NCBI GenBank assembly: GCA_905478165.1
Contig: CAJQHK010000031.1
Span: 1 to 39,322 of the forward strand
Length of the DNA stretch: 39,322 bases
Reading direction: 5' to 3'
Origin: an uncultured Rickettsiales bacterium
Lineage (GTDB): Bacteria > Pseudomonadota > Alphaproteobacteria > Rickettsiales > UBA1997
Position 1 is the stretch's first letter, and each line of letters starts with the position of its first letter. Shown piece by piece: positions 1-39,322 of this stretch. The position numbers and the translations under genes are program-made. The notes under the pieces are model-generated. The model saw nothing but the letters and a program-made list of their open reading frames with translations, did no database searches and was not told the DNA's origin.

Positions 1-1190
1 TACTTTATCACCTTTGATACAACACCAGCACCTACTGTTCTACCACCTTCTCTGATAGCAAAACGAAGACCCTCTTCCATAGCAATTGGTGCAATTAGCT
101 CTACTGTTATTTTAACATTATCACCAGGCATTACCATTTCAGTGCCTTCCGGAAGAGTAACTGAACCAGTTACATCGGTAGTTCTGAAATAGAATTGCGG
201 TCTATAGTTTTTAAAGAAAGGTGTATGTCTACCACCCTCTTCTTTTGTTAATACATAAACTTCTGCCTCAAATTCTGTATGAGGAGTAATTGATCCTGGC
301 TTACAAAGAACCTGACCTCTCTCAACATCTTCTCTTTTTGTGCCTCTAAGTAGGATGCCAGCATTATCACCAGCCATACCTTTATCAAGAAGCTTTCTGA
401 ACATTTCGATACCAGTACAAATTGTTTTTTGAGTATTATTGATACCTACAATTTCAATTTCTTCACCAACTTTAACAACACCTCTTTCAATTCTACCGGT
501 TACTACCGTACCTCTTCCTGAGATAGAAAATACATCTTCTACTGGCATTAAGAATGACTGATTTATCGCTCTTTCTGGCTCAGTAATGTGTTCATCAACA
601 GCATCCATCAATGCTTTAATAGATTGAGATCCAATTTCTGACTCATCACCTTCTAGTGACTTTAAGGCAGAACCCTTAATAACTGGAATGTTGTCACCAT
701 CAAAATCATAAGAAGAAAGTAATTCTCTGACTTCCATTTCTACTAATTCAAGAAGCTCTTCATCTTCTACTTGATCAACCTTGTTTAAAAATACTACTAA
801 AGATGGAACACCAACTTGCTTAGCAAGAAGAATATGCTCTCTGGTTTGAGGCATAGGTCCATCAGATGCAGATACCACTAAGATACCACCATCCATTTGA
901 GCAGCGCCAGTAATCATATTCTTTACATAATCAGCATGACCTGGACAATCTACATGAGCGTAGTGTCTTTTTCCTGTTTCATACTCTACGTGAGCAGTGT
1001 TAATAGTAATACCCCTTTCTTTTTCTTCTGGAGCGCCATCAATATCATCATAATTCCTTTTTTCTGCTAAACCAGAGTTAGATAGGTAATGAGTAATAGC
1101 AGCAGTAAGAGTTGTTTTGCCATGATCAACGTGACCAATGGTTCCAATATTAACGTGAGGCTTGTTACGATTAAAAGTTTCTTTATTCAT
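1..1190 (-). CDS. tuf: Elongation factor Tu (complete except the last base of its stop codon)
   Basis: Not in the ORF track because it runs off the left edge. Reverse translation from the ATG at 1190 gives [20 protein letters not shown] and then the G1 loop [17 protein letters not shown] (G3), NKVD (G4) and GSALK (G5), ending in VVSKVIK with 'TA' of the stop at the window edge. That is 396 residues, normal for bacterial EF-Tu. It delivers aminoacyl-tRNA to the ribosome as a GTP-bound complex. It is the last visible gene of rplM-rpsI-rpmH-tuf and lies 34 bases after rpmH. Unusually it is not next to rpsL-rpsG, which are at the far end of the window. The leader is pure AT with no Shine-Dalgarno sequence. 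Confidence 0.97.
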
Positions 1191-1224
1191 TATTTAATTA
1201 ATTTAAATGATATTTAAATATAAA

Positions 1225-1359
1225 TTAGACGGCAAGCGTTTTTCTACCCTTAGCCCTTCTTTGATTAATTATATTTCTACCGGCTTTAGTTGCCATTCTA
1301 GCTCTGAAGCCATGGCTTCTTTTACGCTTAATTTTACTTGGTTGATATGTTCTTTTCAT
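1225..1359 (-). CDS. rpmH: 50S ribosomal protein L34
   Basis: Missing from the ORF track because it has only 44 codons. Translation from the ATG at 1359 gives [20 protein letters not shown], continuing through [20 protein letters not shown] to TLAV, which is L34 end to end. It is a small, very basic protein of the large ribosomal subunit. It starts one base after the rpsI stop, so it is probably co-transcribed and translationally coupled with it. The gene is normally paired with rnpA near the origin; here it sits between rpsI and tuf, a rearranged position. Confidence 0.95.
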
Positions 1360-1360
1360 T

Positions 1361-1831
1361 TTAACGTTTTCTAAATGTTGAAGCCTTTCTCGCCTTCTTT
1401 AATCCGTATTTTTTTCTTTCAACTTTCCTGGAATCTCTGGTTAGGAGTCCATTTAGTTTTAAAATTTGACGATTAGCTTCTAGATCAAAATCATTCAATG
1501 CTCTTGCAATGCCTAAAGATACGGCACCAGATTGACCAGTTTTACCACCGCCTCTTGCATATATTACAATATCAAATTTATCTTTATTTTTAGTAATATT
1601 CAACGGCTTAATAGCTATGTCGACAAGCTCCTGTCTAGTAAAGTAAGGAAGCAACTCCATATTATTTATTGTAATTTTACCATTACCCTTAATTAAAAAA
1701 ACTCTTGCAACAGCTTCTTTTCTTTTACCTACAGTGTGGATTCTACCTAGAGCATCCTTAATAATTTTTCTTGAAGATTTTTTCTCCTCCTGATTACTAA
1801 CTTCAATTATATCTTGACTTATTTCAACCAT
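1361..1831 (-). CDS. rpsI: 30S ribosomal protein S9
   Basis: A 156-residue S9. After about 30 lysine-rich N-terminal residues it has the family core [12 protein letters not shown], the [19 protein letters not shown] segment, and the conserved basic tail [17 protein letters not shown], which reaches the ribosomal P site. S9 and L13 are encoded together in most bacteria, and here only two bases separate the rplM stop from this start. The start is the only in-frame ATG giving a normal N-terminus; the leader is A-rich without a Shine-Dalgarno motif. Confidence 0.97.
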
Positions 1832-1833
1832 TA

Positions 1834-2292
1834 TTATTTAGAATTTTTTTTGTTCAAAGACTTGATATCCAAAATTTCAGGCTGTTGAGCTTGATGTGGA
1901 TGAGTATCTCCATTATAAATGAATAGTTTTTTCATTCTTTGACGACCTAGAGAATTTCTAGTCATCATTCTCTCTATAGAATTACGAAGCAACCTTTCAG
2001 GATTTTCACCTCTTAAAGTATCCTTAGCAGTTCTAGATTTAATACCACCTGGATAACCAGTATGCCAGTAATGATGTTTTTGTTCTAATTTTTTACCAGT
2101 TAGAGTAATTTTTTCGGCATTATAAATTACCATATAATCACCACAATCTAAATGAGGAGTGTATATAACCTTATCCTTACCCATTAAAATTTTTGCTACA
2201 ATAGTAGACACCCTACCTAAAACTAGATCAGAAGCGTCAATTGCAAACCACTTTCTTTTGATTTCTGATGGCTTTGCTGAATATGTATTCAT
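1834..2292 (-). CDS. rplM: 50S ribosomal protein L13
   Basis: A 152-residue L13, an early-assembling large-subunit protein. Family motifs are KWFAIDASDLVLGRVST near the N-terminus, GDYMVIYNAEKITLTGKK in the middle and MTRNSLGRQRMKKLFIYNG towards the C-terminus. It heads the rplM-rpsI-rpmH-tuf cluster. Upstream (2293-2442) lies AT-rich DNA with a small perfect palindrome at 2329-2349. No Shine-Dalgarno sequence precedes the ATG. Confidence 0.97.
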   Translation of the reverse strand: MNTYSAKPSEIKRKWFAIDASDLVLGRVSTIVAKILMGKDKVIYTPHLDCGDYMVIYNAEKITLTGKKLEQKHHYWHTGYPGGIKSRTAKDTLRGENPERLLRNSIERMMTRNSLGRQRMKKLFIYNGDTHPHQAQQPEILDIKSLNKKNSK

Positions 2293-2328
2293 CTTAAAAT
2301 AAATTATTGAAAAGAGTTAGATCTTATA

Positions 2329-2349
2329 ATTGACAATTTTTTTGTCAAT
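2329..2349. promoter_or_regulatory. Perfect 8-bp palindrome upstream of rplM
   Basis: ATTGACAA and TTGTCAAT flank a five-T loop, 37 to 57 bases upstream of the rplM start. On the minus strand the outer arm reads TTGACA, a possible -35 box, but the nearest TATAAG is only 14 bases away, too close for a normal sigma-70 promoter. It could be an operator, a leader hairpin or chance. A TTGACAATTG block also occurs in the rpsL promoter. Confidence 0.3.
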
Positions 2350-2442
2350 AAAAATCTATCAATAAAATACATCTTTATTGAATTTTAGACCTAATCGAAA
2401 AAAACCCCACTAAAAATGTACAAATAAAATAAAGTTAAACAA

Positions 2443-2712
2443 CTAAATTAAATATATTATGCTTTGAGGTAAATAATGAAACCCTAACAATAACCACATA
2501 TATATTATAAATCTTAACCTTATAAGCAATAAATAAGGGATATCAAGATTATTTCTTATAATTGTAAATATTACAACCAAAGAATATAGTAGTACACAGA
2601 TTGATGCAGAAATTACCATAATATCTCCCATATACATTAGTGATAATGTAATTGCGGTAATTACCACCTGATCAGCAGCTGATAATGTGCAAGTGGGCGT
2701 CAAGGATACCAT
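2443..2712 (-). pseudogene. Hypothetical membrane ORF, possibly a decayed prepilin-peptidase fragment
   Basis: An 89-residue hydrophobic ORF with roughly three membrane segments. LSAADQVVITAITLSL followed by IPYLLLIRLRFIIY faintly recalls the C-terminal half of CpaA/TadV-type A24 prepilin peptidases (GxGDxK..., then IPxxxxIxxGF). The catalytic GD is not intact here, reading AD. A stop lies eight codons upstream of the ATG, so no longer protein exists in this frame. I consider a broken gene or a chance hydrophobic ORF more likely than a functional protein. The link to the secretin at 28960 is speculative. Confidence 0.25.
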
Positions 2713-3026
2713 GAAACAACAGTAACCACAATCCTATTTTTATAGAAAGGAAAGGATGTGCTATTGTACTTGGCAATCAAAAATAAGAGAAATTATAGTT
2801 ACGCGTGTTGGTGCGCAACTGATACTAGATAAAATCCTAACTAGTGGACAAAATAAATAAGATCTCAGATCTTGACCCCCAGCTTATAAATTTTCCTTCA
2901 GACTCTGAATAGCAATTATTTTATCTTTTTATTACAAATTTTATCAACTATACCCTTATGATTAAGGGATCTACTGGTAAATAGGTGTAAATCTAAAATT
3001 ACAAGACCTCTTCTTTTTATTTACCA

Positions 3027-4310
3027 CTAGGATATAAATTGAATTACCTGATCTAGCTTAATACTAGATCTTTCTGAGCTTCTCCTATATCTTACTTCAG
3101 CACAATTCTCTTTAATTGATTTTGGACCAATAATAATTTGAATTGGTATGCCAATTAGGTCGGCATTGGATAGTTTTACACCAATATTAGCGATTGTATC
3201 ATCATAAAGAGTATCTTTACTTTCTTTTAATTTCTGATATAAATCATTACAAACCTCTGAACATTGCTCATTTTCCGGCTTAAGATTAACTAAATGAACG
3301 TCAAAAGGAGAGACTTCTTTAGGCCAGACAATGCCATTTTCATCATTATTAGCCTCAATAATTGCTGCAATCAATCTCGAGACCCCAACACCGTAAGAGC
3401 CCATTAAAGGATAGGTTTTTTTACCCTCACTATTAGTAACTGAAGCATTTAAAGCTTTAGAATATTTATCTCCAAAATGAAAAATATGACCAACCTCAAT
3501 TGAGCGGTGCGATTTAACATTTTTAGCATCAATTGGGCAAGTCTTTTCATCATACATATCGTCAGCTGCACTGTAAAGATTTTGTAATTCATTAATATTG
3601 TCTTGATTAATTTTACCTTTTAATTTATCAAAATTTTTATCATAATAAATAATACTCTCGCCTGTTTCTGCTAAGACGTGAAATTCATGAGATAAATTTC
3701 CGCCAATTGCACCAGTATCAGCCCTTACCGCAATTGCATCCAAACTTAATTCTTTAAAAATTTTAAAATAAATTTTATAAAAATTATCATAGGTTCTCTT
3801 GGCATCTTCAAATGTTGAGTCAAAAGAATAGGCATCCTTCATCATAAATTCTCTGGCACGCATAACGCCGAATCTAGGTCGAATTTCATCACGAAACTTG
3901 GTCTGAATCTGGTAAAATGATTTTGGTAAATCCTTGTAGCTTGCAATATTATTACGAAAAATGTCAGTCACCACCTCTTCATGAGTTGGACCAAATAACA
4001 TATCTCTATCATGACGATCCTTTATTCTAAGCATTTCTTTACCGTAAGAATCGTAACGACCGGATTCAGACCACAATTCTTTTGGTTGAATAATTGGCAT
4101 TAAAATTTCATTACAAGAAATTTCTTCCATATTTTTCCTAATGATGTGAGAAATTTTTTGTAAAACCTTGAGACCTAAAGGTAAAAATGTATAAATACCA
4201 GAATTAGTCTGACGAATCATGCCTGCCCTAACCATTAAACGATGAGAGGTGATTTTAGCATCAACCGGATTCTCCTTCAAGGTTGGAATAAAATATTTTG
4301 ATAATCTCAT
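3027..4310 (-). CDS. proS: Prolyl-tRNA synthetase, short alphaproteobacterial type
   Basis: Charges tRNA-Pro in the cytoplasm. At 427 residues it is the short form lacking the large inserted editing domain of the roughly 570-residue enterobacterial enzyme; this form is usual in Alphaproteobacteria including Rickettsia. Class II signatures are GPTHEEVVTDIF, motif 2 KFRDEIRPRFGVMRAREF and motif 3 GSYGVGVSRLIAAIIE, followed by an anticodon-binding domain from about residue 330. It is a monocistronic minus-strand gene between two long gene-free stretches. The start at 4310 gives the expected N-terminus MRLSKYFIPTLKENP. Confidence 0.97.
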   Translation of the reverse strand: MRLSKYFIPTLKENPVDAKITSHRLMVRAGMIRQTNSGIYTFLPLGLKVLQKISHIIRKNMEEISCNEILMPIIQPKELWSESGRYDSYGKEMLRIKDRHDRDMLFGPTHEEVVTDIFRNNIASYKDLPKSFYQIQTKFRDEIRPRFGVMRAREFMMKDAYSFDSTFEDAKRTYDNFYKIYFKIFKELSLDAIAVRADTGAIGGNLSHEFHVLAETGESIIYYDKNFDKLKGKINQDNINELQNLYSAADDMYDEKTCPIDAKNVKSHRSIEVGHIFHFGDKYSKALNASVTNSEGKKTYPLMGSYGVGVSRLIAAIIEANNDENGIVWPKEVSPFDVHLVNLKPENEQCSEVCNDLYQKLKESKDTLYDDTIANIGVKLSNADLIGIPIQIIIGPKSIKENCAEVRYRRSSERSSIKLDQVIQFIS

Positions 4311-5149
4311 AAAATTAATTTAAAGATAGTAATTAATATTGTTACGGGGTGTAAATATTAAAATGAAAAAATAAAATAGTCAAAACTCTATATTAATATT
4401 AATTAACGTAGTAATGTCTTTTACTTAAAGTATCTCTGCATTACTGATGCCAATTATCTAAAACACTAGATAAAATAGTAAATAATCTAACTTCACCTTT
4501 TAACAAAGTTTCTAAAGTAGAAATAATGGCTTTTACCCTTACAATACATCACTTCATTTAAGACTCTACATGCTGAAGAAATACCTCTAAATAGCAATGA
4601 ATAATAAAATAATAACAAATATTTATGACAACATTAAAACCCCTCAAAAACTTGCTGCAACTTCTCTTTTTCATAATGGTGGTGAAGCAAATTCCAATTA
4701 TCTTTAAACTTACTCTATAGACGGATTGTACCAATTCCCACCTTTAAAGCAGTTTTTTTTGAAATATTTTTATTCATAAATTATTAAAAATACTTTGTGG
4801 AGAATGATAAAATATCATATCAATTTTGGAATTAAAGCTCTAAAGAGACAGCGGTAACAACATTTTATCAGGCACGAATCCACAACTTCCAATAAAAATA
4901 TTATTGTAAATTTATCAATATCAGAGTTATTGTCGCAAACAAGACGATGCTCATCTTGAGAAAAATAGTAAAAGCGTCCAAAAATTTTATTTGTTTTTTA
5001 GATAAGAATTATTTAGATACATCTTCACCAGTAACAAAGCCCGTAACAAGTATGTTACATAGGTTTATTGTCCAGATTTTTCTCATAAAAATAGCAATCA
5101 GTAACTGCTGCAATTTCAGAAGTAGTAATAAGTATAAAGTTTTTTATTT
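4311..5149. other. Gene-free region upstream of proS
   Basis: An 839-base stretch with no gene I can support. It holds one partial family B repeat at 4729-4790. The 68-residue plus-strand ORF at 4947-5153 has no family signal and overlaps the thrS stop. The rest is AT-rich with scattered stops, consistent with an eroded gene. The proS promoter should be in its left part. Confidence 0.55.
4729..4790 (-). repeat. Family B dispersed repeat, half copy
   Basis: Reading the minus strand, TTTTTAATAATTTATGAATA leads through an A/T core to CTTTAAAGGTGGGAATTGGT. It aligns nearly base for base with 16943-17006 and with the left arm of the full element at 36847-37020. Only one arm is clear here. Confidence 0.75.
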
Positions 5150-7042
5150 TTAGGAGAGTTTTTTAATAAATTCTTCTAAACTTAAAACTTCCTCCTTCTT
5201 ACTTCCAAATTCTCTAATACTTATTTTATTTTCATCAACCTCTTTTTGTCCAATAATAGCAATATATGGAATTTTTTGCAAAGAATGCTCCCTAATTTTG
5301 TAATTAATCTTTTCAGAACGAAGATCTATCTTGACGCGAAAACCATTCTCTTGTAGATTATTTAAAACATCTTTAGCGTAATCGTCAAATTTATTACTAA
5401 TAGTTGCCACCACAATCTGCACTGGAGAAAGCCACAATGGAAAGGCGCCTCCAGTATTTTCAATTAAAATACCAATGAATCTTTCTAAAGTTCCTAAAAT
5501 TGCCCTGTGAATCATTACCGGATTCTTCTTCGATCCATCTCTATCGATGTAAGTCGCGCCAAGTCTCTTAGGCATAATAAAATCAACTTGCAAAGTTCCA
5601 CATTGCCAATCGCGGCCTATAGCATCAGTTAATATAAATTCTAATTTTGGCCCATAAAAAGCACCCTCCCCTTCATTAATTTCATATTCTAAACCTGCCT
5701 TTTGTACCGCCTCTCTCAGTGCTTTTTCAGACTTATCCCAAGTCTCGTCACTTCCAACCCTGACTTCCGGTCTAGTTGAAAATTTTACTTTTACCTCATT
5801 AAATCCAAAATCATGATAAATTTCTTGTAATAACTTACAAAAGGTAACGGTTTCATCATTAACTTGACCTTCTTCACAAAAAATATGAGCATCATCTTGA
5901 TTAAAAGCCCTAACTCTCATTATTCCATGTAAAGATCCAGAGGATTCGTTTCTATGACAGCAACCAAACTCCGCCATTCTAAGAGGTAAATCGCGATATG
6001 AGGTAAGTTTTTGATTAAAAATTTGGATATGAGCTGGGCAATTCATGGGTTTAATAGCCAACGTCCTATCTTCACTTTCGGCAATAAACATATTTTCCTT
6101 GAACTTGTCCCAATGGCCAGATTTTTCCCACAAGACTCTATCAATTAATTGCGGAGTTTTAACTTCAATGTAACCATTATTTTTAATCTTTCTTCTAATA
6201 TAATTTTCGATAGTGAGGTATAATTCGTAACCTTTTTCATGCCAAAAAACTGAACCAGTCGCTTCTTCCTGAATATGAAATAAATCTAGCTCCTTACCCA
6301 ATTTACGATGATCTCTTTTTTCTGCCTCCTCTAATCTATGTAAATGCTGGTCAAGATCTTCCTGACTTAAAAAGGCGGTTCCATAAATTCTCTGCAACAT
6401 TTCATTATTAGAATCACCCCTCCAATAAGCACCAGCTAGCTTTAAAAGCTTAAAATATTTTACATAAGAGGTTGATGGTAAGTGAGGTCCACGACAAAGA
6501 TCAATAAAATTACCTTGACGATAAAGTGTTACTTCCTCATCTTTTGGTAAATCTTGAATAATTTCTGCCTTATATTTCTCACCCTTTTCTAAAAAAAAAT
6601 TAATTGCCTGATCACGATCCCAGACCTCTCTAACTAATTTTTCATTTCTTTTAACAATTTTGCGCATTTGTTTCTCAATCTTTTCTAGATCGGCTATTGT
6701 AAAAGGCTCTTTTGTTGCAAAATCATAATAGAATCCATCCTTAATTGCAGGGCCAATTGTTACTTGCACCCCATCAAATAATTCCTGCACAGCCTCAGCC
6801 ATTATGTGAGCTGCGTCATGACGAATAATTTCCAGAGCCTCAGGAGATTTACTAGTAATTAACTCAATTTTAGCATCAAAAGGAATTTTTCGCGACAAAT
6901 CCCATAAATTATCGTTAATTTTAATAGCAAAAGATGTCTTTGCTAAAGATCTTGAGATAGAATTTGCAATGTCAAATCCAGTAGAATTTTTATCAAATTC
7001 CCTCACATTACCATCTAGAAAAGTAATATTTATTCTGTTCAT
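5150..7042 (-). CDS. thrS: Threonyl-tRNA synthetase
   Basis: A 630-residue full-length ThrRS. It has an N-terminal TGS domain (about 1-62), an editing domain with the HDAAH metal-site motif (about 75-79), and a class II catalytic core with [10 protein letters not shown] (zinc Cys), motif 2 [30 protein letters not shown] and motif 3 around [14 protein letters not shown]-terminal anticodon-binding domain with [17 protein letters not shown] follows. It charges tRNA-Thr and edits mis-charged Ser. It starts 9 bases after the rdgB stop, so the two form an operon. No Shine-Dalgarno sequence is visible. Confidence 0.98.
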
Positions 7043-7051
7043 TAAATTGTC

Positions 7052-7657
7052 TTAAAAATTATTTTTTGTTAAAAATTTTAACAACTTCCTAAAAGCATCC
7101 GATCTGTGACTAACTACCTCCTTTTCTTCTGCAGAGATCTCAGCAAAAGTTAAATCACTGGCATTTTTAATAAAAATTGGATCATAGCCAAAGCCGTTAC
7201 TACCTCTGGGCGGAAATTGCAGAACGCCATCTACCCTACCCTCAAAAGAATTTACTTCGTTGGTTTTCGGATTGTAAAGTGACAAATTGCAAATAAAATA
7301 AGCGGAAACCACCTCCTTCCCTGGATCAATATTCTTCTCTTTTAATTGTTGTTTAATAGCCTCAAAAGCAATATTAAAATCCTTATCTGGAGCCCAACGT
7401 GCAGAATGAATACCAGGATTACCTCCTATCGCAGGAATAACTAAGCCAGAATCGTCAGCTAAAGCAATCTCACCCACATGATCACCATAATATTTAGCTT
7501 TAATAATTGCATTTTCTTCAAAAGTTAGTCCATCTTCCTCAGGTTCACAGAGCTTATGATCATTAATGCCGAAAGCTTCAATATCAATGTTTTGTAATAA
7601 TTTAGAAATCTCAGATAATTTACCCTTATTACCAGTTGCGACTAGAACTTTCTTCAT
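7052..7657 (-). CDS. rdgB: Non-canonical purine NTP pyrophosphatase (RdgB/HAM1)
   Basis: A 201-residue Ham1/RdgB protein that hydrolyses dITP, dXTP and ITP, keeping deaminated purines out of DNA. Family motifs are ATGNKGKLSEI at the N-terminus, LADDSGLVIPA with the metal-binding acidic pair, GSNGFGYDPIF, and SHRSDAFRKL at the C-terminus. Length is normal. It is the first gene of the rdgB-thrS operon and is divergent from holB, with 116 AT-rich bases between the two starts. Confidence 0.96.
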   Translation of the reverse strand: MKKVLVATGNKGKLSEISKLLQNIDIEAFGINDHKLCEPEEDGLTFEENAIIKAKYYGDHVGEIALADDSGLVIPAIGGNPGIHSARWAPDKDFNIAFEAIKQQLKEKNIDPGKEVVSAYFICNLSLYNPKTNEVNSFEGRVDGVLQFPPRGSNGFGYDPIFIKNASDLTFAEISAEEKEVVSHRSDAFRKLLKFLTKNNF

Positions 7658-7773
7658 ATTTAAATATGGTAAATTTATTATTTAATTCTACAATTTCAAA
7701 ATTAATTTTTATATTAAAAATAATACCCCCAACACTATATTGCAAATTTATTATTTACTCAATCATTAATTTT

Positions 7774-8751
7774 ATGGATAAAAATATTAAAAATATCATA
7801 GGATATAATGAAATAGAAAAAAACCTATGGCAAAATTTCTTAAATGGTAAATTGCATCATTGTAATTTAATAAGTGGCGAAAAAGGCAATGGTAAGGCTA
7901 GTTTTATTAAAGAATTTGCAAAAAGAATTACATCTCACGGCCAAACAACAGAACAAAATATCAATAATCATCCAGACATATTAATAGTGAGTGGAGAATC
8001 TAATAAAAAAAATGGGAAAGAAAAAATTTTAATTGACGACATTAGGGAGATTAAAAGTTTTACTAATTTATCCGGAAGTATATCTAAAAATAAAGTTATT
8101 GTAATTGACGCTATTGATGATGCCAACAAAAATGCCTGTAACGCACTATTAAAAACCATAGAGGAGCCAAATAAAAACATATTTATATTTATCATCAATC
8201 ACAATATTAAAAATATTCCAGATACTGTAAAATCACGATCTAATATTATAAAAAGAAAAAATTTTAATTTTAAAAGTTGGTCCAAAATAATCAAAGACCA
8301 ACTACACAATATTTCAGAAGAAGATTTAAAAAACCTGTATCTAATCTCGCCAAATTCAATAGGTGAATCAATTATATTGCATGAAAGCAAATGGCTTGAT
8401 ATGTATAAAAATTTAATTTTATCACTTACTTCATCAAAGAAACTTGAAATTATAAATTTTAGTGAAATAATATCATCTTCTGAAGTAAATTTTAATATTT
8501 TTAAAAAAATTATATTTTTTGTATTTTTGCGAATTACGAAAATTATATTTTTAAAAAAAATAGACCTTATTTCTTCAGAAGAAAGACTATTGCACGATGG
8601 AAATTTTAATATGGAGAGAATATTTTTTACCCAAGATAAAATAAATATCTTTTTAAGCGAATCAAAGCTATTTAATCTTGATCAAAGATATTCTGTATTA
8701 AATATAATTTTACTAATAAAATCAAACTTCAATAACCATGACAACCACTGA
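7774..8751 (+). CDS. holB: DNA polymerase III subunit delta' (HolB)
   Basis: The ORF track starts at 7636, but the first 46 codons overlap rdgB and are hydrophobic without family signal; the ATG at 7774 (MDKNIKNIIGYNEIEKNLWQ) gives the normal N-terminus and 325 residues. Core motifs are a P-loop-like GEKGNGKAS, ILIDDIREI, KVIVIDAIDDANKNACNALL and KTIEEPNKNIF, as in clamp-loader AAA+ subunits; SRSN replaces the sensor SRC. Delta' is part of the clamp loader that places the beta clamp on DNA. The C-terminal half is divergent. Its last 14 bases overlap the next gene, implying coupling. Confidence 0.88.
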   Translation: MDKNIKNIIGYNEIEKNLWQNFLNGKLHHCNLISGEKGNGKASFIKEFAKRITSHGQTTEQNINNHPDILIVSGESNKKNGKEKILIDDIREIKSFTNLSGSISKNKVIVIDAIDDANKNACNALLKTIEEPNKNIFIFIINHNIKNIPDTVKSRSNIIKRKNFNFKSWSKIIKDQLHNISEEDLKNLYLISPNSIGESIILHESKWLDMYKNLILSLTSSKKLEIINFSEIISSSEVNFNIFKKIIFFVFLRITKIIFLKKIDLISSEERLLHDGNFNMERIFFTQDKINIFLSESKLFNLDQRYSVLNIILLIKSNFNNHDNH

Positions 8752-9088
8752 AAAGCCTATATTCGATAATGATTTCTTTAATGGCGTAACTGATGGAGAT
8801 GAAGAATTTAAGGACGCACTCATCAAAATTTTTATATCGAGCACAGAAAATCAAATAATTGAAATAAAAAAAGTTGCCTACTCTACCGAATGCGACCAAA
8901 ATAATTGGTATTCCGCCTTACACTCACTAAAAGGGTCTTGCTCTTCAATTGGAGCTATAAAACTAACTAGTTTTATAATAGATAAACAGAGCATGTCTGA
9001 AGAATTAAATACAGAAGATAAAATTGAGGCTTATGAAGAAATACACAGGTTGTTGGGAGAAGTAAAATCCGAAATATTAAAAATTTAA
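8738..9088 (+). CDS. Hpt-domain histidine phosphotransfer protein
   Basis: A 116-residue mostly helical protein with the Hpt signature ALHSLKGSCSSIGA around residues 68-81; the His is the predicted phospho-acceptor and the following KGS is conserved. The N-terminal DFFNGVTDGDEEFKDALIKIF resembles the first helices of Hpt four-helix bundles. Hpt proteins relay phosphate between response-regulator receivers in phosphorelays. No kinase or regulator is nearby, so partners are unknown. It begins inside the last 14 bases of holB and is followed 14 bases later by an ABC ATPase gene, so it is likely co-transcribed with both. Confidence 0.82.
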   Translation: MTTTEKPIFDNDFFNGVTDGDEEFKDALIKIFISSTENQIIEIKKVAYSTECDQNNWYSALHSLKGSCSSIGAIKLTSFIIDKQSMSEELNTEDKIEAYEEIHRLLGEVKSEILKI

Positions 9089-9102
9089 AATTAAAATAAT
9101 TT

Positions 9103-9834
9103 ATGACAAAAAAAGCGTTAACAGTAGAACATGTATATAAATCATTTGGCGCGAGAGAAACGCTAAATGACATATCTCTATCTGTTGATGCTAATGAAAT
9201 ATTGGGGTTCATAGGTCTCAACGGAGCTGGAAAAACTACCTTGATAAAAATTATTATCGATTTACTAGATTCTGATTCTGGTCAAGTCAAGATTTTTAAT
9301 CAAGACCATAAATCACCAAATTCCAGACGCAATATTTGCTACTTACCAGAAAAATTTCAACCATCGAACTATTTAACTGGTATTGATTTTATAAAATTAA
9401 ATCTTGGACTACATGGTGCTGATTTTAACCTAAAGGAAGCTGAAATATTGTCAGAAAAACTAGATCTAGATCCAAAATTTTTACCAGAAAAGATTTCGAA
9501 ATATTCGAAGGGGATGACTCAAAAAATTGGACTTATCGCTAGCTTCTTGACCAAAAATAAATTAATTATACTAGATGAGCCTATGAGCGGTCTTGACCCA
9601 AAAGCAAGAATCGTTCTAAAAAATCAATTGTTAGACTACAAAACTCAAGGTAAATCTATATTTTTTAGCTCTCATATATTATCTGATATTGATGAAATTT
9701 GCGATAAAATTGTAATTCTACATGATGGTAAAATTATTTTTACTGGAAATAGCAATATTTTAAAAAAAGAATACAACACTGATAATTTAGAGAAAGCATT
9801 TATTAAATCGATATCTATTAATACCCACCCATAA
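9103..9834 (+). CDS. ABC transporter ATP-binding protein
   Basis: A 243-residue ATPase subunit with all nucleotide-binding motifs: Walker A GLNGAGKTT (about 38-46), signature YSKGMTQKIG, Walker B LIILDEPMSGLDP and the H-loop FFSSHIL. It resembles the CcmA/NatA/DrrA class that works with ABC-2 permeases. No permease is adjacent; the ABC-2-like permease at 27925-28686 is the only candidate in the window. The last residues NTHP and the stop codon lie in the end of a family A repeat (AATACC at 9820), so the native C-terminus may have been replaced. Substrate cannot be predicted. Confidence 0.93.
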   Translation: MTKKALTVEHVYKSFGARETLNDISLSVDANEILGFIGLNGAGKTTLIKIIIDLLDSDSGQVKIFNQDHKSPNSRRNICYLPEKFQPSNYLTGIDFIKLNLGLHGADFNLKEAEILSEKLDLDPKFLPEKISKYSKGMTQKIGLIASFLTKNKLIILDEPMSGLDPKARIVLKNQLLDYKTQGKSIFFSSHILSDIDEICDKIVILHDGKIIFTGNSNILKKEYNTDNLEKAFIKSISINTHP

Positions 9835-9969
9835 TGTAGCACTTAGGTAAATTAACTTAGGTCAAAAATTTATTATTAAATCTATACTTAATATCATAAT
9901 ATAATTTATCTGAATTTTAGCCACAAATAAAAAAGCATAGATGTTGTATTACAGATGAACTTCGGTATT
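9820..9969. repeat. Family A palindromic repeat
   Basis: A nearly full family A copy. It aligns with the reverse complement of 23930-24091: a shared block TTAGGTAAATTAACTTAGGT, then CAAAAATTTATTATTAAATC, and a right arm ending GATGAACTTCGGTATT. The left arm has lost about ten bases after AATACC. It contains the stop codon of the upstream ABC ATPase gene. Confidence 0.85.
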
Positions 9970-9975
9970 GCACAG

Positions 9976-10060
9976 CGTTAACATAGGATGGTTGTTTTTT
10001 AGAAATTTTAACCTTATAATACTTTACCAATATAATGTATTATAACGAGAATTGGTATTA
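9976..10060. repeat. Family B repeat, reversed and shortened
   Basis: Begins GTTAACATAGGATGGTTGTT, the reverse complement of the ACCACCCTATGTTGATAAG block at 20393, and ends GAGAATTGGTATTA, a family B terminus. It directly follows a family A copy, and the next ORF starts 19 bases after it. Confidence 0.6.
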
Positions 10061-10078
10061 TTTTACATTTAAATAAAA

Positions 10079-10492
10079 ATGATAGTTAAAGATTTTTCAT
10101 TAGAAATAGTTAGAGAGCTTGAAATTGGAGTTAATACTTTCCTAAAAAGATCGATTAAATATTCTCCTTTTAAATTATTTTATACTTTGTTTAAAAAATC
10201 TTATCCAAAATTGATGAATGATATTAGGAATTATATTTCCGAAGATATTGAGGATATTTTAAGAAAATATAATAATTTTCATATGAATGAATTAAGTAAC
10301 GAAAGTTATGATTTATCGCAAAAAGGAGAGTTCTTACTAGAATGCTATGAGAAACTTGGACGAGAACTCTTTGAAAGACACTTAACCGTTAAAAAAGCTT
10401 TTAACTTAATATCAAAATCATCATTTAGGCAAGAATTTTATAAAATTTTCTTGGAAGAGGTGAAGCTAACACTTTATCAAAATATCAATTAG
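10079..10492 (+). CDS. Hypothetical protein, 137 residues
   Basis: I do not recognise this gene. The product is charged and predicted mostly helical, with no signal peptide, no membrane segment and no cysteine cluster. The composition is protein-like rather than random: amphipathic stretches such as KLMNDIRNYISEDIEDILRK and GEFLLECYEKLGRELFERH. It starts just after two adjacent repeats and has its own AT-rich leader. A DNA-binding or regulatory helical bundle would fit, but there is no motif to support it. Confidence 0.55.
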   Translation: MIVKDFSLEIVRELEIGVNTFLKRSIKYSPFKLFYTLFKKSYPKLMNDIRNYISEDIEDILRKYNNFHMNELSNESYDLSQKGEFLLECYEKLGRELFERHLTVKKAFNLISKSSFRQEFYKIFLEEVKLTLYQNIN

Positions 10493-10546
10493 TAATTACT
10501 CAGTCCCTTTAAGTAGTCAAAAAAATTTTTATAAAAAACTATTGAT

Positions 10547-10648
10547 ATGATTTTAAAGTTTGGTGATGATTTTAATCCAAAAGATGAAGGGGAAATATTC
10601 AATATCAGGCTTTCGGATTCACGCCTCCGTTCTCAAGGTAAAAAATAA
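10547..10648 (+). other. Very short ORF of unknown status (33 codons)
   Basis: ATG at 10547 opens MILKFGDDFNPKDEGEIFNI and ends in RLSDSRLRSQGKK before TAA. The composition is more protein-like than its surroundings, but it is too short for a family match. It may be a remnant of a larger gene, since no matching frame continues on either side. Confidence 0.25.
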
Positions 10649-10660
10649 TTAAGAAGGTTT

Positions 10661-11869
10661 TTATAAATTACGGTAGATTTCTATGGTGTCTGATATCATT
10701 TTTTCACTAGAAAAATACTTCTTAACTCTATGCCTAGCTTTAACGCCAATTTCCCTCCTTTTTTCTAAATCTAAAGATAATACATGCAATATTTTTTTCG
10801 ACAGATCGGATGAACTTTGATGGTCGCACAAAAACCCAGTCTCAAGATCTACGATAGTCTCCTTTGATCCGCCTAAATTTGTTGCAACAATTATTTTTTC
10901 CATAGCTCCCGCCTCGGTTGCAATCCTGCCAAAAGCCTCTGGTCTTGTGCTTGTAGACAGAACAACGCTAGAAATCATATAAAGTGCAGGCATATCAGAA
11001 ACATGGCTTAAAATTTTAACTTTACCACTCAAACCACTCTCCCCTATTTTCTTTTCCAAGTTATTAATATAACTTTCGTTTGACTTTCCAACCATTAAGC
11101 AAATAAAATCTTCAGATTTAATCATGCTCAACGCATCTAAAAGCAGATCATGACCCTTCCAAGAAGTGAATCTTCCAGGAAGTAAGATAACACTCTTATC
11201 ATCTGTTAATTGTAATTTTTCTATAATTTTTACAATTCTTTCTTTATTAACATTGTCCTTGTTGAAATATTCTACATCAGAACCTCTGTGAATTACCTTT
11301 ACCTTACTTTCTGGAACTAGATATTCCTTAATAATATGGCTTTTTATAAAGTTTGACACAGCAATTATCAAACCCGACCTAACCATTATGGAGTTGTATT
11401 TTCTTTTTAAGAAAGAGTTGCTAGACAAAAAACCCTTAAAGGAATAAGAGCCATGAAAAGTAGTAACAAACTTGCAACTTGCCTTTTTACAAGCAAAATA
11501 GGTACTCCAGGCTGGAGCTCTGGATCTAGCGTGACAAATATCAATATTATATTTTTTAATAATCTTAACTATGCTAAAAATATTAAGAATAATACGAATA
11601 GGATTCTTACTATGAACCGGTAAATATATATGACGAATTTTATGACGCTGAAATTGCCTCAACATTGATCCCCCTGCCGAAATCACTATGATGTCTAAAT
11701 TATCACAGGATAAAGAAAATTTCGACAAATCAAGTACACCCCTCTCAACTCCACCATTTTCAATGGTTGGTAAAATTTGAGCAACAGTAATTTTTTTATT
11801 AACACCCTTTCCCATCTTTAAAGCAGTTTTTTTCAAAATATTTTTATTAACATCCGTTTTAACCCTCAT
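10661..11869 (-). CDS. GT4-family glycosyltransferase
   Basis: A GT-B fold transferase. The N-terminal domain begins KITVAQILPTIENGGVERG (acceptor-side glycine-rich loop). The C-terminal donor domain has ILLPGRFTSWKGHDLLLDAL and the GT4 E-x7-E motif PEAFGRIATEAGAME. It probably adds a sugar to LPS or another envelope glycan; donor and acceptor are unknown. The first 18 to 24 residues are encoded by a family B repeat. The annotated ATG at 11869 gives 402 residues; the internal ATG at 11815 (MGKGVNKKITV), also in the repeat, gives 384 and matches the usual N-terminus better. Neither has a Shine-Dalgarno sequence. Confidence 0.9.
   Translation of the reverse strand: MRVKTDVNKNILKKTALKMGKGVNKKITVAQILPTIENGGVERGVLDLSKFSLSCDNLDIIVISAGGSMLRQFQRHKIRHIYLPVHSKNPIRIILNIFSIVKIIKKYNIDICHARSRAPAWSTYFACKKASCKFVTTFHGSYSFKGFLSSNSFLKRKYNSIMVRSGLIIAVSNFIKSHIIKEYLVPESKVKVIHRGSDVEYFNKDNVNKERIVKIIEKLQLTDDKSVILLPGRFTSWKGHDLLLDALSMIKSEDFICLMVGKSNESYINNLEKKIGESGLSGKVKILSHVSDMPALYMISSVVLSTSTRPEAFGRIATEAGAMEKIIVATNLGGSKETIVDLETGFLCDHQSSSDLSKKILHVLSLDLEKRREIGVKARHRVKKYFSSEKMISDTIEIYRNL
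11801..11850 (-). repeat. Family B repeat fragment inside the glycosyltransferase 5' end
   Basis: On the minus strand AATAAAAATATTTTGAAAAA is followed by AACTGCTTTAAAGATGGGAA, matching 4729-4790 and 16943-17006. It lies in the reading frame of the glycosyltransferase and supplies its candidate internal start codon. Confidence 0.75.
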
Positions 11870-11900
11870 ATTTTAAAGGTAAAACAGTGGAAAATGTTAC

Positions 11901-11997
11901 AATACCAATGTTTATCTATAATGTAATATTTACGCTTCTTATTTTTGACCCAAACTATTTTACCTAAATGCCACACTGTAGATGAGCTTTGTCATGG
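11901..11997. repeat. Family A repeat, internally deleted (about 97 bp)
   Basis: Left arm AATACCAATGTTTATCTATA and right arm CTGTAGATGAGCTTTGTCAT match the ends of 23930-24091, and GACCCAAACTATTTTACCTA matches the inner right part. The central 60 or so bases are missing. It fills most of the gap between the glycosyltransferase and purA; its right end is about 10 bases from the purA stop. Confidence 0.8.
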
Positions 11998-12006
11998 TAG
12001 CATTTA

Positions 12007-13293
12007 TTATTTTATCACTTCTGGATTAACTACAATAGTCTCGCTCCTATCTGGGCCAGTAGAGATAATATCAATATTTATACCACAAATTTCTTCAATT
12101 TTTCGAATATATTTTATTGCATTTTCTGGCAAATCTTCAATCTTCTTAATATTTCTAATTGAAGATTTCCAGCCGGCAACTTCTTCATAAATTGGCTTAA
12201 CTATATTTTGTAAATCAATTCTATTTGGTAGATAATCGTATATTTTGCCATCAATGTCATAAGAAGTGCAAATTTTAATTTTATCCATTTTATCTAAAAC
12301 ATCTAACTTTGTTAAGACGACAGATTTTATGCTTGATAAGGTTATTGCTTTTTTAACAAGAGCCGCATCAAACCAACCGCATCTCCTATCTCGACCTGTA
12401 ACAGTTCCAATTTCGGCACCCTCTAACTTCAAAAAATTACCTACCTCATCATTTAATTCGGTTGGAAAAGGTCCAGAACCAACGCGAGTTGTATAAGCCT
12501 TCAGAATTCCAATAGTTTTGTCAATAGATGACATAGGAGTACAACCACCAACAAAAGCCGAACTACTAAGAGTGTGTGAAGAAGTGACAAAAGGATAAGT
12601 TCCGTTGGTAACATCTAAAAGAGCTCCCTGAGCTCCCTCAAACATAACATTTTTTTTAGAGCTTAATTTTCTAGTAATATCAAAAGAATCCTTAGAATAA
12701 GATATAATTTCATCTTTAATGTCTAAAATCTCCTTCAATATTAAATTAAAACTAACTTTATCCAGACCCAAACCAGCCCTCAAGATATTATGAAAATAAA
12801 GGATATTTTTTAACCTTTCAGAGAGTATGTCCTCATTCATTAAGTCGCAAATTCTTATAGACCTTCTTCCAACTATATCCTCATAAGCAGGACCTATGCC
12901 TCTACCCGTAGTTCCAATTTTCTTCTCTCCCTTGTTACTTTCCAACAACGCATCCAAATCCTTATGAAAAGAAAAAATCAAAGAACAATTGTCGGCGATA
13001 TTTAGGTTATTTGGAGTAATATTTATACCAGCTTTTTGTAAGGTTTTAATTTCTTTTAGTAAAGTAAAAGGATCAACCACGACTCCGGAACCAATAACAG
13101 AATATTTGTTCTGAATTAATCCAGAAGGTAAGATGCTCAATTTATAAGTTTTACCTTTGCTTTTAATAGTATGTCCAGCGTTATGACCACCCTGAAATCT
13201 AACTACGGCATCAAAAGAGTTGGATAAAAAATCTACCAACTTTCCTTTACCCTCATCTCCCCACTGAAGACCCATAATAACAATATTGCTCAT
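12007..13293 (-). CDS. purA: Adenylosuccinate synthase
   Basis: A 428-residue enzyme joining IMP and aspartate with GTP to make adenylosuccinate, the first committed step to AMP. Motifs are the N-terminal P-loop GLQWGDEGKGKLVD, GGHNAGHT, GTTGRGIGPAYED, the IMP-site TRVGSGPFPTEL, VTGRDRRCGWFD and TKLDVLD. Length is normal. Its ATG overlaps the stop of the small zinc-protein gene as TAATG, so the two are co-translated. It may allow use of host IMP, since other purine genes are not seen here. Confidence 0.97.
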   Translation of the reverse strand: MSNIVIMGLQWGDEGKGKLVDFLSNSFDAVVRFQGGHNAGHTIKSKGKTYKLSILPSGLIQNKYSVIGSGVVVDPFTLLKEIKTLQKAGINITPNNLNIADNCSLIFSFHKDLDALLESNKGEKKIGTTGRGIGPAYEDIVGRRSIRICDLMNEDILSERLKNILYFHNILRAGLGLDKVSFNLILKEILDIKDEIISYSKDSFDITRKLSSKKNVMFEGAQGALLDVTNGTYPFVTSSHTLSSSAFVGGCTPMSSIDKTIGILKAYTTRVGSGPFPTELNDEVGNFLKLEGAEIGTVTGRDRRCGWFDAALVKKAITLSSIKSVVLTKLDVLDKMDKIKICTSYDIDGKIYDYLPNRIDLQNIVKPIYEEVAGWKSSIRNIKKIEDLPENAIKYIRKIEEICGINIDIISTGPDRSETIVVNPEVIK

Positions 13294-13448
13294 TATTTTG
13301 TTTTTTTATTTATAAATACTTTACCACAATAAGGACATGTAACATGTGCCTTATTTTCGATATCTAAGTAAATCAAAGGATGCTTAGACATGACATTGTC
13401 ACCGCTGCAAGATACTTTTTTTATTTGATTTACACCTGCCTTCGCCAT
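13293..13448 (-). CDS. Small zinc-finger protein (zf-CHCC, NDUFS6-like)
   Basis: Too short for the ORF track. The ATG at 13448 opens a 51-residue product starting MAKAGVNQIKKVSCSGDNV and ending in CPYCGKVFINKKTK. The Cys-x9-His...Cys-x2-Cys spacing (CSGDNVMSKHP then AHVTCPYCGK) is that of the zf-CHCC family, related to the NDUFS6 zinc subunit of respiratory complex I and common in Alphaproteobacteria. The GDNVMSKHPLIYL stretch is typical of the family. Its TAA shares one base with the purA ATG. Confidence 0.85.
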   Translation of the reverse strand: MAKAGVNQIKKVSCSGDNVMSKHPLIYLDIENKAHVTCPYCGKVFINKKTK

Positions 13449-13579
13449 ATTTGTCAGAATATTAATTTTCTTAAGAAATTATAATTATTTTATTTTAATA
13501 TTTAATAATATATAATTCTGCCTAACTTCTTTATTAACCTAAGCACTATAAATAGTAAGGATTAATTTAACACTTCTTA

Positions 13580-15397
13580 ATGAATTCTAGGAACGTCAAT
13601 TTAAGCAATAAAATAAATTTTATGCAAGTAAGAAAAGTTATTTTTACCATCTTACTATTATTTTCATACAATCTAAAGGCAGCCAGTACAGAATTTTACT
13701 CAAATAGTAACGAATCAGCTAAGGTAGCTGTTCTATCAACGTTTAATAAAGAGAATGATTTAATTCTAGCTGTTCATTTCAAAATTGAAAAAGCTTGGCA
13801 TATCTACTCCCCAAATAAAGATAAATCTTACCAAGAACCTAAATTTAATTTCACAGGATCTGGTAATATTGATAGTAGCAACTATGATATTTTGTGGCCA
13901 AAAGCAATAATAAAATCTGAAAAATTTGACGATATTATTTATCAATACAGCGCCTATCAAGATGAAATAATAATTCCAATAAGACTACGTGTTATAGACA
14001 AAAATAAGGATATAAAAATAAATTTAGAAATCGATTACAGCATATGCAACAAGGTGTGCGTACCAGCAAAAAATACTTTATCAACTTACATCAAAAAAAA
14101 TAGCATCGATTATGATTTACTATCTAAAATTAAAAAACTTTCTAACGAGGCTGAGGATACTTTTAATTATAAATATCTCTTAAAAATTATTATTTTTGCA
14201 CTTATTGGGGGCTTGATTCTAAATATTATGCCCTGCGTATTGCCAGTTTTGTCGATAAAATTAATATCTATCACAAAGCATAAAAACCTTAAAGACTCTC
14301 AGGTAAAAAAAATGTATTTTGCAACAATTTTAGGGATAATTTTTACCTTTTTGATATTAGCTCTACTTACCGCATTATTAAGAGAGTTAGGAAGTTCATT
14401 TGGCTGGGGATTGCAATTTCAAAATCCATATTTTTTAATTACCATATCCATAATCCTAACCATCTTTATTTCAAATTTATTTGGAAATTTTGATATAAAT
14501 TTTAACTTTAATTTAGCCTCTGGACTGAATCAGAAAATTACCGAGAAAGAAAAAAAAAGAAACATATTTATTAGCAACTTTCTCTCTGGAATATTAGCTG
14601 TTTTATTAGCAACTCCATGTTCTGCGCCATTTCTTGGAACATCAATATCTTTTGCCTTAACTCAAGATATATCAACAATCTTAATTATATTTTTTGCCAT
14701 ATCTGTTGGGTTTTCCTTCCCTTATTTTGCATTAATATTATCTCCACATTCTATCAAATTATTGCCGCGATCTGGATCTTGGACAATAATTGTTAAATAT
14801 GTAATGTGCGCCCTACTAATTATGACATTAATATGGATTATATATGTAATATTAAGCAATATTGGTCTCGTTTCATCAGTGTTAACTGTTCTACTGCTAA
14901 TTAGCATATTAATATTCCTAAAATTAAGTAATAAGAAAATCAACCACCCCAAAAGATTGTTAATTTTATTACTTCTATCCGCCATAACTTTAATTTTCCC
15001 CATTAAACTTCAAAATCAAATAGAATATAGAGAAAATAATTCTAAAAAATTATGGGTAAAATTTGACCAAAAATTAATTGAAAAATATATAAATCAAAAC
15101 AAAATTATATTAATTGATATTACTGCAGACTGGTGTATAACTTGCAAAGTTAATAAATTAATAGTTTTAGATACGCAACAAATTACAGATAAAATAAAGT
15201 CGGGAGAAATTATTGCAATGAGGGGAGACATGACGAAAACAAATCAAAAATTACTAGATTTTATGGCTAATTACAATCGCTACGCTATACCATTTAATAT
15301 TGTTTACGGCCCCAATGCTAGAGATGGAATATTAACATCAGAATTGTTAACAATGAAATCCTTGCTAGATATAATAAAAGAGGCATCAAATAAATAA
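13580..15397 (+). CDS. dsbD: Thiol:disulfide interchange protein, DsbD-like
   Basis: A 605-residue inner-membrane electron carrier that passes cytosolic reducing power to periplasmic thiols. It shows a signal peptide (VIFTILLLFSYNLKAAS), a periplasmic alpha domain with a Cys pair in SICNKVCVPA (about 154-163), a multi-span membrane domain with MPCVLPVLSIK (about 217) and ATPCSAPFLGTS (about 344), and a C-terminal thioredoxin domain with DWCITCK (about 516). All six redox cysteines are present. The start may be the internal Met at 13622 (MQVRKVIF), which gives a cleaner signal peptide. The neighbouring IalB-like protein has two cysteines and could be a client. Confidence 0.9.
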   Translation: MNSRNVNLSNKINFMQVRKVIFTILLLFSYNLKAASTEFYSNSNESAKVAVLSTFNKENDLILAVHFKIEKAWHIYSPNKDKSYQEPKFNFTGSGNIDSSNYDILWPKAIIKSEKFDDIIYQYSAYQDEIIIPIRLRVIDKNKDIKINLEIDYSICNKVCVPAKNTLSTYIKKNSIDYDLLSKIKKLSNEAEDTFNYKYLLKIIIFALIGGLILNIMPCVLPVLSIKLISITKHKNLKDSQVKKMYFATILGIIFTFLILALLTALLRELGSSFGWGLQFQNPYFLITISIILTIFISNLFGNFDINFNFNLASGLNQKITEKEKKRNIFISNFLSGILAVLLATPCSAPFLGTSISFALTQDISTILIIFFAISVGFSFPYFALILSPHSIKLLPRSGSWTIIVKYVMCALLIMTLIWIIYVILSNIGLVSSVLTVLLLISILIFLKLSNKKINHPKRLLILLLLSAITLIFPIKLQNQIEYRENNSKKLWVKFDQKLIEKYINQNKIILIDITADWCITCKVNKLIVLDTQQITDKIKSGEIIAMRGDMTKTNQKLLDFMANYNRYAIPFNIVYGPNARDGILTSELLTMKSLLDIIKEASNK

Positions 15398-15437
15398 CAA
15401 TTAATAACATTTTATATCAACATACACCTTTGTATAA

Positions 15438-15992
15438 ATGATGGATGATTTAAACTTTAAGATAAAAACTATTATTAGCGGTGTAATGACATTAATATTT
15501 AAAATATTACTTATTACCTTAGCGCTAGGTCAAAACTCTCTTGCAGCAAAAAGTCAAAGCACATCTTTTGAAGATTGGCACTTTTATACTGATGATAGTA
15601 AGGGGAAGAAAATTTGTTATACCTACTCCCTACCAAAAAAAAGTGAGGGTAATTACAGAAAAAGAAATAAACCCTATTTTATGGTTAAAAATACTGAAAA
15701 CGGTAATTCAGAAATCACAGTATCGTCAGGATTTGTATATCAAAATAATTCAGAAGTGCAAATATCACTAAAAAACAAAAAATTTAATATTTTTACCTTT
15801 GAAAATTTAGCTTGGTCATACAATATGAATCAAGATCTAGATATCAATAAGGAAATGAAAAAAAATAATTTTCTTGAAATATATTCAATCAATAAATATG
15901 GCAAATATTCTCGGGATACATACTCTTTAAATGGATTCAACCAAGCCTACAATAAAATAATTCAAATTTGCAATAATCATGAACATCATTAA
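15438..15992 (+). CDS. IalB-family secreted protein
   Basis: A 184-residue exported protein. Residues about 13-37 form a signal peptide ending SLAAKS. The mature part starts with FEDWHFYTDD, followed by KKICYTYSLPKK, YFMVKN, ITVSSGFVYQ and a C-terminal YSLNGFNQAYNKIIQIC. This is the pattern of invasion-associated locus B proteins, found in Bartonella and many Rickettsiales and Rhizobiales. Its two mature cysteines (about 59 and 179) could form a disulfide, fitting the adjacent dsbD 40 bases upstream. The family role in host interaction is known mainly from Bartonella IalB; function here is inferred. Confidence 0.75.
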   Translation: MMDDLNFKIKTIISGVMTLIFKILLITLALGQNSLAAKSQSTSFEDWHFYTDDSKGKKICYTYSLPKKSEGNYRKRNKPYFMVKNTENGNSEITVSSGFVYQNNSEVQISLKNKKFNIFTFENLAWSYNMNQDLDINKEMKKNNFLEIYSINKYGKYSRDTYSLNGFNQAYNKIIQICNNHEHH

Positions 15993-16072
15993 GCCCTACA
16001 CCTGCCTAAAAACAATATATGTGTCAGGAAATATATCTGCAGATTATCTTTTAACAAAATTACTTAATACAA

Positions 16073-16294
16073 ATGACAAAAAATAAAGAAAATATAGTTG
16101 ATATGTCAAACATGACATTCGAAACTGCCATGAAAAGATTGGAAGAAATTGTATCTGACCTATCCTCTGGAAAAGCAAATCTTGAGGATATGGTTTCATT
16201 ATATAAGGAAGGAAACTTGTTAAAGAAATTTTGTAGTAAAAAAATTTCTGACGCTAAAATGGAAGTTGTTAATATTCTTGAAGATAAAAATTAA
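16073..16294 (+). CDS. xseB: Exodeoxyribonuclease VII small subunit
   Basis: A 73-residue XseB: MTFETAMKRLEEIVSDLSSG is the family signature, followed by LEDMVSLYKEGNLLKKFC. It forms a complex with XseA to degrade single-stranded DNA into oligonucleotides. xseA is not in the window. The stop shares a base with the next start (TAATG), so translation is coupled to the protease gene. Confidence 0.92.
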   Translation: MTKNKENIVDMSNMTFETAMKRLEEIVSDLSSGKANLEDMVSLYKEGNLLKKFCSKKISDAKMEVVNILEDKN

Positions 16295-16905
16295 TGACTA
16301 ATCTATTATCAAATCATGCAAATTTGATATATTTAGGCTTAATATTATTTTTTTTAATATTAAATTTTATTAGCAGCGATAAGGGTGGAATATTTATGGC
16401 TCTCAAGCATATATCCATATGGATAATTATAATTCTAATTATCATCATTGGGTATAGCTATCGTTACGAACTAAAAGATGTCAAAGATAAGGTTGTGAGG
16501 GAGTTGAATCCAGGATCATCAACGCACAAACAAAAACTTAAGGCGATTACTATCAACAAAGCAAATGATGGTCATTTTTACCTAAATACAATAATAAATG
16601 GACAAAAAATTCAATTTTTAGTCGATACCGGAGCTAGTAGTGTAGCGCTAATCTTAGATGATGCTAAAAAAATAGGTATAAATCTTAATGAAATTAAATT
16701 TAATAAAGTTTATCATACGGCAAATGGTGAGGCATATGGAGCATCTATTACATTAGATCATTTAATCGTCGATAATATTAAATTTAAAAAAGTTCCCGCC
16801 TCCATTATGTCTTCGGATATGGGAATCTCTCTTTTAGGTATGAGTTTTCTGAATCGTTTGAAAAAATTTGAATTTAAAAATAATAATTTAATTTTATATT
16901 ATTAA
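16294..16905 (+). CDS. Membrane-anchored retropepsin-like aspartic protease
   Basis: A 203-residue protein with two N-terminal membrane segments (about 8-25 and 32-50) and a C-terminal single-lobe aspartic protease domain. The catalytic motif is FLVDTGASSVAL near residue 110, and a second conserved segment is SLLGMSFLNRLKKFEF near the C-terminus, as in clan AA proteases of the TIGR02281 group. The layout resembles rickettsial APRc, a retropepsin-like enzyme that acts as a homodimer and is linked to processing of surface proteins. Similarity to APRc is by architecture and motif only. Coupled to xseB by TAATG. Confidence 0.88.
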   Translation: MTNLLSNHANLIYLGLILFFLILNFISSDKGGIFMALKHISIWIIIILIIIIGYSYRYELKDVKDKVVRELNPGSSTHKQKLKAITINKANDGHFYLNTIINGQKIQFLVDTGASSVALILDDAKKIGINLNEIKFNKVYHTANGEAYGASITLDHLIVDNIKFKKVPASIMSSDMGISLLGMSFLNRLKKFEFKNNNLILYY

Positions 16906-16942
16906 TTATGCCAATTATCAATCTATTAACAGAGGATCGGCA

Positions 16943-17006
16943 TTATTTAATAATTCATGAATAAAAATATTTTAAAAAACTACTTTAAAGATGGGAATTG
17001 GTATTA
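16943..17006 (+). repeat. Family B repeat arm overlapping the start of the aas-like gene
   Basis: TTTAATAATTCATGAATAAA followed by an A/T run and CTACTTTAAAGATGGGAATT, GGTATTA. About 60 bases match 4729-4790 (reverse strand) with few differences. The ATG in AAAGATGGGA is the start of the downstream gene. Confidence 0.8.
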
Positions 17007-19108
17007 GGCAATTATTTAAATTATTTTTTAAAGTTAAGATTAACGACCTAAATCCTTACATAAACTCTAAAAAAGGTACCATTTTCATCTCTAATCTTAC
17101 CTCCTATTTAGATATCTTTATCTACGCCACTTTCTTACCTAAAAAACTAATAATAATCCTAACTAAGCCCAAGGAATCAAACTTATTACTAAATTTTCTT
17201 TTTAAAATATTCAATATTTATCTGATAGAAAGCGGAAGATCTTCAGATATAATTAAACTAGTAAAGAAAATAAAAAATGGCAAAAAATGCTTGATTTTTC
17301 CTGAGTCAAAACCGAACTATAAAGGTTCTATCGCAAAAATTTATGAAGATAGTCTAATAATAGCACAAAAAACTGATTCAGAAATTATTTCAATAAATAT
17401 AAGTAATTCACAGAACTCAATTTTTTCTAAGAAACTTCCATATTTAAGAAAAAAAATATTTACTAAAATTAATATTCATTTCTCAAAAACAATGAAAGTT
17501 CAATTAAATAAAAATTTAAACCGAAGAGACAAAAGAAGATTTGCCAAAAAACAGCTTTTTAAAATAATGTCAGAAAACTATTATGACGCAATTCAAAAAG
17601 ATAAAACTCTATTTTCTAAACTACTTGAAACCAAAAATAATATAAAAAATAAAGTAATAATTACCGACTTCAATCAAACAGATATCACTTACAATAAGCT
17701 AATTATTGGATCAATTATTTTGGGAAAAAAGATATCCAAACAGACGAAGGAAGAAAAAAAAATTGGCTTATTATTACCAAATATTTCGGCTGCAATGGTT
17801 ACTTTTTTTGCCTTACAATTAATTGGTAAAATTCCTGCGATTTTAAATTTTTCTAATGGCACCGATAGACTTCTCGGATCAATTCAAAATTCTAGACTAA
17901 AATATATCTATTCTTCAAAATTATTTATTAAAAAAGCTAAATTAGGCAAATTTATTAAACTAGCGGAAGAAAAAAATATTAAAATCATCTATCTAGAAGA
18001 TTTAAAATCTGAAATCTCCACCTTAAATAAAATTACAGCAGTTTTTAAATCAAATTTTATTACAAAATATCTAAAAAAAATTAACAAAACTACGGCAGAT
18101 GATATTGCTATAATTTTATTTACTTCAGGATCAGAAGGTAATCCCAAAGCTGTTGCACTGACTCATAGAAATATTAACAGCAATATTGCTCAACTTAAAT
18201 CTATTATTGATTTTAACCCATCTGACAAAGCTTTTAATGCTATGCCAATTTTTCATTCTTTTGGCCTGGTTATTGGATCTATTTTGCCAATTTTTTCTGG
18301 CATTAAAACTTATCTTTACCCTTCCCCCATTCATTACAATAAAATACCAAACTTAGTATATAATTTTTCTGCGACAATTACTTTTGGCACTAATTATTTC
18401 TTAAAAAAATATAGTGAATTTGCTGACAATCTAGACTTCTCTTCGGTTAGGTACATTTTTGCTGGTGCAGAAAAAATTACTTCCGATACTAAAAATATTT
18501 ATTTTGAAAAATTTGGTGTCAGAATATTAGAAGGATATGGCGCAACCGAAACCTCGCCAGTTGTTTGTTTAAACACTCCAAGGTCAAATAAATTTAACAC
18601 AATTGGACAAATTTTACCAAGAATAACTTACAAGATAGAAAAAATAAAAAATATTTCTGAAGGAGGATCTTTGTTAGTAAAGGCAGATAATGTCATGAAA
18701 GGCTATTTAGATTTAAAAAATCCTGAGAGAGTTAAAGAGAGAGAGGAATATTATAATATGGGTGACGTAGTTCGTATTGATGAAGATGGTCACCTTATAA
18801 TTACCGGCAGAATAAAAAGATTTATTAAGATTGCTGGTGAAATGGTTTCGTTAAATCTAATCGAATCCTATATTAGAAAAATTTCCCCAAACAACAATCA
18901 CGCCGTAATTTCTTTTATTGATAGCAGTTCTAAAGAAAATATGTCTTTATTTACTGATGATAAGAGTCTAAATTTAGAAAAAATTATAAAAATCTTTAAA
19001 GAAAAAAACATTGGAACGATTTTTATACCAAGGAACATTGAATATGAAAAAAACATCCCTATTTTAAATACAGGGAAGATTGATTACAATAAATTAGAAA
19101 ACAAATAA
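16991..19108 (+). CDS. aas: Fused lysophospholipid acyltransferase / acyl-ACP synthetase (Aas-like)
   Basis: A 705-residue two-domain protein laid out like E. coli Aas (719 residues). The N-terminal PlsC-like domain has LIFPESKPNYKGSIAKIYED, but the catalytic NHxxxxD motif reads NLTSYLD: His is Leu. The C-terminal AMP-binding domain is intact, with LFTSGSEGNPKAVALTH, EGYGATETSPVV, YYNMGDVVRIDEDG, ITGRIKRFIKIAGE and the catalytic Lys in TGKIDYNKL. In the parent family it activates fatty acid on ACP and re-acylates lysophosphatidylethanolamine. Here the synthetase half looks active and the acyltransferase half doubtful. The ATG lies in a family B repeat, with an in-frame TAA six codons upstream. 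Confidence 0.88.
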   Translation: MGIGIRQLFKLFFKVKINDLNPYINSKKGTIFISNLTSYLDIFIYATFLPKKLIIILTKPKESNLLLNFLFKIFNIYLIESGRSSDIIKLVKKIKNGKKCLIFPESKPNYKGSIAKIYEDSLIIAQKTDSEIISINISNSQNSIFSKKLPYLRKKIFTKINIHFSKTMKVQLNKNLNRRDKRRFAKKQLFKIMSENYYDAIQKDKTLFSKLLETKNNIKNKVIITDFNQTDITYNKLIIGSIILGKKISKQTKEEKKIGLLLPNISAAMVTFFALQLIGKIPAILNFSNGTDRLLGSIQNSRLKYIYSSKLFIKKAKLGKFIKLAEEKNIKIIYLEDLKSEISTLNKITAVFKSNFITKYLKKINKTTADDIAIILFTSGSEGNPKAVALTHRNINSNIAQLKSIIDFNPSDKAFNAMPIFHSFGLVIGSILPIFSGIKTYLYPSPIHYNKIPNLVYNFSATITFGTNYFLKKYSEFADNLDFSSVRYIFAGAEKITSDTKNIYFEKFGVRILEGYGATETSPVVCLNTPRSNKFNTIGQILPRITYKIEKIKNISEGGSLLVKADNVMKGYLDLKNPERVKEREEYYNMGDVVRIDEDGHLIITGRIKRFIKIAGEMVSLNLIESYIRKISPNNNHAVISFIDSSSKENMSLFTDDKSLNLEKIIKIFKEKNIGTIFIPRNIEYEKNIPILNTGKIDYNKLENK

Positions 19109-20028
19109 TGCGGCAAACAGATTACTTATTACCAATTGGATTTTACGACTTAATAGGTGAGGAGGCAAAAAATAATGAAAAAATTATTCAAATAATCAAA
19201 GATTCATTTGAAAAAGAAAATTTTAACATAATAAAAACTCCTTTACTGGAGTTTGATGATAAAATTGATGATGATTCCTTTAAAACAATGGATATTTTAT
19301 CAAAAAAATTCCTTAAAATTAGGAATGACATAACTCCACAAATCATAAGATTAGTTGAAACAAAGTTTGTTAATGAAAATTCAGAATTAAAATTATCTTA
19401 TATTGGCGATGTTTTGAAGTTTGAAAATAAAGATTTATTTTATGAGAGACAATTAACACAGGCTGGAATTGAAATTATATCACCAACATCAAAAGATGTA
19501 AATTTTTATATAATTGATATTATTTTAAAAATTTTAGAAAAATTAAAACTAGAAAATAATCTTATTAGCTTTTCTGTTCCAGGAATCTTATCCAGATTAA
19601 TTACTAAGTTAGAGATCTCTAATCCAGAAAATTTAATAAAATCTATCAAATCTAAAGACATCCTTAATATCAAAAAATATGGTGAAAAATTTTCTGATAT
19701 TTTATTGCAAATTACCCTCGAAAATTTTGATAAAAACTTAATCAATGAAAAAATTTTAGAGCCTGAAAAGAAAAACATTAAAAAAATACTAGAAATAAAA
19801 GAAAGAATAGAAAAAAAATATCAAAATACTAAAATAGATATCGACTTATTCGATGACAATCTGTCTTTTCAAGAAAATTTTGGCTTCATGATGTTTGTTG
19901 ATAATTTTAAATATCCAGTTTCTCGAGGAGGAGAATACAAGATAGGCCAAAAAGAAGCTGCTGGTGGCACAATATATGTAAACCACCTAACGAAAATAAA
20001 AAATTTAAAGCCTATCATAAAAACTTGA
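19108..20028 (+). CDS. hisZ: HisZ-like class II synthetase paralogue
   Basis: A 306-residue HisS-like catalytic core without an anticodon domain, as in HisZ, the regulatory subunit of short-form ATP phosphoribosyltransferase (HisG). Family features are YLLPIGFYDLIGEEA at the N-terminus, IRNDITPQIIRLVET (motif 2 region), ERQLTQAGIEIISPT and SRGGEYKIGQKEAAGG near the C-terminus. It overlaps the aas-like stop by one base (TAATG). No other histidine gene is present in the window. In many Proteobacteria hisZ neighbours purA; here they are 6 kb apart. It could be a relic or serve another role. Confidence 0.8.
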   Translation: MRQTDYLLPIGFYDLIGEEAKNNEKIIQIIKDSFEKENFNIIKTPLLEFDDKIDDDSFKTMDILSKKFLKIRNDITPQIIRLVETKFVNENSELKLSYIGDVLKFENKDLFYERQLTQAGIEIISPTSKDVNFYIIDIILKILEKLKLENNLISFSVPGILSRLITKLEISNPENLIKSIKSKDILNIKKYGEKFSDILLQITLENFDKNLINEKILEPEKKNIKKILEIKERIEKKYQNTKIDIDLFDDNLSFQENFGFMMFVDNFKYPVSRGGEYKIGQKEAAGGTIYVNHLTKIKNLKPIIKT

Positions 20029-20279
20029 ATTATACAGTTAGATGAGTAGTTTTAAATTTGCACTTTATTGAGTAGTAACCCTGATTATCATGGCAAACAA
20101 ACTTCTTATCTGGAAGAGGAGGTATTTTGAGCTGAAGAACAAGATAGATATGGTAAAAGAACTTCTTTTATAGATTTAAATTCAGGATCATTGATGAGAC
20201 CATTCATTTAACTGTGTAAAGTCAGTTTAAGTCTTTTTGGAAAATGATTTTCCAATTGCTAACAATTATAGTACATTTT

Positions 20280-20355
20280 GATGTGGATACACTTCTCCGG
20301 ACAGATTTTTAACAATTATTAATAAAAATTATGTCCGGAGAAGTGTAGCCACATC
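20280..20355. mobile_element. 76-bp MITE-like element with 24-bp inverted ends resembling an IS3-family terminus
   Basis: Left arm GATGTGGATACACTTCTCCG (plus GACA) and right arm TGTCCGGAGAAGTGTAGCCA (plus CATC) are inverted copies with 23 of 24 positions matching, around 28 AT-rich bases. The inner ...TTCTCCGGACA closely matches TTTTCCGGACA at the IS3-family end at 39202-39222. It is too short to code. It could also form a strong hairpin in RNA and act as a terminator between the convergent hisZ and xthA genes. Confidence 0.65.
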
Positions 20356-20378
20356 ATTTAGAGTATTGTAAGATTATA

Positions 20379-20475
20379 ATTGTCAAAAAAACGACCACCC
20401 TATGTTGATAAGTTAATTACTTTGAGATGAAAAAGAAATATGTTTTAACTTATATATTTTAAGGATAATTTGCTT
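20379..20475 (+). repeat. Family B repeat, right part
   Basis: TTGTCAAAAAAACGACCACC is followed by CTATGTTGATAAGTTAATTA and ends TTATATATTTTAAGGATAAT. It parallels the right part of 36847-37020 (AAAAAACGACTATCCTGTGT) and 30899-31060. The terminal GGTATTA is degraded here. Confidence 0.65.
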
Positions 20476-20480
20476 ATGAA

Positions 20481-21278
20481 TTAATTTTCTACTGCCATTT
20501 CTAGGATTATAGGAATATGATCGGAAGGCCTTTCTTTGACTCTAAAATCAACTAAAAACTTTGCATCAGTAATGTTATCTCTTAGGTTTGGGGTTACCCA
20601 AATATGATCTAAACGTCTTCCTCGGTTAGATTTCATGGGGTCTTTTGCCCTATAACTCCACCAACTATACAATCTTTCTTCAGCCCCTATTTTATACCGA
20701 TGAGAATCAACCCAATTTAAAGTTTTTTGCAAATTATTCATTTTTTCTACTTCGATTGCAGTGTGAGAAACAACCTTCAATAATTGCTTGTGAGACCAGA
20801 CATCCATCTCAAGAGGAGCGACATTCATGTCACCAACCATTATCAATTTATCATTCTTAGAATAACTTTTAGCAAAATATTCTGCCATATAATCTAAAAA
20901 TTTTAATTTAAAATCAAATTTTGGATTAATATTTACATCAGGTTCGTCACCGCCAGCAGGAACATAAAAATTATGAATCTTAATGCCGGATTTGGTTACG
21001 GCAGAGATATGTCTTTTGTCTTCGGAATCTAAAATTTTATAAATCTTGATATTTTCTAAAGGCTGTTTTGATAAGATTGCTACGCCATTATAAGATTTTT
21101 GACCTGAAAAATAAATATTTTCTAAACCAAAAGACTTTAACTCCTCTAGAGGAAACTCGCTATCCTGTACCTTTGTCTCTTGTAAACAAATAATATCAGG
21201 TTGTTGCTCAAGAATTAATTGCTTTAAAAGCGGAGCTCTAAGTCTAACGGAGTTAATATTCCAAGAAATAATTTTCAT
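20481..21278 (-). CDS. xthA: Exodeoxyribonuclease III
   Basis: A 265-residue AP endonuclease/3' exonuclease of base-excision repair. EEP-fold motifs are NINSVRLRAPLL at the N-terminus, CLQETKVQD with the metal-binding Glu, MVGDMNVAP, SWWSYRAKD, NRGRRLDHIWVTP and RPSDHIPI with the catalytic Asp-His. Full length. Its ATG overlaps the folP stop by four bases (ATGA), so the two form an operon on the minus strand. Confidence 0.96.
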   Translation of the reverse strand: MKIISWNINSVRLRAPLLKQLILEQQPDIICLQETKVQDSEFPLEELKSFGLENIYFSGQKSYNGVAILSKQPLENIKIYKILDSEDKRHISAVTKSGIKIHNFYVPAGGDEPDVNINPKFDFKLKFLDYMAEYFAKSYSKNDKLIMVGDMNVAPLEMDVWSHKQLLKVVSHTAIEVEKMNNLQKTLNWVDSHRYKIGAEERLYSWWSYRAKDPMKSNRGRRLDHIWVTPNLRDNITDAKFLVDFRVKERPSDHIPIILEMAVEN

Positions 21279-22051
21279 AATCTATGAATTCTAATGTAAT
21301 CAATATTTTTTTGAACCAAATAACTTGTTACAATATCAGTTTTTTCATTAATAGTTTTACCAATGAATTCGTCTTTTTCAAGGAAATTTAAAAATCCTTT
21401 TCTAGAATGTCCAATATATAGGGGCAAATTTAAAATTTTTAACTCCTCCACTCTAGTAATAATATCAATATTTTGTTGATAATTTTTGCCAAAACCAATC
21501 CCAGGATCAAAAATTATACTTTCCTTTTTAATTCCAATTTTAGTTAAAATCTCCACCCTTTCCTTCGCCCACTTAATTAGTTCAGTAATTATATCAAGAT
21601 TTCTATCAATAGTTACGTCTGGATTAGATGGAACACCTAAATTATGCATTAAAATCAGTTTTTTTTGTGACATTCTTGCAACCTCTTGCATCCCGACACT
21701 TTTAAAGCCACTTACATCATTAATGACATCAATACCAATTTCTAAGGCTTTTTTAAAATTTTCTGGATGATAAGAGTCAAGCGCAACTTCAATATTTTTA
21801 CCAGACATCTCTTTAAATTTTCTAACTTCATCAATAATAGAAGGTAAAATATCTTTCAACCTCTCCCACTCTTCATTTGCCATTATAGGGCCTGCACCAG
21901 GACGAGTTGATTCCGCACCAACATCAATCATATCAGCTCCAGAATTCAATAATTGCTTTAAATGAACTAAAGATGTGTCTTTTTTATTAAACTTTCCTCC
22001 GTCACTAAATGAGTCAGGTGTTAAGTTTAAAATTGCTACAAATTTTGTCAT
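21275..22051 (-). CDS. folP: Dihydropteroate synthase
   Basis: A 258-residue TIM-barrel enzyme condensing para-aminobenzoate with dihydropterin pyrophosphate; the target of sulfonamides. Motifs are NLTPDSFSDGGKF, IDVGAESTRPGAG, VINDVSGFK, IIFDPGIGFGKN and the C-terminal IGHSRKGFL. Slightly shorter than E. coli FolP. The previous pathway enzyme, folK, is at 32266. Followed directly by xthA with a 4-base overlap. Confidence 0.96.
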   Translation of the reverse strand: MTKFVAILNLTPDSFSDGGKFNKKDTSLVHLKQLLNSGADMIDVGAESTRPGAGPIMANEEWERLKDILPSIIDEVRKFKEMSGKNIEVALDSYHPENFKKALEIGIDVINDVSGFKSVGMQEVARMSQKKLILMHNLGVPSNPDVTIDRNLDIITELIKWAKERVEILTKIGIKKESIIFDPGIGFGKNYQQNIDIITRVEELKILNLPLYIGHSRKGFLNFLEKDEFIGKTINEKTDIVTSYLVQKNIDYIRIHRL

Positions 22052-22123
22052 AATATTAAAAAACTTTTAACTTTAATAAATCTCTGCAAAACCTTACTAG
22101 ATTCTTAAAATAAAAAATATATC

Positions 22124-23377
22124 CTAGAATTTAGCTATCACTTCAATAAATTTTTTAATATCCTCCTCCAGAACTGATTTATGATTTTGAATAAAATTAT
22201 CAATATTTTTCTCAATCTCCTTTCTGTATTTTTGATCTTTAAAGATCTTTAAAGCATAAAAATAAAGCTCATCCTCATCTTTACTCATCTGACAAACAGC
22301 GCCCTCTTCTAATTTTTGATAAATCTCATTAAAATTAGAGGTATATCTACCAGAAATAATGATATTCTTGTGCTGCAAGGCCTCGTAAGGATTATGACCG
22401 CCAATATTATCAGAAAAAGAACCGCAAATAATTGATAAATTACTCATATGATAAAATAAATCCATGTAACCAATTTCATCTACAATAAAAACATGATCTT
22501 CCTTTGTCACTCTTTGATTGTCACTTAAAAATTTTACTCCTGATGGTAATAATTTTTTTACTTCTAATTTTCGATGTGGATGACGAATAGCAATGATAGT
22601 TAATAAATTATTAACATCTTTTTTTAATTTATTATGTAAATCAATAATAATACCTTCTTCGCCCTGATGAGTACTAGATGCAAAAAGAATTTGACGATCT
22701 TTAAATTGTCCCTGAAATTTTTCTAATAATTTTGGATCAATTTCTTTTTTTTCCACGTCTTCCTTTAGGTTTCCAAAAGAAAAAACTTCTTTTTCCGACA
22801 ATAACTTAAATTTTTCTTGATCTCCTGAGCTTTGAGCAATAATTAAGTCAAATTTAGAAAATAATTTTTGAGCTGATTGATATTTTTGCCATTTTTTAAA
22901 TGATTTGTCAGAAATCCTAGCATTAATAAGAGTTAATTTAGCAGAAAATTTAGCAGAAAAATTAAGTAAATTAAACCAAATTTCAGATTCAAAAAAGATT
23001 ACAATATTTGGTCTCCAATACTTAATAAATCTTCTGGCAGTAAAAAATTTATCCAAAGGAATGAATTGGTGGGTGATATTTTTTGGCAATTTATTAGCCA
23101 AATTTTTGGCAGAAGTAACCGTTCCAGATGTAAATAAAATTTGATAATTAGGATAATTATCCTGTATCTTGGAGATAAATTTAAGAGCAGAGTTTGATTC
23201 TCCAACAGATGCGGCATGAATCCAGATTAATTTTTCTTTTGTTTTTTTAGCGGACGGAAAGCCAAATCTCTCTAAAAAACGAGATTTATGCTCTTTACCC
23301 TTGATTAAGCGAAATAAAAAGTAGATATCAATTATTGGAGATAATATTATCGACAATAATTGATATAAGAGTAACAT
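22124..23377 (-). CDS. waaA: 3-deoxy-D-manno-octulosonic acid (Kdo) transferase
   Basis: Transfers Kdo to lipid A precursor at the inner membrane, so the organism probably makes LPS. The N-terminal membrane anchor is MLLLYQLLSIILSPIIDIYF. Then come RFLERFG, IWIHAASVGESNSAL with the catalytic Glu, FTSGTVTSAK, ASSTHQGEE and ICGSFSDNIGGHNPYEAL. The ORF track starts at 23434 (436 residues), but the ATG at 23377 aligns with the family N-terminus, so I use it (417 residues). Lies 84 bases after rpsP on the same strand. Confidence 0.94.
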   Translation of the reverse strand: MLLLYQLLSIILSPIIDIYFLFRLIKGKEHKSRFLERFGFPSAKKTKEKLIWIHAASVGESNSALKFISKIQDNYPNYQILFTSGTVTSAKNLANKLPKNITHQFIPLDKFFTARRFIKYWRPNIVIFFESEIWFNLLNFSAKFSAKLTLINARISDKSFKKWQKYQSAQKLFSKFDLIIAQSSGDQEKFKLLSEKEVFSFGNLKEDVEKKEIDPKLLEKFQGQFKDRQILFASSTHQGEEGIIIDLHNKLKKDVNNLLTIIAIRHPHRKLEVKKLLPSGVKFLSDNQRVTKEDHVFIVDEIGYMDLFYHMSNLSIICGSFSDNIGGHNPYEALQHKNIIISGRYTSNFNEIYQKLEEGAVCQMSKDEDELYFYALKIFKDQKYRKEIEKNIDNFIQNHKSVLEEDIKKFIEVIAKF

Positions 23378-23461
23378 AATTAGACGAAATATGAAATAAA
23401 CACAAAGATAAAGTAGGCTTAGAAATAATACCAAGACCCACCTTAAAAACTATGTTAAAAA

Positions 23462-23854
23462 TTACTTAGCTACAGTTTCAGCTTCTTTTTCAACTTTTGC
23501 AGATTCTAATTTTTCTTTCTCCTTCTCTATTTTTTCTAAGGCCTTAGCTTTAGCACCATAACCTTTATCTCTTACAATAAATTTTGGCTTATACTTTTCA
23601 GCACCCGCAACACCTAAAGAAATTAATAAATTAGCGACTCTATCACTTGGAACAGCACCAACCTTCAACCAATGCTCAGCTCTTTCCTTATTAATAACCA
23701 ATCTTTTTTCATTATCAGACTCTAAAAGAGGATCAAAATAACCAACTTTTTCTAAAAATTTACCATCCCTTGGAGCGGTAACATTTGCAGCAACAATTTT
23801 ATAAAAAGGCTTTCCTTTTCTACCAGCTCTAGCTAATCTTAGTTTTACACTCAT
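23462..23854 (-). CDS. rpsP: 30S ribosomal protein S16
   Basis: A 130-residue S16: VKLRLARAGRKGKPFYKIVA is the family N-terminus, followed by PRDGKFLEKVGYFDPL and VGAVPSDRVANLL. The last 45 residues are an extra Lys/Glu-rich tail (LEKIEKEKEKLESAKVEKEA), longer than in E. coli (82 residues) but common in Alphaproteobacteria. In many bacteria rpsP neighbours rimM and trmD; these are absent here. No Shine-Dalgarno sequence. Confidence 0.96.
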   Translation of the reverse strand: MSVKLRLARAGRKGKPFYKIVAANVTAPRDGKFLEKVGYFDPLLESDNEKRLVINKERAEHWLKVGAVPSDRVANLLISLGVAGAEKYKPKFIVRDKGYGAKAKALEKIEKEKEKLESAKVEKEAETVAK

Positions 23855-23929
23855 TAATATTTGTTAAATTTTTCGGATAAACCGAATCTTAAATCATACC
23901 ACACCATAGATAAAAATGGTATCACTCTA

Positions 23930-24091
23930 TACCAAAGTTAATCTATAATGCAACATTTATGCTTTTTATTTTTGGAAAAAAATTATCACAAAACTTATCT
24001 AAATATATTTCGATATTAAGCATAAATTTAATAATAAATTTTTGACTCAAACTAATTTACCTAAATGTTGCATTATAGATGAACTTTGGCA
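23930..24091. repeat. Family A palindromic repeat, best full copy (162 bp)
   Basis: The left arm begins TACCAAAGTTAATCTATAAT and the right arm ends ATTATAGATGAACTTTGGCA; over 30 bases the inverted arms differ at about two positions. The AT-rich centre contains AATTATCACAAAACTTATCT and TTTAATAATAAATTTTTGAC, blocks found again at 9820-9969, 27035-27200 and 36315-36360. No coding capacity. It lies between rpsP and lipB. Confidence 0.9.
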
Positions 24092-24147
24092 TTATTGGCA
24101 GAGTTGGTTATGATAAATTAAAATAATCTTATTATCAAGAAAAAACA

Positions 24148-24795
24148 ATGGAAATTGAATGGAAGACAGATGATAAAGAAGTTTCTTTTGAAGAGTCGAT
24201 AAAATTTATGGAAAAAAGAAATAGAGAGGTCATCAACAAAAACTCTCCTAACCTTGTGTGGCTTACCTCCCACCCCTCCCTTTACAGCGCTGGTATTAGC
24301 GCAAAAGATAGCGACCTTTTGGAACCAAAAATTCCTGTTTTCAAAACTAATCGCGGTGGAAAATACACTTATCACGGCCCTGGAATTAGAATTATCTACG
24401 TAATGTTTGACTTAAAAGAGCTTTTTATGCCAAATAGGCCAGATATTTCTAAATTTATTAATTTATTAGAAAATTGGATTATTAATAGTCTGTCAAAAGT
24501 TGGGATTAAGGGTGAAATCAGAAAAGATCGTGTAGGAATTTGGGTCAAAACCAACAATAGTGAAGAGAAGATTGCAGCTATCGGTATTAAATTAAAAAAA
24601 TGGGTTACTTATCATGGAATTGCCGTAAATATTAATCCTAATTTACAATATTTTAATGATATCATACCCTGTGGTATTAAAGAATTTGGAGTAACTTCTT
24701 TAGAGAAATTAGGCATTACTACTACTCAAGAAGAGTTTGACAAAATATTACAAGAGGAATTTACAAAAATTTTTGAAGAATTTACGAAAAAATAG
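24148..24795 (+). CDS. lipB: Octanoyl-ACP:protein transferase (lipoate synthesis)
   Basis: A 215-residue LipB that moves octanoate from ACP onto lipoyl domains of 2-oxoacid dehydrogenases, before sulphur insertion by LipA. Motifs are RGGKYTYHGPGI, AAIGIKLKKWVTYHGIAVNI with the catalytic Lys, and IIPCGIKEFGVTSL with the catalytic Cys. Full length. The ATG follows the family A repeat by 56 bases. It converges on the Nramp-like gene. Confidence 0.95.
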   Translation: MEIEWKTDDKEVSFEESIKFMEKRNREVINKNSPNLVWLTSHPSLYSAGISAKDSDLLEPKIPVFKTNRGGKYTYHGPGIRIIYVMFDLKELFMPNRPDISKFINLLENWIINSLSKVGIKGEIRKDRVGIWVKTNNSEEKIAAIGIKLKKWVTYHGIAVNINPNLQYFNDIIPCGIKEFGVTSLEKLGITTTQEEFDKILQEEFTKIFEEFTKK

Positions 24796-24818
24796 ATCGA
24801 GCTTACTTGTTTACCTCA

Positions 24819-24841
24819 TCAAAGTAAAAAAAATACTTTGA
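24819..24841. terminator. Short hairpin between convergent lipB and the Nramp-like gene
   Basis: TCAAAGTA and TACTTTGA form a perfect 8-bp stem around seven A residues, 24 bases after lipB. Position suits a terminator for convergent genes, but there is no T-run after either arm, so the role is uncertain. Confidence 0.3.
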
Positions 24842-24895
24842 CTCCCCTACTTTACAAGGGTATTTTGGGAACTGAGTTTGTTTTTTTTAAGAGAT

Positions 24896-26140
24896 CTAAA
24901 AAAACTTTACCCACACAAAAGCTAGAACAAATATACTCATAAATACTAACCCAATAAAACTAAGGATCTTTAAGTAAATATTTGGATGAAATTTTTTTGC
25001 CAATAATTTTGAAGTCACCACCTTGTAATTTAAAAAAGCAAAAAATGGCGCAAAAAGAAAAGAAATTATAGTTACAATATCCACTATTCTTTGAAAGTCA
25101 TTGACAAAAAAATAAATTATCGCGAAGGCAAGAGAGCAAAAAATAATAGTTAATTTTAATCTCTGTCTTTTTTCACATTCTTCATCGCTATTATTTAGAA
25201 TTTGCAATCCAACAGAAATACTACGAGGATAAATGTCGATCACCGTAATTGTAGTTGATAGAATCGCCGTTAAAATCGCTGTTGCAATGATAATTTTTGA
25301 CCAATTCCCAATTGTTAAACTATAGAGAGAAAGTAGTTGTCTTGCAAAATCAGGTCCGCTTTTTGAGATTTCTATTCCAGAGTGATGAAGAACTAAAGCT
25401 CCAAGTGTAACAAAAAAAATAGCAGTGATAATAATCAAAATATATCCAAAATTAAAATCAAACTTAGCTTGTTGGAAGTTAATTTTATGACCTCCCTTGT
25501 TTTTTGCTTGCAGCCAAAGAGAATACCAAACACCTATTTCCATTGGCCCCGGCATCCAACCCATTAGAGCAATAACAAAGGGAAAATTACTAGAATTCCA
25601 AACTGAGTCAATATAAGTAATATTACTTTGATCTGGGTTGTGACTGGTTATAGCAAAAATTACTGCAAAAAATGTTGAAAAAAACAATAATAACATAAAA
25701 ATTTTCATGACATTATCAAGAAAATCATAGTTTTTTAAAGTTATTATGGCGACAAAAGTTACCATTATAATCAAAGTAATGATCTTGGTATCAAGAGTTA
25801 GACCTAAAACGGTTTTAGAAATTCCACCAGCAACATAAGAAAGCAAGGCGATAGATCCGATTGCAGCGATAATATTTGTAACTACAAAGAATCTTAAGAA
25901 ATTTTTATGCAGCCTATTATATGCCTGCAATAGATTCTCCCCCGTTGCTCCCGTATATCGAAAACCGTATTCAATAAAAGGATATTTCACAATATTAACA
26001 AGAACAACTATCCATAAAAGCTCAAAACCAAAATATCCACCCGCCCTAGTTGATTGAATTAGATGAGAAACTCCAATTGCAGCTGATGCTGCTAAAATTC
26101 CTGGTCCAAGATTATTTAAAAAACGAATTATTTTTTGCAT
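24896..26140 (-). CDS. Divergent Nramp-family transporter
   Basis: A membrane protein of about 414 residues with eleven or so helices and the Nramp (LeuT-fold) layout. The start at 26140 (MQKIIRFLNNLGPG) fits better than the ORF-track start at 26182, which overlaps nadC. Canonical Nramp metal transporters have DPGN in helix 1 and MPH in helix 6. Here helix 1 reads GPGILAASAAIGVSHLIQST without DPGN, and helix 6 reads MGWMPGPMEIGVW without the His. It belongs to a divergent Nramp-like branch, and manganese or iron transport should not be assumed. Four bases separate it from nadC. Confidence 0.85.
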   Translation of the reverse strand: MQKIIRFLNNLGPGILAASAAIGVSHLIQSTRAGGYFGFELLWIVVLVNIVKYPFIEYGFRYTGATGENLLQAYNRLHKNFLRFFVVTNIIAAIGSIALLSYVAGGISKTVLGLTLDTKIITLIIMVTFVAIITLKNYDFLDNVMKIFMLLLFFSTFFAVIFAITSHNPDQSNITYIDSVWNSSNFPFVIALMGWMPGPMEIGVWYSLWLQAKNKGGHKINFQQAKFDFNFGYILIIITAIFFVTLGALVLHHSGIEISKSGPDFARQLLSLYSLTIGNWSKIIIATAILTAILSTTITVIDIYPRSISVGLQILNNSDEECEKRQRLKLTIIFCSLAFAIIYFFVNDFQRIVDIVTIISFLFAPFFAFLNYKVVTSKLLAKKFHPNIYLKILSFIGLVFMSIFVLAFVWVKFF

Positions 26141-26144
26141 ATAA

Positions 26145-27002
26145 TTAAAAATCAATATCCAAACCAATGTCAACAGCATCAATAGAATTGGTTAATTCCC
26201 CAACTGAAATGTAATCAATCTCCAAATCTAAAATCTTATCAATAGCATCTAAATTAACTCCTCCAGAAACCTCAATTTTTACCTTATTAGCAATAATATC
26301 CTTAGCTTTACGCATCTGCTCAATATTCATATTGTCAAGCATGATAATATCAACATCATATTGTACTGCATCACGAACTTGCTGCAAATTATCACATTCG
26401 ATTTCAATTGGAATGTTGATATTCTTAGAACAGATATTGTTAAGAGCATTTTTTACGCCGCCAGCAGCAGCAATATGATTATCTTTAATCAATATCGCAT
26501 CAAAAAGAGAGAAGCGATGATTGTAGCCACCACCTATCCTAATCGCATATTTATGTAAGTGACGAAATCCTGGGATGGTTTTCCTGGTATCAAGAATTTT
26601 AGTTTTACTATCGCCAATTTTTTTTATAAATTTATTAGTTTTGGTAGAGATGGCACTAAGATGTTGCAATAAATTTAAAATTATTCTCTCGCTAGCAAAA
26701 ATTAATCTTGCATTACCAACGCCGTGAATAATAACCTCTCCAGTCTTAACTGCAGCACCATCAGAAAAATTTTCTTCAAAGGTAATATTGTTCTTCTCAT
26801 ATCTAGTGGCGATTTTATTAAAAATTGTTGCCACGAATAAAGATCCACAAAGGATCATATCCTGCCTTGCTCTAATAGAAAATTTTACATTTACATCTTC
26901 TAACAGAATGTTATCAGAAGTAACGTCTGACTGATTAGACAAATCCTCTTCAATTGCTAAATCAATTATTATTTCGGACCAATAATGAATATCTTTCTTC
27001 AT
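26145..27002 (-). CDS. nadC: Nicotinate-nucleotide pyrophosphorylase (quinolinate phosphoribosyltransferase)
   Basis: A 285-residue NadC, making nicotinate mononucleotide from quinolinate and PRPP. Motifs are LNLLQHLSAIST, LDTRKTIPGFRHLHKYAIR, GGGYNHRFSLFDAILIKDNH, IEIECDNL, IMLDNM and VSGGVNLDAI. Full length. nadA and nadB are not in the window, so the source of quinolinate (own synthesis or host) cannot be judged here. First gene of a pair with the Nramp-like transporter; preceded by a family A repeat. Confidence 0.96.
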   Translation of the reverse strand: MKKDIHYWSEIIIDLAIEEDLSNQSDVTSDNILLEDVNVKFSIRARQDMILCGSLFVATIFNKIATRYEKNNITFEENFSDGAAVKTGEVIIHGVGNARLIFASERIILNLLQHLSAISTKTNKFIKKIGDSKTKILDTRKTIPGFRHLHKYAIRIGGGYNHRFSLFDAILIKDNHIAAAGGVKNALNNICSKNINIPIEIECDNLQQVRDAVQYDVDIIMLDNMNIEQMRKAKDIIANKVKIEVSGGVNLDAIDKILDLEIDYISVGELTNSIDAVDIGLDIDF

Positions 27003-27034
27003 TTTTACTTATTTTTATTTTTAATAATCGATTC

Positions 27035-27200
27035 TATAACAAAGTTTATCTACAATAAGACATTTAGGTAAATTAGTTTGGGTCAAAAATTTATTATTAA
27101 ATCTATATTTAATATCGGAATATATTTAGCTAAATTTTATGATAATTTTTGTCTAACAATAAGAAGTATAAATTCTACACTATAGATGAGATTTGGTATT
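27035..27200. repeat. Family A palindromic repeat, full length (about 166 bp)
   Basis: Left arm ATAACAAAGTTTATCTACAA, centre TTAGGTAAATTAGTTTGGGT and GAATATATTTAGCTAAATTT, right arm CACTATAGATGAGATTTGGT then ATT. Same orientation as 9820-9969. Its right end overlaps the last seven codons (stop included) of the hypothetical gene at 27180. Confidence 0.88.
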
Positions 27201-27923
27201 ACAGTTCTTAGGATTAACATTTGACTCTTTTAATTTTTCTAGCTGCTCCTTTACAAAGATATTCATAAAAAATAAATCACTAATAATATCAGGGTCAGTT
27301 TCACCATCATATTCATTGTATTTATCTCTTAAATCCCTCATAATTAAAAATGATCGACAATAATTACCCATTTTTGAATGAATAATAGCCGGCATCTGCT
27401 TTGTAAAATATGGAGCATTTGGGTTCTTAGTTTTACTTAATTTATAAGCAAGTCTTAGAGCTATCTTATCGTTCTTAACAAACATTTTACTTAACGTTAC
27501 CGCCTGAAACATCCACCACCAATTTTTATCAATATCCTTTTCAGCATATTCCTCTAAAAATTTTACAATCCAAGCAACTCTAGATTGGTCAGGAACGGAG
27601 CTATAAAAATAAGTTGCAATTGAGGGGGTAAATTTAGATTTATAATTTAATTCTGATAGAGTCTTCAACCAATTATATAGGAGTTTGTAATCATATTTTT
27701 TAAGAGAAGTATAATTACCGAATTGGTCTCCGGAGTTTTGCAATTTTATTGATAGGTTGCGAAAATAAAACTCTTTATCGCCAAAGGATAAACCTTCTAT
27801 AGATTTTTTTGTTTGTAATTTTGGTAAAATATCTACCTTTGACTTAATATTCTCAGTATTGTACCAAAACATGATTTGCAATAGCACAAAGAATGAAAAG
27901 AAAACAAAGTTAATTCTATCCAT
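27180..27923 (-). CDS. Hypothetical membrane-anchored protein next to an ABC permease
   Basis: I do not recognise a named family. Using the Met at 27923 (MDRINFVFFSFFVLLQIMFW; the track start at 27950 overlaps the permease) gives 247 residues with one N-terminal membrane anchor and a helical soluble part. Repeated helix pairs such as NWWWMFQAVTLSKMF and KIALRLAYKLSKTKNPNAPY suggest a TPR-like fold, probably periplasmic. It begins just after the permease stop, so the two likely work together. The C-terminal NTKSHL and the TAG stop come from a family A repeat, so the native end may be lost. Confidence 0.65.
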   Translation of the reverse strand: MDRINFVFFSFFVLLQIMFWYNTENIKSKVDILPKLQTKKSIEGLSFGDKEFYFRNLSIKLQNSGDQFGNYTSLKKYDYKLLYNWLKTLSELNYKSKFTPSIATYFYSSVPDQSRVAWIVKFLEEYAEKDIDKNWWWMFQAVTLSKMFVKNDKIALRLAYKLSKTKNPNAPYFTKQMPAIIHSKMGNYCRSFLIMRDLRDKYNEYDGETDPDIISDLFFMNIFVKEQLEKLKESNVNPKNCNTKSHL

Positions 27924-27924
27924 A

Positions 27925-28686
27925 TTAAAATTGCTTCCTGTTAAAATCAAAAAAGCACATAAAGATCATTAAAAATACATAGATAATAGATTGCGATAAT
28001 ATGACTAATAAATCAGTATAAGAAATATTAGCGCCATAAATTAACCATTCACTTTTAGCAAACAAATCTAATCTTGGAATAATAGTGGATATTACTTTTG
28101 TAATGAACTTTCCAAATGAGTTAAAATTGTAAATCCCGTCTGAAAACGAAATATTCATAACGAAAAATCCCATCATTCTAGATATGACATAAAAACCAAA
28201 CGATGCCAGAACTGAAAAAACTGCACTTTTAAAGATAAATGACGCCAAGATAGCAAAGGAAATAAATATTAACGATTCTAGTGTGATAGATAGTGACCAA
28301 AAAAATAACCCCAAATAATTAACCTCTGGTAGGATAGAAATTAAAATAATCAAAGGTAATAAAGCAAAAACCGAAACTATGAAAAATCCTAATATGTAAG
28401 ATAAAATAAATTTACTCCTCGATATGGATTTACTTAAAAAAAATTCTACCTCCCTATTATCAAAAGATTTTCTGATATTAAAACAAATAAAAATAATAAT
28501 ACCTATTGCAAATAAAATTCTGCCCGACCCCGCAACATAAACAATAGAAAATTGATTATTTTCAGAAAATGCACTACTTCCTATTAGAACAGAAATTCCA
28601 AAAGCAACCAAAAGAGATATAACTACTCCGACATAAAGCCAGTCTCTCATGGCAGTCATCAAGACATATTTTAAAATAGAAATCAT
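27925..28686 (-). CDS. ABC-2-type permease-like membrane protein
   Basis: A 253-residue protein with about six membrane helices and little else. The first helix LYVGVVISLLVAFGISVLIG, a large loop, then FDNREVEFFLSKSISRSKFI (typical of ABC-2 permeases such as NatB/YhaP-like ones) support the call. No ATPase gene is adjacent; the ABC ATPase at 9103 lacks a permease and is the obvious candidate partner. Co-transcribed with the unknown anchored protein downstream. Substrate unknown. Confidence 0.7.
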   Translation of the reverse strand: MISILKYVLMTAMRDWLYVGVVISLLVAFGISVLIGSSAFSENNQFSIVYVAGSGRILFAIGIIIFICFNIRKSFDNREVEFFLSKSISRSKFILSYILGFFIVSVFALLPLIILISILPEVNYLGLFFWSLSITLESLIFISFAILASFIFKSAVFSVLASFGFYVISRMMGFFVMNISFSDGIYNFNSFGKFITKVISTIIPRLDLFAKSEWLIYGANISYTDLLVILSQSIIYVFLMIFMCFFDFNRKQF

Positions 28687-28959
28687 ATTATAATTTTTGA
28701 CAAGTTACTGTTGTAATGTTTATTGATTAAAGAACTTCGTAAAAATAACTCGAACATTATCAAAATATTTGTTCTTTTAGGGTTTATTTTTAACCGCAAA
28801 ATAAGATTGTAATTGGTATTAAAAATAAAATCTAAAAAGTAAAATGTTTTACTAAATAACATAAATTGTTTCTACAATAACCTTAATGATAAATTTAACC
28901 TTAAGATAATTTCAGTAAGGACTGGTATGTGAATAATATTAATCATACAGAATAATTTA

Positions 28960-30546
28960 CTAAAATTCTCTTACACTATTTGAAAAGGTATCGTGAATTT
29001 TCTTATCTTGAGAATTTGTACCCTTTCCAACCTCAATAATAGTAGCTTTTACAAAAATTACAGTTTCAATGATATCACTCTTACTTGAGCTAAATTTAAA
29101 CAAATGACCTAAAATAGGAATTTGACTTAAAAAAGGTATGCCAGATTCATTTTTAGTTACATCCTCCTTCATTAGACCACCAATAACTAGAGTATCGCCA
29201 CTCTTAATTCTGGCTGTAGTCTCAATTGTTCTTGTGTTAACTTGGGGTACGGTATTATTAAGAGAGGTACCATCAGCACCGGTTGAGGGATCGGAAATGG
29301 TACCAGAAACAACTGATAATTCAGGAAAGACATTTAAAGTAATCTCTCGCTTGTCTAAATCAATAGAGGGAGTTATTCTTAAAGACGCGCCAACAGGAAC
29401 TTCATTTTTAGTTGCGCTAATTACCGTATTAATATTATTACCACCGTTACCAGAACCAACGGCAGTATTAGTATTGGATGTGACGGTAAAGTAAACCAGA
29501 CTATTTTCAAACTTAACAGAAGCTGTTTGATTGTTTAAGGCGATAACTCTTGGACTTGAGATACCTTTTGTAACACCAAATTTATCTAAAAGAGAGATAT
29601 TAAAATTACCAACAGCCCCTAATATACTACCGGTAGTTACTAGTTTGATAATCGAATCACCAGCGGTACCTTGTGGACCAGTTAAAACTGAAGAACCAGA
29701 AGAATTTGCCATATCCCAGTCAATACCAGACCTATATTCATCATTTAATTTTACCTCTACAATCTTTGCCTCGATTAAAACCTGGGCAAAAGAATATTTA
29801 TTTACCATATCAATATATTGTCGAGCCGCGTCCTGCTGGACTCTACTAGCCAAAATGGTAATTATTCCTGACGGTTTATTGTAGGTAATTGTTGCGTCAG
29901 GCTGAACCTTCACAGGAATCTCAACCTCAGTTACAACTTCGTTACCTTCATTATCAATCGTGACTTTTTCTTCAATTTTTGGTTTTGGATTTTTCTTTAA
30001 AGATCCAAATATATTCTGTAAACTAGACTCTAACTCTCCCCATAACTGACTATTAGGCAAATACCCTACCTGATAATATTCGATATAATTTTTATCAGAC
30101 TGAAAAGACATAACGCCATTATTGATGACATATCTTATTTTAGCCATCTTGCAAATACGATCAATAACCTCTTTTAATGGGCGATTTCTGGCATTAATAA
30201 TAATCTCACCAGATATGTCAGGACTTATATCCATTTCTGTATCAGTTATCCTTGCTAATTCAAACAATATGTCCCTGACAGGAACTGGGTCAGCAGCTGA
30301 GAATGAAATTAATTGATCTCCATACTGCGTCTTAGGTTCTGGAGGGGAGATGATCATCTTAGAAACTCTAGGTATTGAAGGAGCAAACTTATCATCAACA
30401 ACAATATCCTTCTTTACAACTCTTTTTTTAATAATAGCATCCCTTACAACATCCCTAGATAATCTAGAATCAACCAGATTGGGGTTGCAAGCGTATAAAA
30501 ATGAAATTGCAAAAATTACTATAAAAACTTTCTTCAAAAAATCCAT
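28960..30546 (-). CDS. Secretin lipoprotein (MshL/PilQ/GspD type)
   Basis: A 528-residue outer-membrane secretin. The signal peptide VFIVIFAISFLYAC has a lipobox with Cys20. A secretin/TonB short N-terminal (STN) domain follows (about 85-150, VRDILFELARITDTEMDIS). The C-terminal secretin domain contains VPVGASLRITPSIDLDKREI, VNTRTIETTARIKSGDTLVI and SGIPFLSQIPILGHLFKF. Such proteins form the outer-membrane pore of type IV pilus or type II secretion systems; the pattern is closest to MshL/PilQ-like forms. No ATPase, pilin or inner-membrane partner gene is nearby. A sequence block upstream is shared with the MBOAT gene. Confidence 0.9.
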   Translation of the reverse strand: MDFLKKVFIVIFAISFLYACNPNLVDSRLSRDVVRDAIIKKRVVKKDIVVDDKFAPSIPRVSKMIISPPEPKTQYGDQLISFSAADPVPVRDILFELARITDTEMDISPDISGEIIINARNRPLKEVIDRICKMAKIRYVINNGVMSFQSDKNYIEYYQVGYLPNSQLWGELESSLQNIFGSLKKNPKPKIEEKVTIDNEGNEVVTEVEIPVKVQPDATITYNKPSGIITILASRVQQDAARQYIDMVNKYSFAQVLIEAKIVEVKLNDEYRSGIDWDMANSSGSSVLTGPQGTAGDSIIKLVTTGSILGAVGNFNISLLDKFGVTKGISSPRVIALNNQTASVKFENSLVYFTVTSNTNTAVGSGNGGNNINTVISATKNEVPVGASLRITPSIDLDKREITLNVFPELSVVSGTISDPSTGADGTSLNNTVPQVNTRTIETTARIKSGDTLVIGGLMKEDVTKNESGIPFLSQIPILGHLFKFSSSKSDIIETVIFVKATIIEVGKGTNSQDKKIHDTFSNSVREF

Positions 30547-30629
30547 ATTATAATGACTATTTATTAGATATAATAGATAAGTAAACGACTAACTGCCTCA
30601 ATTATCATAAAGAATTTAACTTCATTTTT

Positions 30630-30755
30630 TGAGATAAAATTAATAAAAATCCTTAAGAAATATAAAAATATCTCCCCCTGGTTTTACTAACTTTGTTTCA
30701 AAAATATTTTACTAATGATTGTTTATTTTTAAATAGTAATGATCTATACGACAAA
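30630..30755 (-). repeat. Upstream block D2, shared with the MBOAT gene
   Basis: GATAAAATTAATAAAAATCC, CTTAAGAAATATAAAAATAT, CTCCCCCTGG and TTTTTAAATAGTAATGAT align in order with 35885-36005. It lies about 85-210 bases upstream of the secretin start, the same spacing and orientation as the copy upstream of the MBOAT gene. It may be an old family B-like repeat or a shared regulatory region. Confidence 0.55.
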
Positions 30756-30898
30756 AATAGATTAATTATAAATTTAAATCAACATCAAATATTAAAATAA
30801 TCTTAACTAAGAATTATAAATCATAGAGCAAAATTAATACGCCCTTAAAAGAATAATAATTGCTTTCTAAATTAATTGTCCTAAAAACTCTTCATTTA

Positions 30899-31060
30899 TG
30901 TTAATTTTCACCTTTAAAGAAGTTTTTTCTTTATCTTTTACTCCTAAACAATCAAAAACTCTTGCACCCTATGTTAATAGGTTGATGATTTAAGGATAAT
31001 AAGGATGGAGAAAAAATCTGCTCTATAACTTGTATATTTTAAAGGTGGGAATCGGTATTA
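30899..31060 (+). repeat. Family B element, near full length
   Basis: Left arm TTTTCACCTTTAAAGAAGTT, centre TTGCACCCTATGTTAATAGG and GATGATTTAAGGATAATAAG, right arm TATATTTTAAAGGTGGGAAT then CGGTATTA. Same order of blocks as 36847-37020. Confidence 0.8.
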
Positions 31061-31103
31061 TTCCCCAAAAAAAACCCCACTTAATATAATTTTAACCTGG
31101 GTC

Positions 31104-31133
31104 AATACCAAAATTCATCTATAATGCAAAACA
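31104..31133 (+). repeat. Family A left arm only
   Basis: AATACCAAAATTCATCTATA then ATGCAAAACA: a solitary family A arm that ends 6 bases before the start codon of the next gene. Confidence 0.7.
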
Positions 31134-31139
31134 CGTGAA

Positions 31140-32255
31140 ATGAAATTTATTATATTAGGATCAGAAATAGATAATTTAGTAAACGCCTATTTTCTAGCAA
31201 AATCTGGACACCAGATCACAATAATTGAGAATAAAAACAGAAAAGAGTGTGTGGCTCATGACTCTTTATCCTTTCAGTTTGACCCAATCCTTACAAATGA
31301 TATCGCAGAAAAAGACCTTAAATCAAAAATAACAAACCTATTTCATAAAAATAAATTTAACCAAAAAATTACAGAATTAATTTTAAAAAATAAAAGTGCC
31401 TTAATAAAATTGTTAGAAACTGAGAAAATTACACTAAAAAATAAAAGAGTCGGTTTGCTTCACCTATACAAAAATAACCCTCAAAATAAAATTAGGGATA
31501 TAAAGAAAAAGTCAGGATGGCAATCCAATTACAAAATTTTTAGTCAAGAGGAGTTGATATCACTAGGACTAGCATTAGACTATGAAAAACAAATAATTTC
31601 TGGAGCAATTTTGTCTCAAAATGATTTTACAATAGATAGGCAGTCATTCATAGATGATTTAAAAAAGATATGTCAGGTAAAATACAAAGTAAAATTTGAA
31701 AAAAATTTAGAAATAAAAAATATCTTAACAAACTGTAAAAAAATTACTGGAATCCATACGGACAAAAAAGTGTTTGTTGCAGACTACTACATAATTAATA
31801 TAGATGATCACAACCTAGAATTGTTAAAATCCATAAACATAAAGATTGTTCCAAATTTTAAGTATAAAATTAAAATATTCACTGATATTGAGAACATTAA
31901 AAACCCCCCTCCCAAACATAACTTAATAAACCATTCAGATCAAATAACTTACCATATCAACAAAGATTATTATAAAATAGAAATCCCAATTAATAAAAAA
32001 ATTTACACAAAAATTAAATCAACCTTAAATTGGGAATATTTGAATAAAATAAATCACGCAAGCTTATTGGAGGTAAAAGATTACAAAAATATTAAATACT
32101 ACTTAGAGAAGGAGCAATATTTTAAAAACGGGGTGCCGTTAAGCTCTGTATCAAAAAAATATAGTAATTTATTCTTAAATGGAGGGTACGGCAATGTAGA
32201 TTTTAATCTATCATTTAGCATGTCGGATCTTATACCATCTAAACTTCCCAATTAG
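31140..32255 (+). CDS. Divergent DadA-like FAD-dependent oxidoreductase
   Basis: A 371-residue protein. The N-terminus MKFIILGSEIDNLVNAYFLA, followed by KSGHQITIIE, fits the FAD-binding beta-alpha-beta of amino-acid oxidases, but the GxGxxG loop has decayed to GSEIDN. The C-terminal LFLNGGYGNVDFNLSFSMSD matches the NxGHGxxGWT...GSA end of DadA (D-amino-acid dehydrogenase). The middle is poorly conserved and very Lys/Asn/Ile-rich. It is the reading frame of a DadA homologue that may no longer bind FAD normally, perhaps under relaxed selection. It is 10 bases from folK. Confidence 0.6.
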   Translation: MKFIILGSEIDNLVNAYFLAKSGHQITIIENKNRKECVAHDSLSFQFDPILTNDIAEKDLKSKITNLFHKNKFNQKITELILKNKSALIKLLETEKITLKNKRVGLLHLYKNNPQNKIRDIKKKSGWQSNYKIFSQEELISLGLALDYEKQIISGAILSQNDFTIDRQSFIDDLKKICQVKYKVKFEKNLEIKNILTNCKKITGIHTDKKVFVADYYIINIDDHNLELLKSINIKIVPNFKYKIKIFTDIENIKNPPPKHNLINHSDQITYHINKDYYKIEIPINKKIYTKIKSTLNWEYLNKINHASLLEVKDYKNIKYYLEKEQYFKNGVPLSSVSKKYSNLFLNGGYGNVDFNLSFSMSDLIPSKLPN

Positions 32256-32265
32256 TATCAAAGCA

Positions 32266-32715
32266 ATGCTAAAAAAAATTATTTTTTGCTTAGGGTCAAA
32301 CATAGGAAACAAAAAACAGAACCTAGATTTGGCAGAAAAATACCTAACTAAAGATTTAAAATTATCCAACTTAAAAAAATCAACCATTCTACAGAATAAA
32401 GCTATGACGCTGCCGGAATCTCCTGCAGAATGGGACATCGATTTTCTTAACATAGCAATTGGAGCCGACATAAATATATTGGAATTTCCTCCCCTAAAAA
32501 TACTAGAAATCTGCAAAAATATTGAAAAAAAAATAGGTAGAAAAGATGGAGAAAAATGGTCCCCAAGAGAGATTGATATAGATATTGCTAAAATTGAAAA
32601 TTTAAAAATTCATATTGATAATAAATTAACCATACCGCATCCCGGAATTTATGATCGCGACTTCTTTATTAAAACCATATCAGAAATAGAAGATGAGAAC
32701 ATCAAGCTAACGTGA
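32266..32715 (+). CDS. folK: Hydroxymethyldihydropterin pyrophosphokinase
   Basis: A 149-residue HPPK giving the substrate for FolP. Motifs are CLGSNIGNKKQNLDLA at the N-terminus, LNIAIG, the KKIGRKDGEKWSPREIDIDI active-site block with both metal-binding Asp, and IPHPGIYDRDFF. Full length. Ten bases after the DadA-like gene, hence likely in one transcript. folP lies 10 kb away, so folate genes are dispersed. Confidence 0.93.
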   Translation: MLKKIIFCLGSNIGNKKQNLDLAEKYLTKDLKLSNLKKSTILQNKAMTLPESPAEWDIDFLNIAIGADINILEFPPLKILEICKNIEKKIGRKDGEKWSPREIDIDIAKIENLKIHIDNKLTIPHPGIYDRDFFIKTISEIEDENIKLT

Positions 32716-32741
32716 TGCAAGGATAAATTTAGATACAAAAA

Positions 32742-33305
32742 CTAGAGAAGAACCGCTAAACTATCAATAGCAAAACCTAAAATACAATTCCTCCTCCCTT
32801 CTACCTCTTCAAATAATTTGTAACCATTTTCTTCAAATTTATAGCTACCAGCACATCCCCACGGACGATCTAAATCAACATAATCAATAATTTCTTTTTC
32901 GGTAAGATTTTTCATCTTTAGAATTGCAATCTCATAATGACTAGCAATGATTCGATTATTTTGATAGATGAAGATGGCATTATTTTGAATATGTCTTTTG
33001 CCATTCATTTTTTCTAACTGCCTAATTGCGCCCTCTCTATCTATTGACTTAGAAAGAATTTTTTTACCTAACTCACAAATTTGATCAGAGCCTATTACCA
33101 CTGATTCTGAATATTTTTCTGCGACTGATAAGGCTTTGTTTTTTGCTAAAAAATTAACCTGATCATAAATATCAAGATCTTTGATATCATTTTTAGCGGA
33201 CTCTTCATCAAATATCGGAGAAATTGCAATGAAATTAATATTCAAATCCTCCAAGATTCTTTTTCTAATGAAAGAGGTGGATGCTAAAATTATTTTCTTT
33301 TTCAT
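32742..33305 (-). CDS. maf: Maf-family nucleoside triphosphate pyrophosphatase
   Basis: House-cleaning pyrophosphatase acting on modified nucleotides. The start is taken at 33305 (MKKKIILASTSFIRKRIL), giving 187 residues; the track start at 33335 adds ten residues that overlap the upstream gene. Motifs are the N-terminal ASTSFIRKRIL (ASxSxxR), VVIGSDQICEL with the catalytic Asp, KNKALSVAEKY, and GCAGSYKFEENGYKLFEEVE. Family members act on dTTP/UTP or on m7GTP; I cannot tell which subfamily applies. Confidence 0.93.
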   Translation of the reverse strand: MKKKIILASTSFIRKRILEDLNINFIAISPIFDEESAKNDIKDLDIYDQVNFLAKNKALSVAEKYSESVVIGSDQICELGKKILSKSIDREGAIRQLEKMNGKRHIQNNAIFIYQNNRIIASHYEIAILKMKNLTEKEIIDYVDLDRPWGCAGSYKFEENGYKLFEEVEGRRNCILGFAIDSLAVLL

Positions 33306-33321
33306 AATTATCTTAATAGCA

Positions 33322-34257
33322 TTAATTATTTTCAATATTTTCCATTATCATCTTACCAATATCTGGTCTAAAATGCACCCCATCATAATAATTAGCAGCA
33401 TTTGTAGTTAATTTATTAAAATACATAAAGTTGTAAACCGAGTCAGAATACCTCTTAGCGTCTCTTACGCAAGAATCATAAATCTTCTTACTCTTAATAT
33501 AAAATAAAAATTTTGGATGAAAATCTGGCAAAAAAACAGTGACTATCTTACTTTTTGGATTCTTTAAACGAATTTTAGACAAGTTTGTTTCAAAATTATT
33601 ATTATACTCTGCTAATTCATAATCTTTTTTAGCCTCATTCTCCCAATTTACTATATCAATTTTTGAACCCTCTTCTTTTTTAAATCCTTTTTTAATTTTA
33701 ACATTTCCTCTATCATAAACAGTACTCTTTTGACTAAAAAATTTTAAAAAATTTCGAAATGAATAAATAATAGTATCATAACTAAGTAACTGCTTATATT
33801 GATAAAAAGGTGATTTTGTATTTTGAAAATAAAATTCCGGACCTCGCCAATATATATCCCTCTTGAGACAGGAAGAAAAATCAATTCCCAAAATAATATA
33901 TTTTGGATTTCCCATATTTTCCTTAAAAAACTCAATATAATCATAATATTCATCCGGCCTCATATCGGAGACGGAATAATTAAATAACTTACTTTTTTTA
34001 AAATGATTTTGATCTATATAAGTTACCTTACTATTACCAACCATAACAGAATCATATTTTTCTTTGGTAAAAAATATTTTATTTGTTTTTTGCTGCCTCT
34101 CATTAAAACCCTGCTGTTGATCATTTAAAAAATTCTCTTGATCAGAGATCCAGAGGGGATCATTGAAGTAATTTACAATTACCACTAATAATAAAATTAA
34201 CAATGTAGCTCTTAAAGAGCTGTAGAACCAGTCCTTGTGAGTCATATCATTTGCCAT
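33322..34257 (-). CDS. SGNH-type membrane-anchored protein paired with the MBOAT acyltransferase
   Basis: A 311-residue protein with one N-terminal membrane helix (ATLLILLLVVIVNYF) and a predicted extracytoplasmic SGNH-hydrolase-like domain. Block I reads VMVGNSKVTYI, with Ser after Gly-Asn, and block V reads YYDGVHFRPDIGKM, with the Asp-x-x-His pair. Proteins of this layout next to MBOAT genes (AlgJ/AlgX, PatB-like) complete O-acetylation of polysaccharides outside the cytoplasm. It lies 103 bases downstream of the MBOAT gene on the same strand. The glycan target is unknown. Confidence 0.7.
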   Translation of the reverse strand: MANDMTHKDWFYSSLRATLLILLLVVIVNYFNDPLWISDQENFLNDQQQGFNERQQKTNKIFFTKEKYDSVMVGNSKVTYIDQNHFKKSKLFNYSVSDMRPDEYYDYIEFFKENMGNPKYIILGIDFSSCLKRDIYWRGPEFYFQNTKSPFYQYKQLLSYDTIIYSFRNFLKFFSQKSTVYDRGNVKIKKGFKKEEGSKIDIVNWENEAKKDYELAEYNNNFETNLSKIRLKNPKSKIVTVFLPDFHPKFLFYIKSKKIYDSCVRDAKRYSDSVYNFMYFNKLTTNAANYYDGVHFRPDIGKMIMENIENN

Positions 34258-34360
34258 ATAAAAAAGCCGTAAAAAGAATTAAAAAATTGACGTCTTATCT
34301 GGATATACTTAAATTTTATTAAAAAATTTTATCCTAGAAGATAAAGGGTAATTACTATTA

Positions 34361-35785
34361 TTAGAAATTAAAATATAAAAATTCACTTGTCTGATGAAAT
34401 GACAAGAGAGGAACTGACAATAAAACCAAAGTAATAAAATAAAATCTTCTATTTGGTTTAAATATTTTTATTAATTTCTCCGCGTCTTTACTAACAATAG
34501 GTAGGATGTAATAAATAGTAATCAATGATAATATTAAAATTAGATATTCCACACTTTTAAAACGAATAAACTGCATGAAAACTAGGTAATTATCATAAAA
34601 ACCAAAATTATCACCAGATAATAAAAACATGTTTTTTAAAATTTGCAAAGCTTGATTAAAATTTTCTGCCCTAAAAAAAACCCAAGAAATATTAATAAAA
34701 TTAAAAGTTAAGAACCAGGCTGTAAAATTATTAACTCTGATATTGAATCTTTGCCAAAATTTATGAGCACAAATTGCAAAACCATGCAAAAATCCCCAAA
34801 AAATAAAATTCCAACCAGCGCCATGCCAAAAGCCGCTAATTAAAAATACAATCATCATATTGCGGTAAATTTTAAAATTACCCACCCTATTTCCTCCCAT
34901 AGGAATGTAGATGTAATCTTTTAAAAATTTTGACAAAGTTATATGCCAACGATTCCAAAAATCAGCAACATTTAACGCCTTATAAGGAGAATTAAAGTTA
35001 AAAGGTAACTTAATATTAAACATTAAAGCAATACCAATGGCCATATCGGTATAACCACTGAAATCAAAATAAAGCTGAAAACTGTATGACAGAGTTGCTT
35101 TCCAAGAGTCAAAAAATGAAAGATTTTGATAGTCTTGATAAGAAGTGTTAACAATTTCTGCTAAATAATCAGCAATTACAACCTTCTTAAATAAACCTAC
35201 GGAAAAAATAAATAAACCGAGGGCAATATTATTGTAATTAGTAACCTTAGTTCTAAGACCTGAAAATTGTGGCATCATTTGAGCGTGATGAACAATTGGA
35301 CCCGCTATTAATTGTGGAAAAAAACTAACAAATAAAGTGTAATTAATAAAATTTTGATCTTTTAACTTTCTATAATAGCAATCAGCAATGTAGGCGATCT
35401 GCTGAAAAGTAAAAAAACTAATTGCTAAGGGTAATATGATTATTACTGAATTATCAAATAGATCTGGGTAAAAAATAGCAACATTATCAAGAAAAAAATT
35501 ACAATATTTAAAATATCCAAGAAGCGAAATATTGAATAGAATAGCAATGAAAAAAATTACTTTATTCGCCTTCTTTATCAGAGAATTTCCTAAAAAATAA
35601 TTAACTAAAATTGAAGATAGCAAGATGGGAAGATATTTTATATCCCAATATGAGTAAAAAAATAAAGAGGTAAAAATAAGTAAAATCTTTGACGCAACAA
35701 CCAATCGCCTTTTTAATAAAATATGATAAAGGATTAAAGTAATAGGTAAAAATAAAAATATGTATTCTATCGAGTTGAATAGCAT
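34361..35785 (-). CDS. MBOAT-family O-acyltransferase (AlgI/DltB-like)
   Basis: A 474-residue polytopic membrane enzyme of the AlgI class, which transfers acyl (usually acetyl) groups across the inner membrane onto a partner or directly onto a glycan. Signatures are FPQLIAGPIVHHAQMMPQF, FDFSGYTDMAIGIALMFNI, NFNSPYKALNVADFWNRWHI and the catalytic His in SGFWHGAGWNFIFWGFLHG. Full length. With the downstream SGNH protein it makes a two-gene O-acylation cassette. Its upstream region shares a block with that of the secretin gene. Confidence 0.93.
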   Translation of the reverse strand: MLFNSIEYIFLFLPITLILYHILLKRRLVVASKILLIFTSLFFYSYWDIKYLPILLSSILVNYFLGNSLIKKANKVIFFIAILFNISLLGYFKYCNFFLDNVAIFYPDLFDNSVIIILPLAISFFTFQQIAYIADCYYRKLKDQNFINYTLFVSFFPQLIAGPIVHHAQMMPQFSGLRTKVTNYNNIALGLFIFSVGLFKKVVIADYLAEIVNTSYQDYQNLSFFDSWKATLSYSFQLYFDFSGYTDMAIGIALMFNIKLPFNFNSPYKALNVADFWNRWHITLSKFLKDYIYIPMGGNRVGNFKIYRNMMIVFLISGFWHGAGWNFIFWGFLHGFAICAHKFWQRFNIRVNNFTAWFLTFNFINISWVFFRAENFNQALQILKNMFLLSGDNFGFYDNYLVFMQFIRFKSVEYLILILSLITIYYILPIVSKDAEKLIKIFKPNRRFYFITLVLLSVPLLSFHQTSEFLYFNF

Positions 35786-35884
35786 TTATTTCAAAGGAAG
35801 TGTCTTAAAATCCTCCAATAGTAATTTTATTACGGTAATTATCATACAAAAAGATGTAAAAAAAATTAAAAAATCTAGTTTTAT

Positions 35885-36005
35885 CTTTTTGATTAAAATT
35901 GTTAAAAAACTTTAAGAAAAATAATAATACTCCCTTTATTTTTTACCAATTCTATCCAGAAATATTCCGCTACATTGTTCACTTTTAAATGATAATTGGT
36001 ATTTT
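35885..36005 (-). repeat. Upstream block D1 with a terminal mini-palindrome
   Basis: GATTAAAATTGTTAAAAAAC and TTTAAGAAAAATAATAATAC then CTCCC match block D2 upstream of the secretin. The part 35944-36001 is bounded by TACCAATTCTATC and GATAATTGGTA, inverted ends like those of family B. Confidence 0.55.
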
Positions 36006-36314
36006 TTAAAAAATAAAACATTATCTTGAATTATTATTAATCCTCTTGATAATTGAAGCTGCAAAGGTGGACGACTGCTCTATTAATCTGGTCAGATTAG
36101 AAATAAAGCAGCCACATGTAGAATTAGTTGGGTCATCTTTGCGCTCATTAGTTATAAGTTACATTTTTAATGTGCCTAATGATATTCACACAATATTTTT
36201 TTATTACACTTACAGCCTCCACAAGTCTTAATACTCAAGAAAAAGAAAGAACAAATATAAACTTCTTTAATATGCAGACTTATTGCATGATGATTTTGAA
36301 GGATATAAGGGGTA

Positions 36315-36360
36315 ATCTCATGCCAAAAATTATCATAAAATTTAGCTAAATATATTCCTT
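36315..36360. repeat. Family A internal fragment
   Basis: AATTATCATAAAATTTAGCT followed by AAATATATTCC matches the centre of the family A copies at 23930 and 27035. Both arms are missing. Confidence 0.6.
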
Positions 36361-36363
36361 AGG

Positions 36364-36435
36364 GCGGTCATTTTTTGTCAATTTTAACCTTAAAGTATTT
36401 AAAAAAGGCTACTTTAAAGATAGGAGTTGGTACAA
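36364..36435 (+). repeat. Family B repeat, shortened
   Basis: CGGTCATTTTTTGTCAATTT, AACCTTAAAG and GGCTACTTTAAAGATAGGAG then TTGGTACA. The last 22 bases match the right arm of the 16943 copy. Confidence 0.65.
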
Positions 36436-36578
36436 TATAACTCTCCAGAATCTAAAACCTCCTTCCAATATTGTTCTATGTCTTAACTTTGAAATACTTA
36501 CTCACCCCTAAGTAAACTAGTCTTCGGTGTTTAAAAGAATAAAAAATCTCTGTGGACATTTTAATTCCAAGCAGACCT

Positions 36579-36722
36579 ATAATACCAAAATACATCTTCA
36601 TTTTTTTACTTGTCATTTACAGAGAGACTTGTCAAGTACGGGCATATTACAGTCGTTTTTCACAAATGTTAGATAAAAAATTTTAATATATTGCTTATCT
36701 TGAGATGTATTTTGGCATAATA
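36579..36722. repeat. Family C palindromic repeat (about 144 bp)
   Basis: Left arm TATAATACCAAAATACATCT and right arm AGATGTATTTTGGCATAATA are inverted copies with few mismatches. The centre (ACTTGTCATTTACAGAGAGA) does not match families A or B. No coding capacity. The outer motif AATACCAAA is shared with family A. Confidence 0.75.
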
Positions 36723-36846
36723 TACAACCCGCCTTTTAAACCAAAAAAATTATAAAATTTATCTTACTAAGTGTGAATCAAATAATAACTTTTGAATAAA
36801 ACTAGTTTTCTTAAATATTGTGCGGAAATGATATTTGATATTAAAA

Positions 36847-37020
36847 TTATACCATTTGCTATCTTTAAGGCAGTTTTTTTCAAAATATTTTATTCATAAA
36901 TTGTTAAAAAACGACTATCCTGTGTTAATAAGGAGTAGGACTTTTTAATGATTTAGGAATAAAAAAGATACAGAAAGAAACCACTTTAACTTGCGTATTT
37001 TAAAGGTAGGAGTGGTATAA
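36847..37020 (+). repeat. Family B element, best full copy (174 bp)
   Basis: Begins TTATACCATTTGCTATCTTT and ends TTTTAAAGGTAGGAGTGGTA then TAA, giving imperfect inverted ends TTATACCA...TGGTATAA. The centre reads AAAAACGACTATCCTGTGTT then AATAAGGAG. It defines the full length of family B. Confidence 0.82.
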
Positions 37021-37043
37021 GAAGTAATATAATATAAATAGCA

Positions 37044-37069
37044 ACTCCATTACAGATGAGAAATGGAGT
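37044..37069 (-). terminator. Hairpin downstream of rpsG
   Basis: ACTCCATT and AATGGAGT form a perfect 8-bp stem about 35 bases after the rpsG stop. On the minus strand it is followed by an AT-rich tail without a clean T-run. A weak terminator of rpsL-rpsG is possible. Confidence 0.4.
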
Positions 37070-37103
37070 AACATAATGATTAATCAGTGATATATGAAAA
37101 TAA

Positions 37104-37568
37104 TTATCTATAGTGAGCGAAAGCTTTGTTAGCTTCGGCCATTTTAAATACTTCTTCTCTTTTTTTAACAGCCCAGCCTTTATTGTTCATAGAATCAATG
37201 ATAACTTCCGTTAGCTTAGAAACTAGATCCTTAGCATTTGATTTTTCAACAGCAATGTTAAACCATTTCAAAGCAAGAGTGGTTGCCCTTCTTGCATTAA
37301 CTTCTGAAGGAATTTGATAGGTAGCGCCACCAATTCTTTTAGATTTAACTTCGATTCTTGGAGTCGCATTATCGATAGCAACCTTAAAAACTTCCAAAGG
37401 ATCGCGACTCAGTTTTGCTTCAATAACATCGAAAGATTCATATAATGATTTGGTAACGGTAGATTTTTTACCACCCTTCATCAATCTATTGATGAATCTA
37501 GTAATCACAGCTTCATTATATTTTGAATCTGGTAAAACTGGTTTAATTTTTGCAGCTCTTCTTCTCAT
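37104..37568 (-). CDS. rpsG: 30S ribosomal protein S7
   Basis: A 154-residue S7, the primary 16S rRNA-binding protein that organises the small-subunit head. MRRRAAKIKPVLPDSKYNEA starts the protein; KSTVTKSLYESFDVIEAK, VGGAT-like IGGATYQIPSEVNARRATTL and GWAVKKREEVFKMAEANKAF follow. It lies 21 bases after rpsL in the usual order, but fusA and tuf do not follow. No Shine-Dalgarno sequence precedes the ATG. Confidence 0.97.
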   Translation of the reverse strand: MRRRAAKIKPVLPDSKYNEAVITRFINRLMKGGKKSTVTKSLYESFDVIEAKLSRDPLEVFKVAIDNATPRIEVKSKRIGGATYQIPSEVNARRATTLALKWFNIAVEKSNAKDLVSKLTEVIIDSMNNKGWAVKKREEVFKMAEANKAFAHYR

Positions 37569-37589
37569 AAATTTAAATTTTATTTTTTG

Positions 37590-37961
37590 TTATTTTGGTT
37601 TTTGAGCGCCATATTTAGATCTGCCCTGCTTCCTGTCCTTAACACCTTGAGTGTCAAGAGTTCCGCGAACAACATGATACCTAACCCCAGGTAAATCCTT
37701 AACTCTACCGCCCCTAATAATTACAGCATTATGCTCCTGCAAATTATGACCTTCACCACCAATATACCCAATAACCTCATAACCATTAGTTAACCTAATA
37801 CGAGCAACTTTTCTCAGTGCTGAGTTAGGCTTTTTAGGAGTCGTCGTGTAAACACGAGTACAAACACCTCTCTTTTGAGGACATTTTTCCAAAGCTGGAA
37901 CCTTATTTTTTTTAACTTGTTTTCTTCTTGGCTTCCTAACCAATTGGTTAATAGTCGGCAT
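37590..37961 (-). CDS. rpsL: 30S ribosomal protein S12
   Basis: A 123-residue S12, which sits at the decoding centre. Motifs are [67 protein letters not shown] and the C-terminal [10 protein letters not shown]. Lysines in TPKKPNS and GRVKDLPG, the sites of classic streptomycin-resistance changes, are wild type. A good sigma-70 promoter lies 56-83 bases upstream. Confidence 0.98.
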
Positions 37962-38016
37962 ATAATGATATTATTTTAAATACTTTTACAACAAATTTGT
38001 ACAGATTGAATTGATC

Positions 38017-38044
38017 ATTTTATGACGAGAAAAACAATTGTCAA
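38017..38044 (-). promoter_or_regulatory. Sigma-70-type promoter of rpsL-rpsG
   Basis: On the minus strand TTGACA (38044-38039) and TAAAAT (38022-38017) are separated by 16 bases. The -35 box is perfect and the -10 box has one mismatch. Transcription would start near 38010, leaving a leader of about 48 bases before the rpsL ATG at 37961. Confidence 0.65.
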
Positions 38045-38097
38045 TTATATATTTAAATAGCTGTAATTAACAAGATTATTATTTTAGCATTAATTTG

Positions 38098-38125
38098 TTG
38101 AAAAGTTAAAATAAATAGTTATCAT
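38098..38125 (+). promoter_or_regulatory. Sigma-70-type promoter of rpsT
   Basis: TTGAAA (38098-38103), 16 bases, then TATCAT (38120-38125); each box has one mismatch. Transcription would start near 38132, about 47 bases before the rpsT ATG. The leader consists of TTAAATA-like units with no Shine-Dalgarno motif. Confidence 0.6.
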
Positions 38126-38178
38126 TTGTTGCTAAATACACTTAAATATACTCAAATAAATTAAAATATAATTAAATA

Positions 38179-38502
38179 ATGGCAAATACTAAATCAGCAA
38201 AAAAGGCTATCAGAGTAAGTCAAAGAAAAAAAGAAATTAATAGATCTGTAATCAGCAGAATTAGAACTATTCAAAAGAAAGCAAAGATTGCAGTTGAAAA
38301 AGCAATAGCAGAAAATAATACAGAAAACACTGCAGCAGCAAAGATTGCTATCATCGCCTTTGAAAAAGAAGTAAAAACAGGTGTTACAAAAAATATTCTT
38401 ACATTAAACACCGCTTCCAGAAAGGTTAGCAGATTATTCTCCTATCTTAAGAAAAACCAAAATCAAGAGACTAAAAAAGTCACTAAGGAAAAAGTTGTTT
38501 AA
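38179..38502 (+). CDS. rpsT: 30S ribosomal protein S20
   Basis: A 107-residue S20, a helical protein binding 16S rRNA. MANTKSAKKAIRVSQRKKEI is the family N-terminus. The middle is Lys/Ala-rich, with KNILTLNTASRKVSRLFSYL near the end and an extra Lys-rich tail. Divergent from rpsL, with promoters facing away from each other. It is followed by a hairpin overlapping its stop codon and then by tRNA-Ala. Confidence 0.95.
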   Translation: MANTKSAKKAIRVSQRKKEINRSVISRIRTIQKKAKIAVEKAIAENNTENTAAAKIAIIAFEKEVKTGVTKNILTLNTASRKVSRLFSYLKKNQNQETKKVTKEKVV

Positions 38503-38515
38503 AAAACAACTTTTT
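38489..38515 (+). terminator. Hairpin with T-run at the end of rpsT
   Basis: AAAAAGTTGTTT and AAACAACTTTTT form a perfect 12-bp stem with a three-base loop, overlapping the rpsT stop codon and ending in five T residues. It is AT-rich and so weak, but its shape is that of an intrinsic terminator. Confidence 0.6.
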
Positions 38516-38549
38516 ATCCAAAACTCTCTATAAAATCACAATTCATATT

Positions 38550-38625
38550 GGGGCTATGGCGCAGTTGGTAGCGCGTTTGCGTGGCACGCAAAAGGTCGGG
38601 AGTTCGAGCCTCCCTAGCTCCACCA
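38550..38625 (+). tRNA. tRNA-Ala, anticodon GGC
   Basis: A full 76-base cloverleaf. The acceptor stem GGGGCTA/TAGCTCC has one G-T pair; the D arm is GCGC AGTTGGTA GCGC; the anticodon stem TTTGC/GCAAA holds loop GTGGCAC (anticodon GGC, reading GCC and GCU); the T arm is GGGAG TTCGAGC CTCCC. The discriminator is A and CCA is encoded in the gene. It is clearly richer in GC than its surroundings. Confidence 0.96.
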
Positions 38626-38984
38626 TTCTTTTAAATTTAAAACCTCTCTCTTGCGATTATTTGACGTTTTCCAATTAGGGCTGTAAGCCCAGTATTGGCA
38701 GGCTTTCGTGGGTTTTCTAAATTCCTTACATGAGGTCACAAAAAATCAAATCCACCCAACTTTTTGCTAAAATTGAGATAAAATTCTCTCTCTTTCTCTA
38801 GCCATGTTGTATTTTCAAAAAATGACATCATCGGGTTTTGTTGGCTCCAGCGATTTCGCCCTGTAGTTGCAAAAGTGGTAAGCAAAGGAGTTTTTGGTGT
38901 TTTTTACGAAACCGTGACTCTTTATCTGCTTGAGTATTTCAGAATTAATTGCTAATTTTAATTATATTCAAAATCATTAATCGA
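38626..38984. other. Intergenic region of unlike composition after tRNA-Ala
   Basis: 359 bases with no intact gene, in part richer in G and C than neighbouring spacers. It contains a small hairpin GGGCT-GTA-AGCCC (38678-38690). On the minus strand an open frame of about 55 codons has no start and reads KTPLLTTFATTGRNRWSQQN, then ends at a stop. It could be part of another repeat or of inserted DNA, since it lies directly after a tRNA gene and before an IS fragment. Confidence 0.4.
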
Positions 38985-39242
38985 ATGAAAAAATTGAAAA
39001 ATAACCAAGTTTCCAAAAGTAATACAATTGCAAAAGTTAGAGAATTAATAGATCATCTAACGGAGAAGGAGTTGATGATTGCCAATAAGCTAATAGTTGA
39101 TAAATTGAAATTTTTGCAAAAATCAAAATCCCTGCAAGCAATGTCTAATTTTTGCATTGGCGATACAGTGTATTTTGAAAAAGATTATGAGATGGTTGAT
39201 CTGTCAACAGTTTTCCGGACACTAAATTTAAACAGATTTTAA
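38985..39242 (+). pseudogene. Small hypothetical ORF, 3' end apparently cut by an IS3-family element
   Basis: The ORF from the ATG at 38985 (MKKLKNNQVSKSNTIAKVRE; the track start at 38949 adds hydrophobic residues of doubtful value) encodes 85 residues. A helical N-terminal half is followed by SLQAMSNFCIGDTVYFEKDY, which recalls small proteins with a VGDxVxF beta-barrel end (…FxVGDxVxF…GxVxxLNxKT). The last dozen or so codons (TVFRTLNLNRF) are read from the inverted end of the IS3-family element, so the natural C-terminus is probably missing. Function unknown. Confidence 0.5.
39202..39222. mobile_element. Candidate terminal inverted repeat of an IS3-family element
   Basis: TGTCAACAGTTTTCCGGACA followed by C, six bases before the end of the transposase frame. 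It begins with TG as usual for IS3 ends and shares TTTTCCGGACA (one difference) with both arms of the 20280-20355 element. Confidence 0.55.
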
Positions 39243-39322
39243 AGATTTCTTTAAAAACCTGTTTCTTTTTTCAAACTCGACTGGTGCTAAATAATTATTA
39301 GCAGAGTGAATTCGAATTCGAT
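39228..39322 (-). mobile_element. IS3-family transposase OrfB, C-terminal end (continues past the window)
   Basis: The minus-strand frame entering from the right edge reads RIRIHSANNYLAPVEFEKRN and ends RFLKKSLKSV-stop. HSxxxYLxPxEFE is the typical C-terminal signature of IS3-family DDE transposases (OrfB). Only 31 codons are in the window, so I cannot tell whether the element is intact. Confidence 0.8.

Follow-up and report, generated by a model that had tools for sequence, protein, structure and literature searches.

The 39,322-nucleotide stretch of DNA analysed here, called the window, comes from an uncultured Rickettsiales bacterium, and a sequence close to its end, at positions 36847-37020, recurs elsewhere in it. 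The locus raises the question of what kind of repeat this is and how its copies arose. The original prediction described it as a full copy of a dispersed repeat, Family B, and suggested decay or recombination between arms for the many half copies. We consider it probable, at roughly 85%, that Family B is a MITE moved by an IS630-type transposase supplied in trans. The home genome (G000) is 1.2 Mb in 31 contigs and 97% complete, and the DNA read in it comprised the stretches around copies.

Structure and copies of Family B

The Family B consensus, built from home-genome copies, is 169 bp long (TACCAATTCCCAYCTTTAAA...TTTAAAGRTGGGAATTGGTA), starts with TACCAATTCCCACCTTTAAAGCAG and ends with TTTAAAGATGGGAATTGGTA. 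It folds on itself with 69 bp paired and is palindromic over nearly its whole length, with a loop around CCCTATGTTAATAGGG and a hairpin energy of -72.7 kcal/mol (RNA parameters). The arms differ in length by 14 nt, which gives the element an orientation. With terminal inverted repeats, a length below about 500 bp and no transposase gene, Family B has the structure of a MITE. Its ends are sharp, and tandem copies in the relative G010 meet exactly, GGTA of one copy against TACC of the next. Together with the 3-bp duplication described below, these ends and joins bear out the predicted dispersed repeat with consistent boundaries. Similarity due to low-complexity AT sequence was ruled out by alignment-score controls and a reversed-pattern control.

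The predicted copies in the window were aligned to the consensus, with 400 reversed window segments as the control (95% level 28, maximum 39). Seven of the eight scored above every control. The copy at 36847-37020 is confirmed as a full element at 36850-37017 on the plus strand, a 168 bp palindrome (79% to consensus, score 152) that is flanked by TTA (36847-36849) and TAA (37018-37020) and sits 87 bp past the rpsG stop codon. The second full copy, predicted at 30899-31060, is a near-full plus-strand element at 30899-31057 (76% to consensus, score 132) plus a TTA flank; its left end is degenerate, and TTA stands on both sides (30896-30898 and 31058-31060). A single short arm at 4729-4790 (plus strand, score 119) matches consensus positions 1-62 at 98%. 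Another arm, reported as 36364-36435 and delimited to 36364-36432 on the minus strand, matches positions 1-70 at 75% (score 48) and abuts a fragment of a second repeat, Family A (36324-36358). A degenerate centre with the right arm lies at 20379-20475 (plus strand, score 43). The eighth piece, at 9976-10060 on the minus strand and ending in AATTGGTATTA, scored 27, below the 95% control level; it is a weakly supported copy and could instead be a member of a related palindrome family.

Many copies are truncated, as the term 'halves' implied, but two of the pieces so described belong to short two-ended elements with internal deletions. The piece at 16943-17006 (score 90) is part of a 95 bp element at 16909-17003 on the minus strand, flanked by TTA on both sides. 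The piece at 11801-11850 (score 70) is part of a 97 bp plus-strand element at 11803-11899, whose flanks are TTG/TTA in the gene-strand reading.

The home genome contains about 25 near-full Family B copies and many truncated ones. The window copy at 36847-37020 has 44 matches genome-wide, and 84 termini were found within 3 mismatches, compared with 2 for the reversed pattern. The best copies outside the window are 94-99% to the consensus, and most full copies are intergenic, often near gene ends. Single arms are truncated at points that vary from copy to copy, and short two-ended copies of about 50-100 bp exist, with forms of about 50-60 bp outside the window. Both observations support the suggested decay, and most of the 'single arms' are copies that have decayed or lost internal sequence. 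Recombination between arms did not emerge in general, but one 153-bp copy (L015/L074, G000:C2:107-259) is compatible with it, as its two outer arms are exact inverted copies of each other. Homogenised arms in this single case would fit template switching, inverted recombination or arm-to-arm repair.

Family B termini are present in 16 of the 47 genomes of the family, in which a control pattern gave 0 matches. Counts reach 141 in G010, 51 in the home genome, 28 in G056, 19 in G014 and 17 in G001; the same search of the 47 genomes gave none in the congener G002. Palindromes in other genera share these ends but differ in their interiors. The element at 36850 is missing from the matching syntenic gap of G001, and that at 30899 from the matching gaps of G001 and G002. 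Absence of both full window copies is shown at the level of syntenic gaps, but exact empty sites are unreadable because the congener spacers are too diverged.

Target-site duplication and candidate transposase

Among 60 copies that have both ends, belong to this end family and come from several genomes, 29 have identical 3-bp flanks, whereas 2000 shuffles of the flanks gave a mean of 15.1 and a maximum of 26 identical pairs. The identical pairs are TAA/TAA (15 copies), TTA/TTA (13) and TCA/TCA (1). Discordant TAA/TTA or TTA/TAA flanks were found in four of the 60 copies. TAA/TAA and TTA/TTA are both found among copies that share one orientation, which identifies TWA as the target and not a part of the element. 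Family B thus shows the target site duplication expected of a MITE, in the form of 3-bp TWA. If the boundaries were fixed, a 2-bp TA duplication would predict discordant flank pairs, of which only the four were observed; it is therefore disfavoured. Of the full window copies, the one at 30899 has an exact duplication (TTA/TTA) and the one at 36850 an imperfect one (TTA/TAA).

Several elements are inserted right at the TWA of another element (L048, L059, L067, L070 and L080; GGTA-TTA-TACC), which suggests that the duplicated TWA site is itself a favoured target. At two loci (L042 and L058), genes next to the element on the minus strand stop 1 bp short of it, with the stop codon within the TWA duplication. 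Direct tandem B-type elements with a 172-183-bp period are found in G010 (L063, L064, L065 and L066, on contigs C4, C7, C38 and C32, respectively). Their GGTA-TACC joins lack a target duplication, and the copies on C4 are identical. Circle-type joining or recombination may account for these tandems, as may assembly for those at contig ends.

IS630 transposons, members of the Tc1/mariner superfamily, have ends like those of Family B in sister genera. In G006, a genome of the same family and another genus, at least five contig ends carry the terminal inverted repeat TACCAATTCCCATCTTTAAT beside an IS630 transposase C-terminus, and TWA precedes the repeat at four of the five contig ends shown. The Family B end equals this IS630 end at 19 of 20 bases. 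At locus L104 of G006, TACCAATTCCCATCTTTAAT lies after another ORF and before an IS630 transposase C-terminus on the opposite strand. A PF01609 search pointed to this locus; a PF13358 search then gave the further G006 ends, each beside the same transposase end, and complete IS630 elements. One complete element, in G041 (L114), is 1090 bp long with ends TACCAATTATCAAATTTAAC, and another, in G006 (L120), is 1103 bp long with ends TACCAAGATTCATCTATAAT; both begin with TACC and are flanked by TAA/TAA. The transposase proteins match NCBIfam NF033545 (IS630) and Pfam DDE_3 and are split over two or more frames. Ends the same as or related to those of Family B are thus found on elements with an IS630-family transposase, as in RUP-like systems. 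Family B also shares its ends with an autonomous transposon, as MITEs do, though in another genome (G006), where the closest-ended IS630 was seen only at contig ends and never full-length.

Neither the home genome nor G010, which is the richest in copies, yielded an IS630 transposase matching the B ends (TACCAATTCCCATCTTTAAW), and we therefore infer mobilisation in trans from ends and flanks. Multi-copy insertion sequences are easily lost from metagenome assemblies. Where inverted ends lie 1-2 kb apart (G010 C35 and C60; G000 C3 and C19), only host genes were found between them, and no autonomous copy. A decayed IS630 transposase from another subgroup is present in the home genome (L117, G000:C3:390-1243), with a B copy about 350 bp away.

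Mobilisation by an IS5-type transposase in place of IS630 is unlikely. IS5/PIF-Harbinger relatives typically duplicate TNA or TWA at the target, IS630 does not typically duplicate a 3-bp TWA, and C27 of the home genome carries an IS5 transposase gene (NF033581) with a B copy about 470 bp away. However, no B-like ends bracket that gene, the ends nearby being those of a separate complete B copy, and IS630 elements themselves have B-type ends and TWA flanks. Among the IS5/IS4-type transposases (PF01609) considered as partners, none is bracketed by B ends. We regard it as very improbable that the palindromes are functional RNAs or transcription-terminator hairpins kept for gene regulation and are not transposons. 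Their long fold and the position of full copies, mostly between genes and often near gene ends, would suit such a role, but a regulatory motif would not be expected to end precisely, to share its ends with IS630, to duplicate TWA, to occur as nested and tandem insertions, to disrupt gene starts or to be patchily present. No Rfam family matched the window elements. Some Family B copies may have a secondary use.

That the repeat belongs to a larger mobile element, or arose as an artefact when palindromes were assembled, seems hardly credible. Contig ends are close to some copies (C2/C26, C23 and C7), and the identical tandem copies at contig ends of G010 could be assembly-graph artefacts, but most copies are contig-internal with ordinary chromosomal genes on either side, and the same ends are seen in independent genomes. 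We classify Family B as a new family of IS630-type MITEs, unusual in its 3-bp duplication. As an IS630-type MITE, the 169-bp palindrome would have no transposase of its own; its ends would be recognised in trans by an IS630-type transposase, which would insert it at TWA and duplicate those three bases. The copies would then decay through loss of ends and internal deletion.

Putative gene starts within Family B elements

The short arm of Family B, read outward, forms an open frame, MNKNISKKTALK-M/V-GIG followed by the gene, in which the RTG of the end motif is the start codon. Three of 101 outward end matches, identified in home-genome DNA with a relaxed pattern, run into long host genes. The first is an acyltransferase/acyl-ACP ligase gene (PRK06814-like) at 16991-19108 on the plus strand, whose product starts MGIGIRQLF inside a B terminus. 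Its start (MGIGIRQLFKLFFKVK) has the start codon in the right end of element 16909-17003; an in-frame stop lies just upstream, and there is no other ATG, GTG or TTG before the conserved domain. The ortholog in G002 starts MKFFLQLFFKIK after a normal spacer without the element. The second is a GT4-type glycosyltransferase gene at 10661-11869 on the minus strand, with the N-terminus MRVKTDVNKNILKKTALKMGKG encoded by a B element. Its only start codons (MRVKTDVNKNILKKTALKMGKGVNKKITVAQ) lie within element 11803-11899, and its G002 ortholog starts MSISDKKITIAQ. The third is gltX (G000 C11:27289, TIGR00464 above the cut-off), which encodes an essential tRNA synthetase and starts MNKNISKKTALKTKIGTICRFAPSPTG in a B element; the G002 ortholog, preceded by the same upstream gene, starts MTVICRFAPSPTG.

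The three genes have usable start codons only inside the B element, and the sister species has its own starts and no element. Judged from sequence, the native starts of the three genes are gone, and the element appears to have replaced the normal protein start; from this we infer that the new starts are used. Insertion at the very start of a gene would be tolerated, since the outward arm stays open in frame and brings an ATG and an RTG of its own; from the element the gene would gain a new start codon and, at the N-terminus, a short leader. The three gene-start fusions at the short arm are in-frame, peptide-coding insertions of the kind that defines Rickettsia palindromic elements (RPEs). In-frame fusion within a gene body was not found among the 101 outward end matches in home-genome DNA.

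Family B suggests how a mobile repeat can take over the starts of essential genes such as gltX, and gene-start capture offers a testable route by which selfish repeats may become indispensable in shrinking genomes. We speculate, tentatively, that Family B shows the origin of RPE-like, protein-fusing palindromes, starting from an IS630-type MITE whose arms retain an outward frame with an inbuilt start codon, passing through insertions that survive at the starts of even essential genes, and leading to host dependence on the element for translation initiation. If true, the palindromic elements of Rickettsiales would be tied to a transposase family.

Related palindromic repeats

By analogy, the nearest functional parallel to Family B is the repeat unit of pneumococcus (RUP) with IS630-Spn1, which is proposed to mobilise RUP at TA targets (PMC2229807). 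Both repeats are short, non-autonomous and palindromic, reach high copy numbers and have ends matching an IS630 transposon (PMC2229807). They differ in length (169 bp in Family B, 107 in RUP) and in target. TA, and not TWA, is the usual IS630 target duplication and that of RUP (PMC2229807); the 2-bp TA duplication is not a feature of Family B, which has 3-bp TWA. Moreover, Family B differs in that no partner was found in the same genome, and in having arms with an outward open frame at gene starts.

The nearest biological parallel, again by analogy, is the RPE. RPEs are about 100-150 bp long, encode peptides and are fused in frame to genes (PMC10969869, PMC2229807). They lie inside coding regions, whereas the 169-bp Family B elements are mostly intergenic and capture gene starts. 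Family B has a 3-bp duplication and a transposase candidate; RPE target duplication is listed as unknown (PMC2229807), and neither PMC2229807 nor PMC10969869 gives a transposase or target duplication for RPEs. As this likeness is one of description, Family B is not filed as an RPE. It provides a concrete case, in or near Rickettsiales, of a palindrome that has defined ends and a target duplication and for which there is a candidate transposase. The Correia/NEMIS elements of Neisseria are likewise palindromic MITEs with TA-containing ends, abundant near genes (PMC2229807), but their ends, host and duplication differ from those of Family B.

The window also contains Family A palindromes, at 23929-24088, 27040-27199, 9826-9906, 11941-12009 and 36324-36358, which begin with ATACCAAAGTTAATCTATAATGCAACAT. 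This start is close to the ends of the complete G006 element L120 (TACCAAGATTCATCTATAATACAACAT), and Family A is likely a second IS630-type MITE family. Because of this resemblance, Families A and B look like MITEs of two IS630 lineages. A separate inverted repeat at 20279-20356 (TGATGTGGATACACTTCTCCGGACAGA...) has 85-98% matches elsewhere in G001 and represents another repeat family. The segment at 36445-36592 is a further dispersed repeat, matching at least four places in the congener G001 (72-78%). Short palindromes at L077, L144, L145 and L143, with ends TACCAATTCCCA(T/C)(T/C)TATAAT, form a third end type between those of Families A and B.
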